From assembly GCA_009664345.1 (NCBI GenBank), contig CP043547.1:5422709-5486708 (forward strand): a DNA stretch of 64,000 nucleotides. Reading direction: 5' to 3'. Below, in pieces: positions 1 through 64,000 of the stretch. The DNA comes from Planctomycetales bacterium 10988. Its GTDB lineage: Bacteria; Planctomycetota; Planctomycetia; Pirellulales; Pb10988. Numbering within the stretch: position 1 is the first letter of the stretch; the number at the start of each line of letters is the position of its first letter. Under the pieces are notes generated by a model. That model was not told the origin of the DNA. It saw only the letters and a program-made list of their open reading frames with translations, and ran no database searches. The translations under genes and the position numbers were made by a program.

Positions 1-1
1 G

Positions 2-1567
2 AGCGAACTCCAACGCTTGACCGAACGCCGGAACTTGGAAGAACCCCCGCAATCGGAACAGGTCGAGTTGGATATGTCCGATGAGGATGAAGAACGAGGC
101 CACATTCCGCTCACCGACGATGAACCCACGCCGGCTTCGGAAGAGTTCGTCGATGAAGAAATCTCTTTCGATTATCATGTCAAAGAGAACGCCCCTACTT
201 ATGGTCGCGGGGCTCCGGTTTCTGCTCCGATTCAAGAGGCGGAAGAACCTTTTGAATTTGAAGAAGACCCCTCGAGCCTCCGAGGGCGTACTTATCACGA
301 ACACGAAGAAGCCCACGAACAGGAAAACGAAGGCGTCTTCTTTGCTTCTCCGGAAGTAGAAAACTACATGGTCACCCTGGAGCGGAGCCAGTTGTTGGAT
401 GAGGAGTATTTCTCCCAACTCTTGGAAGAAGCCCAAGGGATGAACAATGCCCGCGAGGTCGCCCGGCGTGGGGTCCAGTTGGATTTGATAACCCCTTGGC
501 AGGCCCGGCAGATTCTCGAAGGTCGCACCGATTTCTTCATTACCAGCTATTTCTTGCTCGATGTCATTGGTCGCGGGGCGACCGGTACGGTTTATCAAGC
601 GGTCAGTCCGACCAATGAGATCGTGGCTTTGAAGGTCTTGGCTCCGGAACTCTTGCGAAATCGAGATGCCGTTGCCCGATTCGAACGGGAAATGCGAGTC
701 GCCGCCGCTTTGGATCATCCCCACATTGTCCGTGCCTTGGATGCGAGCCATTCCAACGAATCCCCTTTCTTGGCGATGGAGTTCATCGACGGGGTCGATC
801 TCAAAACTTGGCTAGCGCAGCAAGGTCCACTCCCTGTCCATTGGGCTTGCGAATCCATCCGGCAAGCCGCTTGGGGGTTGCAACATGCTCATGAGCAAGG
901 GATTATTCACCGGGATGTCAAACCGAGCAATTTGCTGGTCATTCAGCCCGATTTGCGTACCGATCCTTACATCAAAATTTCCGATCTAGGCTTTGCCAAT
1001 GCGGCGAGTCTCGATATGCGAAAGAATCGTTTGACGCAAGAGAATCAACTTCTCGGCACGCCGGACTACATGTCTCCGGAGCAGGCCCGCAATCCGGCGG
1101 ATGTCGATATCCGTTCCGATATCTATAGCCTCGGCTGTACCCTTCATCGGCTACTGACGAACCGTCCGCTCTTCCCTGGAAATACTCCTACCGAAAAGCT
1201 CAATGCCCGTTGCCGAGATGAGGCCCCTTCGATTCATTCCATGCGGGCCGATGTGCCGGAAGAAGTAAATATGATTCTTCAAGGGATGTTGAAGCAAAAT
1301 CCCGACGAACGGTTCCAAACACCGCAAGAAGTCGCGGAAGCCTTGGAAGATTATCTTCATGGAGTCGAAATCCGCTCGTTGCCCCGCTCCGTGCGGAAAC
1401 AAAAGAAACGCAAGTCCTCCGCACTGACGATCGTTCCCCCGCTAGCTTCGACCTTAATAACTCTCCTCGTGGCCGCTTTTTTATTCTCTTCTTCGCCCTT
1501 GCAAGCTGTCCTGGTCGTGATGATGGGCATCGTTTTCAGTATCTTCTGGCTGATGCTACGAAAGTAA
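2..1567 (+). CDS. Serine/threonine protein kinase, membrane-anchored (5' end outside window)
   Basis: Transfers phosphate from ATP to Ser/Thr of partner proteins, probably with its kinase domain in the cytoplasm. Numbered from an internal TTG at 17: acidic disordered N-terminus (1-115), a helical pre-kinase segment (116-172) of the kind that precedes planctomycete kinases, then a complete kinase domain (178-450). Visible motifs: glycine loop G185-G190, K206 in VALKVL, HRDVKPSN (298-305) with D300, K302 and N305, DLG at 323-325 where most kinases have DFG, and GTPDYMSPE (347-355). Two hydrophobic segments (about 469-490 and 494-513) end the protein, which lacks a sensor domain beyond the membrane. 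The frame is open to the first base of the window, so the true start lies upstream and the TTG is not trusted. Substrate unknown. Confidence 0.93.
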   Translation, partial: SELQRLTERRNLEEPPQSEQVELDMSDEDEERGHIPLTDDEPTPASEEFVDEEISFDYHVKENAPTYGRGAPVSAPIQEAEEPFEFEEDPSSLRGRTYHEHEEAHEQENEGVFFASPEVENYMVTLERSQLLDEEYFSQLLEEAQGMNNAREVARRGVQLDLITPWQARQILEGRTDFFITSYFLLDVIGRGATGTVYQAVSPTNEIVALKVLAPELLRNRDAVARFEREMRVAAALDHPHIVRALDASHSNESPFLAMEFIDGVDLKTWLAQQGPLPVHWACESIRQAAWGLQHAHEQGIIHRDVKPSNLLVIQPDLRTDPYIKISDLGFANAASLDMRKNRLTQENQLLGTPDYMSPEQARNPADVDIRSDIYSLGCTLHRLLTNRPLFPGNTPTEKLNARCRDEAPSIHSMRADVPEEVNMILQGMLKQNPDERFQTPQEVAEALEDYLHGVEIRSLPRSVRKQKKRKSSALTIVPPLASTLITLLVAAFLFSSSPLQAVLVVMMGIVFSIFWLMLRK

Positions 1568-1601
1568 GCGACTCGAAAGGAACTCCGAAGAGCGCATGAA
1601 A

Positions 1602-1635
1602 AAACCCAGCCGAACGAAGCTGGGTTTATTTTTTT
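1602..1635. terminator. Bidirectional Rho-independent terminator
   Basis: A perfect 9-bp stem (AAACCCAGC at 1602-1610 with GCTGGGTTT at 1619-1627) closes an 8-base loop and is followed by a T-rich tract to 1635. An A-run before the stem gives a T-run on the other strand, so it can end both the kinase transcript and the convergent minus-strand gene that stops at 1663. Confidence 0.9.
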
Positions 1636-1662
1636 GGTGCTGAATACTCGACGAATACCGCT

Positions 1663-3060
1663 CTAGTTGCGATAAGCGGTTGAGCCAGGTCGGCGTGACC
1701 GGAAGCTCGAACTATTTTGACCGGCTTCCAGATCATATTTTTCCCCGGAGTTCGGTCGGAAAATACGATTCGTTCGCGAGTACCCGATGTAATCAAGGAA
1801 TTCATCCAAACTCAATCGGCGAACCCCATTGCGGGTGGCTTCGTCTTTGAGCTTGTTCGACGCGGTATTGACCGCCCCGAGATTCGCAGCGGCTTGGGCG
1901 GCGGCATCCGAAACACGTTCCCCGACAATCAGGTAACGGGTTCGCGGGGTGATCTGCCCGGAGATTTGCCCATCCGGACGAACTTCGGCATCGACTACGC
2001 CACCGGCCATCGTGATCAGGTTACGAATGGCATCGTTGTCGGTACGTCCGTCTTCGTTGATATCCAAGATACCAGCCAAGGCAAAGTGTTCTTCACGACC
2101 TTTGTGCCATAGCGGGGTATAGATGACATCGCCCGGCAAGATCGGGTCGAGCAATTCGGAATCAACGATCTTGGCTTCGGCGGAATGATCGCTGATCACC
2201 CGAGTGACTTGGATGGAGCCTTTGGCTTTTTCCGAATTGGTGATATCGGTGGTTCCATTGGGGAAGACACTGAAGGATACTTGTTCACGGAGATTATCCG
2301 CACTTCCCAAACCAATGATCACCGTTTCGCGACCTTGGTCGACCATGCGGATTTCGCCATCGGGAACATCGAATTGTTTCGGACGGAATTGCGAAAGTTC
2401 ATCCGCGACCTTTTGGCGACCGGCTTTCTCTTCCGACAAAGAAGCGATCAACTGCTGTTGAGCAACTTCCGCTTCCTGGCGGGCTTTTTGGAGTTCTTCT
2501 TGCCGCGAAGCCCAGGTGCTGGCCAAGGCTTGGTTCTCTTCTTTCAAGTCTTCGATCGCCTTTTGGTAGATGGCCAATTGGCTACGAAGCTCTTGTTCGG
2601 CCTTCGTTTGGGCGTTGCGATGCGTGGTAATTTGTTGTTGAGAAGTCGATTCTCGCTTGGCGTAATCCGCTTTCAAACGATCGATCTCGGTTTGCAGCGA
2701 TTGCTTCTCTTCCATCAGCTGCTCCACCGAACCGGCCATCGCGATCACGACCGAGCGGTAATCTTGCTTCTCCGAAGGAAGTGAACCGGCATACTTTTCC
2801 ATATCCGCGGTAATCGTATCCGAGGCCGTTTCCAAGGTCGCTTGGCGATCGACGCCGATCCAATCTTTCAACTCTTCATTTTGAATTTGAAAGTTCCGTG
2901 CGGCTTGATCCTTCCGCGAGGCATCCGCGATCGCTTCCTGCTCCTTTTGGCGGGCTTCATCATACGATTTGAAGAAGACAAAGGTGGTGACCCCCAACAC
3001 TAATGTCAGGACAACAAAGATGATCAAGGCAATCTGTAGGCCTTGGCTCTCACTTCTCAT
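1663..3060 (-). CDS. Coiled-coil membrane-anchored protein of unknown function
   Basis: 465 residues from the ATG at 3060, which has GAGAG a few bases upstream; a GTG at 3072 would add four residues. One membrane span near the N-terminus (about residues 6-26) is followed by a long coiled coil rich in Q, E, K and A (about 30-220), then a mostly beta-type C-terminal half (about 225-420) and a Ser/Arg-rich tail. The likely arrangement is an N-in, single-span protein with a coiled stalk and a globular domain outside the cytoplasm; this is inference. No catalytic motif or named family was recognised. It converges on the kinase gene across a shared terminator. Confidence 0.85.
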   Translation of the reverse strand: MRSESQGLQIALIIFVVLTLVLGVTTFVFFKSYDEARQKEQEAIADASRKDQAARNFQIQNEELKDWIGVDRQATLETASDTITADMEKYAGSLPSEKQDYRSVVIAMAGSVEQLMEEKQSLQTEIDRLKADYAKRESTSQQQITTHRNAQTKAEQELRSQLAIYQKAIEDLKEENQALASTWASRQEELQKARQEAEVAQQQLIASLSEEKAGRQKVADELSQFRPKQFDVPDGEIRMVDQGRETVIIGLGSADNLREQVSFSVFPNGTTDITNSEKAKGSIQVTRVISDHSAEAKIVDSELLDPILPGDVIYTPLWHKGREEHFALAGILDINEDGRTDNDAIRNLITMAGGVVDAEVRPDGQISGQITPRTRYLIVGERVSDAAAQAAANLGAVNTASNKLKDEATRNGVRRLSLDEFLDYIGYSRTNRIFRPNSGEKYDLEAGQNSSSFRSRRPGSTAYRN

Positions 3061-3609
3061 GGCTGCTCTCACTCAAATTCGAGAAATGGTGTCACTGGAA
3101 ATCGTGTTGATCCTGCCTGGAAGGCGAGTCCCAAACGTCAGGGTTTCGATCGATCCAGTCGAAACGCAATTGCACAATTCGAAAATAGACAAAATCGGCC
3201 CGGAGCCGCTTTCATTTTTGTAGGTGGAGAGAGATTATCAGCGATATTTCCCGCCGTCTCTCAGTCACAATCTTCTTTAGTGTAGGCTTTTTCTTCCAAT
3301 CAGGTCAAATTAAAAGGAGAAAAGTCCTCGATCGTGAGCAATCCACTTTCTTCATCGTCGGCAAATTAGGCAGGATTCGTTGACTTTTTCCATCAAGCAA
3401 GCCAAGACCTTCCTAAAATCAATGGATCGGTGCGAAAATCGACGCGTTCCAGTCTGGGGAGGAAAAAGAGTTCCTTCTGCAAAATCTTCCCTAAGGGGAA
3501 GTCATTCACTAAGTTACTACGTGAGAAAAGTGAAAAAGTCGCAATAAAAACGATTTTTCCTCAAGAATCCGTGGACTGGCTCGCCGGAATGTTAGGAGAA
3601 TGGTTCTTC
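3061..3609. other. Intergenic region without a convincing gene
   Basis: About 550 bases upstream of the minus-strand coiled-coil gene, AT-rich in the middle (3230-3560). Plus-strand open frames here have unlikely composition and no ribosome site. It contains A5-N3-T5 type words (for example AAAAACGATTTTT near 3546) that resemble the short palindromes seen elsewhere in the window. It presumably carries the promoter of the 1663-3060 gene; no clear -35/-10 pair was identified. Confidence 0.5.
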
Positions 3610-3822
3610 TTAGGAATTGTCGATGGTCGCGGCTTGCGGGAACCGGGAGCGGACGCCTTCGCGGAGTTGATCGCGTTGAGCAGGCGTCAAATTGAGCAGA
3701 ATCGTCGCCACCCGTTGCGGATTGTGGGGCCGCTTGCTTTGAGAAAGCGTGAACTTGTAATAACGAGCCAAGGCGGCTTGATCCTGGGCGGGCAAAGTCG
3801 AGAAAATCTCCACAAATTCCAT
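3610..3822 (-). CDS. Small hypothetical protein, 70 aa
   Basis: A 70-residue frame starting MEFVEIFSTLPAQDQ, with AAAGG nine bases before the ATG at 3822. Its composition (helical, A/Q/R/L-rich, with the phrase LTPAQRDQLREGVRSRF) looks like a real small helical protein, and its codons resemble those of the neighbours. An in-frame extension to 3888 is possible but lacks a better start. No family was recognised. The opposite-strand frame through the same DNA is longer but looks like a shadow. Real coding is plausible, not certain. Confidence 0.45.
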   Translation of the reverse strand: MEFVEIFSTLPAQDQAALARYYKFTLSQSKRPHNPQRVATILLNLTPAQRDQLREGVRSRFPQAATIDNS

Positions 3823-4148
3823 GGCGGGAAACCTTTGGCAAGATCGCAGGATGGAAAACTCGGGGCGGATTCCTTCCTGGAATCGCAATCCCCAAGCTCG
3901 GTGAGGAGCGGAACCGGTGGTGGTTCATTGGTCCCGCTGTTAGCTCCCAAGTCACTTCCGTGTAACAAGTGAAGCCATCTTTTTCATCGGAATGCCGGCG
4001 GGAAAACTTCCCCCAAAAGAATCGTCAAACCCAACCGAAACCGCAAAACAGAATCGACTGACCCGCAAAGTTTTTCCATTTTAACAGCAGCAGAGAAACT
4101 AGGAATGTCTCGCTGAACAGAAAAGCCGGTGTAATTATTAGAGAGTGC
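3823..4148. other. Intergenic region, nothing recognised
   Basis: About 325 bases between the small minus-strand frame and tadA. Frames on both strands are short or have poor composition. No terminator hairpin with a T-run and no RNA gene was seen. Confidence 0.5.
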
Positions 4149-4628
4149 CTATTTCTTGCCGGCGGCTCTTTTTTTGCGGAAGAAGGTCGTGAGCATTTCG
4201 CCGCAGACTCCCGCCAAGACGCCGCCTTGGGTGGCACAGCGATGATTGAGACGCTCATCATTTAAAAGTTGAAAGAGAGAATCGACAGCCCCGGCCTTCG
4301 GATCGCTGGCTCCATAAACCACGCAAGGAATGCGGGCTTGCAAAATCGCCCCAGCACACATCGGGCATGGTTCGAGCGTGACAAAGAGGGTGCAATCTTC
4401 CAGCCGCCAATCTTGTAGTGACTCCGCCGCCTGGGTAATCGCGAGAATCTCGGCATGCGCGGTCGGATCGTGCAGGGTTTCTCGCTGATTATGGGCCGCC
4501 GCGATCACCCGGCCGCCTTCCGGTTCTTGATGAACGATAATGGCCCCAACCGGGACTTCATCCGCCTTCGCTGCTGCCTCGGCTTCGCGAATGGCCATAC
4601 CCATGTAGAAGTGGAGGAGATCGGACAT
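4149..4628 (-). CDS. tadA: tRNA adenosine(34) deaminase TadA
   Basis: Deaminates A34 to inosine in the anticodon wobble position of tRNA-Arg(ACG). The 159-residue length fits the family. The zinc-dependent deaminase motifs are complete: HAE at 58-60 (H58 zinc ligand, E60 proton shuttle) and PCPMC at 87-91 with C88 and C91 as zinc ligands, followed by AGAI. DEVPVGA (23-29) is the usual N-terminal family stretch. The tail is basic (RKKRAAGKK), which fits tRNA binding. It stands alone on the minus strand, with an imperfect palindrome upstream of it (4637-4791). Confidence 0.95.
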
Positions 4629-4636
4629 GGCGGGTG

Positions 4637-4791
4637 AGGAGTTAGAGGCAAGGGACGAGAAACGGGAGTGGTTGGTGGTTAGGAAATAGGCTTCAAATTA
4701 CAATTGGTTTGAAAGACGTTACTTATTTTTCAATAGTACGCATTTCGAATCGGGTTGAGAAGAAGCCCCTAATCCCTGGCCTCTAACTTCT
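4637..4791. repeat. Imperfect long inverted repeat between two minus-strand genes
   Basis: Arms of about 19 bp (core GTTAGAGGCAAGGGA at 4641-4655 against TCCCTGGCCTCTAAC at 4773-4787, one mismatch in the 15-bp core) enclose about 117 bases. A weaker inner pairing (AGGCTTC near 4690 with GAAGCC near 4762) lengthens the possible hairpin. The right arm also carries CTAA-CCCT-like direct repeats. No open frame lies inside. It could be a miniature inverted-repeat element or a transcribed hairpin between the dehydrogenase and tadA. Confidence 0.5.
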
Positions 4792-4800
4792 AACCCCTTT

Positions 4801-5754
4801 CTAGAACCATTTTCGCTTATCAACGAGATTCATCAAAGGGCGACCGGCAGCGAAGCGGCGACAGTTTTCAATTAAAATCTCCAGGCGTCGTTCGTTGCAG
4901 TGCGGGCCTTCGCCAGCGATGTGCGGGGTGATACGGACGTTAGGAAGTTTCCACAAGGGATCGTCTGCCGGAAGTGGTTCTTCCGCAAAGACATCGAGGC
5001 AAGCCCCGGCGATTTGAACGCTTTGCAGAGCTTTGACAAGGGCCGGCTGATCCACGGTCCGGCCTCTGCCGACATTGAGGAGGTAGGCGGAAGGTTTCAT
5101 CAGGGCGAACTCTTGCTCGCCCAACATGCCGAGGGTGTTTGGAGTCTCCGGCACCAGCATCACAAGATAATCGGCTCGTGGAAGAAGCTGTGGAAGGGCC
5201 GATGGAGGGTAAAGTTCATCCACACAATCCGGACATTCTTCCAAGCGGGCATCGGTGGCAAGGGCCGTCATACCGAAGGCTTTCGCCAGTTTGGCCGTCG
5301 CGATGCCTGCCGCTCCACAACCGATGATGAGCAGGGTGCACTCGGGCAGATGCTGAAACGGGATCGCCTCGATCCACGTTCCTTGGCGTTGAGCTTCCGT
5401 ATAAGCATCGAGGTGTTTCGCATGAGCCAAGATCGCCGCGAAGAGATGATGACTCAAATGATCATCGAAAATACCGCGGAAGTTGGTGACAACAACCTCG
5501 CTTTCAACGAGTTCCGGAAAGAACCAATCACCCCCAAGGCCCGCCCTCGGGGCAGCAATCCAACGAAGCTTGGGCGCATGAGAAAACAAGGCTTGAGGGA
5601 TGGTGCCGTAGATCGCATCCGCATCGAGCAAAGCATCGCCAGCTTCTTCGGCATTTGGGAACGCAAGGACTTCACATTCCGGAACGGCCTCCGCGATCGC
5701 TTTGGGCCAATGGGGTTGTAGGCCAGGAGGAAGCATCACGAATCGAAATGCCAT
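4801..5754 (-). CDS. D-2-hydroxyacid dehydrogenase (NAD-dependent)
   Basis: Reversibly oxidises a D-2-hydroxyacid to the 2-oxoacid with NAD(P). 317 residues, a usual family length. The Rossmann motif GCGAAG is at 145-150, the catalytic triad is visible as R230 in NVGRGR, a Glu in DVFAEEP (254-260) and H278 in TPHIAG, and the family phrase PETPNT is at 202-207. AGGAGG lies nine bases before the ATG, so the start is well supported. The substrate cannot be told; glyoxylate/hydroxypyruvate reductase-like activity is most likely. The gene is monocistronic by spacing. Confidence 0.9.
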   Translation of the reverse strand: MAFRFVMLPPGLQPHWPKAIAEAVPECEVLAFPNAEEAGDALLDADAIYGTIPQALFSHAPKLRWIAAPRAGLGGDWFFPELVESEVVVTNFRGIFDDHLSHHLFAAILAHAKHLDAYTEAQRQGTWIEAIPFQHLPECTLLIIGCGAAGIATAKLAKAFGMTALATDARLEECPDCVDELYPPSALPQLLPRADYLVMLVPETPNTLGMLGEQEFALMKPSAYLLNVGRGRTVDQPALVKALQSVQIAGACLDVFAEEPLPADDPLWKLPNVRITPHIAGEGPHCNERRLEILIENCRRFAAGRPLMNLVDKRKWF

Positions 5755-5808
5755 GGATGGCTTCCTCCTGAACTTGTCAAAAGTACTCTTTGGTAGGCTC
5801 GAACGCGA

Positions 5809-6888
5809 TTAATCTCGCCACGGTCGGTTGTTGCGATAGTTTTCGAGCTTCGCTTCCAGCGGCGGGACTTGTTCGGGAGGGGCGACGGAGATTGCCTGTT
5901 CCTGCGTCGCGGCGGCTTGTTCGAACATCCCCGAGGTAGCTTGAGCAGCGGCGAGGATTTCTAGATAGCGATAACGGAGCGAACTTTCTTCTTCGGGAAG
6001 TAATTCGATGGCTCGCTGAGCGGCCTGCAGCGATTGATTCGGTTCGCGGAAACGTTGATCGCGGCAAGTGGCCATCATCCAAGCAGCACTCGCATAGGCT
6101 CGATGCGAACGCGGCTCGACTTGAAAGGCTTGGCGGAAATCAGCGGAAGCCCGGGCGAACTCCCCCCGGTCATAATGCAAATCCCCTCGATTGATCAAAT
6201 ACTCGGCCTTTCGCGGATTGAGCCGAATCGCTTGATTGTAATCATTCAACGAATCCTGATAACGTTTGGCCAAGAACAACGCATGGCCACGGCGGTTGAA
6301 GGTCTCCGCATCTTGGTTATCTAGACGCAATGCTGCCGAATAGTTTTCGACGGCCTTTTGAAAATCCCCTTGGGCGTAATGGACTTCGCCGCGATTGATA
6401 TAGGCTTTCCCATAATCGGGATTGAGGGCGAGCGTCTTTTCAAAGTCTTGCAAGGCGAGCTTGAAATTTCCAAGATTCGCATAACAAAAGCCGCGATTGT
6501 GGTAGGCTAGCCAGCGGGTATCATCGAGCAAAAGCGACTTTTCGAAATCCGCCAAGGCCGACTCAAAGGCCCCTTCGTCAAGATAAAGTTGCCCACGACG
6601 ATTGAGCGCCCACGATTCCAGCTCTTTGCCGTATTCCGCCCGTTGCGGAGGAATGTCCAATTCTCTCGCTTGCAGACAGATTTCAATGATCGAGGTGAAA
6701 TCTTCGATCGTGCTGGCGGTCGTTGTCTTTTCGTAAGCCGATTGAAGGAGATCATTTGCCTGAGCAAGAATTGCTTGGGCATCTTGGGGCGAAAGTTGTT
6801 GAGCGGTGGCTTGATTCGGAGTCAGAAGGCAACTGGAGCTAGCCAGCACTCCCAAACTCAGCAATGCGGAGAAGGCGGATTTCATCAT
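5809..6888 (-). CDS. Exported TPR-repeat protein
   Basis: 359 residues from the ATG at 6888, chosen because GGGGA lies eight bases upstream; a more distal ATG at 6903 has no ribosome site. A hydrophobic signal sequence (MMKSAFSALLSLGVLAS) comes first, possibly a lipoprotein signal since a Cys follows SSS, though the lipobox is not canonical. The rest is mostly tetratricopeptide repeats, seen as spaced W/Y-N/L-G-Y-A patterns such as AYHNRGFCYANLGN and AYINRGEVHYAQGD. It should act as a protein-protein scaffold outside the cytoplasm. A partner is not evident. It lies just downstream of fumC on the same strand. Confidence 0.85.
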   Translation of the reverse strand: MMKSAFSALLSLGVLASSSCLLTPNQATAQQLSPQDAQAILAQANDLLQSAYEKTTTASTIEDFTSIIEICLQARELDIPPQRAEYGKELESWALNRRGQLYLDEGAFESALADFEKSLLLDDTRWLAYHNRGFCYANLGNFKLALQDFEKTLALNPDYGKAYINRGEVHYAQGDFQKAVENYSAALRLDNQDAETFNRRGHALFLAKRYQDSLNDYNQAIRLNPRKAEYLINRGDLHYDRGEFARASADFRQAFQVEPRSHRAYASAAWMMATCRDQRFREPNQSLQAAQRAIELLPEEESSLRYRYLEILAAAQATSGMFEQAAATQEQAISVAPPEQVPPLEAKLENYRNNRPWRD

Positions 6889-6922
6889 CGGTCTGGTCCC
6901 CATACGTGTGTGTTTTGTGACG

Positions 6923-8347
6923 CTAAGCCTTGGGCTCGGTCATACTGATTGGATCGAGGGCCTCTTCCAATTGCTCCGGTGGCAGGACTTCTTTTTCCAA
7001 GCAAAGTTCCCGGATGGTTTTCCCAGTGCGGAAGGCTTCTTTGGCCAGCTTGGCGGCTTGCTCGTACCCAATATAAGGATTGAGGCTGGTGACCATGGAA
7101 AGGCTTTTTTCCACAGCGGCCTTGCAGGCTTCTTCGTTGGCTTCCATCAAAGCGGCACATTTTTCGTCAAAGACTTTCGTGCCATTGGCCAAGAGCCGGA
7201 TGCTTTCCAACACGGTATGCCCCATCATCGGCATCATAATATTGAGCTGGAACTGGCCCCCGGTGGCCCCGGCGATCGTGATGGTTTGGTCATTGCCCAT
7301 CACCCTTGCTGTTAACTGTAGCATACTTTCGCAGAGCACGGGGTTGACTTTTCCAGGCATAATCGAGCTACCGGGCTGAAGGTCGGCCAACTTGACCTCA
7401 TAAAAGGCACAACGCGGACCAGAGCCGAGCCAGCGGATATTATTGGCGACATTAAATAATGTCGAGGCAATACATTTTAGCTGACTGTGAGATTCGACCA
7501 GTCCATCCCGTTGAGCATTTGCCTCAAAATGGTTGGTGGCCTCACGGAAAGGGATCTCGGTAATCTCCGCCAACACGCCGGCGACGCGTTGCCCGAATTC
7601 AGGATGCGTATTGATGCCGGTGCCGACCGCGGTGCCGCCGACAGGGAGTTCCAAAACGGCTGCGAGTGCCCGTTCCGCCCGTTCGACCGAGAGTTGAATC
7701 TGACGAGCAAAGCCACCGATTTCTTGCCCTAAGCGAATCGGCGTAGCATCCGCCAAGTGCGTACGACCGATTTTGATAATCTGATCCCAAGCGTCAGCCT
7801 TTTCTTCCAGCGTTTGTTGAAAAGCCTTAAGGGCCGGGATCAAAGTTTCATGAATGGCACAGGCAACCCCGACATGAATGGCGGTCGGGAAAGTATCATT
7901 GGTACTTTGCCCCATATTGACGTGATCATTGGGGTGAATGGGTTTTTCGGAAGCGAAGCGGTCTCCGCCGTTGAGTTCAATCGCCCGGTTGGAAATCACC
8001 TCATTGATGTTCATATTGCTGGAAGTTCCCGAACCCGTCTGAAAAACATCGATCGGAAATTCAGCGTCATGTTGACCGGAAGCGACTTCTAGGCAGGCAG
8101 ATTTGAGGGCCTCGATTTGTTCTTCAGTGATCGGATTCTTGCCTGATCCGGAAAGTTTCCCCAGCTCCGCGTTCACGACGGCGGCGGCATATTTCACTCT
8201 TCCCATGGCGTGAATCAACTCCGGCGGCAGGGTCCACCCGGAGATCGGAAAGTTATCCACGGCCCGTTGGGTTTGTGCTCCGTAGTAGGCATTTTGAGGA
8301 ACTTGAATTTCGCCCATTGAATCGTGTTCGGTACGCATCTCGCTCAT
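6923..8347 (-). CDS. fumC: Fumarate hydratase class II
   Basis: Interconverts fumarate and L-malate in the citric acid cycle, as an iron-free tetramer in the cytoplasm. 474 residues, the expected length. The superfamily signature GSSIMPGKVNP lies at 326-336, with the catalytic Ser in its loop; GRTHLADATP (194-203) carries the active-site His, and TGSGTSSNMN (104-113) and HPNDHVNMGQSTND (138-151) are the substrate-binding stretches. The start (MSEMRTEH) could be shifted a few residues. The gene is complete with no unusual feature. Confidence 0.97.
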   Translation of the reverse strand: MSEMRTEHDSMGEIQVPQNAYYGAQTQRAVDNFPISGWTLPPELIHAMGRVKYAAAVVNAELGKLSGSGKNPITEEQIEALKSACLEVASGQHDAEFPIDVFQTGSGTSSNMNINEVISNRAIELNGGDRFASEKPIHPNDHVNMGQSTNDTFPTAIHVGVACAIHETLIPALKAFQQTLEEKADAWDQIIKIGRTHLADATPIRLGQEIGGFARQIQLSVERAERALAAVLELPVGGTAVGTGINTHPEFGQRVAGVLAEITEIPFREATNHFEANAQRDGLVESHSQLKCIASTLFNVANNIRWLGSGPRCAFYEVKLADLQPGSSIMPGKVNPVLCESMLQLTARVMGNDQTITIAGATGGQFQLNIMMPMMGHTVLESIRLLANGTKVFDEKCAALMEANEEACKAAVEKSLSMVTSLNPYIGYEQAAKLAKEAFRTGKTIRELCLEKEVLPPEQLEEALDPISMTEPKA

Positions 8348-8630
8348 GGGTGGTCTCTTCTTATTGGTTCACAGCAAGTGGTTTGAAAATGCTTTCGCGA
8401 TAGCCGATGGCTCTTTTTTTCCGCTGCGGTCATCATAACCGAGGATTTCAACATGGCAAAGCGGAGGACATCGGTTAAAATCTTTGATGAAAGAGGGGGG
8501 AAGGAAGATTTCGGGAATCGTGTTCGGTGTTCGGTACAAGTAGGGAAAGACTTGGACTCGCTGAATGATGGTGGAATGTTATAATAAAGGGTGACTTCTA
8601 TCAGGACGGAAAATCTTACGAAGGAAGAAG

Positions 8631-10328
8631 ATGATGGATGGATATGATCGTCAGCTTGGTCAGGCCCGTCGAAGGTTGATGGGGCAGCTGTTTTTGAATC
8701 GATTGGGATGGTCGCTCTTTGCCATGCTTTTGATCGTCGCGGTGGCGGTGTTGATCAATCAATGGTTTGGAATTGTCGGGCTGAGCTTCGGGCAGATTTT
8801 GATTTGGCTTGGCATCGCCTTCGGTTCAGGAATCATTTTAGCGATAGGACTGGCCTGGTGGGGTCGACCCAATCAGCTTTCGGCAGCGATGGAGCTTGAT
8901 CAACGTTTTCAGTTGAAAGAACGTGTCTCTAGCCTACTTGCTCTGAGTGATGAAGACCGGCAATCTCCGGTTGGAGTGGCTTTGGCTCAGGATGTTCAGA
9001 ACCGCATTCAGCAGATTGAAGTTTCCCAAGGCTTCCCGTATCAGGTGAATTCCAATCTTTACCTAAGTGTCCTTCCGCTGGCATTGGCCTTTCTTTTCTG
9101 GCTAATTCCGCAACCTTCGCATGAAGAACCGGTCGAAACTCCGCTTGCGATGCAACAAAAGAAGGTGATCGCGGAGACCTCGAAAAAACTTTCGCAAAAG
9201 CTGGAAGCTCAGCGGAAAAAGGCGAAAGAAGAAGGCCTGGAGGAAATGGACGCCCTCTTGGAAGAACTGCAACGGGAAACCGAGAAACTTGCCAAAGGTG
9301 ACACCAAGTCCCGCGAAGAAGCCGCGAAGAAGCTGAGTAATTTGGCCAAGGAACTCTCCGAGCGTCAAAAACAACTTGGCAACTCGAAGGCGTTAAAGAA
9401 CCAGCTCAAACAACTTCAAGAGTTGGGTGAAGGGCCTGCCGACAAGTTTGCCGATGCGATGAAAGATGGAGATTTCAATCAGGCCAATCAAGAACTCAAA
9501 GACCTTCAAAAGAAACTCCAAGAGGGCAAGCTCGATCAAGAGGCCAAAGACAAAATGGCCAAACAGTTCGGCGAGATGAAAAAACAAATCGAAGAGATGG
9601 TCGCCGCTCAAGAGCAGCAAAAGAAACAGCTTGAAGCCGCCGCCAAACGTGCCCAAGAACAAGGCGATTGGGACGAAGTGGATCGCATTCAGCGACAGCT
9701 TGACCAGCTCGCCGAGCAAGAAGCTCAACGGAAGCAAATGCAAGAACTTGCCGACAAACTTCAACAAGCCCAGAAAAATCTGCAAGAAGGAAATGATCAA
9801 GCCGCCGCTCAACAACTTGCCGATGCCCAACAGCAGATGCAAGAGATGATGAACCAGGAAGGCCAAGCCGAGATGTTACAGGAAGCCCTTGATCAGCTCG
9901 AACTTGCCCAAGAGGGAATGATGAATCCAGGCGAAGGTGAAGGGCAAGAAGGTCAAATGCTCGCTCAACAAGGGGGCGAACAAGGTCAAGGCAACGGCCA
10001 GGGGCAAGGTCAAAACCCAGGCAATGGCCAAGGTCAAGGCATGGGGAACGGGCTAGGACGTGGCCCCGGTGCAGGTTTCCGGCCAGAAGACCAAGAAGAT
10101 ACCCAAACGCGGGAAACCCAAGTTCGCCAGCAAGTCGGCAAAGGAAAAGCCACAATCGCCGGCGAAGGTCCCAAAGGAGCCTACAAAGGAAAGACCTCAC
10201 AAGAAGTGCAGGAACAAATTGAATCCGAACGGCAAGAACTAGCCGATCCTGTCTCCGATCAGGTCTTACCAAGAAACATCCGTGATCACGCCAGAGAGTT
10301 CTTCGAAAACCTCCGCGAAGGGGATTAA
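8631..10328 (+). CDS. Large coiled-coil membrane protein, DUF4175-like architecture
   Basis: 565 residues. Two membrane spans near the N-terminus (about 24-47 and 51-77), the phrase AAMELDQRFQLKERVS (about 85-100), a third span (about 143-162), then about 280 residues of Q/K/E-rich coiled coil and a Gly/Gln-rich low-complexity stretch (about 440-490). This layout (two spans, helix, third span, long coiled coil) recalls DUF4175-type proteins that accompany BatA/MoxR clusters; one such cluster lies a few kilobases away on the other strand. AAGGAAG precedes the paired ATGs at 8631 and 8634; the second has the better spacing. Function unknown; a membrane-tethered mechanical or scaffold role is inference. 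Confidence 0.85.
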   Translation: MMDGYDRQLGQARRRLMGQLFLNRLGWSLFAMLLIVAVAVLINQWFGIVGLSFGQILIWLGIAFGSGIILAIGLAWWGRPNQLSAAMELDQRFQLKERVSSLLALSDEDRQSPVGVALAQDVQNRIQQIEVSQGFPYQVNSNLYLSVLPLALAFLFWLIPQPSHEEPVETPLAMQQKKVIAETSKKLSQKLEAQRKKAKEEGLEEMDALLEELQRETEKLAKGDTKSREEAAKKLSNLAKELSERQKQLGNSKALKNQLKQLQELGEGPADKFADAMKDGDFNQANQELKDLQKKLQEGKLDQEAKDKMAKQFGEMKKQIEEMVAAQEQQKKQLEAAAKRAQEQGDWDEVDRIQRQLDQLAEQEAQRKQMQELADKLQQAQKNLQEGNDQAAAQQLADAQQQMQEMMNQEGQAEMLQEALDQLELAQEGMMNPGEGEGQEGQMLAQQGGEQGQGNGQGQGQNPGNGQGQGMGNGLGRGPGAGFRPEDQEDTQTRETQVRQQVGKGKATIAGEGPKGAYKGKTSQEVQEQIESERQELADPVSDQVLPRNIRDHAREFFENLREGD

Positions 10329-10361
10329 GGTCGGATCGATGGCGGCGGACAACTCCGTCCG

Positions 10362-10613
10362 TTAGCCCCCTTTTTTGGGCAAGGTCACTGCATAGAGAAT
10401 GGTCACGGCTCCGGCACTCATCATGCTCCAAGCAACCCAATCTTCCGGCGACCAGCGAATCGGCGTAGGTTTCGGATCAGATCGTAAAAAGACCGATCCG
10501 GAAGGCTCTTCCGGTTTGCGTTCGATTCGTAAGACATATTCATCCACGAACAGACATTCTCCGCCTAAGATAACGGCGGCGATTCCTAAAGCGAGAAAGA
10601 AGGAGCGGATCAT
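10362..10613 (-). CDS. Small two-span membrane protein
   Basis: 83 residues from the ATG at 10613, chosen because GAGGA lies eight bases upstream; an ATG at 10628 adds five residues. Two hydrophobic segments (IRSFFLALGIAAVILGG near the start and AWSMMSAGAVTILYAV near the end) flank a charged middle with WSPEDWVAW. Both termini would be on the same side of the membrane. No family recognised. It ends close to the stop of the convergent coiled-coil gene. Confidence 0.75.
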   Translation of the reverse strand: MIRSFFLALGIAAVILGGECLFVDEYVLRIERKPEEPSGSVFLRSDPKPTPIRWSPEDWVAWSMMSAGAVTILYAVTLPKKGG

Positions 10614-11416
10614 AAGTCTATTCCTCATCCGACAAAGACAACCGAGGAGTTTCGAAAGAAGTTTGCCATTCGTGCCACACTCCTTATATCGACGTTCGAC
10701 TCAGCAGCTATGATTTTCCGCCGGAAAGGAAGGGTCTTGGCTGTGAAAGCGGAAAGAGGAATTGTATTGACTTTGACTATTCGATTGATAAGGCTAAGAT
10801 AATAGAGAAGTTCGGTTGTTTATGAAGTATAAATAAACCGAGGTAGACGAGGAGAACGCTCCTTTGACGACTCTTTCGTCTGGATTTGTTTGGAAATTCG
10901 TTGGCTGTGTCTTAGGAAAAGCTCCGAAAAAAGTCTTGAAAGGAACCTCGTTCCCCCTTAGGTAACTGTTGTTCGCTCGATTTGTGTATCTTATAATTCA
11001 TTGAGTAAGTGTATTACAATTAATCGATGAAATCCTCCTGATCGCAAGGAATGGATCGACTTCGTTTCCGAAGCATTCGAGAGGTCGTCGACACTGCCTT
11101 CTTGAAGTTACAGACCTTGACCAAAACGAGCTGATGTCTACAACACCCTAAAGACCGTTCGGGTCCCCCGACTCTACGACCAGTGATTGTTTTAATTCAA
11201 CTAAAGATACCCACAAACGTTTGAACCAATGTATCCCAGCGTACCCAATGTTTCATGAGGGGCTGATCAGGTAGTGATCGTGTTCAGCCAATTCCCCCCA
11301 AAAGGCGAGAGATTCTTCAGCTTGATACTCCTTAACCATGGGCACCCCGTGAAGAACCCTTTTCCTTTTTGCCTTCCTCAGGGCAGCAAGTCTCCTTTGC
11401 AAGATTAAGGTGCTCG
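10614..11416. other. Long noncoding leader region
   Basis: About 800 bases with no credible frame, ahead of the plus-strand regulator gene. It is AT-rich to about 11035, then mixed. It contains a good promoter (10969-10997) about 420 bases before the GTG start, and a structured patch at about 11258-11297 where GGCTGA pairs with TCAGCC and flanking G- and C-runs could lengthen the stem. It may be a long 5' leader or hold a small RNA; no known RNA family was recognised. Confidence 0.5.
10969..10997 (+). promoter_or_regulatory. Sigma-70-like promoter
   Basis: TTGTTC (10969-10974) and TATAAT (10992-10997) are separated by 17 bases, the optimal spacing, with a consensus -10. Transcription would start near 11004, about 410 bases before the regulator's start codon. 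Confidence 0.6.
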
Positions 11417-13159
11417 GTGAAAAAGCCTAACTTGCTAATCATTCAAAGCACGCCTCAACCGGATAACTCGCTCGTCGAGCAGTTCGCGGAGAGGTATCAT
11501 CCAGTCATTGTACGAAATGTGCTGCGTGGCGTTGCGAAGTTGCAACGTGAACGCTTTGCTGGAATTTTCGTTGAAGGTGGCCATCTCGACGAAGCCCTGC
11601 AAGCCGGACAATTTCTGCAATATGATTCGATCCTCAACCAGCTCCCGGATGGAATTTTAATGGTCGATCGTGCCCATCATGTTTATTGGGCCAATCGCCA
11701 ATTCCATGAATGGGTCAATGACGGCCAAGTGATCGGCAAGGTCTTGGAAGACCTCCTCGGTAGTTACGAAGTCATCAGTAACGACCCGCTGCCGCTGCAA
11801 ACCGCTTATCAAAAGCGAGAGCCGACCGTTTCGACTTTACGCGGGGAAAATCATTATTTCCAAATGTATGCTTGCCCGCATTGGGAATCATGTGGGGAAC
11901 TTCCCGAAGAGGAGAAGTCCGATTTTCTGATTCTTGTTTTGCGGGACATTACGACCGAATACGAGCAGCAACGCAAACTCGTTGCTATTCACCGGGCCGG
12001 AATCGAACTGGCAAATCTCTCCGGTGACGATCTGACTTTGATGACCGTCGAAGAACGGGTGGAATTGCTCAAAGACAATATTCTTCACTTCACGCGAGAC
12101 TTGCTGAAATTTGACGTCATTGAAATTCGGCTGCTGGAAGAAAAGTCGGGAAAGCTCGAACCGTTACTTACCCACAACATGAAAGAGGCCGCTGCCCAAC
12201 GGTCGCTCTATGCTTGTGAAGAAGGAAACGGAGTCACCGGCTGGGTTGCCGCCACGGGGCGAAGTTATCTCTGTGAAGACACCCGTACGGATGGATTGTA
12301 CCTCGACGGGGCGGAATGCGGGGCGTTGAGTTCGCTGACCGTGCCGCTCTTTGCCTGTGATGAAGTTGTCGGGACGTTTAATGTCGAAAGTCCCGAAGTC
12401 AGTGCTTTTTCCGAAAGCGATTTGCAGTTTTTGGAAGTCTTTGCTCGCGATGTCGCGGCAGCCCTGCATACTTTAGAACTTCTCACTGCTGAAAAGATTC
12501 ATGCCGTCGCCCGCGGGGTCGAAGCGATCCACGGCGAAGTCGCCCGGCCGATTGACGAAATTCTCAACGATGCGGTGACGGTCATTGAAAAGCAACATAA
12601 CTCCGGCGACGTCGATCCAGCCATCATCGAGCGACTCCGCCGTATCGTCCGCAACGCCCGCGATATCAAAGTCGTCATCCAAGAAGTCGGTCGCAAGATG
12701 ACCCCTTCGAAGGCGTTGCCTAGTCCTGGGGAACATTCCGACGAGACCCGAACGCGAAAATCTCGTGTCCTGGTCGTGGATAAAGAAGAGTGGGTCCGCG
12801 ACGATGCCCACCGGATGCTGGAGCCATTTGGCTATGTGGTCGAGACGGCCCACAATGGGGAAGAAGCCCTCTCAATGGCCAGCCTTTATACTTACGATGT
12901 GATTATCTCTGACATCAAGCTGCCGGATATGTCGGGCTATCGACTACTCTGTGCCTTGCAGGAACGCCTCCCGGAAGTGCCGATGATTTTGGTAACAGGC
13001 TTTGGCTATGATGCCGGCCACTCCATCGTCAAAGCTCGCCAAGCAGGACTCAAAAGCTTCCTCTACAAACCTTTCCAGCGTGAACGCCTCATCTCCGAAA
13101 TCGAAGACGTCCAGCCCCTTCCCGGCCAAGGCAATCGCCCTTCCACTCAAATCACTTAA
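11417..13159 (+). CDS. PAS-GAF-receiver regulatory protein lacking a kinase ATPase domain
   Basis: 580 residues from a GTG at 11417 that has AAGG six bases upstream; an in-frame TTG at 11369 is less likely. Order (numbered from that TTG; subtract 16): an N-terminal receiver-like fold without clear phosphorylation residues (20-85), a PAS domain (87-197), a GAF domain (225-370), a helical segment with a His in EAIHGEVARP (385-395), and a typical receiver domain (465-580) with D515 as phosphoacceptor in SDIKLPD, T543 and K567 in LYKPF. No HATPase_c domain and no DNA-binding domain follow, so it cannot phosphorylate itself in the usual way. It probably takes phosphate from another kinase and acts through protein contacts. 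No partner gene is adjacent. Confidence 0.88.
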   Translation: MKKPNLLIIQSTPQPDNSLVEQFAERYHPVIVRNVLRGVAKLQRERFAGIFVEGGHLDEALQAGQFLQYDSILNQLPDGILMVDRAHHVYWANRQFHEWVNDGQVIGKVLEDLLGSYEVISNDPLPLQTAYQKREPTVSTLRGENHYFQMYACPHWESCGELPEEEKSDFLILVLRDITTEYEQQRKLVAIHRAGIELANLSGDDLTLMTVEERVELLKDNILHFTRDLLKFDVIEIRLLEEKSGKLEPLLTHNMKEAAAQRSLYACEEGNGVTGWVAATGRSYLCEDTRTDGLYLDGAECGALSSLTVPLFACDEVVGTFNVESPEVSAFSESDLQFLEVFARDVAAALHTLELLTAEKIHAVARGVEAIHGEVARPIDEILNDAVTVIEKQHNSGDVDPAIIERLRRIVRNARDIKVVIQEVGRKMTPSKALPSPGEHSDETRTRKSRVLVVDKEEWVRDDAHRMLEPFGYVVETAHNGEEALSMASLYTYDVIISDIKLPDMSGYRLLCALQERLPEVPMILVTGFGYDAGHSIVKARQAGLKSFLYKPFQRERLISEIEDVQPLPGQGNRPSTQIT

Positions 13160-13182
13160 AAGATTGCTGCAAACGATTTATC

Positions 13183-13195
13183 AAAAGCACTTTTT
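13183..13195. repeat. Short near-palindromic word, copy 1
   Basis: AAAAGCACTTTTT in the 54-base gap between two convergent genes. The same word or its complement recurs at 16213, 46389 and 52154. A hairpin with an A/T stem would be weak, but the flanking T-run could act as a terminator on either strand. Confidence 0.6.
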
Positions 13196-13213
13196 GGTTT
13201 TCAAAGTCTTCCG

Positions 13214-15250
13214 CTAAACACGGACCCGCTTGTTATAAAAGAACCACTCCGCTAACAGAATCAAAGCGAGCGGCACCAGCAGATAGCGATACCCTTCGAT
13301 GCGGTGGCTTTGACGAAATTCTTGAGAAGCAACCTCGACATACCCGATCTGCACTTCTTGCTCAGGCTTCAAATCGCTCTCTTGATCATTGAAAAGATTG
13401 ACCGCAAAGTGCGTTTGGCGGTTCTCTCCCCAATTGACTTGATACGCACCAAGCTGTTCCGTTTCGACGAAATCAAACGTATTCCGCCGGTTTCGTTCGA
13501 CTTCCACGGTCTGGCCATTTGGTAAATGGACCTCGATCGTATCGACGACCGCAGGGCCTCGCAACGAAATCGGAGCACCCGGCGGCACGGAGTTCGAGTT
13601 GAGCGACTCTTCTCCACCTCCGAAGTATCGCAACAGTTGATAGACAAAGACCGGGAAGCTAGGACGCAATGGCCAGTTCGTCCCCCAACCGTCATTTTCG
13701 GTGACGATCGGAAAAGCCAAGACGGCGTCTTGAAATCCCCCTCGCGGGGCAATGCTGAGGAGCGAGCCGAGATTCGCTTCGATCAAAGTCCGCGTTCCCG
13801 CTGGGCCTTCCAGATTCGTCATCGCTTCCAAAATCACGACATCGTCTAACTGCACAAACCGCAACAAAGGATGCGAGCGATCCAAGTCAATGATCCCCGG
13901 CCCCCCTGCTGGTTCACCATGACTCCAGGCATCGGAAGGTATTTCATTGATAAAGAAGGTATTCGCAGGCGGAAGTTCCTCCGGCCGGCAGCGATCGAAA
14001 ATGACCAGATCGTAACGTCCGCTGCTGGCGAGTTCTCGATAGTCCTCTGCCTTCAAAACCTCTGGGGAAAGCACTTCCACTTCCGAAATCTTCTTCGAAA
14101 GCTCGGTCCGCAAACAGTACAACAGCGGGCTATTTCCCGACGTGACAACCAAAACGCGACCGGCTCGCGGCGGATTGATCACGGCCCAAGCCCGGTTGTC
14201 AGCCAGGAAAGGATCGTCTTGCACAATGCGGGCTTCGATCACTCCCTCTTCAAAGTTCCGCAACTGAAAGACCAACCCTGCATAGTACGTAACAAGCTGG
14301 GACTCCGCCGAAGGAAGCGAGGCATCCGCTTCTGGGTCCGTTTCTTGGGGATTTGGCTTTCGATCCGGTTTTCCGGGGACATTCACAGACTGAACGCCGA
14401 TCAACTCCCCTTGATGATAAAGTTCAACCTCGACGGTTTTGGCTTCCGCATGATAGTTGTGGAGCCGGACAAACGCCTGCATCTCGTCGGGCCGTTCGGA
14501 ATTGCGTTCCACCCGAAAGGCGATGATGCCGACGTTCTTCGCCCGATCCGAACCGATGGGGATATAGCGAGGTTCCAAATGTTCCAACGAAAAATTCGGC
14601 GGCTCAAAGTTGCCATCACTAAAGAGATAGACCGTCGCAGGCATCGGCTGAGCGATTTGAGCATCCGATAGATCGAAAGCACTTCGCCCTGGATTCGCAA
14701 GACCTGCCGAAACTTTCAAGGCATCTTCGAGGTCCGTCGGGCGTGGAGAGCCTTCGATCTCGCGAATCTTCCGCTTCAGCTCGCTACGATTCTTGGTGAA
14801 AGTCTGTTCGACTTGAGCACGATCAGAAAAGCTGACCACCATCGCCGCGGCATCGGTAGGCATATTATCCACATATCGCAAGGCCGCCTCTTTCGCCAAC
14901 GCCAGGCGTTCGCCTTCTTCCTCCTCCGTTGACATGCTCGCGGAGCGATCGATGAGAAAGATGAAACGCTCCCCGATCAGTTGGGTCCCTCGCCACTGCG
15001 GGCCAGCCAAGGCAAAGAGAAGGAGGAGCAAAAAGAGGAGTTGCAACAAAAGCAGAAGGTTTTGCCTCAGCCGCTGAAAGAGCGAATTGACGTGCAAATC
15101 CTCAACGGTCTTTTTCCAAAGAAACGTGCTGGGCACCTCGACCGGCGTGCGGCGGAGCTTCAAAAAATAGAGTGCCACCAAAAGCAGCGGCAAGGCCAAA
15201 GCGATCAGCCACGGCAGGAAAGGAAGCGATGATTGCCAACTGGGAAACAT
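13214..15250 (-). CDS. BatA-type von Willebrand factor A membrane protein
   Basis: 678 residues. Two membrane spans at the start (10-31 and 63-83) separated by a segment with RRTPVEVPSTFLW, the BatA N-terminal domain, then a von Willebrand A domain with the metal site DRSAS (101-105), a large extracytoplasmic region (about 290-640), and a last span (about 650-670). Metal-dependent adhesion domains of this kind bind partner proteins. Its ATG overlaps the stop of the DUF58 gene by one base (TAATG), so the two are translationally coupled. With the MoxR ATPase upstream this forms a Bat-like operon, thought to serve envelope assembly or stress tolerance; the target here is unknown. Confidence 0.9.
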   Translation of the reverse strand: MFPSWQSSLPFLPWLIALALPLLLVALYFLKLRRTPVEVPSTFLWKKTVEDLHVNSLFQRLRQNLLLLLQLLFLLLLLFALAGPQWRGTQLIGERFIFLIDRSASMSTEEEEGERLALAKEAALRYVDNMPTDAAAMVVSFSDRAQVEQTFTKNRSELKRKIREIEGSPRPTDLEDALKVSAGLANPGRSAFDLSDAQIAQPMPATVYLFSDGNFEPPNFSLEHLEPRYIPIGSDRAKNVGIIAFRVERNSERPDEMQAFVRLHNYHAEAKTVEVELYHQGELIGVQSVNVPGKPDRKPNPQETDPEADASLPSAESQLVTYYAGLVFQLRNFEEGVIEARIVQDDPFLADNRAWAVINPPRAGRVLVVTSGNSPLLYCLRTELSKKISEVEVLSPEVLKAEDYRELASSGRYDLVIFDRCRPEELPPANTFFINEIPSDAWSHGEPAGGPGIIDLDRSHPLLRFVQLDDVVILEAMTNLEGPAGTRTLIEANLGSLLSIAPRGGFQDAVLAFPIVTENDGWGTNWPLRPSFPVFVYQLLRYFGGGEESLNSNSVPPGAPISLRGPAVVDTIEVHLPNGQTVEVERNRRNTFDFVETEQLGAYQVNWGENRQTHFAVNLFNDQESDLKPEQEVQIGYVEVASQEFRQSHRIEGYRYLLVPLALILLAEWFFYNKRVRV

Positions 15251-16173
15251 TAGCGGACCAACCCTCGTTGACGTAAGTACTGGGTAATGATTTGTTCGAA
15301 CGGCTGATCGGTGCGGGCCATCAGATGCACCATCCCTCGTTTCATGCAGAAGGTGCGAAGGCTCTCCACGAAGTTGGCAAGCGTTCGTCGATAGCGTTCA
15401 TACAGTGCGGAAGAAGCGGTGATTTCGGCGATGTCGCCGTCTTCGCAGTCGACCAACTTTAGGTCACCTTGCAAGGCCGGCTCCAACTCCTCGGGCGAAA
15501 GCAACTGAATGACATAGGCATCCATTCGCTGAGCGACGAGATAACGTAACGCCTCTTCGAAACCATTTTTATCCATAAAATCACTGATGACGACGACAAT
15601 GCCTGGGCCGGGATGACGGAGACAAAATCGCTTAATTCCTGTCGTCAGGTCCGTGCTTCCATCCGGCTCCAAATTCTGAAGATAATCCAACATCCGCCAT
15701 AAACTGGCTCGGCCACGCAGTGCGGGAGATCGCCGCGTGACACTTTGATTCATCGTCTCGATCACCACGCGATCCGATTGCGTGAGCCCGATAAACCCGA
15801 GGGCGGCAGCGATTTGCTTGGCGTATTGCAACTTCGTCGGCTCCCCGAAATCCATCGAACGGCTGGTATCGATCAGGGTATAAAAATGGAGGTCTTCCTC
15901 TTCCAGAAACAGTTTGAGGAAGAGTTTGTCCAAGCGAGCATAGAGATTCCAATCGATAAAACGAAGGTCGTCCCCTTTGACATAGTTGCGAAAATCGGCG
16001 AACTCAACGCTTTGACCTCTGCGCTTGCTGCGACGTTCCCCTTTCAGGCGACCTCTGAGAACCTTGCGGCTGACGAGTTCCATCTGTTCGAGCCGAGCCA
16101 AAAACTCCGGAGCCAACAGCGTATTAGCTCGGGGACTGGCGGAAGCAGCAGATTGAGGGGTGTCGGAAGCCAT
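15250..16173 (-). CDS. DUF58 domain protein
   Basis: 307 residues. The DUF58 core is clear: RRSKRRGQSVEFADFRNYVKGDD-type stretch at about 47-70, then DWNLYARLDKLFLKLF and a von Willebrand-like fold with DTSRSM (about 108-113) as metal site. Proteins of this family work with MoxR ATPases and BatA-like proteins, probably as a cytoplasmic adaptor. The stop overlaps the BatA start (TAATG), and the start lies about 60 bases after the MoxR stop, so one transcript from MoxR through BatA is likely. Confidence 0.93.
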   Translation of the reverse strand: MASDTPQSAASASPRANTLLAPEFLARLEQMELVSRKVLRGRLKGERRSKRRGQSVEFADFRNYVKGDDLRFIDWNLYARLDKLFLKLFLEEEDLHFYTLIDTSRSMDFGEPTKLQYAKQIAAALGFIGLTQSDRVVIETMNQSVTRRSPALRGRASLWRMLDYLQNLEPDGSTDLTTGIKRFCLRHPGPGIVVVISDFMDKNGFEEALRYLVAQRMDAYVIQLLSPEELEPALQGDLKLVDCEDGDIAEITASSALYERYRRTLANFVESLRTFCMKRGMVHLMARTDQPFEQIITQYLRQRGLVR

Positions 16174-16187
16174 ACGTTGAATTACCT

Positions 16188-16226
16188 AAAAAGCGATTTT
16201 TGTATTGATGTTAAAAAGTGCTTTTT
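16188..16226. repeat. Paired A/T palindromes between moxR and the DUF58 gene (copy 2 of the word)
   Basis: AAAAAGCGATTTTT (16188-16201) and AAAAAGTGCTTTTT (16213-16226) are separated by 11 bases containing GTATTGATG. The spacer on the other side of moxR (17262-17301) has the same build: A-run, CTTTTTGTATT, then TTAAAAACTACTTTTTA. The two spacers look like copies of one element. Confidence 0.55.
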
Positions 16227-16233
16227 ACAATGA

Positions 16234-17238
16234 TTAACTCTCTGCCTTTTCGGGAACATGTTCCAAAATCTGGACAAGAACTTGATCGGGTTGAATGCCT
16301 TCGGCTTGAGCTTCGAAGTTCAAGAGCACGCGATGCCGCATTGCGGGCAGGAAGACATTGCGGACATCTTCAAAGCTCACATTATAACGGCCTTCCAGCA
16401 AGGCACGGACTTTGGCACAAAGGGCGATGGTTTGTGCTCCCCGCGGAGACGAACCCCAGCGGAGATATTGATTGGTGGCCGGAGCCGCGTAGGGGCCTTC
16501 CGGATGGGTCGCGAGCGTGAGCCGTACAATATAGTCTTGCACATGCTGAGCGAGGAGGACTTCGCGGATGAGGCCTTGCCATTTGAGGATCTCTTCGCCA
16601 TTCATCGCCGGAGTGACCGTTGTGCGAATGCCGCGAGTGGTTCGTTCAATGATGGTATTGAGCTCTTCTCGCGTGCTGTAGCCGACGACAAGCTTGAACA
16701 GGAAACGGTCAAGCTGGGCTTCGGGGAGGGGATAAGTTCCTTCTTGCTCAATCGGGTTCTGCGTGGCCATGACAAAAAACGGTTTTTGCAATCGATAGAT
16801 TTTTCCCCCGACCGTGACGGAGCCTTCTTGCATCGCTTCTAAAAGGGCACTTTGCGTCTTGGGCGTGGCCCGGTTGATTTCATCCGCCAGGCAGATTTGC
16901 GTAAAGATCGGACCTTGCTGAAACTCGAAGACCCGCTTTCCCTCCGGCGTTTCACTGACCATGTTGGTGCCAAGAATGTCCGCTGGCATCAGGTCCGGGG
17001 TAAACTGAATCCGGTTGAAGTCGAGCTTCAGTGCTTCCGACAGAGTCCGCACTAGCAAGGTTTTTCCCAAGCCGGGAACGCCTTCGAGCAGACAGTGGCC
17101 GCCGACGAAAAGACAGGTCAGCACGCCGTGGAGGATCTCTTCATGTCCGACAATCACGCTGGCAAGCTGTTCACGAACCGCTTGATACCTCTGACCAAAT
17201 TCTTCGGCTCGTTCCTGAATGGAATCCGCAACACTCAT
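16234..17238 (-). CDS. MoxR-family AAA+ ATPase
   Basis: 334 residues from the ATG at 17238, with AAGGA eight bases upstream; a GTG six bases earlier is a worse start. Walker A GVPGLGKT (53-60) and Walker B ICLADE (115-120) are intact, with the sensor-1 phrase VMATQNP and an arginine-finger region (PEAQLDRFLFK) further on. It hydrolyses ATP to remodel or activate partners carrying von Willebrand domains, here the adjacent DUF58 and BatA-like proteins and the larger protein encoded upstream. All four genes lie in the same direction with short gaps. Confidence 0.95.
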   Translation of the reverse strand: MSVADSIQERAEEFGQRYQAVREQLASVIVGHEEILHGVLTCLFVGGHCLLEGVPGLGKTLLVRTLSEALKLDFNRIQFTPDLMPADILGTNMVSETPEGKRVFEFQQGPIFTQICLADEINRATPKTQSALLEAMQEGSVTVGGKIYRLQKPFFVMATQNPIEQEGTYPLPEAQLDRFLFKLVVGYSTREELNTIIERTTRGIRTTVTPAMNGEEILKWQGLIREVLLAQHVQDYIVRLTLATHPEGPYAAPATNQYLRWGSSPRGAQTIALCAKVRALLEGRYNVSFEDVRNVFLPAMRHRVLLNFEAQAEGIQPDQVLVQILEHVPEKAES

Positions 17239-17261
17239 GCACACGATCCTTTCGACTATTC

Positions 17262-17301
17262 GAAAATTGCTTTTTGTATTCTCTTTTAAAAACTACTTTT
17301 T
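17262..17301. repeat. Spacer repeat between the large von Willebrand gene and moxR
   Basis: AAAATTGCTTTTTGTATT followed by TTAAAAACTACTTTTTA. It parallels the element at 16188-16226 base by base in most positions and overlaps the last codons of the upstream gene (KK-stop). Confidence 0.5.
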
Positions 17302-20300
17302 ATCTTTGTCGGGATTGTCTCGATCTTCCCAGACTTTTTTCTTGGCTTTCAGGAGGCGATCGGTATAGGACTCGGGCTGTTCCTCTTTTTCTTTCGGAGC
17401 CGCCATTCCGCCGGAAGTTTGAGGGCCACGCGATGTCGGTTGGTCCGTCTTGGGTGCTTCCCCGGAGAGTATCTCTTCGGCCGTACCTTTCGTGGTCGAT
17501 TCCTCGGGTTCGAAGCGAGTTGCCGAACGCCGCTTCTCGATTGATTGGCCGACCTCTTCCTTGCGGCTCTTGAGTCGGCTCATGAACTCGGGTTCCGCTT
17601 CGACTTTCTTTCGCGTGAAGCGGGCGCGGACTTTCTTCGCAAGCCTTGGCACCCAGGCCCAACTGAGTTGGACGCGGCGGTTGAAAACATCCAAGAGAAA
17701 CAGGAGCGAAGCAAAGAACAAGACCCAGTGCCAAGCGTCTTGCGTACTCATTACCGGAGGGAGATCATGACGAAAAGGATTTACCTCCAAGAGGGCTTCC
17801 AGCGTGGGGCGATCCTCCGGAGCTTGGATCATTTCGCCGGGGTTTCCGTCTTCCGGCGTTAGCGATACGATCTGTTGCAAGAGCCGTTGATTGGTATCTT
17901 GTTCGCGAAACTCTGGGGAATACGGGACCGTCACGCCGGAGCGAATGGGGGCCTTCCCCGCGCCGGGGCTGGTGACCAAGATGTAACTGCCGGCGTCCTC
18001 GGCTTCGAAATTTGCGATATAGCGGCCGGGGCCTTCTTGCACTAAGGGGACGGTTTCCGCGACGCCATCGGGGCGAAGAACGGTCGTTTGCATAGAGAGG
18101 TTATTGAGGAACGCATCGTCTTGATCAAGGGCGTTGATGATGAGCCGTGCCTGCCCATCATTGATTTCGGTGACGACATTGAACTTTCCGCCTTCGGTGG
18201 AAGGCCGCATCGAGAAACGAACCAGTCGCGAGAAGAACGCGTCATAGCCTTCCCAATTCGTCCAACTATTTGCCCAGCGGTGCCCGGCATCGGTGGTGAA
18301 AGCGATTGACTTACCCAGTCCGTATTGCCAATGAGCAAGGAGCGTGCGGTTTTCCGGTTCCGCCGGCGGTCCTGGCAGCGGCGAAACAAGGGACACTTCG
18401 ACGAGAGGGTTTTTCTTTAACGTACTCAGCACATAGCCGGTGATCGGCGGGAAGCCATCAATGCCTCGCACGATTTCCGATGGGAAAGCGACTTGTGGGG
18501 TAAAAGGGTTCGCCGTGTTTTCATAAATGAGCGGCCGCGCGACGCGGCGGGCTTCCCGCTGATAAATCTTTGGCAAGAGGCGGGGGTCTTGCACGCGGAT
18601 ATATTTTCCACCGGTCTTCGAGGCAATGTCACGCATCTGTTTTTCATCGGGTGCCCCGTGCGTTCCCACGGCAACCGTCGTGACGGTCACCTTCATCGCT
18701 TTGAGTTGATCGAGGGTCGCCTGCCTGGGCGGGGTCGGGTCGCCATCGCTAATAATGATCATGTGCCGGACCGCGGCGTCTTTAATTCGGGCGAATCCTT
18801 GCCGGGCGAGAACGAGGGCGGGGTCGAATGTCGGCATGTCGCCAGGGAGCATGCGATCGATCAGGGCCAGCATCTGGCGGCGATTTTGACCCACGGTGAG
18901 AAAGCCGCTGCCGCCTTGATTCCACATCCATTGGTCTTGCCCATTCCAATGCAACAGCCCACAATAGTCCTGACTGCCGAGCGTTTCGATGGCACTTTTG
19001 GCGATGATCTTCTGCCAATGATTTCCGTTGGACATCTCCGAGGCATGCATCAAGAGGGCCAAGGCTCCTTTGGGAATCACCTTGGCGGATTTGATCTCAA
19101 AATCGATCGGCATCGCCTCTTCGAGCTTTGAATTGACCCAACCACCGGCCCCGAAGCTATTCGATCCCCCGAGCAACACCAACCCGGCCCCGGTGTCGTG
19201 GGTGTTTTGCACCAGAAATTCGATCTGCCGTTCCGATTCAAACTGATCTCTGGGGACATCGGCTAGAATGACGGTATCGAAGGCCTGTAAGTCGGCAAGC
19301 GTGCGAAAGGCCGAAGCGGCAGGCCGATCGATCACTTCGAGGTTTTCGTTTCGCAACGAGTTGATCAGCGTCGAAAAATTGCCGGTGTTCTCCGCGGAAC
19401 TATTTTGAATGAACAGAACGCGGGCGGCACCTTCCACATGCAACAAGGCCGTGGCCTCATTGTTCTGCCGGATGGTATCGGCTTGATCTTCATCGGGAAT
19501 GAAGGTCGCTTCGAAGCGATAGAAGTTCGGCTGGCGAATCGTTTGGCGAAAAGTAAAGACATTCTTGCCGGGGTCCAGCGTTACCTGCTGATCTTCTTCA
19601 TTAGGGTTTAAGAGAATCGTTTGATCTTCGGTCTTTTGCGAAAGGACGAGCCTTCCGGAAATCCGGCCGTTATTGCCGGGCCGAGGGGTCGCGGTGTTTT
19701 CCAAAACCACGCGGAGATCGAACGGCTCGCCCCGGCGAACGCCTTCGGGGAGCGCGAGCTTTTCCACAAGGACATCTTGGCGATGTTGATAATAGACGGG
19801 AACGACATCGAAGCCGATGCCTGCTTCTTGGGCAGCTTTGGCTTGTTGCAACGCGTCGCCGCGGTTTTCATTTCCATCTGTCAGCACCACGATTCGCTTG
19901 GCGGTTCCTTCTGGAAACGAGGCCATGGCAAGCTTGATGGCGGAGGAAAGATCGGTCAGGTTCGGATCGACTTCGGTTTCAGGACGCAGCGGGATTTGCA
20001 GATCGTCATCGAACGGCGGCATCTCGATTCCAGCCTGCCTGCCAAAGACGATCACGCCGACTTGATCATCATTGACACGGTGTTCGCGAATCGCCCGATT
20101 CACATAAAGGACCATCTCTTCGCGGCTTTCCTCCGGAATACTGCGGGAAAGGTCCAGGCAAAAGATCGTCGTGAGTTGTTTACTGACTTGCTGGATTTGG
20201 ACTTCCGCCATGGCCAAGATGAGGGCGACAAAGACCAGCGTTCGCAAGAGAAGGGCAATGATTCGACGCGAAAATCCTAGACTGGCGAGGCTCTGCCAAC

Positions 20301-20385
20301 TTGCCCACCAGAGCAGCGGAAGGAAGATCAACAACCACAAATAAAGCGGTTGTTGAAAAGTTAGTTGATAGTCGAACATCGCCAT
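17293..20385 (-). CDS. Large membrane protein with two von Willebrand-type segments and a glutamine-amidotransferase-like fold
   Basis: 1030 residues, first gene of the minus-strand cluster. Two membrane spans (14-31 and 40-62), a von Willebrand domain with metal site DLSRS (78-82), a beta-rich stretch, a class I glutamine-amidotransferase-like region (about 335-420) containing LLGGSNSFGAGGW, a second metal-site-like region around HMIIISDGDPTPP (about 540), and a final span (about 880-905). The last 130 residues are charged and should be cytoplasmic. This layout is common in planctomycetes next to MoxR/BatA. It probably acts as the large extracytoplasmic partner of the MoxR complex; the role is inferred from neighbours. 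Confidence 0.88.
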   Translation of the reverse strand: MAMFDYQLTFQQPLYLWLLIFLPLLWWASWQSLASLGFSRRIIALLLRTLVFVALILAMAEVQIQQVSKQLTTIFCLDLSRSIPEESREEMVLYVNRAIREHRVNDDQVGVIVFGRQAGIEMPPFDDDLQIPLRPETEVDPNLTDLSSAIKLAMASFPEGTAKRIVVLTDGNENRGDALQQAKAAQEAGIGFDVVPVYYQHRQDVLVEKLALPEGVRRGEPFDLRVVLENTATPRPGNNGRISGRLVLSQKTEDQTILLNPNEEDQQVTLDPGKNVFTFRQTIRQPNFYRFEATFIPDEDQADTIRQNNEATALLHVEGAARVLFIQNSSAENTGNFSTLINSLRNENLEVIDRPAASAFRTLADLQAFDTVILADVPRDQFESERQIEFLVQNTHDTGAGLVLLGGSNSFGAGGWVNSKLEEAMPIDFEIKSAKVIPKGALALLMHASEMSNGNHWQKIIAKSAIETLGSQDYCGLLHWNGQDQWMWNQGGSGFLTVGQNRRQMLALIDRMLPGDMPTFDPALVLARQGFARIKDAAVRHMIIISDGDPTPPRQATLDQLKAMKVTVTTVAVGTHGAPDEKQMRDIASKTGGKYIRVQDPRLLPKIYQREARRVARPLIYENTANPFTPQVAFPSEIVRGIDGFPPITGYVLSTLKKNPLVEVSLVSPLPGPPAEPENRTLLAHWQYGLGKSIAFTTDAGHRWANSWTNWEGYDAFFSRLVRFSMRPSTEGGKFNVVTEINDGQARLIINALDQDDAFLNNLSMQTTVLRPDGVAETVPLVQEGPGRYIANFEAEDAGSYILVTSPGAGKAPIRSGVTVPYSPEFREQDTNQRLLQQIVSLTPEDGNPGEMIQAPEDRPTLEALLEVNPFRHDLPPVMSTQDAWHWVLFFASLLFLLDVFNRRVQLSWAWVPRLAKKVRARFTRKKVEAEPEFMSRLKSRKEEVGQSIEKRRSATRFEPEESTTKGTAEEILSGEAPKTDQPTSRGPQTSGGMAAPKEKEEQPESYTDRLLKAKKKVWEDRDNPDKDKK

Positions 20386-20464
20386 CTTTCAAGGACCTAG
20401 GGAATGCTTACCCGTCGGTCTCGATATATCTAATAGTATAAGACAATATAAAGTTGAGGATCGC

Positions 20465-21445
20465 TTACATCCAAATGCGTTGGATGCGATGGTTGTTGGT
20501 GTCGAGGACATGCAGCCTTCCCTCCAGGTCGCGAATGATCCCCCAGGGATTCCAAAGTTGTCCCGGTTTCCGGCCGGCGGTTCCCCAGCATCCGAGCGAT
20601 TCGCCTTCGGCGGTGAATTTTTGGATGCGGTGATTGCCATATTCGCAGACGTAAACATGTCCCGCTTCGTCGAACTCCAAATCGTAGGGGTATGATAACT
20701 CACCCGGCCGCGACCCAGGCGTTCCCCAAAAGGTAATGAGTTCGCCTTCGCTGGAAAAGACCTGCAAGCGGTGGTTACAAGCATCCGCGACCCAAATTCG
20801 ATCCTGCGGATCAAGGCGGAGATTTTGCGGGCGGAGGAATTTCCCCGGCTCCGTACCGTGTCCACCCCATTGCTTCACAAAACTCCCGTCCGCGTTCACC
20901 AGTTGGATACGATCCCAATCCCCATATTCACTTACATAATAATGTCCGTCAACATGCTGAATGGCATCCGTGACGAGTCCAAATTCTCCCAGCTTCGAAC
21001 CGCGTTGGCCACCGAAGACCTGCACCAATTCGCCATCGGGAGTATAAATCAAGATCCGATAGTAATGTGTATCCGCAACGAGTAACCTGCCGGATCGGTC
21101 AACCGCTAGGCCGGTTGGCCGTCCTTGATTGTCAATCGGGGTCTTCCAGCCGAGAAGGAAATTCCCTTCACTATCGAATTTTTGAATCCGCGAGGTCATA
21201 TCCACCACATAGATATCACCCTGCTGATCGATCGTTAACGCCCGAGGTTTTTGAAATCTTCCTTCGGAGACGCCTTGTCTTCCCCAAACCTTGTCGAGCG
21301 ATCCCAGCGAATTTTCACTTCCCGGCTCGGCCAAGCATCCTATTGTTGTTGCCATCCCTCCGACCACGAGCCCTTGCAGCCAGCTTCGACGACTCAAGGA
21401 AGCAGAGGAATGGGGGGATGTTTGGGAAATCGAAGGTGAACTCAT
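20465..21445 (-). CDS. NHL-repeat protein, Tat-exported lipoprotein
   Basis: 326 residues from the ATG at 21445, chosen because it begins a twin-arginine signal (SRRSWLQG) that leads to a lipoprotein-like cysteine (TTIGC). A longer frame exists to 21634 but its first 60 residues have no signal logic. The mature part holds about six NHL repeats, each with a pattern like GDIYVVDMTSRIQKFDSEG or IWVADACNHRLQVF, forming a beta-propeller that usually binds protein or ligand. It is close downstream of nothing obvious; the 80-base gap to the von Willebrand gene is AT-rich. Ligand unknown. Confidence 0.85.
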   Translation of the reverse strand: MSSPSISQTSPHSSASLSRRSWLQGLVVGGMATTIGCLAEPGSENSLGSLDKVWGRQGVSEGRFQKPRALTIDQQGDIYVVDMTSRIQKFDSEGNFLLGWKTPIDNQGRPTGLAVDRSGRLLVADTHYYRILIYTPDGELVQVFGGQRGSKLGEFGLVTDAIQHVDGHYYVSEYGDWDRIQLVNADGSFVKQWGGHGTEPGKFLRPQNLRLDPQDRIWVADACNHRLQVFSSEGELITFWGTPGSRPGELSYPYDLEFDEAGHVYVCEYGNHRIQKFTAEGESLGCWGTAGRKPGQLWNPWGIIRDLEGRLHVLDTNNHRIQRIWM

Positions 21446-21844
21446 TGCACAAGATACGCGTCGAAACCGCGACCACTGAACAGGAAAAGAAACCAGAAAC
21501 GCTCCTTTCTTTCTACTCGTTGCAGCAGCCAAGAGCAAAGGGCCTGGGAAAGATTCCTGCTTGCCTGGTAGGCAGTTGCCCTTGCGATTCCTATACTGAA
21601 GGAAATAATCAGCGTTCTTTAGAAGCTCCGACAAAACTGATTGAGATTTTCAAAATCACTTAAACGCAAGCGTCATCGCTTCGAATCAGAAGGTTTTGTC
21701 CGAGCCACGAAAAAAAGGATTTCTCGCATCAGCTCCCGGAATGGCAAATTCCCCTGCCGCAGGCGAAAGTCCTCTCGAATCGATCCTTGAAAACATCATC
21801 CAAGAATCATCGCGTTCTGTCCCCCCCTTTTAGTCTCGTTTTCG

Positions 21845-23062
21845 ATGGGAAGTTGGTCCTACATGAAAGGCATGTTGGCGGTCGTATTAAATATTGTCTT
21901 AACCATGATGTGCTGGGGTCTGTATGGAGTCGTACTCCATGAAGGTCAGCACGAAATGGGCAACAGTCGCTTACGCCCCTTTATTTGTGTCGGGCTGGCT
22001 TACTTTTTGATCGCGGTGTTGATTCCTGGACTTTACTTGCTGCTTCGACAGGAAAAAGGGGCTTGGACGATTACCGGGAGTATCTGGAGCCTGATCGCCG
22101 GGGCCGCCGGGGCAGTCGGGGCGTTGGGGATCATTCTCGCTTTTGCTTTTTATGGAAAACCGATTTATGTCATGCCGCTGGTCTTCGGCGGGGCTCCAGT
22201 GGTCAATACCTTGCTCACGATGTGGATGGCCAAAACCTTCAAGTCCATTGGTCCGCTATTCTGTCTAGGTTTGGCTCTCGTCATCTCTGGAGCCGCCTTG
22301 GTGATGACGTCCAAACCTGCTCCGCGACGTGCCGTGGCCATGGAACGCACCATTGAAGGCAAACTGGTCTCGCTTGATGAAACCGCCGATGGAGATTTGG
22401 TGCTGGAAGTGACCGAAGCACCGACGGAGACCGAAGTTGCCGAGCCAAAAGTTTACGAAGCTACTAACGCCGTGGAACTGAAAGAGGAGCATCCGGAAGC
22501 TTATGGATACTATTATAATCTACGGAACGGCACCCTCTTCGAACGGTCAATGGTGATTGTCTTTGTGTTGATGACCGCCCTGTGCTGGGGTTGCTACGGC
22601 CCCGTTCTGCACAAAGGACAGATGCTCATGCAGGGCAGTCGCTTGCGGCCGTTGATCTGTGTCGGCTTGGCCTATTTCCTGATCGCGGTTTGTATTCCTT
22701 TCGCCCTCTTGGAAATCCAAGGCGAGCCGGGACTTTGGACCTTTAACGGTTCTCTATGGAGTCTCGGAGCGGGTGCCGCCGGGGCGTTTGGTGCGTTGGG
22801 AATTATTTTGGCTTTCACTTTCGGAGGTCGCCCGGTAGTCGTCATGCCGCTGGTCTTCGGCGGAGCCCCCGTGGTCAATACGATTGCTACATTAATTGTC
22901 AACGGAAATTATTTTGATGTTCACCCGGTGTTTTATGCCGGTTTGACCATGGTCGCTACCGGAGCGGTCATGGTGCTGATCTTCTCGCCCAAGCCGCAGA
23001 AGAAGGCCGCTCCTCCGGAACGATCACGACGCTCAACGAGGAGTGCCCCGGTCGAATCGTGA
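21845..23062 (+). CDS. Polytopic membrane protein made of two duplicated halves
   Basis: 405 residues. Residues 23-122 and 247-346 align without a gap at an offset of 224, and 72 of 100 positions are identical by direct count. Each half has about four membrane spans and the shared phrases CWG-YG-VLH-GQ, RLRP-ICVGLAYFLIAV, GAAGA-GALGIILAF and VMPLVFGGAPVVNT. A charged linker (155-235) joins the halves. The Gly-rich helices recall drug/metabolite transporters (EamA), but each half seems to have four spans rather than five, so the family is uncertain. Likely a small-molecule transporter or sensor. The start at 21845 has no ribosome site; M7 at 21863 is an alternative. Confidence 0.85.
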   Translation: MGSWSYMKGMLAVVLNIVLTMMCWGLYGVVLHEGQHEMGNSRLRPFICVGLAYFLIAVLIPGLYLLLRQEKGAWTITGSIWSLIAGAAGAVGALGIILAFAFYGKPIYVMPLVFGGAPVVNTLLTMWMAKTFKSIGPLFCLGLALVISGAALVMTSKPAPRRAVAMERTIEGKLVSLDETADGDLVLEVTEAPTETEVAEPKVYEATNAVELKEEHPEAYGYYYNLRNGTLFERSMVIVFVLMTALCWGCYGPVLHKGQMLMQGSRLRPLICVGLAYFLIAVCIPFALLEIQGEPGLWTFNGSLWSLGAGAAGAFGALGIILAFTFGGRPVVVMPLVFGGAPVVNTIATLIVNGNYFDVHPVFYAGLTMVATGAVMVLIFSPKPQKKAAPPERSRRSTRSAPVES

Positions 23063-23138
23063 ACCGAGGCTGCAACTCACTCGTATTGAGAAGGGTAACG
23101 GTTTTAATTCGTTCTATCCGAATCTTCGGAGCAACCCG

Positions 23139-25373
23139 ATGACCCCAGCCACCTGCAACCCTGATCTGCATCCTGAAAAAACTTCTCTGGAAGAGGACTT
23201 CCCGCTTGAATCGCCGGAAGTTTCTTCCAGAGGAACGGCCCAACTTGTCCAGCTTGTCGAAGATGCAATCGAAAGCTCGGACAAGGAAACGGCTCTCCCA
23301 AAAGGGGGAAATCGCTGGTTTGGTCGGCGTTTCTTCAGCATCGCCGGAGGATTGCTGGGAATGGGGGCGTTCCTTTGGTTCTTGCCCCCGATGGCGGAAG
23401 AAGCCGGCATGCAGAATCAAATCGTCAAGCTCATGTTTGCCGATATTCATGGCGAAGTCAGTGCCTCCGGCGGCGAACTTGCGTGGAATACTCCGGTCGT
23501 CCTTTACGATCTGCAAGTTCAAAACGATGTCGGCGAAGTGATCTTTATCACGAAGGAATTTCGTCTGCAAAGGACCTTCGGCGAGTTAGTCTTTAATCAA
23601 AGAAACAGCGGTCCGGTCTATCTCAAGGAACCGGTCGCGACGGTCTCTTTCTATGAAGGGGGCTGTGACTATGCGGATATCTTCGGGGATTGGCACAAGA
23701 AACGCTCCGCCGGGAAAACCCTCAAGGATCTGCAAATCCATATCGAACAAGGTGTTTTGGAAATTGTTCTGCCTGGTGAGCAACGCTGGCGGATGGAGCC
23801 TTTTGATTTCAAACTTTGGACGGAAGAGGAAACGCCGGGGCAGTCCGTCTTGTCGGCAGATGTGAAACTTCTCGATCCCGTCGCCGAATTGAAGCTAGCT
23901 GGCGTTTTTGATCACAAAAAAGATTTCTTTGACCTTTCGAAAATCTACCTAGCCGCCCCCGAAGAGAAGCTAGCTCTTGATGCAAGTGCCACCATCGAAA
24001 ACGTGGAGCGGGAAGGGAAGTTCAATCTAGAAGGGATTCTTGATTATGATCTGGCCCTTTTCGATGAAGCTCTTATCAAAGAAGCCGGGATTGATTTGCA
24101 ATTAGCCGGGAAAGGTCCGCAACCGTTCTCTTTTGCAGGCTATTTCAATCCGAAACGTCGCCCTGACTATGAACCTCCGACAGAACCGACCGTTGAAAAT
24201 CCGGTCGATGTCCACGAGTCGCTCGAAGTGGCTGAGGCAAAGTCTGAAGAAGAAGTCCTCGAATCAACTCCAGAAGAGGGGCCGATTCTCCAATCGCCGC
24301 AAGGAGAACCGATCCAAGGGGACGTGGCTTTGGATGCTCTTCCAGAAGCAGCGACGCCCACGGAAAGCACGGCTACTGAGAACCCCGCGATTCCCACAGA
24401 GCCGGTCCCGGATTGGGCCCAGGTGTTCTCCGGTTCGTTCGATTTTGCCTTCGAACATATTAATTTAAAGGGATTTCATGCCGGACCGGGGGTGTTGCCA
24501 TTACGCTTTGAATACGGCTGGCTGGCGATTCAACCGACGCATATTCCTTTCAATGGCGGGATGTTGCATCTTGCCGGCGGAGTCTATCTGGCAGGAGATT
24601 CGCCACTTTTAGTTCTCAAAGAAGGTCTGATCGCGGAGAATATCGAGATCACTCCAGAGATGTGTGAACGAGGAATGCAGTATATTGCCCCGGTTGTCGC
24701 CGAAGCCGCGGATGCCACAGGGCGGTTTTCGGTGGCCCTCGATGCCTGCCGCATTCCGCTCGATACGCCGGAGCAAGGCGAACTCGCCGGGCGGGTCTTG
24801 GTCCATTCCGTTGATATGGGAATGTCCCCGATGGTGGCCGATATTGCCAGTATTCTTCAAGTGCCGCCGACTTTCCGGCTGGTGCGGGATTCGGAAATTA
24901 CCTTCTATCAGCAAGACGGCAAGATTTTCCATCGCGGCCTGGTCTTCGCCGTCGGCAGCATGGTCATCGAAACCGAAGGCTCCGTGCGAATGGCAGATGA
25001 TCGGCTGGACATGGTGGCCTACATGACTCCGCCTGTCGATTGGCTTCCGAATGGGCCGTTGGGCAATTCTTTGAAATCGATGCGAATTACCATTCCGATT
25101 CAAGGAACCCTTGATGATCCGGTCATTGGCAAACCGAACATGGGCGACTTGCCGATCGAAAACCTTGGCGACACCGCCGAAGATATTTTGGGTCAAATTC
25201 TTGATGGTAACGGGCCACTGCGAGGCATACTCGGGCGGGATCGACGACCACCACCAGGAGCCCCACTTCCCGAAGAAGCCGTTCCTGGAGATCGCGCTCT
25301 TCCGCAAGAGGAACCGTTCCAAGAACCACCCCCTCGACGGTTGCCACTTTTACAGCGGCTTTTCCCTCGTTAA
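23139..25373 (+). CDS. AsmA-like membrane-anchored protein
   Basis: 744 residues from the ATG at 23139, which has GGAG seven bases upstream. A longer frame starts in the previous gene and is unlikely. An acidic N-terminal segment is followed by one span (about 66-83), then long beta-rich stretches resembling AsmA/DUF748 proteins, broken by a Pro/Glu-rich linker (about 345-430). The C-terminal part (DRLDMVAYMTPPVDWLPNGPLGNSLKSM and similar) is the AsmA-like C-terminal domain, followed by a Pro/Arg-rich tail. Proteins of this kind sit in the inner membrane and reach into the periplasm, where they affect lipid movement to the outer membrane. It follows the duplicated membrane protein by 76 bases and may share its transcript. 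Confidence 0.78.
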   Translation: MTPATCNPDLHPEKTSLEEDFPLESPEVSSRGTAQLVQLVEDAIESSDKETALPKGGNRWFGRRFFSIAGGLLGMGAFLWFLPPMAEEAGMQNQIVKLMFADIHGEVSASGGELAWNTPVVLYDLQVQNDVGEVIFITKEFRLQRTFGELVFNQRNSGPVYLKEPVATVSFYEGGCDYADIFGDWHKKRSAGKTLKDLQIHIEQGVLEIVLPGEQRWRMEPFDFKLWTEEETPGQSVLSADVKLLDPVAELKLAGVFDHKKDFFDLSKIYLAAPEEKLALDASATIENVEREGKFNLEGILDYDLALFDEALIKEAGIDLQLAGKGPQPFSFAGYFNPKRRPDYEPPTEPTVENPVDVHESLEVAEAKSEEEVLESTPEEGPILQSPQGEPIQGDVALDALPEAATPTESTATENPAIPTEPVPDWAQVFSGSFDFAFEHINLKGFHAGPGVLPLRFEYGWLAIQPTHIPFNGGMLHLAGGVYLAGDSPLLVLKEGLIAENIEITPEMCERGMQYIAPVVAEAADATGRFSVALDACRIPLDTPEQGELAGRVLVHSVDMGMSPMVADIASILQVPPTFRLVRDSEITFYQQDGKIFHRGLVFAVGSMVIETEGSVRMADDRLDMVAYMTPPVDWLPNGPLGNSLKSMRITIPIQGTLDDPVIGKPNMGDLPIENLGDTAEDILGQILDGNGPLRGILGRDRRPPPGAPLPEEAVPGDRALPQEEPFQEPPPRRLPLLQRLFPR

Positions 25374-25376
25374 TTC

Positions 25377-25390
25377 AAAAAGTGGTTTTT
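25377..25390. repeat. Variant of the short palindromic word (AAAAAGTGGTTTTT)
   Basis: One base from the exact word seen at 16213 and 46389. It lies between the stop of the AsmA-like gene (25373) and the ATG of the epimerase (25397), where a ribosome site would be expected and none is seen. Confidence 0.45.
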
Positions 25391-25396
25391 AATTGA

Positions 25397-26437
25397 ATGG
25401 CAATAGGCACAACTCCCAAGAAACGAGAAGGCACACCTTATCTAGTAACCGGGTGTGCAGGATTCTTGGGAGCGGCGGTCAGCGAGGCATTATTAAATGC
25501 CGGAAATCAAGTCACCGGCGTCGATTTCTTTCCACCGAATGATCTGATCCGGCCTTTGAAAACGTGGCGTTTGCGGCAGTTGAACCTTTCCGAAAACTTT
25601 ACCTTTTGGGAACAAGACCTTCGCCATGCAGCACAAGTCACCGAGGGGTTTGCGAATCGGGCGAAACTTTTGAGCCCAGAACCTCCGTGGCAAGCGATTC
25701 TGCATTTCGCCGCGTTGCCGGGAGTTCGTGCGAGTTGGGATGCCCCGGGTTCCTATCACGAAACGAATGTCGAAGTCACCCGGCACCTTTTGCAACTCGC
25801 TCAAACGTATGATATCCCACGCTTTCTCTTCGCTTCCAGTTCCACGGTCTATGGCGATTTAAAAGAAGAGCTGTTTGCCGAACATCTCCCTTTGGGCAAG
25901 CCGATGTCGCCGTATGCTGCTTCCAAGCAACAAGCCGAGCAGTTGGTGCTAGAGGCGATTTCAAGTTCCAACATGAGCGGGACGATTCTGCGGTATTTCT
26001 CGCTTTATGGCCCCGGTGGTCGGCCCGATATGGTCATTTGGCGGTGGATGGAAGCACTTGTCACTCAAAAGCCATTAGCGCTTTTTGGAAGTGGGGAACA
26101 AGAACGTTGCTTCACCTTTATTACCGATGCCGTTCGAGGAACGCTCGCTGCGCTCGATCATGAAGCTTCTGAATTATTCAATCTTGGCAACCCAAGGTCG
26201 GTCCGCTTGTTGGATTTGCTTCGGCTCTTGGAACACCTCACCGAGCAGAAAGCCGTCCTTCAGTCTCACCCATCTCATCCCGCGGAGACCTCCCTCAGCA
26301 AAGTCGATCCGACGAAAGCCGAGCGAGTTTTAGGGTGGAAACCGAAGGTAGAATTAGAGGAAGGACTTTACAAAACATTCACTTGGTGGAAGCACTTTCG
26401 GCAGTCCCCTGGCCAGGACTTCCTGGTCGATGATTGA
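25397..26437 (+). CDS. NAD-dependent sugar-nucleotide epimerase/dehydratase
   Basis: 346 residues. Extended short-chain dehydrogenase fold: NAD loop TGCAGFLG (18-25), active-site serines at 147-149, and the catalytic pair Y173 and K177 in PYAASK. The C-terminal part (LDLLRLLEHLTEQK, KAERVLGWKPKVELEEGL) fits UDP-sugar 4-epimerases, with UDP-glucuronate or UDP-glucose epimerase most likely. It supplies activated sugars for polysaccharide or glycolipid. It follows the AsmA-like gene by 23 bases. The substrate cannot be fixed from sequence. Confidence 0.9.
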   Translation: MAIGTTPKKREGTPYLVTGCAGFLGAAVSEALLNAGNQVTGVDFFPPNDLIRPLKTWRLRQLNLSENFTFWEQDLRHAAQVTEGFANRAKLLSPEPPWQAILHFAALPGVRASWDAPGSYHETNVEVTRHLLQLAQTYDIPRFLFASSSTVYGDLKEELFAEHLPLGKPMSPYAASKQQAEQLVLEAISSSNMSGTILRYFSLYGPGGRPDMVIWRWMEALVTQKPLALFGSGEQERCFTFITDAVRGTLAALDHEASELFNLGNPRSVRLLDLLRLLEHLTEQKAVLQSHPSHPAETSLSKVDPTKAERVLGWKPKVELEEGLYKTFTWWKHFRQSPGQDFLVDD

Positions 26438-26597
26438 CAACTGCCGCGGAGACTGTACAATATTCTGTACGGAAGGTTTTAACCCAAGGATTGATTGTGA
26501 GCGACTTCACACAACCGAAAAGTTTCAAATCGATTCCATTACGTCGGCAACACGTATGGAATTTCTCCTTCTTTATGCTTTTCAATAGAAGCTGCCT

Positions 26598-26798
26598 TTA
26601 CTTCTCACGACTCTCAGCACGTTTCGATTCGATTGTTTCGAAACACCTCCCCCCCCATCGGTCTTTAATTTCTTGGGCTTGCCGTAACCAGCGATTTGGT
26701 TCGTTTTCCACAACGGCATCTTTTTTCCAGCCCAGCGTTTTCTTGAGAAACGCTTCTCCGGCATGGTCTTCTTTTCGACTAGGAAAAGACCCATCCAT
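26598..26798 (-). CDS. Small hydrophilic protein, 66 aa (doubtful)
   Basis: A 66-residue frame rich in K, E and R (for example LKKTLGWKKDAVVENEPNRW and ESKRAESREK) with codons like those of neighbouring genes. No family, no signal and no good ribosome site were seen. It could be a real small cytoplasmic protein or a remnant. Confidence 0.35.
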   Translation of the reverse strand: MDGSFPSRKEDHAGEAFLKKTLGWKKDAVVENEPNRWLRQAQEIKDRWGGRCFETIESKRAESREK

Positions 26799-26953
26799 GC
26801 CTATTGAAAAGGACTTATTTTTACTGAAAAAGTCTTCTTTTCACAGATTCCCTTCCCCCCAAGGATCGCCGCCTGGCTGCTCAAGCCTACGATATAGGCA
26901 GAGCTTTCTGGGCTTTTTGTTTGGGAATCTCTAGGTGGAATTTTATCCAGGAA

Positions 26954-27184
26954 TCAAGGAGTAGCGCTCACGAACCACTGTAAAACGGTGGATGTAGCGA
27001 TTTTCCCATGAAGAGTGACCATTGACGAATGGACTTGAACCGCGGAGGTGATAGGTTCTCCGTTTGCCTTCACCGCTAGCGTTTGTTTAATTTTTTCCAA
27101 AACCGGCCACGGGATGGTCGGACTTTGGGCAGAGGCGAGCTGGAATGTTCGCCTAGACTGCCAACTACTTTTGGCTAGGACCAA
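26954..27184 (-). CDS. Short BON-like frame, perhaps a remnant
   Basis: 76 residues. VLEKIKQTLAVK followed by VQVHSSMVTLHGKI resembles the first half of a BON domain (helix, then V-x-V-x4-VTL-x-G), and the frame stops where the second half of the domain should begin. It may be a decayed or truncated BON protein, or a chance frame. Divergent from the glycosyltransferase gene. Confidence 0.3.
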   Translation of the reverse strand: MVLAKSSWQSRRTFQLASAQSPTIPWPVLEKIKQTLAVKANGEPITSAVQVHSSMVTLHGKIATSTVLQWFVSATP

Positions 27185-27271
27185 GAAAACGGAACTGCTA
27201 GCAAAACGTGAAAGCGTCGATTGTTGGCCGGTTCTAGCTGAACAAGAATTCTTTAAGGAGAATTACCGAAA

Positions 27272-28627
27272 ATGTCAGCAGCTCAACGGCGTACCAAACG
27301 GATCATGATGATCTCAACGCACGGTTATGTTGCCGCCGAGCCAGAATTTGGAAAGCCTGATACCGGAGGGCAAGTCGTCTATGTGCTTGAACTTTCCAAG
27401 TGTCTCGCCCGCATGGGTTATCGTGTGGATATTCTCACGCGACGCTTTGAAGATCAAGCCGCAGTCGAACAAGTCTCCGATCGTGTCCGGGTGCTGCGAT
27501 TTGCCTGTGGAGGCTCCGATTTCATTCCTAAGGAAACCCTTTACGAGGCGATTCCGGAATGGGTGGAAAATGCCGTCCACTATATTCGCAGTAAAAAACT
27601 GAACTATACGTTCATTAACAGTCACTATTGGGATGCCGGTTTGGCAGGTCAGGCCCTTTCCAATCGTTTGGATGTTCCTCACTTTCACACGCCTCACTCG
27701 ATCGGATCGTGGAAGCGTGACAACATGGATGGGGATCGAAAGGACAACAATACGAAATATAATTTCGAACGCCGAATTCGCGAAGAGAAAGTCGTTTACG
27801 ATGAATGCGATCAGCTCATCGCCACGACTCCGAAACAACGTGAAATCCTCGAGTATACCGAATACGATATCCCCCCGGAGAAAATCAACGTGATTCCGCC
27901 GGGCTATGATGATCAACGCTTCTTCCCCGTCTCGCGAGCTTCCCGTACTGCCTTGAAGGAAGAGCTGGGAATGCAAGGCCAGATGGTACTGGCCCTTGGT
28001 CGGATGGCGAAGAACAAGGGATATGATCTTCTCATTAAAGGGATGCCAGCGGTCTTTAACCGGATCCCGGATGCCCGCTTGATGCTTGCCGTCGGGTCGA
28101 GTGATCCGCCGGAGAGCGAAATCCAACAGATCAATGAATTGAAGAAGTTGGCCGAAGAGTTGGGCATTGCGGATCGGATTCTCTTCCATGGTTATATTCC
28201 CGACGAGCAACTAGCCGATTACTACCGAGCCGCGGATGTCTTCTGTCTCTGTAGTCGTTATGAACCGTTCGGCATGACCGCCGTGGAAGCGATGGCGTGT
28301 GGAACTCCGACCGTGATCACGACTGAAGGCGGTCTTTGGGAGCAAGTCGTGTGGGGCTCCGATGCCCTTTATGCGAATCCCTTCGATCCAGAAGCCTACG
28401 GACATGCGATCGCCGCAATCATGCAACATGCGGAAGTGACCAATCGTCTTTCGCGATTTGGTTCCCAAAAAGCCCGGATGAAATTCACCTGGACCGGGAT
28501 TGCCCAACAGCTCCTACAATTGCTGGAAACCACGCAATCGCAACGGATGCAGTTGGAAGATCGTGTCACTGAACGACGTACTCCAGCGGAAGAGGCAGGA
28601 TGGAAACGCGCGGCTGCCTTATCGTAA
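27272..28627 (+). CDS. GT4 glycosyltransferase, mannosylfructose-/sucrose-phosphate synthase-like
   Basis: Likely joins a sugar from a nucleotide donor to fructose 6-phosphate. 451 residues, GT-B fold. The N-terminal domain has STHGYVAAEPEFGKPDTGGQ-type residues (15-34), the glycine-rich loop that binds the acceptor phosphate in sucrose-phosphate synthases, and HFHTPHSIG (137-145). The C-terminal domain has ALGRMAKNKG (241-250) and the family E-x7-E motif in E331-E339 (EPFGMTAVE). Length and motifs fit bacterial mannosylfructose-phosphate synthase (about 450 residues) as well as sucrose-phosphate synthase; the donor (GDP-mannose or UDP/ADP-glucose) is not decided. A ribosome site AAGGAG is ten bases upstream. 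The next gene is its phosphatase. Confidence 0.85.
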   Translation: MSAAQRRTKRIMMISTHGYVAAEPEFGKPDTGGQVVYVLELSKCLARMGYRVDILTRRFEDQAAVEQVSDRVRVLRFACGGSDFIPKETLYEAIPEWVENAVHYIRSKKLNYTFINSHYWDAGLAGQALSNRLDVPHFHTPHSIGSWKRDNMDGDRKDNNTKYNFERRIREEKVVYDECDQLIATTPKQREILEYTEYDIPPEKINVIPPGYDDQRFFPVSRASRTALKEELGMQGQMVLALGRMAKNKGYDLLIKGMPAVFNRIPDARLMLAVGSSDPPESEIQQINELKKLAEELGIADRILFHGYIPDEQLADYYRAADVFCLCSRYEPFGMTAVEAMACGTPTVITTEGGLWEQVVWGSDALYANPFDPEAYGHAIAAIMQHAEVTNRLSRFGSQKARMKFTWTGIAQQLLQLLETTQSQRMQLEDRVTERRTPAEEAGWKRAAALS

Positions 28628-29340
28628 GTGATGTGGATGGAACCCTGCTCGGAGATGATAACCTCTTGGCCGAATTCGCCGCGTGGTTTGAACCGCGACG
28701 CGATCACGTCAAGTTGGCCCTCAACTCCGGACGGTTTTATCATTCCGTCAAGGATTCCGTTTTAACCACCGGACTACCTGATCCTGATTGGATTATCGGC
28801 GGAGTCGGAACCCAGATGGTCGAGTATTCCACTGAAGAGAAGAACTCCGCCTGGTCGGATCGCTTCGAAAAGTGGGATGCAAAAATCATCGCGGAGCTGT
28901 TCGCTCCGATCGAGGCCCTCGTTCGGCAACCCGAAGAGTTCCAGTCGCCGTTTAAAGTGAGCTATTACGGATATGATCTGCCGGAGGATTTCATTGAGGA
29001 CCTTCGCGACAAGATCAAGGGTGCCGGACTCGAGGCGAAAGTTGTCTATAGCTCGAATCGCGACTTGGACATCTTGCCTGCTCAGGCGGATAAGGGAAAG
29101 GCTACCGCTTTTCTCGCCGAATCGCTGGGCGTCCCGGCGGATCGCGTGATTGTCTGTGGCGATTCCGGGAATGATTTGGCGATGTTTCAGCAAGGGTTTT
29201 GCGGCATTGCCGTGGCAAACGCCCATCCGGAGCTGAAGCGACTCCCTGCGGAACTTGTTTATCAAGCCGAAACGCCCTTCGCAGGTGGGGTCCTGGAGGG
29301 AGTGCGTCACTGGTTGCATCGATTCGAAGCGGAGACTTGA
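28600..29340 (+). CDS. HAD-family sugar-phosphate phosphatase
   Basis: Likely removes phosphate from the disaccharide phosphate made by the preceding enzyme. 246 residues. Motif I DVDGT (11-15) with nucleophile D11 and acid D13, motif II N42-S43 (ALNSGR), K165/K167, and motif IV GDSGND (187-192) are intact, as in sucrose-6F-phosphate phosphatases and the about 248-residue mannosylfructose-6-phosphate phosphatase. Its start overlaps the previous gene by 28 bases in another frame; a later start would lose motif I. The overlap implies coupled translation. Confidence 0.87.
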   Translation: METRGCLIVSDVDGTLLGDDNLLAEFAAWFEPRRDHVKLALNSGRFYHSVKDSVLTTGLPDPDWIIGGVGTQMVEYSTEEKNSAWSDRFEKWDAKIIAELFAPIEALVRQPEEFQSPFKVSYYGYDLPEDFIEDLRDKIKGAGLEAKVVYSSNRDLDILPAQADKGKATAFLAESLGVPADRVIVCGDSGNDLAMFQQGFCGIAVANAHPELKRLPAELVYQAETPFAGGVLEGVRHWLHRFEAET

Positions 29341-29390
29341 GAAAATAGTTCTCTGTCCACAATTTAGATAAAATTTGATTATCAAGCATG

Positions 29391-29425
29391 AGCCTCATGA
29401 ACCACAAATTCATGAGGCTTTTTTT
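29391..29425 (+). terminator. Rho-independent terminator
   Basis: An 11-bp stem (AGCCTCATGAA at 29391-29401 with TTCATGAGGCT at 29409-29419), a 7-base loop and seven T's. It ends the glycosyltransferase-phosphatase transcript, so the porin that follows must have its own promoter. Confidence 0.92.
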
Positions 29426-29536
29426 GTGGATTCCGCGAAAAAGTCATTTCCCTCTCGAAAATAGCGGAAAATATTCCGATTAAAGAAAATGGTGTGAAAG
29501 ACAAACGTTCCCAGCAATCCATTGGTTGGAATCCCC

Positions 29537-30805
29537 ATGAATCGACAATTCCTCTCTAACGTGCTTGTCTTTGCTGCTCTGATGGTAAGTGGTTTCACCT
29601 ATTCCACTTCGGTGCAGGCTCAAGACATGCTCTACGGCTGCGATCCTTTTTCTTCGGATACTTGGGGGTCGATTCTCCCGAGTTTAGAGAAGAAAGGGGT
29701 CTCCTTTTCCGCCGACATTACGCAGTTTTATTTTGGCGTGTTGGAAGGGGGACTTGAAGAGACCTCCCGCTATGCCGCTCACGGGGATTACGTCGTCAAC
29801 TTCGATGCGGGAAAGCTGGGGATTCAAGACGGGCTCTTTCTGAAAATCCGTGCCGAGCATCATTTGGGCGAATCGATCAATGACCGTACCGGGGCCTTTT
29901 TGCCGGCGGTAATGCGTGCCGATTTGCCGGTGAGGGATTCGGAAAATATCTATGTGACCAACTTCCTCTTTACCCAATTTCTATCCTCACGTTTTGCCGT
30001 TTTTGCAGGGAAGCTGGATACCATTGATGGGGACCTGAACGCCTATGCCCACGGTCGTGGGAAGACGCAGTTCTCCAACGTCGGCTTCATCATTAATCCG
30101 GTGGCTTTGCGGACGATTCCCTATTCGACGTTGGGAGCAGGTTTTACGCTTCTGGGCCAAGAAGGTCTTCCGGTCTTTACTTACACCTTGCTCAATCCCA
30201 CTGATACCACGCGGACGACCGGACTGGGCGAACTTTTTGAAGAAGGCGTGGCGATGAGTGCGGAACTTCGCCTGCTGACGGCCTTCGGGGGCTTTCCAGG
30301 ACATCACCTCTTTGGAGGAACCTGGAGCAGCCGCGAATATGCCGGGCTAGATCAAGACCCTCGGATTCTCTTTCCCAATGTTCCGATCTCGCAAGAAAGC
30401 AACTCTTGGTCGCTCTACTGGAACTTCGACCAAGCCCTCGTCACGGATTGTTGGAATCCGGCGGCACACTGGGGGGTTTTCGGTCGGGCCGGGATCGCTG
30501 ATTCCGACACGAATCCGATTTCTTACTTCCTCAGCTTAGGGCTGGGCGGAAAAGGACTCTTGAACAACCGACCCAATGATTCCTTTGGATTGGGATATTT
30601 TTACTCCGGAACCAGCGGCGACATCGCCCCGTTCATCGAACGCTTAGTCGGCGGAATCGGCGATGGGCAAGGGATCGAATGCTTCTATCGCGTTCAGATC
30701 ACCGAAAATATTTATGTCACGCCGGATTTGCAAATCGTGATTCCCGCCCGTGACCAAGTGGATACCGCCTACATTGCTGGACTGCGGGCGTTGCTGACGT
30801 TCTAA
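29537..30805 (+). CDS. OprB-family carbohydrate-selective porin
   Basis: 422 residues from the ATG at 29537 (an earlier TTG is unlikely). A signal peptide (MNRQFLSNVLVFAALMVSG..., cut after VQA) leads to a beta-barrel of the OprB type: SFSADITQFYFGVLEGG near the start, LFLKIRAEHHLGESIN, AGKLDTIDGDLNAYAHGRGKTQFSN-like strands, WNPAAHWGVFGRAGIADSD, and a last strand ending in Phe (ALLTF), the mark of outer-membrane proteins. It should let sugars through the outer membrane. It sits between the disaccharide synthase pair and a glycoside hydrolase, so the same sugar may be its substrate (inference). Confidence 0.88.
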   Translation: MNRQFLSNVLVFAALMVSGFTYSTSVQAQDMLYGCDPFSSDTWGSILPSLEKKGVSFSADITQFYFGVLEGGLEETSRYAAHGDYVVNFDAGKLGIQDGLFLKIRAEHHLGESINDRTGAFLPAVMRADLPVRDSENIYVTNFLFTQFLSSRFAVFAGKLDTIDGDLNAYAHGRGKTQFSNVGFIINPVALRTIPYSTLGAGFTLLGQEGLPVFTYTLLNPTDTTRTTGLGELFEEGVAMSAELRLLTAFGGFPGHHLFGGTWSSREYAGLDQDPRILFPNVPISQESNSWSLYWNFDQALVTDCWNPAAHWGVFGRAGIADSDTNPISYFLSLGLGGKGLLNNRPNDSFGLGYFYSGTSGDIAPFIERLVGGIGDGQGIECFYRVQITENIYVTPDLQIVIPARDQVDTAYIAGLRALLTF

Positions 30806-30814
30806 GTAAACTCG

Positions 30815-32122
30815 CTAAACGTGATCATCTTCGAAGAGAGATTCTGGATCGAGATGGAGGCTATGACAAGCGGAAATGAAGCTGGCAGCGCTCCAAGCTT
30901 GGAAGGCTTTCCCCATCGGCCGACCGGTTTTGCCATGATGCCACTCGTTGAATTCCCATTCATGGCTCACCCCTTGGGCACACATCCGAGCAAGATTCAC
31001 CGCTTCTCGGCGGGCCAAGTCACGCATGCCGAGCTTATGAATATAGCGGACCCATAAGCCTCCCACGAACGGCCAAATCCCGCCATTGTGATAATGGTCC
31101 GGCAGATTCAAGAGGTTGACTGTGAAATAGTTCCGCCACTCGGGATCGCCGGAATTGACGGGCGGATAAAGATTTTTGACCGGATGCGGATCGTTTACGC
31201 CGACTCCCCAGAGGAAGTGGAAAGTCATCATCGCCCGCTCGCGATCAATCAAATTGGTGAGATAAGCCAAAAGGTTTGCGTAGACATCACACCGCCAGCT
31301 ATAACTAAAAGGCGAAATCTGGGCCAACAGATATCTTGAATCGCCCAAGCCAAATTGCACATCGGCAAAACTCGGGCCGCCTTCACTGAGGTCAATCAAA
31401 GTCGAAGGCCAGAAGGTTTTCAAAATCACTCGGCGGACATGCTTCGACCAATCTTCATAATCTTGGGCTTTATCATGCTTGCCCAATTGCCGCAGGATCT
31501 GCGAATAGTACACCAAGCAGCGATGCCAGAGAATCTCATCATAAAGAACGTGATAACTTCGGGCGAATAGGTCCGTCCAGTCACCGGCCTCGGGGATTTC
31601 AAGCAAGCCGTTATTGTTCGAATCGTGGGCACTTAGCCAGTCCATCGCCCGCTGCAAGCCCTCGATATGATCTTCAACCAAAGCCCAATCATCGTAATGT
31701 TTGCAATAGCGATACGTCGCAATGATGATCCACAACACACTATCAATAGCCGTGATTCCCCCGACCCCGCCATATTCAGGGGTATCCGAATCGATCAAGA
31801 CATGGGCGGGAAGCTGACCGGCGGGGGCCTGATGCCGCAAGATCGTGCGGAGCGTCAGTTCTTGCGTGTGATGAATCTGGCTATCTTCCAGCTCCAAACT
31901 CCAAATCGTGGTCTTCGCTCCATCGCGTGCCCAAACCGAGCGATAGTTGACATCGGTGCCGTAAACCTGATTGTCCTTCAGCGAACATGCCGAGAAGCCT
32001 GCCGGGGTAATATTTCGATGAAGGGCCTCGATCGCCTTCTGATAGGCAAGCTGCAACAGCGCCTGATCTTCCGAGTTCAGTTCACGATATTCACTCGGAT
32101 CGAAGAGTATTCGCTTGGCCAC
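30815..32122 (-). CDS. (alpha/alpha)6-barrel glycoside hydrolase, GH100/GH37/GH63-like
   Basis: 435 residues from a GTG with AGGAG five bases upstream. Motifs of six-hairpin glycosidases are present: VWARDGA (63-69) with D67, PEAGDWTD (177-184) with D181 as likely acid, YHNGGIWP (344-351), and FNEWHHGKTG (391-400) with E393 as likely base. No signal peptide, so it acts in the cytoplasm. Candidates are neutral invertase (GH100), trehalase-like enzymes (GH37), or glucosyl/mannosyl-glycerate hydrolases (GH63). Its neighbours suggest cleavage of the disaccharide made at this locus. It converges on the porin gene with nine bases between stops. Confidence 0.78.
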   Translation of the reverse strand: MAKRILFDPSEYRELNSEDQALLQLAYQKAIEALHRNITPAGFSACSLKDNQVYGTDVNYRSVWARDGAKTTIWSLELEDSQIHHTQELTLRTILRHQAPAGQLPAHVLIDSDTPEYGGVGGITAIDSVLWIIIATYRYCKHYDDWALVEDHIEGLQRAMDWLSAHDSNNNGLLEIPEAGDWTDLFARSYHVLYDEILWHRCLVYYSQILRQLGKHDKAQDYEDWSKHVRRVILKTFWPSTLIDLSEGGPSFADVQFGLGDSRYLLAQISPFSYSWRCDVYANLLAYLTNLIDRERAMMTFHFLWGVGVNDPHPVKNLYPPVNSGDPEWRNYFTVNLLNLPDHYHNGGIWPFVGGLWVRYIHKLGMRDLARREAVNLARMCAQGVSHEWEFNEWHHGKTGRPMGKAFQAWSAASFISACHSLHLDPESLFEDDHV

Positions 32123-32344
32123 AACGGCTCCTGATCGGATAGAGGGAAAGACGAGTTCGAGACCTTGTTCGCGAGCATTCGCCGGAAGGACTTGTGCCTT
32201 ACGTTACCGAATACCAGACCCTTTCTCAAGGGACCCGACCCTCGACGAATTGGATTCCCTCGTAATAATCAAGAAGAGAACGGGTAGGAAAGAACAAGTC
32301 ATTCCTGCCGCGATTCACAGGTTTTCACGTCTGGCGGAGTTGCT

Positions 32345-33313
32345 ATGAGCGATCGGGTTGTCTATTGGAGAGATCGATGGATTCCAGAAAAGGAGGCAAG
32401 GGTTCCTCTCTTCGACGCGGCGGTGATTGCCGGGGAAGCGGCCTTTGAAGTCACCCGGACTTTTCGGCATCAGCCCTTTCGACTCGAAGCCCATCTTGAT
32501 CGGTTGCAAGGTTCGTTGGAGGTGCTCAAGATCGAACTTCCTTTCTCTCTTTCCAAGCTCAGGGAAGTCACCGAAGAAACGCTGGCCAAGAATCTCCCGA
32601 CCGAAGATTCCTCGGTGGATTGGCAAATCATTCACAATATCTCTCGCGGTCCGGTGAGTGATTATCGTCTTTGTTTTCCGTCTGAAACGTTCCAGACTAC
32701 CTTGATCATTGCCTGTTTTCCGCTTGTTCCGCGGCTGGCAAAGATGGCCAAGTTCTATCAAGAGGGCGTCGATCTTTGCCTGGTCGAGCAACCGGCAATC
32801 CCCACGGAGATGCTCCCCACGCATATCAAAACTCGGGGCCGGCTCCATTATCAACTGGCTGCGATCGAAGCCGAGCAAAAGTTTCCTGGTCAGTGGCCGA
32901 TTCTCTTGCATCCCGAAGGTCATTTGACGGAAGGGACAAGTTACAATCTCTTCTGGTTTTCGAATGGGGAACTCTATACCGCTCCGGAACGTGATGTCTT
33001 GGTCGGCATTACCCGAGGGGTGGTGATTGAGACGGCCCGGCGATTAGGAATGACCGTTCGAGAGGAAGCCCATCTTCCTGAAGCGTTGGCAAATGCCGAA
33101 GAAGCCTTTGTCACAGCGACAACGTTCGGCCTCCTTCATGCCCGCTCTGTTCAAGGAAAACCCTTGGAGACCGGTTCCGAAATCGGGCCAAAAACCCGAC
33201 AGTTACGAACGGCCCTGCATGAGGTCTTCGGAATTGATTTCGAACAACAAGCGATCGACTATCGCGAAATGCTTCTCGATTGGCAGAGTCGGCAAACGCC
33301 TTCGTTTCTTTAA
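32345..33313 (+). CDS. PLP-dependent class IV aminotransferase
   Basis: 322 residues of the branched-chain aminotransferase / D-amino-acid aminotransferase / aminodeoxychorismate lyase fold. K162 in IKTRGR is the likely Schiff-base lysine, and E196 with TEGTSYNLFW (195-204) holds the pyridine ring. The opening phrase (PLFDAAVIAGEAAFEVTRTF) is the usual start of the fold. GGAG lies five bases before the ATG. Branched-chain aminotransferase is most likely, though the three activities cannot be separated without a tree. It converges on hemW with only two bases between the stops. Confidence 0.87.
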   Translation: MSDRVVYWRDRWIPEKEARVPLFDAAVIAGEAAFEVTRTFRHQPFRLEAHLDRLQGSLEVLKIELPFSLSKLREVTEETLAKNLPTEDSSVDWQIIHNISRGPVSDYRLCFPSETFQTTLIIACFPLVPRLAKMAKFYQEGVDLCLVEQPAIPTEMLPTHIKTRGRLHYQLAAIEAEQKFPGQWPILLHPEGHLTEGTSYNLFWFSNGELYTAPERDVLVGITRGVVIETARRLGMTVREEAHLPEALANAEEAFVTATTFGLLHARSVQGKPLETGSEIGPKTRQLRTALHEVFGIDFEQQAIDYREMLLDWQSRQTPSFL

Positions 33314-33314
33314 C

Positions 33315-34472
33315 TCACTCGTCATAAAGAAAGAAGTCAGGCCAAAGCTGATCGGAAACCAACAAGCCCGCCTCGGTCAGTTGGACCCGCTCGCCGTCAT
33401 CGGTCAATAGCTCCATCTCGACGAACTTTTGAATGACGGGGGCAAGGAAAAGATCGAGTTCAAACCCGGTGACCTGGGCAAATTCCGCTCTCGTAATTCC
33501 TTCCAAGCGGCGAAGTCCAAAGACGGCCCATTCACAAGCCCGAGCCTCTGCGGAAAGAGTTTCCCGCTCGATCGTCGGCGAATCTCCCGCTAGCAGTTTT
33601 TTGATATAGCGAGAAACGGATCGCTCATTGGTTTCCCGAACTCCCTTCAGATAGCGGGCCGCTCCGGGACCGACCGCGGCATAAGGCTTGCCACTCCAGT
33701 AGACTTGATTATGTCGAGACCTTTGACCAGGCACGGCGAAATTGCTCACTTCATAATGTTCAAAGCCTGCCACTTGCAACTGCTTTCGTGCCTGCAAGTA
33801 CATCGCGGTTTGCGTTTCTTCCTCGACTTCCGAAAGTTCCCCGCGGTCGCGTCGATGCCAAAAGGAAGTCCCCGGCTCAAAGGTCAGTCCATAGGTCGAG
33901 AGGTGCCCCGGTCGCATGGCGATGGCGGCTTGAAGGTCGGACTTCCAATCGTCGAGCGTTTGTCCCGGCACCGCGAAGATCAAATCCAAGCAAATCGCGG
34001 GAATCGAACGGCTTGCGAGCGCGACTCCTTCTTGGATCTTCTCGGCGGAATGATCGCGTTCAAGCAGCTTCAGCGATCGTTCCGAAAACGACTGTGCACC
34101 GAAACTGAGGCGATTGATACCATAGTCTGCCATCTTCGCGATCCGCTCCGCGGTGATATCCACCGGATTCACTTCGCAGGTGAATTCACCATCTTTCTCC
34201 AACGGAAACCACTTGGTAACCAGTTTCAAGAACTGTTCAAATTCTGGCAAAGGCAAATAGCTCGGCGTTCCCCCACCTAGATAAAGTGTCTCGACCGGGA
34301 GGGGATCGCCTTGTTGAGTGAGTTCGACTTGCAGGGCCTCAAGGTAAGGCTTGATCAAATCATCCCGCTTGGCGACTAGCGTAAAATTGCAATATCCGCA
34401 ACGATGGGCACAGAAGGGAATATGAACATAGGCTGATTTCGCAGGAGGCCACTTGCCGATTTCCGCAGCCAT
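33315..34472 (-). CDS. hemW: Radical SAM heme chaperone HemW
   Basis: 385 residues from the ATG at 34472 (GAGGA five bases upstream), nine bases after the previous gene. The radical SAM cluster motif is C21, C25, C28 in PFCAHRCGYCNF. LYLGGGTPS (about 61-69) is a SAM-binding stretch, and a HemN C-terminal domain (about 280-370) follows. The spacing CxxxCxxC and lack of the extra N-terminal Cys fit HemW rather than HemN, so it carries heme rather than making coproporphyrinogen oxidase. It is coupled to the MBL-fold gene. Confidence 0.93.
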   Translation of the reverse strand: MAAEIGKWPPAKSAYVHIPFCAHRCGYCNFTLVAKRDDLIKPYLEALQVELTQQGDPLPVETLYLGGGTPSYLPLPEFEQFLKLVTKWFPLEKDGEFTCEVNPVDITAERIAKMADYGINRLSFGAQSFSERSLKLLERDHSAEKIQEGVALASRSIPAICLDLIFAVPGQTLDDWKSDLQAAIAMRPGHLSTYGLTFEPGTSFWHRRDRGELSEVEEETQTAMYLQARKQLQVAGFEHYEVSNFAVPGQRSRHNQVYWSGKPYAAVGPGAARYLKGVRETNERSVSRYIKKLLAGDSPTIERETLSAEARACEWAVFGLRRLEGITRAEFAQVTGFELDLFLAPVIQKFVEMELLTDDGERVQLTEAGLLVSDQLWPDFFLYDE

Positions 34473-34480
34473 GGCGGTCC

Positions 34481-35332
34481 TCAAAACCAAAGTTTCAAGC
34501 GTTGATCGAGCATGTCCGGCAGTTGCTTTTCCACCTGCTCTCGGACTTGCTTTTGATGATACCGCGAGCTGAAGTGCGACGCGATGATCAGCTCATTTTT
34601 GAAGCGATGCCGGCGTTCCACAAAGTCATCCAAGTGCAGATGCCCATGCTTTTGCAGATGCTCAGGGCGATGGCCCGGCGTCACGAAGGTCATTTCCGTA
34701 ATCAAGATCATGGCCTCATAGATGGCAGGCTCTTGCTCAAGCCCCGCCGCGGAGGTATCGCCGGTATAAGCGACCAGCGGCACCCGCGTTTCCGTCGTGA
34801 TATCTTCTCCCGCCATGCGTAAGTCACGGATCTCATGACCGGGCAGGCCAAGATATTCTTGCTTGAGTTTACGTCGGCGATCCCAGACCACAAAGCCCAT
34901 CGACGGCACCGTGTGGGCGGTTTGGAACGTGGTTACGACGTGTTCACGAGAAAGTTCCACTTCTTGATTCGGCGCAATGGGCAACAGTTCGCAAGGAACT
35001 CCACCCCGGTCAAGTCGGCGAAAGGCACGCAAGATCCGCTCCACCGGTTCGATGGCTGACTCGGGCAGATAGATGACCGGCGGTTCCATCTTCATCAAAC
35101 GTCGTCGTGTGACATAGACCGGCAAGGCCGCGATGTGATCGAGATGGGCATGCGACACGAACCACGTTGGCGTCCCCATGAAACTCCACGGCTGTGCCCC
35201 GAGATCGAACCCGAGCTTGAGTTCGGGGATTCGCCAGTAGGTTTGCACAGCGGCTCGCGAATAGCCTTCGATGGTCAAATTTTTATGCGTATGCGTGCGT
35301 AACGCAACATTCTTCAGCACGACGAACCACAA
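34481..35332 (-). CDS. MBL-fold hydrolase, ribonuclease Z-like
   Basis: 283 residues. The metal-binding motif SHAHLDH (59-65) is intact, with a further HTVPSMGF (about 137-144), YTGDTSAAG (about 189-197), and HGHLHLDDF (about 228-236), and a final SHFSSRYH (about 252-259). The set fits a ribonuclease Z-like beta-lactamase-fold enzyme, shorter than RNase Z proper. A role in tRNA 3' processing or on another phosphodiester is possible. The start is uncertain: TTG at 35332 or GTG at 35320 (VLKNVALRTHTHK). It is followed nine bases later by hemW. Confidence 0.83.
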   Translation of the reverse strand: MWFVVLKNVALRTHTHKNLTIEGYSRAAVQTYWRIPELKLGFDLGAQPWSFMGTPTWFVSHAHLDHIAALPVYVTRRRLMKMEPPVIYLPESAIEPVERILRAFRRLDRGGVPCELLPIAPNQEVELSREHVVTTFQTAHTVPSMGFVVWDRRRKLKQEYLGLPGHEIRDLRMAGEDITTETRVPLVAYTGDTSAAGLEQEPAIYEAMILITEMTFVTPGHRPEHLQKHGHLHLDDFVERRHRFKNELIIASHFSSRYHQKQVREQVEKQLPDMLDQRLKLWF

Positions 35333-35437
35333 TCAGCAAAAGAGAAGCGAAGCTGGAATATCTCTTGGACATCCTTGCGGGCGAAGATGTTCATGATCGA
35401 CAATTCCCGCCCGCTTAGCAAGTGGCAAAGGTCGTCT

Positions 35438-36271
35438 TCATTCGCCAGAAGCCGCTTGCTCGCTTTCCGCGTCGTTGCTCTTGTTCTTATCGTTTAGGCC
35501 TTTTGAGTCCACAGCTTCTTCCGACATTGGCAACGTCGGCGGGGCGTCTTGTTCTTGTTCGCCCAAACAAGGCAACAGCCAAACTTCTTCGAAGAGTTCG
35601 TCCTGGTGCGTTCGATAACCATGATGCCGCACGAGTTCGAGCATTCCTTGGAAGAGTCCCATCAAGCCGGATTTGTGCATCCCCGGTTGAAAAAGGTCCG
35701 TCAAGGCAACTTGTTCGTCTTGTTGCAAACGCTTTTGAATCCGCTCCATATGCTTTTCGAGCGGTGTTTCATCATAGGTAATATTCGTGCCAGGGGTCAC
35801 CTCCCGATCTCGCATAATCCGCCCATAGGCACTCACCAAGTCCCAAAGTTCCACTTCGCGAATCGGTTCGTGAGCGGGATTTTTCTCTCTCGGAGGGAGA
35901 TCATTCCCGCGGCGAGCAAACCGTTGTTGCCAAATTCTGCCTCGTTCTTCCAGTTCCTGAGAAGCATCTCGGAGCTGTTTGTATTCGATCAATTGCTGGA
36001 TAAGGTCTTCTTGAGGTTCCTCAAGTTCAGGCCCTTCCTCGGCTTGCGGCAATGCCTGCCTAGCTTTAATCTCGATGAGGCTACTGGCGAGCACCAAAAA
36101 ATCCCCGACTTCTTCCAGTTGCAGTTCTTGCATTAACTCCAAGAAATCCAGGTATTGTTGCGTAATGGTCGAGATGGGAATCTCGAAAATATCCACTTCA
36201 TGCCGCCGCACCAAGTAAAGCAGGAGATCGAGCGGTCCTTGATAATTGTCGAGTTCGACTTGATATTCCAT
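35438..36271 (-). CDS. scpA: Segregation and condensation protein A
   Basis: 277 residues from the ATG at 36271, where the family's normal opening YQVELDNYQGPLDLLLYLV begins; GGGGG lies a few bases upstream. ScpA is the kleisin that bridges the two SMC heads in the chromosome-condensing complex. The N-terminal helical domain (1-95), a charged middle and a winged-helix-like C-terminal part (about 170-235) are present, followed by an acidic tail. scpB and smc are not in the window. Confidence 0.93.
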   Translation of the reverse strand: MEYQVELDNYQGPLDLLLYLVRRHEVDIFEIPISTITQQYLDFLELMQELQLEEVGDFLVLASSLIEIKARQALPQAEEGPELEEPQEDLIQQLIEYKQLRDASQELEERGRIWQQRFARRGNDLPPREKNPAHEPIREVELWDLVSAYGRIMRDREVTPGTNITYDETPLEKHMERIQKRLQQDEQVALTDLFQPGMHKSGLMGLFQGMLELVRHHGYRTHQDELFEEVWLLPCLGEQEQDAPPTLPMSEEAVDSKGLNDKNKSNDAESEQAASGE

Positions 36272-36483
36272 CGAAATTCCCCCGAGATTCGGCAACTGAC
36301 TGCGGAGATTGTCGCGATTATTGGCAAATGAGTAAAGCGATCTTTTCAGAAAGGGGTGCTTGTGGGAAACGCCGACATATTGCCCGAAAGACCGCTTTGA
36401 ACTTGACTTGAGAAATCGACTCGGTTTAAAACCCTCTTTGCTCCTGACCTTTCTTTGTCATCATTTCAAATTGCAGAATCACT

Positions 36484-37875
36484 ATGTATCGACGGCACGG
36501 GCAAAAACTCGCCTGGGTGTTTTTAGGCAGCGACTTGGCGGTGACCGCCGGCAGTTGGTTCGCGGCTTATGGCGTTCGCTATTCGCTGTGGGAAGCTCCG
36601 CAAGGAATCCCCGATCTCGGGTCGGTCGCTGGACTTTTACCGATCGTTTTAGGGTTAGCCGCGTTTTCTTATACACGCTGCAAGTTCTATGATATCCACC
36701 GCTTACAGAAATTGCCGCAAGAAGCTGGGCTGATTCTCAAGGCAAGCGGACTCTTGGCAATTCTGATCATTGCCGCAGTTTTTTGCGTGAAGGATGTTTA
36801 TTTTTCGCGGCTGGCGTATGGTCTTTTCTTTCTGATCAATGCCGGATTGTTGCTGCTGTGGCGAAGATTGGCCTGGTCACTTTTGATTCGATTACGCGAA
36901 CGAGGCTTGAATCAAGGCCGGGCGGCGGTCTTAGGAAGTGGCCGTTTAGCTAGAAACGTCGTCAAAACCTTACAAGCGAATCGCTGGACAGCCCTGGAAG
37001 TCCAAGGGGTCATTGACGATGAAAGGCCGGAAACGCTCCCTGGCTCGATTCCCTATTTAGGCACTTTAAAAGAACTCCCTAAGCTAATTCAGAAGCATGA
37101 CTTAGATCACCTGTTCTTTGCTCTTCCTTTGAAACAATACGGAGAATTGGACCGAATTACGCGATCACTCGCTGACTGTCAGGTGGAATTGCAAATGATT
37201 CCGGACATGCCGCAGTGGTCCGGGATGCACCTCCGGACGTGGGATTTGGAGGGAATGACCTTCTTGAGTCTGCGAGAAATCCCACAACAGCGAGGGTTGT
37301 TACGGTGGAAGCGAGGGCTTGATTTTCTACTCGCTAGTTTGGCCTTAGTTATTTTAAGTCCGTCACTTGCGTTGATTGCACTCTTGGTGAAAGTGTCGAG
37401 CAACGGGCCGATTTTCTACCGACAAACCCGCACAACGTGGCGAGGCCAGGACTTCGAAATGTTGAAGTTTCGCACCATGCGGGTGGATGCCGAACAGCAG
37501 ACCGGGGCTGTTTGGGCGAAGAAGGGCGATCCCCGTTGTACAGCGATCGGAAAGGTCTTGCGAAGTACCAGCCTCGATGAATTGCCACAGTTATGGAATG
37601 TCGTCCGAGGCGAGATGAGTCTGGTTGGGCCCCGACCAGAACGACCGGTCTTCATCGAAAAATTCCGCCAAGAAATTCCTCATTATCATTGGCGGCATCA
37701 GGTCAAAGCCGGAATCACCGGTTGGGCGCAAGTCCATGGATGGCGAGGAAATACGTCACTTCGCAAACGGATCGAATACGATCTCTATTACGTCAATCAC
37801 TGGTCCTTGTGGCTTGATTTGAAGATCCTCATGCTGACCATCTGGCGGGGATTTTATCATCCCCACGCCGGGTAA
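36484..37875 (+). CDS. Polyprenyl-phosphate glycosylphosphotransferase (WbaP/EpsE type)
   Basis: Moves a sugar-1-phosphate from a nucleotide sugar to undecaprenyl phosphate, the first step of exopolysaccharide or O-antigen assembly. 463 residues. Four membrane spans (about 10-30, 45-65, 80-100, 108-128), a Rossmann-like middle (AAVLGSGRLARNVV, 155-168), and the catalytic bacterial sugar transferase domain (about 273-463): KRGLDFLLASLAL, FEMLKFRTM, STSLDELPQLWNV and MSLVGPRPERP. No initial-transfer partner genes or Wzx/Wzy genes lie beside it. The start has no ribosome site but fits the family opening. Confidence 0.92.
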   Translation: MYRRHGQKLAWVFLGSDLAVTAGSWFAAYGVRYSLWEAPQGIPDLGSVAGLLPIVLGLAAFSYTRCKFYDIHRLQKLPQEAGLILKASGLLAILIIAAVFCVKDVYFSRLAYGLFFLINAGLLLLWRRLAWSLLIRLRERGLNQGRAAVLGSGRLARNVVKTLQANRWTALEVQGVIDDERPETLPGSIPYLGTLKELPKLIQKHDLDHLFFALPLKQYGELDRITRSLADCQVELQMIPDMPQWSGMHLRTWDLEGMTFLSLREIPQQRGLLRWKRGLDFLLASLALVILSPSLALIALLVKVSSNGPIFYRQTRTTWRGQDFEMLKFRTMRVDAEQQTGAVWAKKGDPRCTAIGKVLRSTSLDELPQLWNVVRGEMSLVGPRPERPVFIEKFRQEIPHYHWRHQVKAGITGWAQVHGWRGNTSLRKRIEYDLYYVNHWSLWLDLKILMLTIWRGFYHPHAG

Positions 37876-37896
37876 CAGCCACAGAATGACACAAGT

Positions 37897-38394
37897 CTAA
37901 TCCTGCCGAGGATGGACCTCTTTGTGAATGACCTCCCCTTCCAGGACGCGATCCGAGGAAGTATTTGGGGAAGAACTCCATCTTTGCTCGGTTCGTTCTT
38001 GCCCCATCTGCGTGATTTTCACGGTCTGCACTTTGACATTCTTCTTGAGATTTGCCACCACCGAGCGTTTGTAAAGCTCGCGAATCGGCGGAATCAGCAA
38101 CGAAAAGCCGATCACATCGGTCAAAATCCCCGGCGTCACCAGCAAGATCCCGGCGATCAGAATCAGCACTCCATCCACAATCGCCCCGCTGGGGACTTTC
38201 CCTTGAGCCGACTCCATTTGAATGCGGCGAACGGCCGAAAGCCCTTCACTGCGGGCCAGGAGTGCCCCCAAAAAGCCGGTGATCAGGACGATTGCCAAGG
38301 TGATTTGCCAGCTGGTGACACTCGACAGCCAGAGCAAGAGTGTCAACTCAATCAGCGGCATAAACGTCAAAAGCAAAAACAGGCGAATAAACAT
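37897..38394 (-). CDS. fxsA: FxsA-family membrane protein
   Basis: 165 residues. Three membrane spans (about 3-22, 28-48, 75-98) with the family phrases LTFMPLIELTLLLWLSSV and DGVLILIAGILLVTPGILTD. FxsA in E. coli is an inner-membrane protein that relieves exclusion of phage T7 by the F plasmid; its normal role is unclear. The C-terminal tail is hydrophilic. It converges on the glycosylphosphotransferase gene. Confidence 0.88.
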   Translation of the reverse strand: MFIRLFLLLTFMPLIELTLLLWLSSVTSWQITLAIVLITGFLGALLARSEGLSAVRRIQMESAQGKVPSGAIVDGVLILIAGILLVTPGILTDVIGFSLLIPPIRELYKRSVVANLKKNVKVQTVKITQMGQERTEQRWSSSPNTSSDRVLEGEVIHKEVHPRQD

Positions 38395-38736
38395 AAGTCA
38401 ATATTATTTCTTAATTTAAATTTTTTTATTATTCTTGAAGAAAGCCTTGGGCTCTTCCCTTCCGCACGATGAATTATTCGTTTCAAGTTACAGGATCTTG
38501 TCCAGAATCCAGAATTTCCTGGCCCATTGTATTCTAACGAAATGCAAGATTCCTCGTTAGTCGCGCAGGCCCACTTTGAGGAGTAGAAAAGAAATTCCTT
38601 CGAGACTTCTCTTTTCTACGTTTCTGGAATTGAAAAGGATCAGGCTTCCAATCGTATCAATCATCAAATAAAGAAACCCTTGAGACGGCCTGAACCATTC
38701 CAAGGGTTTTGTTTTTTCAGACAAAGTCCGTTTGCG
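38395..38736. other. AT-rich intergenic region ending in a terminator
   Basis: About 340 bases. The first 50 are extremely A/T-rich just upstream of fxsA and probably hold its promoter. The end carries a terminator (38674-38709). No credible frame. Confidence 0.5.
38674..38715. terminator. Terminator hairpin, probably bidirectional
   Basis: AAACCCTTG (38674-38682) pairs with CAAGGGTTT (38701-38709) around an 18-base loop. On the plus strand TGTTTTTT follows; on the minus strand CTTTATTT follows. The minus-strand reading ends the TPR protein transcript whose stop is at 38737. Confidence 0.8.
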
Positions 38737-40653
38737 TTAGCGAACGGGATTCGCATTGAGCCGCTCAGAGAGTTGCTGGAAGGTTTGCGCTTCGGGCTGA
38801 TTTCCGACAAAGCGGTGCATTCCCGCGAGGTTTTTATAAGGCACCGCCAAGGCGGATTGCGGAAGATATCCCTCTTCGACGGCTTGTTCCATCTTTTTCA
38901 AGCCTTGCGTCGTGAGGGTGATCGCCTTTTCGCGTTCACCTTTTTTCCAATAAGCAATCGCCATTGTGACGAAGGATTCCCCCTGCCGACCTGCATCGGC
39001 CAAGGCATTTTCGGGAACCTGTTGATTTATCTTGGGAATCGACTTTTCAAACCAGGAGATTGCCCGATCGTAGTCTTGATATTTAATCAAATGGATCGAG
39101 CCGATGCGAAAGTAAAGCCGACCCAGTTGGTAATCCGCCCCGGCTTCTTCTTTGTGGGCAGCGAGTTCTTGCTCCAGCAAGAGGACCGCTCGATCTCCCC
39201 ACTTCAGGGCTTGTTCGAAATCTTCATTTGCCAAAAAGACCTGCATTGCTTCATGTAGCGAGCTGCCCATTTGCCATTGAATATCACTCTTCTCCGAGCG
39301 GGATTTGCTGTGAAGCATTCGTTTTTCGCCCGATTCGGTGAGAATCTCCGGCCAATTCCTTTCGCCAAAAGGAGCTTGCATGCCGACATAGGCATGGATG
39401 GCAGCCGTGGCGACTTGGAATTGGAAGTTGTCGTAAGCCGGGGTTCCTTCCGGAACAGCCTTCAGCAGGTTCTCCGCACGTTCGATCCACTTCGGCACGA
39501 CCTGGGGTTTACTTTTCCATTTTCCCCAAGCGATGTCCTTGGAAACGCCGAGGTGGGCATCGAGCAGAACTTCAAAGCCGACTTTCCTCAGTTCGGGAGT
39601 TTCGTGCTCGACTAATTTCTTGGCAATCAAAATCGCCTGCTGATGATATTCAATCGCTTTATGAAAGTCGTGGCTGGGGCCTTCTGCCAGGAGATTTCCG
39701 AGACGAGAATTGACGAGGGCCAAAACCTCCTGATCCTCGGTGTCCAATGTGAGGGCCGATTGTAAATCAACCACGGCTTGCGGATAGTTTCCTTTTTGTT
39801 CCCATAAATCGGCCCGAAAGAGGGCGTACTCCGCGGATTGTCCATCTCGCTGAATCGCATCGTTGAGGGCACTCAGGGCCTGCTCAAGTTCCCCCTGTTC
39901 GGCCAAGATCTTCCCTTTGAGAAAATGGGCTCTCGGGAAATTCTGATCCAGCTTCAAGGCGAACTCAATGTCTTGCAAGGCTTGATTGGGATTCCGAGGG
40001 GCATTGGCTTCCGCCCTTAAGATGAAAGGCTCTGGCGTAATCGTTTCGAGAACGATTTGCTTGACCATGGGGGCCTTGGGAGGGCTTTGCGGATCAAAGA
40101 TGAACATGACTCCACGTTCTGGAAACGCTTGACCAAGCGACTCTTCCCCGGCTCCTTGAATCGCGACGGGTTCCAAAAAGCTGAGAGAAAGGTCCTTCGC
40201 CAGGGCATCGCTCGGCACGGGCTGCCGGAGATTGATACTGACGCCATGGACATGCTTTTCGTCAACCAGAATCTCAACCGATTCAAATGGATCGCGGTGA
40301 TAAATGCGGCGTTCGAGGCCGTCTTGATAATCTTCTAAACTGGCCGGAAGTGGCCAGGTATTGTCAAGTTCTTCGACCGTGGTCGTGCCAGGTTGGACTC
40401 CGTAGAGTCGGGCTGGCTCGGCTTGGGTCACTTCTTCAGAATCAAATTGTGCCGCCAAGACACGAATCTCTCCCTGTTCCGAAGGCGTAGGACCGACCGC
40501 ACGAATGACGAGATTCGAGCTTTTCGGAACTTCCACCGGAGAAGGCCAATCCTGAAAAGGGTCAGCTTCTTGCGGGGCTTGGGCCCGAAGAGATGGGCAA
40601 AACCCAACGGCCCCAAAGAGAAGAAGAATTGATAAACATAGAGAGAATCGCAT
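38737..40653 (-). CDS. Exported TPR-repeat protein
   Basis: 638 residues from the ATG at 40653, where AGGAGG lies eight bases upstream and a signal peptide begins (MRFSLCLSILLLFGAVG, cut after RAQA). A longer frame to 40731 is unlikely. The first 230 mature residues have no recognised fold; from about residue 235 TPR repeats run to the end (ALQDIEFALKLDQNFPRAHF, ALSALNDAIQRDGQSAEYALF, AIEYHQQAILIAKK and others). An extracytoplasmic scaffold is likely. No operon partner is seen; the gene ends at a strong hairpin. Confidence 0.85.
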   Translation of the reverse strand: MRFSLCLSILLLFGAVGFCPSLRAQAPQEADPFQDWPSPVEVPKSSNLVIRAVGPTPSEQGEIRVLAAQFDSEEVTQAEPARLYGVQPGTTTVEELDNTWPLPASLEDYQDGLERRIYHRDPFESVEILVDEKHVHGVSINLRQPVPSDALAKDLSLSFLEPVAIQGAGEESLGQAFPERGVMFIFDPQSPPKAPMVKQIVLETITPEPFILRAEANAPRNPNQALQDIEFALKLDQNFPRAHFLKGKILAEQGELEQALSALNDAIQRDGQSAEYALFRADLWEQKGNYPQAVVDLQSALTLDTEDQEVLALVNSRLGNLLAEGPSHDFHKAIEYHQQAILIAKKLVEHETPELRKVGFEVLLDAHLGVSKDIAWGKWKSKPQVVPKWIERAENLLKAVPEGTPAYDNFQFQVATAAIHAYVGMQAPFGERNWPEILTESGEKRMLHSKSRSEKSDIQWQMGSSLHEAMQVFLANEDFEQALKWGDRAVLLLEQELAAHKEEAGADYQLGRLYFRIGSIHLIKYQDYDRAISWFEKSIPKINQQVPENALADAGRQGESFVTMAIAYWKKGEREKAITLTTQGLKKMEQAVEEGYLPQSALAVPYKNLAGMHRFVGNQPEAQTFQQLSERLNANPVR

Positions 40654-41062
40654 GACGTGTTCCTCCTGAAGCACGCATGAGCGTAGGTTGTCGAACCTCC
40701 CGTTCGACGATCCATCGTCGGGGTACGGCAAAAGTGGGCGTATCGTAGACCAAAAGGTTGTTTTGCGTCTAGGGCAGTTTTGGAGCTTGGAAAAGCGGGT
40801 CCGATTCCACCCTATTTATAGGGTTCTTGTCGATGGAGAAGCTTCCTCTCTTGAAACTCGCAGCCCCTTTAAAGCCTCTTTTCCCTGCAATTCCTTTAAT
40901 TTACCTAATCTGACTATTCAGCATGAGCCGATAAGGACTGTGGAGAAGAACTATCTTCTTCCAGTTGTGTAGATATCCAGAGTTTGTAAATCACCCCTCG
41001 CTTGCCAAATTCAAGCTTACTGGCGCAATCGCGTTCCCTCTGTTGCCCAGGGAAGGAATCCC
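40654..41062. other. Divergent intergenic region
   Basis: About 410 bases between divergent genes, so promoters for both must lie here; no strong -35/-10 pair was picked out. A small hairpin AGAAGA/TCTTCT is near 40942-40957. AAGGA lies five bases before the plus-strand start at 41063. Confidence 0.5.
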
Positions 41063-43222
41063 ATGTTCCGCTTCTTCCTCATGCTGGCCCTCTCGCTCGC
41101 CCCGTTGCAATCGCGTTCGGCGTTTGCCTTTGCCGAAATTGAAAGTGATCCCATCTCGACATGGGGACGTTTGGAATCGGCAAGGCCCCAGGCCGAGCCC
41201 AATCCATCGCTTCCGTTGCCTGGCTTCTTACCCAAACAGTTGCAACTCCCGGTAGAAATCTCGGTCGAGCCTTCAGCGTCCGATGAGGGGGAAGCCGAAG
41301 CACCGAACAACACGAAATCGATTGAAGTTGCCGAGCCGGTTGAAATCGTGGAGGTGGAAGAAAGCACCGCCGCCGCCCCTGCCGAACAAACCAAACAAGA
41401 GACAAAACAACAAACCAAACAAGCGCCCTCTTTAGACCCAATGCTCTTGTTGCAAATGCAGCGAGCAAGCAGCGAACGTACTCGATCGCATTCCCTCCTT
41501 CCTGCTCCGGCCTTTGCCATTCCTCATGCGGAAATGCCATCGCTTTCGACCGCTCTCTCCGGAGATGATGTCAAACCGATTCCCGGTCCGGTTCAAGTAG
41601 AAAAACAAGCCGAAGTGCTGATCCTGTGGAAGCATCCTCGCCAAACGATGCCGAATGGGAACCCTGCCTTGCCAGCCACGGTTTCGCAACAAGTGGCGGA
41701 CCCGCAGGCGATTGCTCCGCAGATTCCGTTCCGCTATTCGCTTTCGGGCACAACGATTTTGCCGGAGCTGACTCTCTTCAAACAACGTCCGATTACTCCG
41801 CGTTCGACCATTCAAGCCATCGAGCCGATCGCCCTTCCGGAAACTTCGCCGGCCAAGGTCTCCGCTCCGTTGGTGGAAACTAGCCCAGAGAAATCATCAG
41901 AAGAACTCGAAACTTCTCCCGCCGCCGAATCTCTTCTAGAAGAAATGGTGGAGATCGAAGAAATCCCCGAGATGGAGCAAGCTCCGGTTATCGAAGTTGT
42001 GGAACTTCCCGAAATGGCCACCGTCGAAAAGGAAGAGGCTTCTAGAGATGAACCGGCCATGGAAGAAATCCAATCCACTCCCAAAACGATGGAGCCAGCC
42101 GAAGCGCCGCAAGTCGTCGAGGTCGATCTCGATGATCCAAGTCTGTATGAATTCGAACTGATCGCCGAACTCCCCCAAGCCACTCCTTCCAAGCAAGAAC
42201 CGGTCACGGAAATACCCGTGAAGCGAGTCACCCCGGTGGTGGTTTCAACCGATCCGGTCCAAGAGGAGCTTCCCCAAGAATCGATGATGACCGTTTCCGA
42301 GATGACTCCTTCTTACTATGAGAATGAGTTCTTCGAAGAAATTCCCGTCGAAGCGATGGTAGGACAAGAGGAAATCGCCGAGGTTGAGGAGATCGAGGAC
42401 ACTCCCGCACCGATGGAAGTCGCCCAAGCCGAGCCGATCGAAGAAGTAGAAGAAAAGCAGGAAGACACCGTTTATCAATCGGAGATGTTCCAAGGGTTCG
42501 CCTTTGAAGAAATCACCGACGAGCCGCAAGCGGAGGAAGTTTCGGAACCGGCGGTCTTGCCTGAAGTCGAAACGAACCAAGCCGTTGAAATCGCCGATTC
42601 GCTCCCTTTCGAAGAGATCAAGGAAGAAACGCCCCAAGCGATGCCCGTCGCCGAACCGCAAGCGGAACCAAAAGTGGCCTTCCAAAAGCCAGCCTACTTG
42701 GATGAAAGTGGGATGCTTTCGGAAGACATGGTCGCCTTCGAACCGATCGTTACCGATCCTGAACTCGCCTGGTTGGAAGCCATCCAAGGGCAGATCGAAT
42801 CGTTCCTCAAAGTGGAACAAGCCAAGGATGGAGTGGCTGAAGCACTTGGACAGAATGCGGCTCCTGTCTCTCTTTCGGTTTCTCTCTTGCGAACTCCGTT
42901 TGCTCCTGAGATCGCCGGCGAAGTCGCCTCGCAGCTCTTCCCGTATTCCGTCGGTTATCAACCTCTTCCTGAAATCCAAATCGTCGTCCCGAAAGCCAAG
43001 CGACTCGAAATTGCTTGGGAACTCCCATCACGGGAAGCCTTGTGGGAGACCTATCTCCCAGGTTCTGGCGTGGAACTCTCTTGGGTTGCCCGAGAAGTAG
43101 GACACGTTTCTCGCTTGCGAGTCCTTTGGGAACTTGCCGTCTTGCGAGAAGAGCAAATCAACCTGGCTCGCGGCGATTATCAACATTCCAGCGAAGAGCA
43201 TGGAGAAACCATCCGCCGTTAA
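41063..43222 (+). CDS. Secreted Glu/Pro/Val-rich protein of unknown function
   Basis: 719 residues. A signal peptide (MFRFFLMLALSLAPLQSRS, cut near AFAFA), then about 550 residues of low-complexity, strongly acidic sequence dominated by E, P, V and A (PVEIVEVEE, EEIPEMEQAPVIEVVE, EEIPVEAM), with some repeats of the 'EEI-E' type, and a better-ordered C-terminal part (about 575-719) with hydrophobic heptads ending in LRVLWELAVLREEQIN. The middle must be disordered. No family recognised. A role as an extended, charged envelope or extracellular protein is inference. AAGGA lies five bases before the start. Confidence 0.8.
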   Translation: MFRFFLMLALSLAPLQSRSAFAFAEIESDPISTWGRLESARPQAEPNPSLPLPGFLPKQLQLPVEISVEPSASDEGEAEAPNNTKSIEVAEPVEIVEVEESTAAAPAEQTKQETKQQTKQAPSLDPMLLLQMQRASSERTRSHSLLPAPAFAIPHAEMPSLSTALSGDDVKPIPGPVQVEKQAEVLILWKHPRQTMPNGNPALPATVSQQVADPQAIAPQIPFRYSLSGTTILPELTLFKQRPITPRSTIQAIEPIALPETSPAKVSAPLVETSPEKSSEELETSPAAESLLEEMVEIEEIPEMEQAPVIEVVELPEMATVEKEEASRDEPAMEEIQSTPKTMEPAEAPQVVEVDLDDPSLYEFELIAELPQATPSKQEPVTEIPVKRVTPVVVSTDPVQEELPQESMMTVSEMTPSYYENEFFEEIPVEAMVGQEEIAEVEEIEDTPAPMEVAQAEPIEEVEEKQEDTVYQSEMFQGFAFEEITDEPQAEEVSEPAVLPEVETNQAVEIADSLPFEEIKEETPQAMPVAEPQAEPKVAFQKPAYLDESGMLSEDMVAFEPIVTDPELAWLEAIQGQIESFLKVEQAKDGVAEALGQNAAPVSLSVSLLRTPFAPEIAGEVASQLFPYSVGYQPLPEIQIVVPKAKRLEIAWELPSREALWETYLPGSGVELSWVAREVGHVSRLRVLWELAVLREEQINLARGDYQHSSEEHGETIRR

Positions 43223-43333
43223 GCTTGCGATATTTCCAGGAAACTGCTAGAAAATCAACGCCAAGGGGTAAGTTTTACTTGCTCCTTGGTTTGTTATATT
43301 TTCTACTGCATCATCAAGAAAGCTGGAAATCTG

Positions 43334-43558
43334 ATGAAGGTCATGCTCTCCGTGTTGGGAATTTTATTTGGCATCTTGGGAATGGGGTTCGGAGTCATCA
43401 GTTGGTATATTTCCTTCGGTGGGCTTTGGGATGATTACTCCACCCTGGCGGATGTGACTTGGCTGCTGGAAACGATTCTGACCGGGCTTGGTATCGCTTT
43501 CGTGGGCACCGGGGCGATTATCCCTGATGGTCCCGCTCAAAATCCCTACCGGCAATGA
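43334..43558 (+). CDS. Small two-span membrane protein
   Basis: 74 residues from the ATG at 43334, a better start than 43286 because the sequence then opens directly into a hydrophobic span (MKVMLSVLGILFGILGMGFG). A second span follows (LETILTGLGIAFVGTGAI) and the protein ends QNPYRQ. No family recognised. It sits between two large envelope-protein genes on the same strand. Confidence 0.7.
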   Translation: MKVMLSVLGILFGILGMGFGVISWYISFGGLWDDYSTLADVTWLLETILTGLGIAFVGTGAIIPDGPAQNPYRQ

Positions 43559-43694
43559 GAGCGGTGAAAGAAAACCTTTTTCGGGAAAGCATGGAACTTT
43601 TCTGGATTCTATGTCATCATAAGAGTGAAGAACCGGCCTGCCTCGAAGGTTCTCAGGCCCCCCACTGAACGCTTTTTGAGAGGAATCGATCGGG

Positions 43695-45503
43695 ATGTCC
43701 AACCCTCCTCCTGTTGCCTCGAACCCAACTTTTGATCCGTATCAACATTGGTTAGGCATTCCTCCCGAGGAGCGTCCTGCGCATTTTTATCGCCTTTTGG
43801 GCCTGCCGCTGTTGGAATCCAATCCACAAGCGATCAGCTCGGCTGCCGATCATTGGTTGAATTTCTTCAGCAGTGTCCAAGGAGAATACGCCCCGCCCGC
43901 TCAGTATTTATATCAAGAGATTTTGCAGGCGAAGACCGCGCTACTCGATCCGAACTACAAACCACAATACGACACTTGGCTCCGTCAAGCCTATCCGCAA
44001 TATTTCAACGAAGCCCCGGCTCGGACGCCTCCCCCTGCGAGTTCGTCGCCCTCGAGTACTTCTTCTGTTTCGCAGAAAAAAAGCCAATCCCCTCCGACAA
44101 CGAGTCTTCCCCAAAAATCGCCGGCTGCGGCAAAGAGCAAGGAAAACGCCACGCCGCGACGCCGCAAGGCAAGCACAAAAAAGAAGAGTAGTACCTTACT
44201 GCCCGGAGCTTCGGCCCCGAAATCGACTGGGCTTCCTCAGCCATCGAGTCCCAAACAAAGCTCCCAAGTTGCCGCGAAAAAGAAAGCCCCTTTGGCAGCT
44301 CCAGGAGCAGGACTTTTGCCCAACGCCGCCAAGCCGACTCCGACGGGAGCACTACCGACACCGCAGGCCCCCAGTGCTGTCCCTCCGCAAGAGGACCTCT
44401 TTGCCGATCGAAAACCGGCTGCCAATCCGTTTGTCGTCGCCAGCGAGGAAGATAGCTCCGCCGCCCTTTCGGCCAGAAAACGTTCGCAAGGGGATTGGAC
44501 GAGGTGGCTCTTCTCACCGATTTCCATTGGGCTTGCCGTCGGGGCGTTGCTGGTCGGGTTCCTCTTCTCGGGCATGCTGTTCAGTGACGAAGAGACCGAA
44601 GTCGCGGAAAATAACCCGGAAGGGCTGTTGAATCCTTCCCAAGAAGAACTCAATGCCATCGAGCTTGAAGAAGCGGCCAGCGACAAGGAGGAAGAAACTT
44701 CCGAGGAGGAGAATACTTCCAACCGTCCGGAGCGTTCTTCCCTTCGACCAGATGGCAGCGGCGAAATGATTAGTGCCTTCAGCAGTGATCGACCCGAGCC
44801 GGAGCCGGAAGAAACCCCGGACCCGATGGAGAACCCCGATTCGCCTTTGCCCTCCAACTTCGCGATGCCTGGAAATTCTCCGAACAGCATGGCTTCTCCT
44901 AGCTCGATGACACCCGCTGAACCGGCCGCTCCGGAGTTTTCGGCGGAAGAAGATCGCAAGGAACAAGACGAAGCCCTCAAACAGGTGCTGACTTTTGCTA
45001 GGCTTGCCTTGGCCGAGCGAGAGTTTGAAGTCGTGCCCGTGTATTTAGAGGAGGCAAGTCTTTATGCCTCGACGCCGGAGCAGCAAGACGAAGTGGCTCG
45101 GGTGGATGAACTCTTTCAGTATGTCGAGGTCTTTTGGCAATCCGTCACAGAAGGATGTGCCTCGCTTCAGCCGGGAGCAACGATCTATATCGACGGGAAA
45201 AAAGCCACTGTCGTCAGTGCAAGTGACAGTAGTATTGAAATCGAGCAAGACGGCCGTCCTCGCCGCTTTGGGAGCTTGACACATCCGCAAGTCCCGGTTC
45301 CGCTGATTCTCACCTTGGCGGAGCAATATCTCAGCGATGACGCGGAAAACCTCATTTTCTTCGGGGCGTTCCATGCGATGGACCGTCACGGGGATCGCCA
45401 AGAAGCCCGACTCATTTGGGAAGAAGCCCAACAACGGGGCGATGACCGCGTCAAAACCATCATCCAACAAATCATCGGCGAACTCGACATCCCCCGCCCG
45501 TAA
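43695..45503 (+). CDS. J-domain-like membrane protein of planctomycete type
   Basis: 602 residues. The first 100 hold a DnaJ-like helical domain (PYQHWLGIPPEERPAHFYRLLGL, LYQEILQAKTALLDPNYK, QYDTWLR) but without the HPD motif needed to stimulate Hsp70. A Pro/Ser/Lys-rich disordered stretch follows (101-265), then one span (about 269-292), an acidic Ser/Pro-rich linker (295-410), and a C-terminal domain (about 415-600) with a beta-barrel-like core (GATIYIDGKKATVVSASDSSIEIEQDG). The N-terminal half is cytoplasmic and the last third outside. The same N-terminal domain occurs in planctomycete proteins of other architectures; its job is unknown. Confidence 0.8.
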   Translation: MSNPPPVASNPTFDPYQHWLGIPPEERPAHFYRLLGLPLLESNPQAISSAADHWLNFFSSVQGEYAPPAQYLYQEILQAKTALLDPNYKPQYDTWLRQAYPQYFNEAPARTPPPASSSPSSTSSVSQKKSQSPPTTSLPQKSPAAAKSKENATPRRRKASTKKKSSTLLPGASAPKSTGLPQPSSPKQSSQVAAKKKAPLAAPGAGLLPNAAKPTPTGALPTPQAPSAVPPQEDLFADRKPAANPFVVASEEDSSAALSARKRSQGDWTRWLFSPISIGLAVGALLVGFLFSGMLFSDEETEVAENNPEGLLNPSQEELNAIELEEAASDKEEETSEEENTSNRPERSSLRPDGSGEMISAFSSDRPEPEPEETPDPMENPDSPLPSNFAMPGNSPNSMASPSSMTPAEPAAPEFSAEEDRKEQDEALKQVLTFARLALAEREFEVVPVYLEEASLYASTPEQQDEVARVDELFQYVEVFWQSVTEGCASLQPGATIYIDGKKATVVSASDSSIEIEQDGRPRRFGSLTHPQVPVPLILTLAEQYLSDDAENLIFFGAFHAMDRHGDRQEARLIWEEAQQRGDDRVKTIIQQIIGELDIPRP

Positions 45504-45531
45504 TAGTCTCTTAAGGCTTTGACCAAAGCTT

Positions 45532-46851
45532 CTAAGATTCCAAACCTTCCACCATCTCATTCATCTCGTGGCAGGCGGCTTCGGCTTCCTTTTTGCTGAG
45601 GAAGGTACGCACAATCTTCTTCTCTTCCCACTCATCAAAATAAAATGGCAGTCCATTTTTAGTCACTGTCGAATACGAATAGGTTTCATACCACCGGGGA
45701 TGATCCGAGGAAGGAACCACCGTGTAGAGTTTTTTCGACTTGATCATCAACAAGCCCACATCTAGCCCCTCCTTCACAAGGGTTCCTCTCAGTTGCCAAA
45801 TGATGATCGGCAGATGGAAGAACGGAAGAATCATACTAACGCCAAGTACGATAAGAATGGTTCTTAGCGGCGGTTTATACAATTCAGTGATCGTTTCTTT
45901 GTAATAATAAAATATAACGGAAAAGCTAATGAAAAAATAAATGTACAGAGGATCGAAAATCCCTTGGGGAGGAGTGTTAAAGGCAAGCCAGAGAAAAAAA
46001 CTAGTACTGCTGAGAAAGTATAAATAAACAAACCTATCAGTCGATTGGGTTTCTCGAAGCCGATTCAGGAAAGTCAATTTCAGCTTTTCGTCTGGTGTCA
46101 ACTGAGAGACATCGTAATAGTCTTGTTCAATCCCAAAGGTGATCGGCTCCGTTGTTTGCAGGTCAGCAAGCGATTGAATGGGGCGTGGATGAGTCGCTTG
46201 CGAATCGGTCTCCTTGGCGGAAAACCAAACGATTTTTTCTTCATAGGACCCTGACCAGGGGCCATAGGTTTGCTGGATGAACTCTTGAGTGAGTGGTTCA
46301 ATCCGTATCGGACTTCCAGAACGGGAAAGGGTCCGATACCGAATTACTTTTTTGATACCCTGGCTTGGAAAGATTTTTTCTGAAGTATAAAAAGTGCTTT
46401 TTGGTTTTATCCAACCTGTATCATAACCAAGTTGTTGCATTTCGAGGCAGATGATCCTCAAGGAGATGAACATGTCGATCGCGCCTACTATCGGAATCCC
46501 TCCCCAGATTCTCTGGATGGGGTGATGACTACGACTAACGGTGAAGCGTCGCAAGTTATGTTGTAATATGATTTGGAAGATCGTGAACACAAAGAGGGTG
46601 GAAAGGATCGTAGCACCTATATCCTCCCAGTCTATTGCCTCGCCTTGCCAGGCCTGAAAAAGATCCATTGATACAAAGCCAATCGCGATGAATACGTTCA
46701 GGATAAAGGCAAACAACACACGCTGAATATACGCAATCGCTCGCAGGTATAAGGAAAGTTCTTTATTGCCTTCCAATACGAGTTCGCTTGGTGGAGCTTC
46801 TTCGATGGTGACATCGCGAGGGCTTTGATAGGGATTTTCTGGCTTCGACAT
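45532..46851 (-). CDS. Polytopic membrane protein with N-terminal NPYQSP motif
   Basis: 439 residues. The opening MSKPENPYQSP is the short N-terminal tag seen on many planctomycete membrane proteins. Spans near 43-65, 80-98, 270-292, 297-315 and 330-350; a hydrophilic loop of about 130 residues (140-270) lies between the second and third. No family recognised. The gene is clearly more A/T-rich than its neighbours, especially at 45840-46060, and contains the exact palindromic word at 46389-46402 as codons for K-S-T-F. It converges on the J-domain-like gene. Confidence 0.78.
   Translation of the reverse strand: MSKPENPYQSPRDVTIEEAPPSELVLEGNKELSLYLRAIAYIQRVLFAFILNVFIAIGFVSMDLFQAWQGEAIDWEDIGATILSTLFVFTIFQIILQHNLRRFTVSRSHHPIQRIWGGIPIVGAIDMFISLRIICLEMQQLGYDTGWIKPKSTFYTSEKIFPSQGIKKVIRYRTLSRSGSPIRIEPLTQEFIQQTYGPWSGSYEEKIVWFSAKETDSQATHPRPIQSLADLQTTEPITFGIEQDYYDVSQLTPDEKLKLTFLNRLRETQSTDRFVYLYFLSSTSFFLWLAFNTPPQGIFDPLYIYFFISFSVIFYYYKETITELYKPPLRTILIVLGVSMILPFFHLPIIIWQLRGTLVKEGLDVGLLMIKSKKLYTVVPSSDHPRWYETYSYSTVTKNGLPFYFDEWEEKKIVRTFLSKKEAEAACHEMNEMVEGLES
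46389..46402. repeat. Short near-palindromic word, copy 3 (inside a gene)
   Basis: AAAAAGTGCTTTTT, identical to the intergenic copy at 16213 and followed by GGTTTT as at 13183. On the minus strand it is read as Lys-Ser-Thr-Phe in the NPYQSP protein. Confidence 0.6.
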
Positions 46852-47175
46852 GGAGATGACTTGGGACTCCTCTTTAGCGGATTTGAGGGGTGCGTCGCAC
46901 TCTAACTCTAGAGTATAAATAGATAATCATTATTTTGACTAGCATTAGGTAAGTATATTTTGGGAAAATGAACCGATTTGCTCGAAACTTGTCTGTACGG
47001 GGGTGGGCGATTTTCTTCTTCGAATAGGGGGAAATGCCGGAACTGACGGTTCTTGACGCCCTTGGTATAATGCAACGGTTACTTGCCCCGTCGTACCATT
47101 CCATGGAGTCCATGCCCCCCAGTTCATGCCTCCAACGGGTGGGAAGACTCGGCAAGTCCTTTCGAGATTCCTGCA
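46852..47175. other. Divergent intergenic region
   Basis: About 325 bases between divergent genes. It holds a probable promoter for the MATE gene (47043-47071). The first 100 bases are A/T-rich and probably carry the promoter of the minus-strand gene. Frames here are short and not credible. Confidence 0.5.
47043..47071 (+). promoter_or_regulatory. Sigma-70-like promoter of the MATE gene
   Basis: CTGACG (47043-47048), 17 bases, and TATAAT (47066-47071). The -10 is consensus, the -35 matches four of six. Transcription would start near 47078, about 100 bases before the start codon. Confidence 0.5.
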
Positions 47176-48606
47176 ATGAGTACATTACCAATCTCCAAGA
47201 AACGTCCCCGCCTCCCTCGCGAAAGGAATCCCTTGGAACTTACGGCTCCCATCCGTGTTGCTGATGATGAAGGTGTCTTACGTCCGATGCTTCGGCTGGC
47301 TTTGCCGGCGTTGGGCGAGCAGATGCTCAATCTGACGATCATGCTTTCCGACCAAATTCTCACCGGAATGTATTTTAGCACCGACCATATCGCTGCGGTC
47401 GGTACCGTGAGCTATTTGATGTGGCTGGTCTATGAACTTTTCGTCGTGGTGGCCATCGGAGCGACCGCGCTGACCGCCCGATTTATCGGTCAAAAGCAGC
47501 CGGACTTGGCCAACCGAGTCGCCAACCAAGCCCTCTTGATGGGGTGCCTGCTGGCGATTCCGGCAACGATTCTCGGGTTGATTTACGGACGAGAGATCAT
47601 CCTCTGGTTGGATCTGCAAGGCAACGCGGTGGGTTATGCTTCCAGCTACATGGGCTATGTCTTTTGGTTTCTTCCTTTGATTATGGTGGAAACCGTCTTG
47701 CTCGCCTGCCTGCGTGGCGTCGGAGATACTCGCACGGGGATGTGGGTGATGTTGATGGTGAATGCCGTCAATATCTTGGTAAGTTGGGGCTTGGTGCAAG
47801 GTTGGGGGCCACTGCCGGAATTAGGCTGGGACGGCGTCGCCATCGGGACGTCCGCCGCGCTCGCCACCGGAGGAAGTATTCTATTGATCCTCTTCCTACG
47901 AGGACAATCGGGTCTGCAACTTCGACTGCCTTACCTCAAGCCGGACTTCGATTTGATTCGACGTCTGCTGAAAGTCGGAATCCCCGGTGGTCTCGACATC
48001 CTGATGATGATCAGTTGCCAGATTTGGTTTTTGACCTTGATTAACGGCTTGGGCAATCTTTCGGCTGCCGCCCATAACGTGGCGATCAAGATCGAGGCCT
48101 TTGCGTTTCTGCCGGGAACCGCCTTTCAAGTGGCAGCGGCAACCTTGGCTGGCCAATATCTGGGAGCGAAGAATTACCGTAAAGCCTCGCATAGTATCTT
48201 GGTGACCAGTATCGTCACCCTAAGCTTTATGACCTTGATCGGGCTCGTCTTTTACTTTGGAGGCGAAGGCCTGGCCAGTTTGATGGTCGGAGCAGATCGA
48301 GCGGGAAAAAGAGAAGTGATCGAGCTTTCCGCGCGGCTTTTGCAGATCATCGCTTTCTCGATGCCTTCGTTGGCGGTGCTGATGATTCTCGCCGGGGCAC
48401 TCCGGGGAGCGGGCGATACGCGATGGCCGATGGTGATTAACCTGCTGGGCTTTTTGGCATTGCGGATTCCGGGGACATATCTCTTGTTCGGATATGGATT
48501 CGGAGTGGAAGCCGCTTGGTGGTTAATGCTGGCGGACCTTACCTTCCGTGCCTCCCTAGTTTCCGTCCGCTTCTTCCAAGGCGGCTGGCAACGGATCAAT
48601 GTTTAA
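47176..48606 (+). CDS. MATE-family exporter
   Basis: 476 residues from the ATG at 47176 (an earlier start adds 31 unlikely residues). Twelve membrane spans in two halves of six. The first begins with LRLALPALGEQMLNLTIMLSDQILTG, the family's helix 1; the second half has LLKVGIPGGLDILMMI. MATE pumps expel cationic drugs or other organic compounds using a Na+ or H+ gradient. No regulator lies beside it. A strong terminator follows the stop. Confidence 0.93.
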   Translation: MSTLPISKKRPRLPRERNPLELTAPIRVADDEGVLRPMLRLALPALGEQMLNLTIMLSDQILTGMYFSTDHIAAVGTVSYLMWLVYELFVVVAIGATALTARFIGQKQPDLANRVANQALLMGCLLAIPATILGLIYGREIILWLDLQGNAVGYASSYMGYVFWFLPLIMVETVLLACLRGVGDTRTGMWVMLMVNAVNILVSWGLVQGWGPLPELGWDGVAIGTSAALATGGSILLILFLRGQSGLQLRLPYLKPDFDLIRRLLKVGIPGGLDILMMISCQIWFLTLINGLGNLSAAAHNVAIKIEAFAFLPGTAFQVAAATLAGQYLGAKNYRKASHSILVTSIVTLSFMTLIGLVFYFGGEGLASLMVGADRAGKREVIELSARLLQIIAFSMPSLAVLMILAGALRGAGDTRWPMVINLLGFLALRIPGTYLLFGYGFGVEAAWWLMLADLTFRASLVSVRFFQGGWQRINV

Positions 48607-48614
48607 CTTGTTTT

Positions 48615-48651
48615 GGAGAGGGTAACTAGAAAGCTTCCCTCTCCATTTTTT
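48615..48651 (+). terminator. Rho-independent terminator
   Basis: GGAGAGGG (48615-48622) pairs with CCCTCTCC (48637-48644) around a 14-base loop, followed by ATTTTTT. It ends the MATE transcript. An A/T palindrome-like word (TTAAAATACACTTTTTAA) follows at once. Confidence 0.9.
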
Positions 48652-48686
48652 AAAATACACTTTTTAAACTTAAAGTTATTTGAAAG

Positions 48687-50135
48687 TTAAACAATCAAGT
48701 CTTTAATGACATGGGCGGGGTGGACGCCGGTGAGGCGTTGGTCGAGACCTTGATATTTAAAGGAGAAACGTTCGTGATCAAAGCCGAGCAAGTGTAAGAT
48801 CGTCGCGTGAAAGTCGCGAATGTGAACGGGGTCTTTGACAATATTATAAGAGAAATCATCTGTCTCGCCGTAGACCGTTCCCCCTTTGGCACCGCCACCG
48901 GCCATCCACATCGTGAAGCAACGCGGATGGTGATCGCGGCCGTAATTCTCCGGCGAAAGTTTTCCTTGTGTGTAAATCGTGCGACCGAATTCCCCACCCC
49001 AGATGATGAGCGTATCGTCGAGCATTCCGCGTTGCTTCAGGTCTTCCAACAGGGCATAGCACGGACGGTCAATATCCTTGCATTGGCTCGGCATGCGACC
49101 GGCGAGGTTGCCGTGATGGTCCCAGTTGTTGTGATAAATCTGCACGAAGCGAACGCCGCGTTCCGCTAATCGGCGGGCCATCAAAACCGTATTCGCAAAC
49201 GAGCCGGGCTTCTTTGCTTCTTCGCCATAAAGCTCGAAGGTCTGTTTGCTTTCTTGGCCGAGGTCGGTCAACTCCGGCACGCTGGCCTGCATGCGGAAGG
49301 CCATTTCATATTGTTGCATCCGGGTGTGGGTTTGCGGATCTCCGAGGGCATTGTAATTCATCTCATTGAGTTGATTGAGGCCTTCGATCGAACGCTTACG
49401 GATGAAATCCGGTACCCCGGGGGGATTGTTGATGTAAAGAATCGGATCGCCCTGGCTGCGGAACGATACGCCTGCATGCTCACCCGGCAGGTAGCCAGCA
49501 CTCCACAAACGGCCGGAGATGGCTTGCTCCTGCTCGCGATTGGTCGGAACGGCCACCAAGACCACGAAGGCGGGAAGGTTTTCATTTTCCGAACCGAGAC
49601 CATACGAAGCCCAGGAGCCGAGGCACGGGCGCCCGGTGACTTGATTCCCTGTTTGCAAGGCGGTGATGGCCGGCTCGTGGTTGATCGCTTCGGTGTTCAG
49701 GCTGCGAATCCAACAGATTTCATCAGCCTTCTTCGACAAGTTCGGCAGGAGTTCGCTATTCAGCCACATCCCGCATTCGCCGTATTGCTCGAACTTGTAC
49801 TTGCTCGGAGCCACGGGAAAGCGGGCCTGTCCGCTCGTCATGGTGGTGAGCCGTTGTCCCATACGGATCGACTCGGGAAGGTCTTTATCGAACCAATCCT
49901 TCATGACCGGCTTGTAGTCGAAAAGGTCGATCTGCGAAGGGCCGCCGACCATGTGGAGATAAATGACACGCTTCGCTTTCGGAGCGAAGTGAGGGGCAAT
50001 CGCCCCCGAGGTGGATGCTTGAGCGACCGAGTTTCCGAGTAAAGATGCTAAGGCGGCACTACCGAGCAAGCTGCCACCGGATTGAAAGAATTGGCGACGG
50101 CTTTGCAATTGATCGAGGGAAGGGAGCTGATGCAT
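48687..50135 (-). CDS. DUF1501 protein, Tat-exported
   Basis: 482 residues. A twin-arginine signal starts it ([22 protein letters not shown]13-R14), followed by the DUF1501 sulfatase-like fold ([22 protein letters not shown], and [14 protein letters not shown] with [19 protein letters not shown] later). Such proteins are paired with DUF1549/DUF1553 cytochrome proteins across planctomycetes and are thought to act on a carbohydrate or other polymer outside the cytoplasm; the reaction is not established. The partner gene is directly upstream with a 60-base gap. Confidence 0.93.
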
Positions 50136-50195
50136 GGTTCGACCTTTATCTTATAACGCTGGTTGTTCGATAGGTGTGGATGGTGCGGAGGCAGA

Positions 50196-53100
50196 CTATT
50201 TACTAAGAGCTTCGTCCAGGTTCATGACTTGGTTGCAGACCATCGTCCAAGCCGCAAGGACCGCCGGTTCCGGAGTGTCGCTCGGTTGCGATTCTCCCAC
50301 GCTGATCAGGGCCTCGGCATCCTGGGGATTCGAGCGATAATATTCGAGGAAATCACTGAGATCGGTGAGCAAGATGTTCTGCTCTTTTTCCGTCATTGAT
50401 CGGGACAAGACCCGCTTTGCGATGAAGTTGATGATCTCCTCCTGATTCAATCCCGCTTTGAGCAAAGCCTGTTCGGCCAGATGCCGGGCGGCTTCGACAA
50501 ATTGCGGATCATTCAACGTCACGAGTGCTTGCAACGGAGTGTTGGTTCGCTCGCGGCGAATCGTGCAGACCTCGCGACTGGGGGCATTGAACGCTTCCAT
50601 ATTCGGAGGCGGGGCCATTCGTTTCCAGAATGAATAAACTGTGCGGCGATACAGGTCCTCGCCGGTTCCTTGGAGGTAATCCCGCGTATTTCCGTTGGGA
50701 AGGCCGACGATGCTCCAAATGGCTTCCGGTTGATATGGCTTGACGCCGGGCCCATACATTTTTGTGGAAAGCAATCCACCGGCGGCCAAGGCAGAGTCGC
50801 GGAGCATTTCGGCATCCATGCGGAAGCGAGGCCCACGCGAAAGCCAAGCGTTGTCGCGATCCTTTTCAATCTTCTCCACGGTGACGGCGGCGGATTGGCG
50901 GTAAGCGGCACTCATGAAGATTTGCTTGAAGAAGCGTTTGACATCCCAACCCGACTCCACGAAGTCGACCGCGAGCCAATCGAGCAATTGAGGGTGCGTC
51001 GGCAGCATGCCCATGACGCCGAAGTCTTCCGAAGTTTCCACAATTCCACGGCCAAAGACTTGTTGCCAAAACCGATTGACAGTGACACGGGCGGTCAGCG
51101 GATTGGCCGGATCGACCACCCACAGGGCCAAACCGAGTCGATTGTTCGGGGCACCTTCGGGCAGCGGATGCAGGGCCGCCGGGGTTGCTGCGGCGACTTC
51201 TTCGCCAACATTATCGTATTCCCCTCGCATCAAGATATTGGCCATCGCCGGGGAGTTTTCTTGCTCCTCTTGAATATGCGTGATCGGACTGCGGGTGCGA
51301 ATCGCTGCCTGTTCCGATTCAAGTTGCTTGACCTTTTCGATCAGCTCGGGATACCGTTTGTCCTCGGACATCAGATAAAAATCGAAAAGGGTCGCGGTTT
51401 GTTCCTTCGTTCGTTTCTCTGCGGGTCGGGCGAGAATCGCTCGCAGGGAAGGATTGCCTGACAAAACCAGGACTTCCGACGGGCCTAGCTCTCGCTCGTA
51501 GATGCGGACGTCGCGAATGGCCCCGCCTTGATAGACAGAGGAGTGGCTACGCTGTCCAATGCGAAGCGGGGTCTTCGTGCGAATCGAAGAATCCGGCTTG
51601 ATGGTGTTGGTATCGACTTGGTTTTTTTGCAGTCGGCCATTGAGGTAAATCTTGACGCCTTCGGGATTTTCGGAACCGTCGTAAGTCACGAAGAGATGTT
51701 GCCACCGGTCGGGCTTGGCGATGTCTCGCCGCGATGAGACCTTGATCGCATTGCGCGGCCAAGAGTCGATGAGATGCACGGAGAACTTGTTTCCACTTTG
51801 CCACAGGTCCCAGCCGCGATGGGCAGCTTTGCCATCCATCCGAGCGAGGATCGAACCGGAAATAGGATTCTTCGGCGGCTTGATCCAGGCCCCGAAGCTG
51901 AACGATTGATTCTTGTCAAAGTCACCGAGGTCTTCGAGATTGATCGTGCTTCCTTGTTTGGCGACGAAGACTTTACCGTATTGGGGGTCTTCTACCCATT
52001 GCAGGTCACCCGTTCCCTTGAAGGTCCGTGGCTCTTCACCGGCCAAACTCACTTCATTGCCCTGGCCTTCTTCCAAAGGTAAATGGACGTAGAGAAGATG
52101 CGATGGCACATCTTTATAGATATCGTTCGCCTGGGCGGATTGGACCCATTCTTCAAAAGCACTTTTTGCATTTCGTTTGTGAGCTTCTTGTTCTTTCTTG
52201 GCGGCAGCGATCTCTTGCGGCAAGGCTTCCCAACGCGGGGTATCTTCTTCCGTGGGAATGACCAAGACCGGACCGCGACCATCGGCGACGTTTCCATCTT
52301 TCGGGCCTTGGGTCGTATTTCGGAAGAAAGCTGCCAGCGAGTAATAATCCTTCATCGTAATTGGATCGAATTTGTGATCGTGACACTGACTGCAATTGGT
52401 CGTCAGCCCCAGATAAACCCAACCGAACGTCAGCACGCGATCGGAGGCATAATTCGCGAGGTTTTCTTCGTCGATTGTTCCGCCTTCATTGGTCGTGATA
52501 TTACAACGCTGAAATCCGGTCGCGATCAACTGATCCGTTGTCGGATTCGGCAGAAGGTCGCCAGCAAGCTGCTCGACCGTGAATTGATCGAAGGGTTGAT
52601 TCCGATTGAAGGAACGAATGACCCAATCCCGGTAAGGCCACATCTCACGATAGTTATCAAAGTGCAGACCATGCGTATCGCCATAGCGGGCGGCATCCAG
52701 CCAGTAGCGGGCACGATGTTCGCCCCAGGCTGGGGATTCCATCAAACGATCGATCCATTCCGAAAGTGCCGCGTCGCCATGTTCGCGATAGTCCTTTAAG
52801 AAGGCCGCGACCTCGGCAGGCTCCGGGGGAAGCCCGGTGATATCGAGATGCAAGCGACGGAACAATGTCCTTGGCTTTGCTTCGGAGTTGGGCTTCAGAC
52901 CGTGTTCTTTGAGATTCGCCGAAATGAATTGATCGATGGGATTCTTGGCCCAGTTCTCTGGCGTAGCGGCCGGCGGTTCGGTTTTCTCCGGCGGAAGAAA
53001 CGACCAATGCGGTTGATATTCCGCCCCGTCTTCCAGCCATTGCTTGAGGATAGCCTTCTCTTCAGCGGTGAGTGTCTTCTTCGATTCCAAAGGAGGCATG

Positions 53101-53402
53101 ATGAGGTCGTGATCCTCAGTCATGATCCGAACAAACATCTCGCTATATTCCGGCTCGCCGGGGGTGATGGCACCAAATTCGAGCGCGGCATCGCGTTGAT
53201 CAAGCCGCAACCCGGCCTCGCGACTCGCGCTGTCCGCCCCATGACAGGCAAAACAATTCTCTGCCAGAATCGGCCGAATATCTTCGTTGTAAGTTAATGT
53301 GTCCTCGGCCTGAATCATCATCCCGATCGAGAGAAGAAGGAGAACCCCGAGAACCATCCCTTGTTGCAAGCGACGTGATGCCGCGTCTATTCCGAACTGC
53401 AT
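50196..53402 (-). CDS. DUF1549/DUF1553 cytochrome-c-like protein with LamG domain
   Basis: 1068 residues. A signal peptide (about 1-32) precedes a cytochrome c-like domain (PSCyt1) with the heme motif C50, C53, H54 in CFACH. A DUF1549 domain (about 145-350), a concanavalin/LamG domain (about 450-640) typical of carbohydrate binding, and a DUF1553 domain (about 745-1040) follow. This layout is a planctomycete hallmark. With the DUF1501 partner downstream it likely forms an exported complex that oxidises or binds polysaccharide (inference from domains). It contains the short palindromic word at 52154-52166 as codons for K-S-A-F. Confidence 0.94.
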   Translation of the reverse strand: MQFGIDAASRRLQQGMVLGVLLLLSIGMMIQAEDTLTYNEDIRPILAENCFACHGADSASREAGLRLDQRDAALEFGAITPGEPEYSEMFVRIMTEDHDLIMPPLESKKTLTAEEKAILKQWLEDGAEYQPHWSFLPPEKTEPPAATPENWAKNPIDQFISANLKEHGLKPNSEAKPRTLFRRLHLDITGLPPEPAEVAAFLKDYREHGDAALSEWIDRLMESPAWGEHRARYWLDAARYGDTHGLHFDNYREMWPYRDWVIRSFNRNQPFDQFTVEQLAGDLLPNPTTDQLIATGFQRCNITTNEGGTIDEENLANYASDRVLTFGWVYLGLTTNCSQCHDHKFDPITMKDYYSLAAFFRNTTQGPKDGNVADGRGPVLVIPTEEDTPRWEALPQEIAAAKKEQEAHKRNAKSAFEEWVQSAQANDIYKDVPSHLLYVHLPLEEGQGNEVSLAGEEPRTFKGTGDLQWVEDPQYGKVFVAKQGSTINLEDLGDFDKNQSFSFGAWIKPPKNPISGSILARMDGKAAHRGWDLWQSGNKFSVHLIDSWPRNAIKVSSRRDIAKPDRWQHLFVTYDGSENPEGVKIYLNGRLQKNQVDTNTIKPDSSIRTKTPLRIGQRSHSSVYQGGAIRDVRIYERELGPSEVLVLSGNPSLRAILARPAEKRTKEQTATLFDFYLMSEDKRYPELIEKVKQLESEQAAIRTRSPITHIQEEQENSPAMANILMRGEYDNVGEEVAAATPAALHPLPEGAPNNRLGLALWVVDPANPLTARVTVNRFWQQVFGRGIVETSEDFGVMGMLPTHPQLLDWLAVDFVESGWDVKRFFKQIFMSAAYRQSAAVTVEKIEKDRDNAWLSRGPRFRMDAEMLRDSALAAGGLLSTKMYGPGVKPYQPEAIWSIVGLPNGNTRDYLQGTGEDLYRRTVYSFWKRMAPPPNMEAFNAPSREVCTIRRERTNTPLQALVTLNDPQFVEAARHLAEQALLKAGLNQEEIINFIAKRVLSRSMTEKEQNILLTDLSDFLEYYRSNPQDAEALISVGESQPSDTPEPAVLAAWTMVCNQVMNLDEALSK
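52154..52166. repeat. Short near-palindromic word, copy 4 (inside a gene)
   Basis: AAAAGCACTTTTT, identical to the intergenic copy at 13183. On the coding (minus) strand it reads AAAAAGTGCTTTT, covering Lys-Ser-Ala-Phe with the Phe and flanks. Confidence 0.6.
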
Positions 53403-53799
53403 ACTAATGCCCGCCCCTGTAGTTCATTCCGATTACTGGTTAAACAAATTTTATCTCTTGGGGACTTCATAAAACATCGTCCCATCATTCCATAAGCATA
53501 CGTTTATATTCTAACAGCCATCAAAGCAATGGTCTAGAGAATATCCAACTTTTCAAAAGTTCGAGTGCGCTTATGGAATAAGCCTTCATGCAATGATGAA
53601 TGTCGCACGAAAGCTTAGGAATTGAACTTAGCGGGTCCAACTTTTTGCCTAAAGAAAGTATCAAGATTTGCCCTTCTGGCCGTTGATTTTCGTCATCGTA
53701 GGATACACCGAATTCGCTTTCGCGAGTTCCCTCATCTCTTTGCGATGAGTGACATTTGCGGTGCAAAGTAGATTTTTCCATGAAGAGAAAGGGTATTTC
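53403..53799. other. Divergent intergenic region
   Basis: About 400 A/T-rich bases between the DUF1549/1553 gene and the catalase gene. Promoters for both lie here. A 96-residue minus-strand frame (53521-53811) overlaps the catalase start and is not believed. No OxyR- or PerR-like box was recognised. Confidence 0.5.
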
Positions 53800-54654
53800 A
53801 TGTTTTACCATGATGGCGGCAAACTCCAGTACGAAGTCAAAGTAACGAAACCTGATCCGCTATTTGCGAAAGCGCTCCAGCAAGCAATCGGAGGGATTCA
53901 GGGCGAGATCCGTGTCTGTCTGCAATATCTGTTTCAAGCTTGGGGGGCGCGTGGTCCCAAAAAATACCGAGACATGCTTTTGCATACTGGTACAGAAGAA
54001 ATGGGGCATATTGAAATGCTTGCAACTGCTGTGGCACTCAATCTGGAAGGGGCTCCCCTTGAAATGGAAGAGGCGGCCATGGACCCAATTGTCAAAGCGA
54101 AATTAGGAGGCATGAACGTTCAACATGCAATTAGTTCCTGCATGGCAGCCCTTCCGGTGGATTCGAGTGGTGTCCCCTTCAATACCAGCCACGTTTATGC
54201 CTCAGGGAATATTGCCGCAGATATGCTTGCCAATGCAACGGCAGAATCGACAGGTCGCATGCTGGCGTGTCAATTACATAAAATGACCGATGATCCTGGC
54301 ATGAAAGATATGCTCTCATTTCTCGTTGCTCGAGATACCATGCACCAAAATCAGTGGATGGCTGCTTGGGAGGAAGTCGGCGGGAAAGAGGCCATGCCGA
54401 TCCCGAATAACTTTCCAATGGAAGACGAGCATTTGGAATATAGTTACACCTTCTTGGGTACTGGCGTCGATGACTCAGTCCCGATGCCTGAGGGAAGTTG
54501 GAGCAAAGGTAAATCTTTTGACGGAAAAAGTAGCTTCACTTCCAAACGACTCAAACCGCAGGGTAAAGTTCCGAAGCTCGGACCAGCAAGCCCGAAAGCT
54601 TCCGTGCAGAAATCTCAGCAAGAAGCCCAGGGTGAAACAGATGAGAACCTGTAA
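53800..54654 (+). CDS. Manganese catalase
   Basis: Splits hydrogen peroxide with a two-manganese centre and no heme. 284 residues from the ATG at 53800, with AAGGG six bases upstream. The metal ligands of the Lactobacillus plantarum enzyme are all found one position along: E36, E67, H70 (TEEMGHIE), E149 (AESTGRM) and H182 (MHQNQW). The C-terminal part (about 225-284) is Lys/Ser/Pro-rich and disordered. It is a cytoplasmic enzyme. The next gene, 44 bases on, is an exported protein that may share the transcript. The region has lower GC than its neighbours. Confidence 0.95.
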   Translation: MFYHDGGKLQYEVKVTKPDPLFAKALQQAIGGIQGEIRVCLQYLFQAWGARGPKKYRDMLLHTGTEEMGHIEMLATAVALNLEGAPLEMEEAAMDPIVKAKLGGMNVQHAISSCMAALPVDSSGVPFNTSHVYASGNIAADMLANATAESTGRMLACQLHKMTDDPGMKDMLSFLVARDTMHQNQWMAAWEEVGGKEAMPIPNNFPMEDEHLEYSYTFLGTGVDDSVPMPEGSWSKGKSFDGKSSFTSKRLKPQGKVPKLGPASPKASVQKSQQEAQGETDENL

Positions 54655-54698
54655 TCGTTTACAAGCGTATCTATTTAGTATTATTGAGGATCATTGAA

Positions 54699-55340
54699 AT
54701 GAATCGACGAAACGTACTGATGGGACTAGGAGCGTTAGGAGGGTTGGCTGCGGTCAAGTCAGCTCCTCTCGTCCATGCTTCCGCCCAAAATGAGAGTCTT
54801 TCTTCCACCCAGGTTCTGCAATCACTCCGGCTTACAGGAGAGAGAGAAGAAAAATTTCTCCATCAGTTGGGCCGCAAGCCTTCCGCGGTGCAACCTTGGC
54901 CGACTTCTGCGATAAGGCGGGATCGACAAGCCGTAGAAGCGGAAGTAGTCATGAAACGGGATCGTCAGGGGAAAACGATTGCCTCAGGATTGAGATTTCT
55001 GTGTGACGCTCGAAAAATGAATTGTTTCACGGTGCAAGGACGACCCCTTATGGTGAAACGTTTCTGCTTCTCTGCGGTCGAGATCGCGTGGCGACCTGGC
55101 GATGGGTTTCCAGTCTATGAAGCCTATTGTCCTCGCTATGAGTATGTCAGTGGGGCCTGCTATCAAGCAAAGGTACATCAGATTGTTCCGCTATTAGTTG
55201 ACGTAGGAAATTTCGCCGGATGCCAGTCCGCCGATGTCTGCGAATCGCCTCAACGCGGTCAAATGGCCTTTGATGTCAATCATACGGATTACCAAAGCAA
55301 TGATGGTTCCTATACGATTCAACTCTGGAGTTGGAGTTGA
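54699..55340 (+). CDS. Tat-exported cysteine-rich protein of unknown function
   Basis: 213 residues from the ATG at 54699, with GAGGA nine bases upstream. A twin-arginine signal starts it (NRRNVLMGLGALGG, cut near VHASA). The mature part has seven cysteines at 102, 109, 123, 144, 154, 175 and 181, with spacings that could form disulfides or bind metal, and a WRPGDGFPVYEAYCPRYEYV stretch. No family recognised. Export through Tat suggests folding or cofactor loading before export. The link to the manganese catalase is by operon position only. Confidence 0.75.
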   Translation: MNRRNVLMGLGALGGLAAVKSAPLVHASAQNESLSSTQVLQSLRLTGEREEKFLHQLGRKPSAVQPWPTSAIRRDRQAVEAEVVMKRDRQGKTIASGLRFLCDARKMNCFTVQGRPLMVKRFCFSAVEIAWRPGDGFPVYEAYCPRYEYVSGACYQAKVHQIVPLLVDVGNFAGCQSADVCESPQRGQMAFDVNHTDYQSNDGSYTIQLWSWS

Positions 55341-55366
55341 TCGTTGTTGAACGAAACTAATTCGTC

Positions 55367-55419
55367 AGCCGGGTAACCGTGAAAGGAGGTTAAAAGCCTT
55401 CTTCACGGTTAGGCCGGCT
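55367..55419. other. Long RNA hairpin downstream of the catalase operon
   Basis: AGCCGG (55367-55372) and TAACCGTGAA (55374-55383) pair with TTCACGGTTA (55402-55411) and CCGGCT (55414-55419): 16 base pairs with one small internal loop (G against GG). The apical part contains GGAGG. No T-run follows directly, so it is not a classical terminator; it may protect the 3' end of the mRNA or be a separate element. Confidence 0.55.
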
Positions 55420-55539
55420 ATATGTAGTTTTGCAATAGTTAAAAGCAATTTTTTTTAAGTTCCTGCATAGGAAGATGATATCATCAGAATCTATACATCC
55501 TTAAAAATTGATTCTTACTTTCCTACCTATCTGTTTTAG

Positions 55540-55555
55540 TACTACAGTTGTAGAT
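55540..55555 (+). repeat. Left inverted repeat of the insertion sequence
   Basis: TACTACAGTTGTAGAT, the exact complement of the right end. The flanking TTAG (55536-55539) is a YTAR target. Confidence 0.88.
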
Positions 55556-55600
55556 TCTTTTTGGTAGACTTCGCTCATTCCTCGGTAAGGAGAAAGAGCG

Positions 55601-56635
55601 ATGAATCGTGAAGGGATCGAAGTGTCCGCGGCGGCGATGGAGGCGGAGCTGGAGCGGGTCGGGAGCTTGCTGCGGCCGCTGTTTGCCAGGGGCGAAGCCT
55701 GGCAGCGTGCCCGGCGGTATCTGCGGGGGCTGACCTCGGAAGTCCGGCGAAAGAACTCCTGGCAACTGGCCGAACAGCTCGGCGATGCCACGCCGTATGG
55801 GATTCAAAATTTGCTGGGTCGAGCCTCGTGGTCGGCCGATGCCTTGCGGGATGGTTTGCGGAGCTACGCTTGCGAAGCCCTTGCCGATTCGCAGGCGGTT
55901 TTGATCTTGGACGAGACCGGGTTTCTCAAGAAGGGGACCAAAAGTGCCGGGGTCGCTCGGAGGTACTCGGGCACCGCCGGACGCCTCGAGACCTGCCAGA
56001 TCGGCGTTTTCTTGGCGTATGCAAGTTCGCAAGGCTGTGCCTTGATCGACCGCGAACTCTATCTGCCGAAGGCGTGGATCGAGGACCGCCCGCGGTGTCG
56101 GGAAGCGGGAATCCCCGAGAATCGCGGCTTTTCCACCAAGCTCGAACTGGCTCAGGCGATGCTGGCCCGAGCGATCCAAGCCCGCGTTCCCTTCGCGTGG
56201 GTCACCGGCGATGAGGTTTACGGGGCCTCGACGCTTCGTCGTTTTTTGGAGGAGCACGGCAAGAACTACGTCCTGGCGGTGAGCCGAACGCTCAAGCTGA
56301 GCCAAGGCTTTTCGCAGCGGACGGCGGAGCGATTGGCCCACGAAATCCCTGCCTCGCGTTGGCGAACGATCGACCTCGGCCCCGGGAGCAAAGGCGACCG
56401 GCGATCCCGCTTTGCCCGCTTGGAGATCAATCACGACCTGCAACCGAAGCGAAATCGCTGGCTCCTCGTGCGGGAAAGTTTGGAGGAAGACCGAGCCCGC
56501 TCTTACTACGTGGCCGGGGCTCCGAGCCGCACGAGACTGCGGAAAATCGCCGAACTCGCCAGGAGCCGCTGGCGAATCGAGCAAACCCGCCAGTCCCACT
56601 ACCGCTCCAGACAACAAAAACCACCCCCGGGATAA
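55601..56635 (+). CDS. IS701-family transposase lacking its C-terminal region
   Basis: 344 residues of a DDE transposase. D104 in LILDETGFLKKG and D204 in VTGDEVYG are the first two catalytic residues. The family's last block begins at WRIEQT (324-329), where the third catalytic residue should follow in a stretch like F-x-x-K-x-E-x-G-L-D, but the frame here runs into unrelated sequence (RSRQQKPPPG) and stops about 18 bases inside the right end. Only about 60 bases remain after the break, so this is a deletion, not a frameshift. The protein is probably inactive. Confidence 0.9.
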   Translation: MNREGIEVSAAAMEAELERVGSLLRPLFARGEAWQRARRYLRGLTSEVRRKNSWQLAEQLGDATPYGIQNLLGRASWSADALRDGLRSYACEALADSQAVLILDETGFLKKGTKSAGVARRYSGTAGRLETCQIGVFLAYASSQGCALIDRELYLPKAWIEDRPRCREAGIPENRGFSTKLELAQAMLARAIQARVPFAWVTGDEVYGASTLRRFLEEHGKNYVLAVSRTLKLSQGFSQRTAERLAHEIPASRWRTIDLGPGSKGDRRSRFARLEINHDLQPKRNRWLLVRESLEEDRARSYYVAGAPSRTRLRKIAELARSRWRIEQTRQSHYRSRQQKPPPG

Positions 56636-56637
56636 CG

Positions 56638-56653
56638 ATCTACAACTGTAGTA
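56638..56653 (-). repeat. Right inverted repeat of the insertion sequence
   Basis: ATCTACAACTGTAGTA, complementary to the left end over all 16 bases. The flanking CTAG (56654-56657) is a YTAR target. Confidence 0.88.
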
Positions 56654-56974
56654 CTAGTCTATTTTAGCAAATCCGAGCTGCTTTACTATTGATGAAAGAT
56701 TCGAACTTCCCCAAGAATTCATCTTGCAGGGGGAGGTTTGTTTCGGCTACAACTTGCTCGCCGTCACATAAATTATGGGAACAGGTCTTTCTACTCATCT
56801 CTAAACTATTGTAGGAAATGGTTGAGTGATCAAGCTCTCAACCGCGGTCCATTCCCACATCATTCATTTCTCAAAGTTCAGGTTTCTTTTTGCGGAAGCT
56901 TGTGTTTTTTCTCTGGTTTGCCTGTGTTTTCAGCCAAATAGAGAAGGATCGCAATCTAGGAAAACCTTGCAAAT

Positions 56975-57006
56975 TTTAAAGCGTTTTCTCAATGAATCGC
57001 TTTAAA
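56975..57006. other. Perfect 9-bp inverted pair
   Basis: TTTAAAGCG (56975-56983) and CGCTTTAAA (56998-57006) flank 14 bases. It could be a hairpin or an operator for a dimeric regulator. No gene reads directly into it, so the role is open. Confidence 0.4.
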
Positions 57007-57083
57007 GAGCCTCGCAATTTGGACCGATTCTTAGTGGAGCAGGAAGTCATGCTGACAAAATCCCTTTTCTTACGTTGTTGTTC

Positions 57084-57296
57084 TTAACGGCCTTTGTTGG
57101 CGAAAGTCAAATCGCCCCAGGGATAGGGTGTCTCCCTTTTGGAAGGAAGGTGCTCTGTTGGGTGAACTATTTCCTTAAAGAAGACGCACGTCGTTGAGAT
57201 TGCGGTTGCATCTCGAACCTCGCGAACTTTCTTGAGGCTCGGACATAACTTCTCGATTTGAAGGATTAACACCCGCGTTTGTGGTGTTGCTGGCAT
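57084..57296 (-). CDS. Small hypothetical protein, 70 aa (doubtful)
   Basis: A 70-residue frame from an ATG at 57296 (MPATPQTRVLILQIEKLC...). Codon use resembles neighbouring genes (ATC, GAG, CGC, GTT) but no family, signal or ribosome site was seen. It diverges from the ketosynthase gene. Confidence 0.3.
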   Translation of the reverse strand: MPATPQTRVLILQIEKLCPSLKKVREVRDATAISTTCVFFKEIVHPTEHLPSKRETPYPWGDLTFANKGR

Positions 57297-57348
57297 TCTC
57301 AAATTGGTTATTTCCTGAGCTTCGTAGGCAAACAACGGGCAAAAAGTT

Positions 57349-58626
57349 ATGTTTACATCTCCTTCACCATCGACCGAACCGATTGTCATTACTGGCATCG
57401 GGATGATCAATTCATTGGGAAATGATCGCGAAACCGCTTGGGAATCGACCCGACTCGGGAAAAGTGCGGTGCGTCGAATTGAAGGATTGAACTTTATCGA
57501 GAATGGGCTCTTGATCGGGGCCACGGTTGATCATAATCCGTCACTCCCGAACTTTCTCAAGATTCGCTCGATGTGCTTGCGAGCGGCGGAAGAGGCGGTG
57601 CATGATGCCCGGATTCGCTGGTCTAATCTTGATCTTACTCGGGTGGGATGCTCCGTCAGTGGGCATGTAAGCGACTTGTGGGATATCGAACGACGGGCGG
57701 AGCAGCGGGCAGACGACAGCAGCGAAGAAATGGTTCCATGGCATGAGCAGTTTTTGCCTTCGACCGCTTGTAGTGATGTGGGGAGTCATTTCGAGCTTGG
57801 CGGTCCGCGAATCTGTCATAGTGTGGCTTGTGCCAGTGGCAGCGTCGAAGTGATGGCGGCTACCCGTGCGATTCGCTCCGGCGACTGCGATATGATGATT
57901 GCCGGCAGTGGTGAAATCATCACTCCGCTTTTTGCCGCGGGTTTTCGCAAGATGCGGGTGTTGGCCGAAGATGAAAATCCCGAACAAGCCTGCCGGCCTT
58001 TCGACCGAACTCGCAAAGGCTTTGTGATGGGCGAGGGAAGTGCCTTTTTTGTCATCGAACGATTAAGCCACGCTCTCAAACGAAATGCCCGGATTTATGC
58101 CGAGATTGTGGCAGGCCATCTTGCCTCCGAAGGGCAACATATTACCGATCTCGATCATCAATCCGAAGCCTTGGCCTATACCATCAATCAAGCGGTGCGA
58201 AAAGCGAAAATTTCTCCGAGCGAGATCGATTACATCAATGTCCACGGCACCGGAACGGCTCAGAATGACTTGGCCGAGGCGAATGGCCTCAAGCGGGCCT
58301 TCGGGAAAGCGGCTTGTCAAATTCCCGTCAGTGCGAATAAGTCAAATCTTGGACACTTAGTGAATGCTGCCGGTTCCACGGAATTGGCGATTACGGCCCT
58401 CGCTTTACGCGACGGGTTCCTCCCTCCGACGATCAACTTGAATGATCCTGATCCCGCCTGCGACTTGGAACATGTCGCGATCACCGGACGTCGACTCCGT
58501 CCGCAAATTGCTTTGAAAACCTCTGTAGCTTTCGGGGGGCATCTGGTGGCCGTCATCTTGCGACGTTGGAATGATGCCCATCACGGCTTCGGTTATCCCG
58601 AAGATGTCATCCGCAAAGTGGCTTAG
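57349..58626 (+). CDS. Beta-ketoacyl-ACP synthase, FabF-like
   Basis: Condenses an acyl chain with malonyl-ACP in fatty-acid or polyketide synthesis. 425 residues. The catalytic triad is intact: C161 in SVACASG, H299 in HGTGTAQND, and H336 in KSNLGH. The opening IVITGIGMINSLG (12-24) is the thiolase-fold start. It stands alone, not in a fab operon, and converges on a membrane desaturase gene 30 bases away. A second, specialised KAS II-type enzyme or one serving an unusual lipid is possible. No ribosome site is visible before the ATG. Confidence 0.92.
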   Translation: MFTSPSPSTEPIVITGIGMINSLGNDRETAWESTRLGKSAVRRIEGLNFIENGLLIGATVDHNPSLPNFLKIRSMCLRAAEEAVHDARIRWSNLDLTRVGCSVSGHVSDLWDIERRAEQRADDSSEEMVPWHEQFLPSTACSDVGSHFELGGPRICHSVACASGSVEVMAATRAIRSGDCDMMIAGSGEIITPLFAAGFRKMRVLAEDENPEQACRPFDRTRKGFVMGEGSAFFVIERLSHALKRNARIYAEIVAGHLASEGQHITDLDHQSEALAYTINQAVRKAKISPSEIDYINVHGTGTAQNDLAEANGLKRAFGKAACQIPVSANKSNLGHLVNAAGSTELAITALALRDGFLPPTINLNDPDPACDLEHVAITGRRLRPQIALKTSVAFGGHLVAVILRRWNDAHHGFGYPEDVIRKVA

Positions 58627-58656
58627 TGATCCACCTTCGATTCTCTTGGCAATTCT

Positions 58657-59799
58657 CTAACCGCCGATTTCCTTTTTGGTTTCGTGACGAATGTCGTTGG
58701 TGGCTTGATAGTTGATTTTGTCCCGAAGATAGGTATCTGCCGGGTGAGTCAGGATTTCAAGGACCGATGGGTTCTCGCTATGCGGCTTGTGTCGCCAAAA
58801 GACTCCGTTGCAGGTAACCACCTGATCGCGATAGGGCGGGTAGTGCATCATGATCTCGTGGGCACAATGCATTTGATGATGAGGAATGCTGGGGAACATG
58901 TGATGCAAAACATGATTCCATTCGCCGTAAGGAAAGAAGACCTGGCGATCAAACCAATTCGCTTCATACACCCGGCTGTTGGTGAAATCGCCGTCGTCTG
59001 GGTAGTTCCCATGGTGAGCAATCTCTCGCAGGAACAGGACCGCCGAATAAAAGGTCAGCATCGGCACAATCCAGAAGAAGAAATAATGCGGCCACCACCC
59101 CATCTGCGTCAATACCGTGAAGAGGACAATGTAGTAGGTGATTCGCAACGGGAGGACGAGCGATCGGCCCAGCGAATCGCGGTTCCTGATCGGTTTGGTT
59201 TTCCGATTTTGCTTCATCGGCATGGCGACATACTTTGCTCTCCCGATCAAGTAACTAATTCCCTTCCAGACATTGAGTTGCTTGGCGACGTAATTCACCC
59301 AAAATTTCCAATGCGTGAGCGGAAACTCGCGGGGTTCATGTTGCGTCAAACGATGCAAATCCGGGTCGCGCTCGGGGTCATTTACATACCGATGGTGTCC
59401 CCAGTGGCCTTTGCGGTAATTGGCGATCACCCCTAAGACCGGGAAAAGTAGAAAGAGATTCGCCGCCAAGTCATTGAGCCAATTCGTACGGAAAAGGGAG
59501 TAATGGCTCGCTTCATGGACAAGCACGCTCAAACGGTTCTGCACCCACCCTCCAATAATGGCAATGGCAAGCACATAGGCCGGAATGCTCCAACCCCACG
59601 ACCATCCATTCGCTTGGAGAGAATGGTAAAAACTCATGAAGCTCCACACAGTCAGAATAAAAACCGCGTAGTCCGCCCCAATATAGAACCAATTGGTATA
59701 ATTATCAGGTTTGCAAAGCTTCGCAACTGCTCGATAAGCCTCACGCCGATCGATATTCGTGAGCTGTGCCGAAAGTGGGGGAGTAGCAATAGTAGCCAT
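58657..59799 (-). CDS. Membrane-bound fatty-acid (or sphingolipid) desaturase
   Basis: Introduces a double bond using two irons held by histidines. 380 residues. The three histidine boxes are present: HEASH (95-99), HWGHH (132-136), and H296 through HH (307-308) in HVLHHMFPSIPHH, with a further REIAHHG at 258-264. Four membrane spans surround them. Electron donor genes (ferredoxin, cytochrome b5) are not adjacent. The second and third boxes fit acyl-lipid desaturases; the HVLHH-x6-HH form also occurs in sphingolipid desaturases, so the substrate is not fixed. Confidence 0.92.
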   Translation of the reverse strand: MATIATPPLSAQLTNIDRREAYRAVAKLCKPDNYTNWFYIGADYAVFILTVWSFMSFYHSLQANGWSWGWSIPAYVLAIAIIGGWVQNRLSVLVHEASHYSLFRTNWLNDLAANLFLLFPVLGVIANYRKGHWGHHRYVNDPERDPDLHRLTQHEPREFPLTHWKFWVNYVAKQLNVWKGISYLIGRAKYVAMPMKQNRKTKPIRNRDSLGRSLVLPLRITYYIVLFTVLTQMGWWPHYFFFWIVPMLTFYSAVLFLREIAHHGNYPDDGDFTNSRVYEANWFDRQVFFPYGEWNHVLHHMFPSIPHHQMHCAHEIMMHYPPYRDQVVTCNGVFWRHKPHSENPSVLEILTHPADTYLRDKINYQATNDIRHETKKEIGG

Positions 59800-60422
59800 A
59801 ATGCGTTCACCGCAAAAGTAAAACGGTTGGTAAAATAGGAAAGCATCGCAGTCTACAGAAACTTGAACTTGTAGATGAACCCATTACTATCTCAAAGTCA
59901 AGTTTTTCTTCTCTTTTGATACGATCACAGGCTTGTCGTGAGAGACGCCCTGTCTAAAGAACCGCCAAGCCAGACCGTCCTTTCCTATCAAACTGTGGGA
60001 TCTAATTCCTGCTCTGGCTAGTAAAAATCGATCATCTTGGAAAACTCACGCAGTTCACACCACGTGAAGGTAAGCAATTTCCGTAGCTTCGATCTCTTTT
60101 TACCGACCAAAAACTTGTCTTTCTCTAGAATTTGTTTGTCTTAAAAATCGTTTTGATTGTTCTATCAGAAAGTTCGCACACGGGAAGAGATCAACTTTAG
60201 ATCGGCTGGGAGTGATCGGTTTTCTTGTTCTATTCCTTGTAATAGTTTCGAAACTTTCGATTCCTTGGCGGACGGCTTTCAGATTCTCTTGAATTCCACT
60301 TAAAGAACGTCGATTCTATGCGATGACCTCCCGAACTGGAGGTGGGCGTTCATTCGCTGGGGCTTAGATATTTTAAATAAACCGACTTCACTCGACTATT
60401 CCGCACCGTAGAAGGATCGACC
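59800..60422. other. Divergent intergenic region, nothing recognised
   Basis: About 620 A/T-rich bases between divergent genes, so promoters for both are here. A small hairpin ACCTCC/GGAGGT is at 60326-60343. No credible frame and no known RNA was recognised. Confidence 0.5.
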
Positions 60423-61466
60423 ATGAAAATCGGCATCATGGGGGCAGGCGCGATCGGATGTTATCTTGGCGGCTCCCTCCAACACGCTGGCCACGACGTG
60501 ACCTTTGTTGGTCGCGAGGGCCTGGCCGGAGAAGTTCAAGAACATGGATTGCGGTTGACGCATTATCAACGTGAACTGATTCATTTTCCTTCCGATCAAG
60601 TGAATTTCGTCACGGCTCCGGAATCCCTGGCCGAATGTGATGCGGTGTTGGTTTCCGTAAAAGGAACGGCGACTCAAGACGTTGCTGCGAAGCTCTCTCA
60701 GATCATTTCTCCTGAAATCATCGTAGTAAGTTTTCAGAATGGCGTCCGCAACGCGGAATGGCTCAAAGAGAAACTCCCTAAGAACCCGGTCTTTCCTGGA
60801 ACGGTTTCCTTTCATGTGCTTCGTGAGCCGCAGGCGACTTTTCATTTTGGGACTTCAGGCAATTTGTATGTCGGCACGCCGGAGCCTGCCCGCTCCTTGA
60901 GTTCGCAAGAAGAGAAACTTATTGAAAGTCTGAAATCGGCGGGATTTAAGACCGTTGTTACGAAGAACATCGCCGGGGTGCAGTGGTGTAAGTTGCTCTT
61001 TAACTTGAATAATGCTGTGAATGCCCTGAGCGGGGTTCCGCTGAAGGAAGAACTTTCCCATCCAGGGTATCGTCGGGTGTTGTCTGCTTGCATGTTGGAG
61101 GGTTTGGAGGTTCTTGATCGAGCGAAAATCCGCCCGGTTCGTGTCGGGGGAATGCTTCCTCGGATCTCCCCCAGAGTCTTACCGCTGCCGAATTGGCTCT
61201 TTTTCCGTCTCGCACGTACGATGATTTCGATCGATCCGGAATCACGATCCTCGATGTGGGATGATCTCCATCGTGGACGAAAAACAGAAATTGAATTATT
61301 AAATGGAGAAATTGTCCGCTTAGGGAGTAAAATCGGGTATCCTACACCCATCAATCAAAAGGTGGTGCAGTTGATTCGAGCCGCCGAAGAAGCCGGAAAT
61401 GGTTCCCCTGCGATCCCTGCCGAAACTTTGGAAGAACAGGTCTTAGCCAGCAGGTCGAACAAATAG
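60423..61466 (+). CDS. panE: 2-dehydropantoate 2-reductase
   Basis: Reduces ketopantoate to pantoate with NADPH in vitamin B5/coenzyme A synthesis. 347 residues. The dinucleotide loop GAGAIGCYLGG (7-17) is at the start, QNG (105-107) is in the first domain, and K190 in VQWCKLLFNLNNAVNAL is the catalytic lysine. AAGGA lies six bases before the ATG. Other members of this family reduce other 2-oxoacids, so pantoate reductase is likely but not proven. An alpha/beta hydrolase gene follows 56 bases on. Confidence 0.88.
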   Translation: MKIGIMGAGAIGCYLGGSLQHAGHDVTFVGREGLAGEVQEHGLRLTHYQRELIHFPSDQVNFVTAPESLAECDAVLVSVKGTATQDVAAKLSQIISPEIIVVSFQNGVRNAEWLKEKLPKNPVFPGTVSFHVLREPQATFHFGTSGNLYVGTPEPARSLSSQEEKLIESLKSAGFKTVVTKNIAGVQWCKLLFNLNNAVNALSGVPLKEELSHPGYRRVLSACMLEGLEVLDRAKIRPVRVGGMLPRISPRVLPLPNWLFFRLARTMISIDPESRSSMWDDLHRGRKTEIELLNGEIVRLGSKIGYPTPINQKVVQLIRAAEEAGNGSPAIPAETLEEQVLASRSNK

Positions 61467-61522
61467 CTTTTCTGTTTGGTCAAGCGAATGTCCCCATCGT
61501 CATTTTCGTCGAGAGTAACTTC

Positions 61523-62530
61523 ATGTATCTGATCCTCACCCTCCTACTTGTGCCTCTTGCGATCTTCGTGGTGGCGATTGTTGGCTTTCGGATTATTTAT
61601 TTTCAGTACGGGCTTTCGATTTTTGAGAAGGTCCCGTGGCTGAAAGCCGAAAGTAATCCCCCGCTGCCTGATCGTGAGGATTGCACGTTTCAAACGCGAG
61701 ACGGCTATCGTTTGCAAGGGAGTTATCTAACCCACACCGGGGCGGAATGCCGAGGGGTGATCCTCTTTTGCCATGAAATCAATGGGGATCGCTGGGGGGT
61801 CGTGCCGATTTCCAAAACGCTTCGCGAGGCGGGATTCGATATTTTCACCTTCGATTTTCGTGGCCAAGGGGCAAGCGAGGCCATTCCGAATCGCGTGATC
61901 ATGCCCTGGCTGACTCGCGATGAAGTGGAAGACGTTCGGGCAGCGGTCGATTATGTCTTTCAACGAAACGCCGGCACGATTCAAAAGGTCGGCTTGCTAG
62001 GAACGAGTCGCGGGGCTTCGGCGGCCCTCAGTTTATCGGCCCGGGACAGTCGCATCGCCGGGGTCGTGAGCGATGGCGGCTTTCCGATTGTGCCAATGAT
62101 TCAATATTATCTGAACCGTTTCTTGCGAATCTATACGCGATGGTATCCTGTCTATAAATATCTGCCTGCTTGGTACATGCGGATTTTGATTCGCTGGATT
62201 CTGTCGGCTTACGAGAAACGTCACGAGTGCAAATTCGCCCATTTAGACAAACTTGCGGGACAGATCAAACAACCCGTGATGCTCATTCATGGCGAACGAG
62301 ATTCGTATGTGCCGGAATATATCGTCAAGGACCTCGGCGATTCGATCGATCAATTGGAAGAACTTTGGATCGTCCCCAAAGCCAAGCACAACGCCGCTTA
62401 CGCCGTCGAACCGGAACAATACGGAGAGAAGGTGACCCGTTTTTTCGCTCGCTACTTAATGGCCCCTTCACACCAGGCCCTTAAGTCTCGGCAAAAGGTT
62501 TGCCAATCCGCCTCGAATTCCAAGGTGTGA
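61523..62530 (+). CDS. Membrane-anchored alpha/beta hydrolase
   Basis: 335 residues. One hydrophobic segment at the start (about 2-24), then an alpha/beta hydrolase fold: S162 as nucleophile in GTSRGA, Asp in HGERDSYV (about 257), and His in KAKHNAAY (about 287). The cap region has RFLRIYTRWYPVYKYLPAWYMR. Substrate unknown; esterase or peptidase-like. The last 79 bases overlap the 3' end of the opposite-strand hydrolase gene, so the final about 26 residues (SHQALKSRQKV...) are encoded in antisense to it. Confidence 0.85.
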   Translation: MYLILTLLLVPLAIFVVAIVGFRIIYFQYGLSIFEKVPWLKAESNPPLPDREDCTFQTRDGYRLQGSYLTHTGAECRGVILFCHEINGDRWGVVPISKTLREAGFDIFTFDFRGQGASEAIPNRVIMPWLTRDEVEDVRAAVDYVFQRNAGTIQKVGLLGTSRGASAALSLSARDSRIAGVVSDGGFPIVPMIQYYLNRFLRIYTRWYPVYKYLPAWYMRILIRWILSAYEKRHECKFAHLDKLAGQIKQPVMLIHGERDSYVPEYIVKDLGDSIDQLEELWIVPKAKHNAAYAVEPEQYGEKVTRFFARYLMAPSHQALKSRQKVCQSASNSKV

Positions 62531-63336
62531 GCCGCCTCTGGGTAGACGATCAACTGCTTCTGCTCGTGAGGAACCGCCTCGAAGAACACCCGCAGTTTCT
62601 CATTATCAACGATGCGATCGCGTCCGGCGAGCATCATCAACATCGGCATCGTCAAGCGGCTGGCCCAAGATTCTCGTTGGGCATCAAGTTCGAGATTGTT
62701 CGCCAAGAAGCGGACCGTCGCCCGGCGTAAGGTGAGCGGGTCTTCGGAAATCATCCGTTGCCAATTCGGCTCTTCCGTGAAAAGTTGAGGGTCTTGCAAC
62801 GGAATCTGAATCCGCCGACCGCTCATTCGCTTTCGCTTCGCTGCCAGTTTCAAGAGTTTGGCTTGCCATGGTTTCGCCTGAAATTGGGCATATATCCCTG
62901 GATAAAGGAGGGCCAAGGCGGAAATTTCTTCGGCATGATTCGCAGCAAGATGGGCGGCAAGCTTTCCTCCCCAGCTCAATCCAATCAAAATGTGAGGGCG
63001 GTCTTTCGGCAACGCTCGCAAGCGGACAAGCACATCATCCACCCAGGTTTGCCACGTCGGAATATCCCCAGCGGAGTCTCGATTGAGGCCAGAACCTCTT
63101 CGATCCACAGCGTGCAACGCAAAGCCCGCTTGAGATAAGGTCCGCCCGGTTCGATAGTACCAGCCGCTGTGACTGGTGATCCCGTGCAGCAACACGACCT
63201 CCGCACGCGGGGTTTCTCGCTGCCGGTGCTCCTCATTCAAAGCCGGCCAATATCGATACCGGAGCTTGTATCCATCCGCCGCGGTGTCGCTGCGAATCTC
63301 TGGAAAGATCGTCGACGATTCAGCTCCCTCGGTCAT
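62452..63336 (-). CDS. Alpha/beta hydrolase, monoacylglycerol-lipase-like (S33)
   Basis: 294 residues from the ATG at 63336, whose ATGA overlaps the stop of the enolase-superfamily gene upstream, a sign of coupled translation. Nucleophile S121 in GLSWGG, Asp in AGRDRIVD (about 240), His in EAAHTLEF (about 270), and the oxyanion phrase LLHGITSHSGWYYR fit the serine-aminopeptidase/monoacylglycerol-lipase group. No signal peptide. Substrate unknown. Its 3' end overlaps the convergent hydrolase by 79 bases. Confidence 0.87.
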   Translation of the reverse strand: MTEGAESSTIFPEIRSDTAADGYKLRYRYWPALNEEHRQRETPRAEVVLLHGITSHSGWYYRTGRTLSQAGFALHAVDRRGSGLNRDSAGDIPTWQTWVDDVLVRLRALPKDRPHILIGLSWGGKLAAHLAANHAEEISALALLYPGIYAQFQAKPWQAKLLKLAAKRKRMSGRRIQIPLQDPQLFTEEPNWQRMISEDPLTLRRATVRFLANNLELDAQRESWASRLTMPMLMMLAGRDRIVDNEKLRVFFEAVPHEQKQLIVYPEAAHTLEFEADWQTFCRDLRAWCEGAIK

Positions 63337-64000
63337 TCCACATCCCCCCATCGCCAGTTCTTTTGTTCACTCGACAACCGGTGGACCGTTTGCGGCTCCA
63401 CACTGACCCCCAGCCCCGGCTCCATGATCACCACGGCTTTTCCTGAATAACGGAAGGAAACATGCTTTTTGGTGAGATTCTCTTGCAAGATGAAGCGATC
63501 GTAGGAACCTTCCAAATAGCGAATCATCGTCACCGTACAAGCAAAGTGCCGACCGGCCGCGGAGAGAATCCCCGACTCGCCGGGATGGCAACCAAGTTGA
63601 TATCCCAAACCGTTCGCATGTGCCAAGGCCGCCAATCGCAAACAGGCGAGAAAGCCGCCACATTTCGAAAGGCGTAGATTAAAAAGATCGCACATCCCTT
63701 CGCGAATCGCCCGCTCCGCGTCGAACGTTCCGGTCAACGACTCATCGAGCATGATCGGAACCTTGAGTTCCTGGCGAACGTCGCTGAGTCCACCCACCTC
63801 GGCATGAGCCACGGGTTGTTCGACACTACTGATCGAAGCCCGCTTGAGCAAACTCATTCTCTCTACAACTTCTCCGAGCGGCCAAGCTTCATTGGCATCG
63901 ACCCGAATATCAACGCCCGGCCCTAAGATCCGCCGAATCCGCCGCAAGCGGCGAGCATCCTTCTCCGGGGAAAAACCAACTTTTACCTTGCATTGATGGA
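63333..64000 (-). CDS. Enolase-superfamily enzyme, muconate-cycloisomerase/dipeptide-epimerase-like (5' end outside window)
   Basis: At least 222 residues, open to the right edge. Visible superfamily residues: KVKVG (the K-x-K base motif, near 63976-63984), then VDANEAW (metal Asp), EQPV (metal Glu) and LDES (metal Asp), and a C-terminal GCHPGESGIL and EPGLGVSV. These enzymes abstract a proton alpha to a carboxylate: o-succinylbenzoate synthase, L-Ala-D/L-Glu epimerase and muconate cycloisomerase are candidates. No menaquinone gene is in view to favour MenC. Its stop overlaps the start of the hydrolase downstream by four bases. Confidence 0.88.
   Translation of the reverse strand, partial: HQCKVKVGFSPEKDARRLRRIRRILGPGVDIRVDANEAWPLGEVVERMSLLKRASISSVEQPVAHAEVGGLSDVRQELKVPIMLDESLTGTFDAERAIREGMCDLFNLRLSKCGGFLACLRLAALAHANGLGYQLGCHPGESGILSAAGRHFACTVTMIRYLEGSYDRFILQENLTKKHVSFRYSGKAVVIMEPGLGVSVEPQTVHRLSSEQKNWRWGDVE

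Follow-up and report, generated by a model that had tools for sequence, protein, structure and literature searches.

A planctomycete membrane protein family with unusually similar halves, probably an inverted repeat of an EamA-like unit

The window analyzed here, a stretch of 64,000 nucleotides from the genome of Planctomycetales bacterium 10988, holds the gene of a membrane protein composed of two similar units (Table 1). Translation perhaps begins at M7, beyond window positions 21845-21862; relatives align from about this residue, which is an invariant column of the alignment at or near their own starts. The two units are joined by a linker that is reduced or missing in many relatives, and the 6.65-Mb one-contig genome contains one match to the protein. 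Elsewhere in the window, on the reverse strand at 13214-20385, lies a cluster of four genes, read from their translations, which we take to encode a MoxR-type ATPase, a DUF58-like protein, and two von Willebrand/BatA-like membrane proteins.

Table 1. Features of the two-unit membrane protein gene (positions are those of the window)
Feature	Position	Strand	Basis
Two-unit membrane protein gene, 405 aa	21845..23062	+	ORF; ATG at 21863 (M7) is a possible true start
N-terminal five-helix unit, residues about 5-162	21857..22330	+	HMM domain
Linker, residues about 163-230, predicted outside	22331..22534	+	Domain limits and alignment
C-terminal five-helix unit, residues about 231-386	22535..23002	+	HMM domain
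Repeat core copy 1, residues 23-122	21911..22210	+	72/100 identities
Repeat core copy 2, residues 247-346	22583..22882	+	72/100 identities
23-nt exact stretch encoding VMPLVFGG, copy 1	22169..22191	+	Located by eye; p 0.007 against codon shuffles
23-nt exact stretch, copy 2	22841..22863	+	Located by eye; identical to 22169-22191

When the protein is slid along itself, an offset of 224 yields 87 identities over 181 residues, and the runner-up among offsets 100-329 yields 28 over 303. A preliminary description of this DNA had counted 72 identities over 100 residues at this offset, and our recount of the core gives exactly 72; identity between the halves is 51% when the unit is compared over its full length. 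At the DNA level, 197 of 300 core positions agree, and the 72 identical residues use the same codon in 34 cases and a synonymous one in 38. The same description had proposed comparing synonymous divergence between the halves, searching for single-half homologues, and predicting topology and structure. Synonymous sites between the halves proved to be near saturation, with dS values of 1.60 (NG86) and 0.93 (YN00), and dN is 0.28-0.33.

Single-unit homologues do exist: units of about 180 amino acids occur across Planctomycetota, and fused doubles occur across Pirellulales. A search of related genomes found homologues, mostly with two units, in 53 of 57 genomes (the organism's own genome counted), and a search of the phylum found them in 93 of 392 genomes, mostly as one unit. 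Among 146 ORFs with a domain hit, fragments and duplicates counted, 98 have one hit and 48 have two. No relative was found in a scan of viral contigs. For the comparisons below, we dropped duplicates (L001, L037, and L031), fragments (L083 and L143), divergent doubles (L068, L138, L140, and L142), and broken or contig-edge genes (L028, L075, L003, L008, and L064), and the charge counts of single units were also made without L135 (plus L141 in one count). Across 166 units of all kinds, 23 columns are conserved at a level of at least 90% and make up a glycine-rich helix core. A second, divergent two-unit form of 366 amino acids, the halves of which are 23% identical, was seen at L138 (3045-4142, reverse strand) and L140, in two genomes of the same class without a reported single unit; it possibly stems from an independent duplication.

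Averaged hydropathy profiles contain five hydrophobic segments per unit, the fourth of which is less hydrophobic than the others. Five helices per unit were also returned by AlphaFold2, both for the whole protein (5 alignment rows, pLDDT 42.5), in which they span residues 2-37, 44-67, 76-101, 110-129, and 137-155 in the N-terminal unit and 231-261, 267-291, 300-325, 330-353, and 361-380 in the C-terminal unit, and for the C-terminal half alone (10 alignment rows, pLDDT 63.1). Both are low-confidence models, which give helices but no trustworthy fold. Fold searches were uninformative and list no DMT match: Foldseek had a best E value of 1.6, and the top row of VIA-align was the APH-1 subunit of gamma-secretase at Z 9.1, a value in the range that VIA-align calls common for helical bundles, with no DMT transporter among the rows shown. 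A sequence search for a solved relative found none; its best match, prostaglandin reductase 2 at an E value of 0.052, was taken as chance.

The window protein has no Pfam or NCBIfam model above cut-off. A Pfam scan down to an E value of 1 did not list EamA (PF00892), the gathering score of which is not reached; a holin-like match (PF07332, 15.3-17.8 bits against a cut-off of 28.4) was taken as chance. The genome of the window has no EamA match at an E value of 0.001, and none of five scanned single units (L011, L045, L046, L054, and L126) reaches the EamA cut-off, L126 scoring 20.8 bits where 28.2 are needed. A distant relationship is nevertheless suggested by two comparisons of profiles. A profile built from only the two halves of the window protein matches L068 at an E value of 9.5e-8, and L068 is itself an EamA protein (E 2.8e-21). 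Furthermore, profile-profile alignment (hhalign) of the family with EamA gave a probability of 88% over 137 columns, with 0.6% for the reversed control; by subset, the probability was 93% for single units alone, 58% for N-halves, and only 4% for C-halves. The unit thus appears to be distantly related to the EamA repeat of the DMT superfamily, with which it shares five helices, occurrence as a single or tandem unit, and profile similarity across its whole length. It differs from EamA in that the window protein and the five scanned single units stay under the Pfam cut-off, and in how alike the halves are. In 26 two-domain EamA proteins of the same phylum, the halves are on average 17.6% identical (10.2-26.4), which bears out the earlier statement that EamA halves have diverged far more; because of this average, the identity of about 50% between the halves of the present family is unusual. 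In the parts of the literature available to us on this planctomycete family and on fused inverted-repeat EamA-type transporters, we recognized no description of it. The earlier suggestion of an undescribed transporter family is plausible, given that no Pfam or NCBIfam model fits the window protein above cut-off.

The orientation of the halves was predicted from the number of spans and from the Lys+Arg bias, defined as the count in loops on the side of the unit's N terminus minus that in loops on the other side. An odd number of spans per unit requires that tandem units face opposite ways. Across the 38 usable doubles, the mean bias is +2.26 for N-halves and -4.00 for C-halves. The bias of the N-half is above that of the C-half in all 38, and in 33 (30-31 with shifted loop limits) the former is positive and the latter negative. 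As the N and C clades are each inherited, the 38 cases are not independent events and show persistence rather than repeated origin. The charge signal of the N-half is the weaker one, with a bias of at most 2 either way in 20 of 38 N-halves and in 4 of 38 C-halves. In the window protein, the N-half has a bias of 0 and the C-half one of -6, values that differ without having opposite signs; its N-unit is predicted, by analogy to other N-halves, to have its N terminus inside and its C terminus outside, and its C-unit is predicted to have the reverse orientation. The opposite bias across the family points to an inverted pseudo-twofold repeat, a prediction that agrees with the odd helix count and speaks against the parallel topology that had been proposed for this protein.

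The bias of single units lies between those of the two halves, at a mean of -0.32 in 25 loci of the same class, -1.44 in 16 Pirellulales loci, and -1.94 in 49 other loci. It is at most 2 either way in 21 of 25, 12 of 16, and 28 of 49 of these, respectively. Consensus sequences of the N- and C-halves are identical in 112 of 156 columns, and they differ at 10 of the 12 columns with Lys or Arg, compared with 34 of the 144 others (Fisher p 6e-5; counts taken by hand from the consensus strings). Under our own assignment of loops, 9 of these 10 Lys/Arg changes fit the predicted orientations; the misfit is near the end of helix 5 in the N-half.

Taken together, we consider it probable that these proteins make up a new DMT-like family of antiparallel two-domain proteins that diverge slowly. 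Each would be a 10-helix, transporter-like protein in which a five-helix EamA-like unit is present twice, orientation and transport both being predicted. An inverted pseudo-twofold repeat would permit alternating access as in DMT transporters. The succession from a single unit to an antiparallel two-domain protein resembles the logic set out for DUF606 (YdcZ) in a mini-review (PMC3962082). The window protein differs in having no DUF606 match in the Pfam scan down to an E value of 1. The single units are also similar to the dual-topology SMR/EmrE transporters in their small size and low charge bias, whereas SMR/EmrE proteins have four spans, an even number that the same mini-review considers unsuited to fusion; here, five predicted spans and fusion occur together.

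A tree of 92 units contains a branch with support 99/98 that has every one of the 38 N-halves on one side and, on the other, all 38 C-halves together with 16 single units from Pirellulales. The bootstrap of this tree had not fully settled (0.984). This separation of N-halves from C-halves argues for one old duplication behind all sampled doubles. The branch between the ancestral N- and C-halves has a length of 0.167 changes per site, whereas the tips lie at mean depths of 0.73-1.02 below their clade nodes, and such a short branch suggests that at the time of fusion the halves resembled each other far more closely than they do now. Each of the 38 doubles is encoded by a single ORF, and the N-halves are joined by none of the 16 single units. 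Most simply, fusion had thus occurred in the common ancestor of the doubles by the time its halves differed by about 0.167 changes per site. The consensus halves, a cruder measure than branch length, agree at 72%, and living halves agree on average at 49%.

We envisage that the ancestor was a single unit working as a dimer, and that this unit was duplicated and fused in the ancestor of the sampled Pirellulales doubles, with halves then much more alike. Charge changes after the fusion would have fixed the orientations of the halves, and the same constraint on the helix core of both would explain why about half of the residues still match. Several Pirellulales single units share the gene neighborhood of the doubles (for example, L186, L191, L193-L195, and L197), which makes loss of the N-half likely in at least the group f15, of which a related genome keeps a double (L035). 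Outgroups added to a quick tree placed the root within the N side, with weak support (75). It is conceivable, although we would not expect it on balance, that the family preserves the step of a fused near-homodimer: a weakly biased unit was duplicated and directly fused at about 72-85% likeness of its halves (a range taken from the consensus comparison and the branch length), was then locked in orientation largely by Lys/Arg changes, and in at least one lineage returned to a single unit of weaker bias. The DUF606 mini-review reports that no fused homodimer had been found in that family and that the evidence did not tell whether fusion was direct or came later, between pairs that had already diverged (PMC3962082), a question on which the present family may bear.

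The alternative that survives best is the route proposed there for DUF606, in which the duplicated genes first diverge as separate genes for an oppositely oriented pair and are fused later (PMC3962082). The consistent charge difference between the halves of all 38 doubles could indeed predate the fusion. We consider this order of events unlikely, though to be taken seriously, for the branch of 0.167 leaves little time for a paired stage, and single units that group with N-halves are missing from the tree. In addition, no adjacent intact pair of single-unit genes, the stage described for DUF606, was seen among the loci with hits (flanks of 1.5 to about 5 kb). More than one ORF with a hit occurs only at L028 and L143, which seem to be defective loci, a frame-broken double and a broken copy.

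For functional context, we compared the gene neighborhoods of 59 Pirellulales loci, the window counted and two of them being contigs of one genome. Of the 54 loci in which an upstream gene can be seen, 23 have a co-directional gene for an FtsX-like permease directly upstream. The next gene downstream encodes, in 16 of 57 loci, a protein of roughly 118 amino acids, p118, which has no Pfam match at an E value of 0.001. A gene for an ABC ATPase on the same strand is no more than five genes away in 16 of the 59. Counted from often short stretches around the gene, the 75 loci outside Pirellulales include FtsX in 28, a 4HBT thioesterase in 25, a GT4 glycosyltransferase in 23, and an ABC ATPase in 21. 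At L045, L107, and other loci outside the order, these form a compact cluster of GT4, 4HBT thioesterase, the unit, ABC ATPase, and FtsX, which suggests an uncharacterized envelope or lipid pathway. A gene for p118 (an example is L155, 8607-8960, reverse strand) also adjoins the unit in L125 and L135, members of the family group f70 outside the order, and p118 is a possible functional partner. In the window's genome, relatives of FtsX and p118 are far from the gene, and this neighborhood has been lost.

Genes of queuosine biosynthesis also recur near the gene in many of the Pirellulales loci L144-L199 (for example, L176, L173, L166, and L177). Within five genes in the 59 loci, the opposite strand carries queE in 16 and queC in 15, and the same strand carries queE in 1 and queF in 14. 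Converging on the gene, queE and queC are probably neighbors rather than members of an operon. A role as a queuosine-precursor transporter was not adopted because of this placement of queE and queC on the opposite strand.

The FtsX/ABC context leads us to guess at an envelope-related role in export or flipping. The same recurrence of FtsX inside and outside the order, and of p118 within it, could be read as the sign of a protein with a DMT-like fold that is no transporter and serves instead as an assembly or regulatory partner of the adjoining FtsX/ABC system. We regard such a role as improbable, somewhat more so than late fusion, given that the FtsX and p118 relatives lie far off in the window's genome, and that a glycine-rich helix core kept in all kinds of unit would suit a moving transporter.

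Far less probable is the explanation given in the preliminary description, namely that the in-frame duplication was recent, or that gene conversion acted strongly enough to hold the halves alike. Several observations on the window protein do lean this way. Its core identity of 72% ranks first among the 38 usable doubles (52-72%), and it exceeds the mean core identity of the window N-half with all C-halves (64.4%) and of the window C-half with all N-halves (64.3%), ranking second and first of 38, respectively; since the core was chosen for the best self-match, part of this excess is a product of selection. Forcing the two window halves into one clade costs 25.9 log units and is not rejected at the 5% level in the AU test (p 0.079). 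The 23-nucleotide exact run over VMPLVFGG is longer than expected from codon shuffles (p 0.007), and exact runs of at least 23 nucleotides were counted in 5 of 38 self pairs, compared with 26 of 1406 cross pairs. When synonymous codons were shuffled within genes, 12 of the 38 doubles, the window among them, had overlong exact runs, and 16 had an excess of identical nucleotides (p<0.05 each); a test based on codon usage, made on 37 of the 38, gave 14 with long runs and 20 with excess identities at p<0.05.

On average, the shuffles are exceeded by only 7.4 identical bases out of about 315. This small excess could come from short tracts of conversion or from codon-context effects specific to a genome, and neither accounts for most of the protein similarity. 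Across the 38 doubles, N- and C-halves are on average 49.2% identical within a protein and 48.5% identical between species, and the self identity of the window protein is 0.75 points above expectation. Private residues common to both halves number 4.13 between species and 4.42 within, and 2 in the window protein. As self identity is hardly above that between species, the resemblance of the halves is mainly retained and not recent. This agrees with the near-saturated synonymous sites and with the 99/98 branch that sets the N-halves apart. Neither a recent duplication nor continuing conversion as the main cause is supported by these data, and similar halves in many doubles, together with high synonymous divergence, are what the preliminary description had itself named as evidence for an old repeat. 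Conversion has left short nucleotide tracts at most, which may have formed occasionally.

It is similarly very unlikely that each half has four parallel spans, as in a sensor or channel with twofold symmetry normal to the membrane; the earlier count of four and the weaker fourth hydropathy segment would allow it, but each unit has five segments by hydropathy and five helices in the models, the EamA alignment spans the whole unit, and the halves are of opposite charge bias, all of which goes against it.

In conclusion, we favor an old, fused, and probably inverted repeat of an EamA-like unit as the origin of this family. In many inverted-repeat transporters, the halves have diverged almost beyond recognition, and the route from a small dual-orientation unit to a fused protein is therefore difficult to follow. 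In the present case, one bacterial phylum contains single units, fused doubles, and apparent reversions, and the halves are still about 50% identical, with ancestral halves that were probably closer. This makes it directly testable in which order duplication, fusion, and charge inversion took place. A family that the Pfam and NCBIfam models leave unnamed for the window protein is added as well, and it has a recurrent envelope-type gene context. It shows with unusual clarity how a small subunit of a transporter may become a transporter of double size, transport being predicted.
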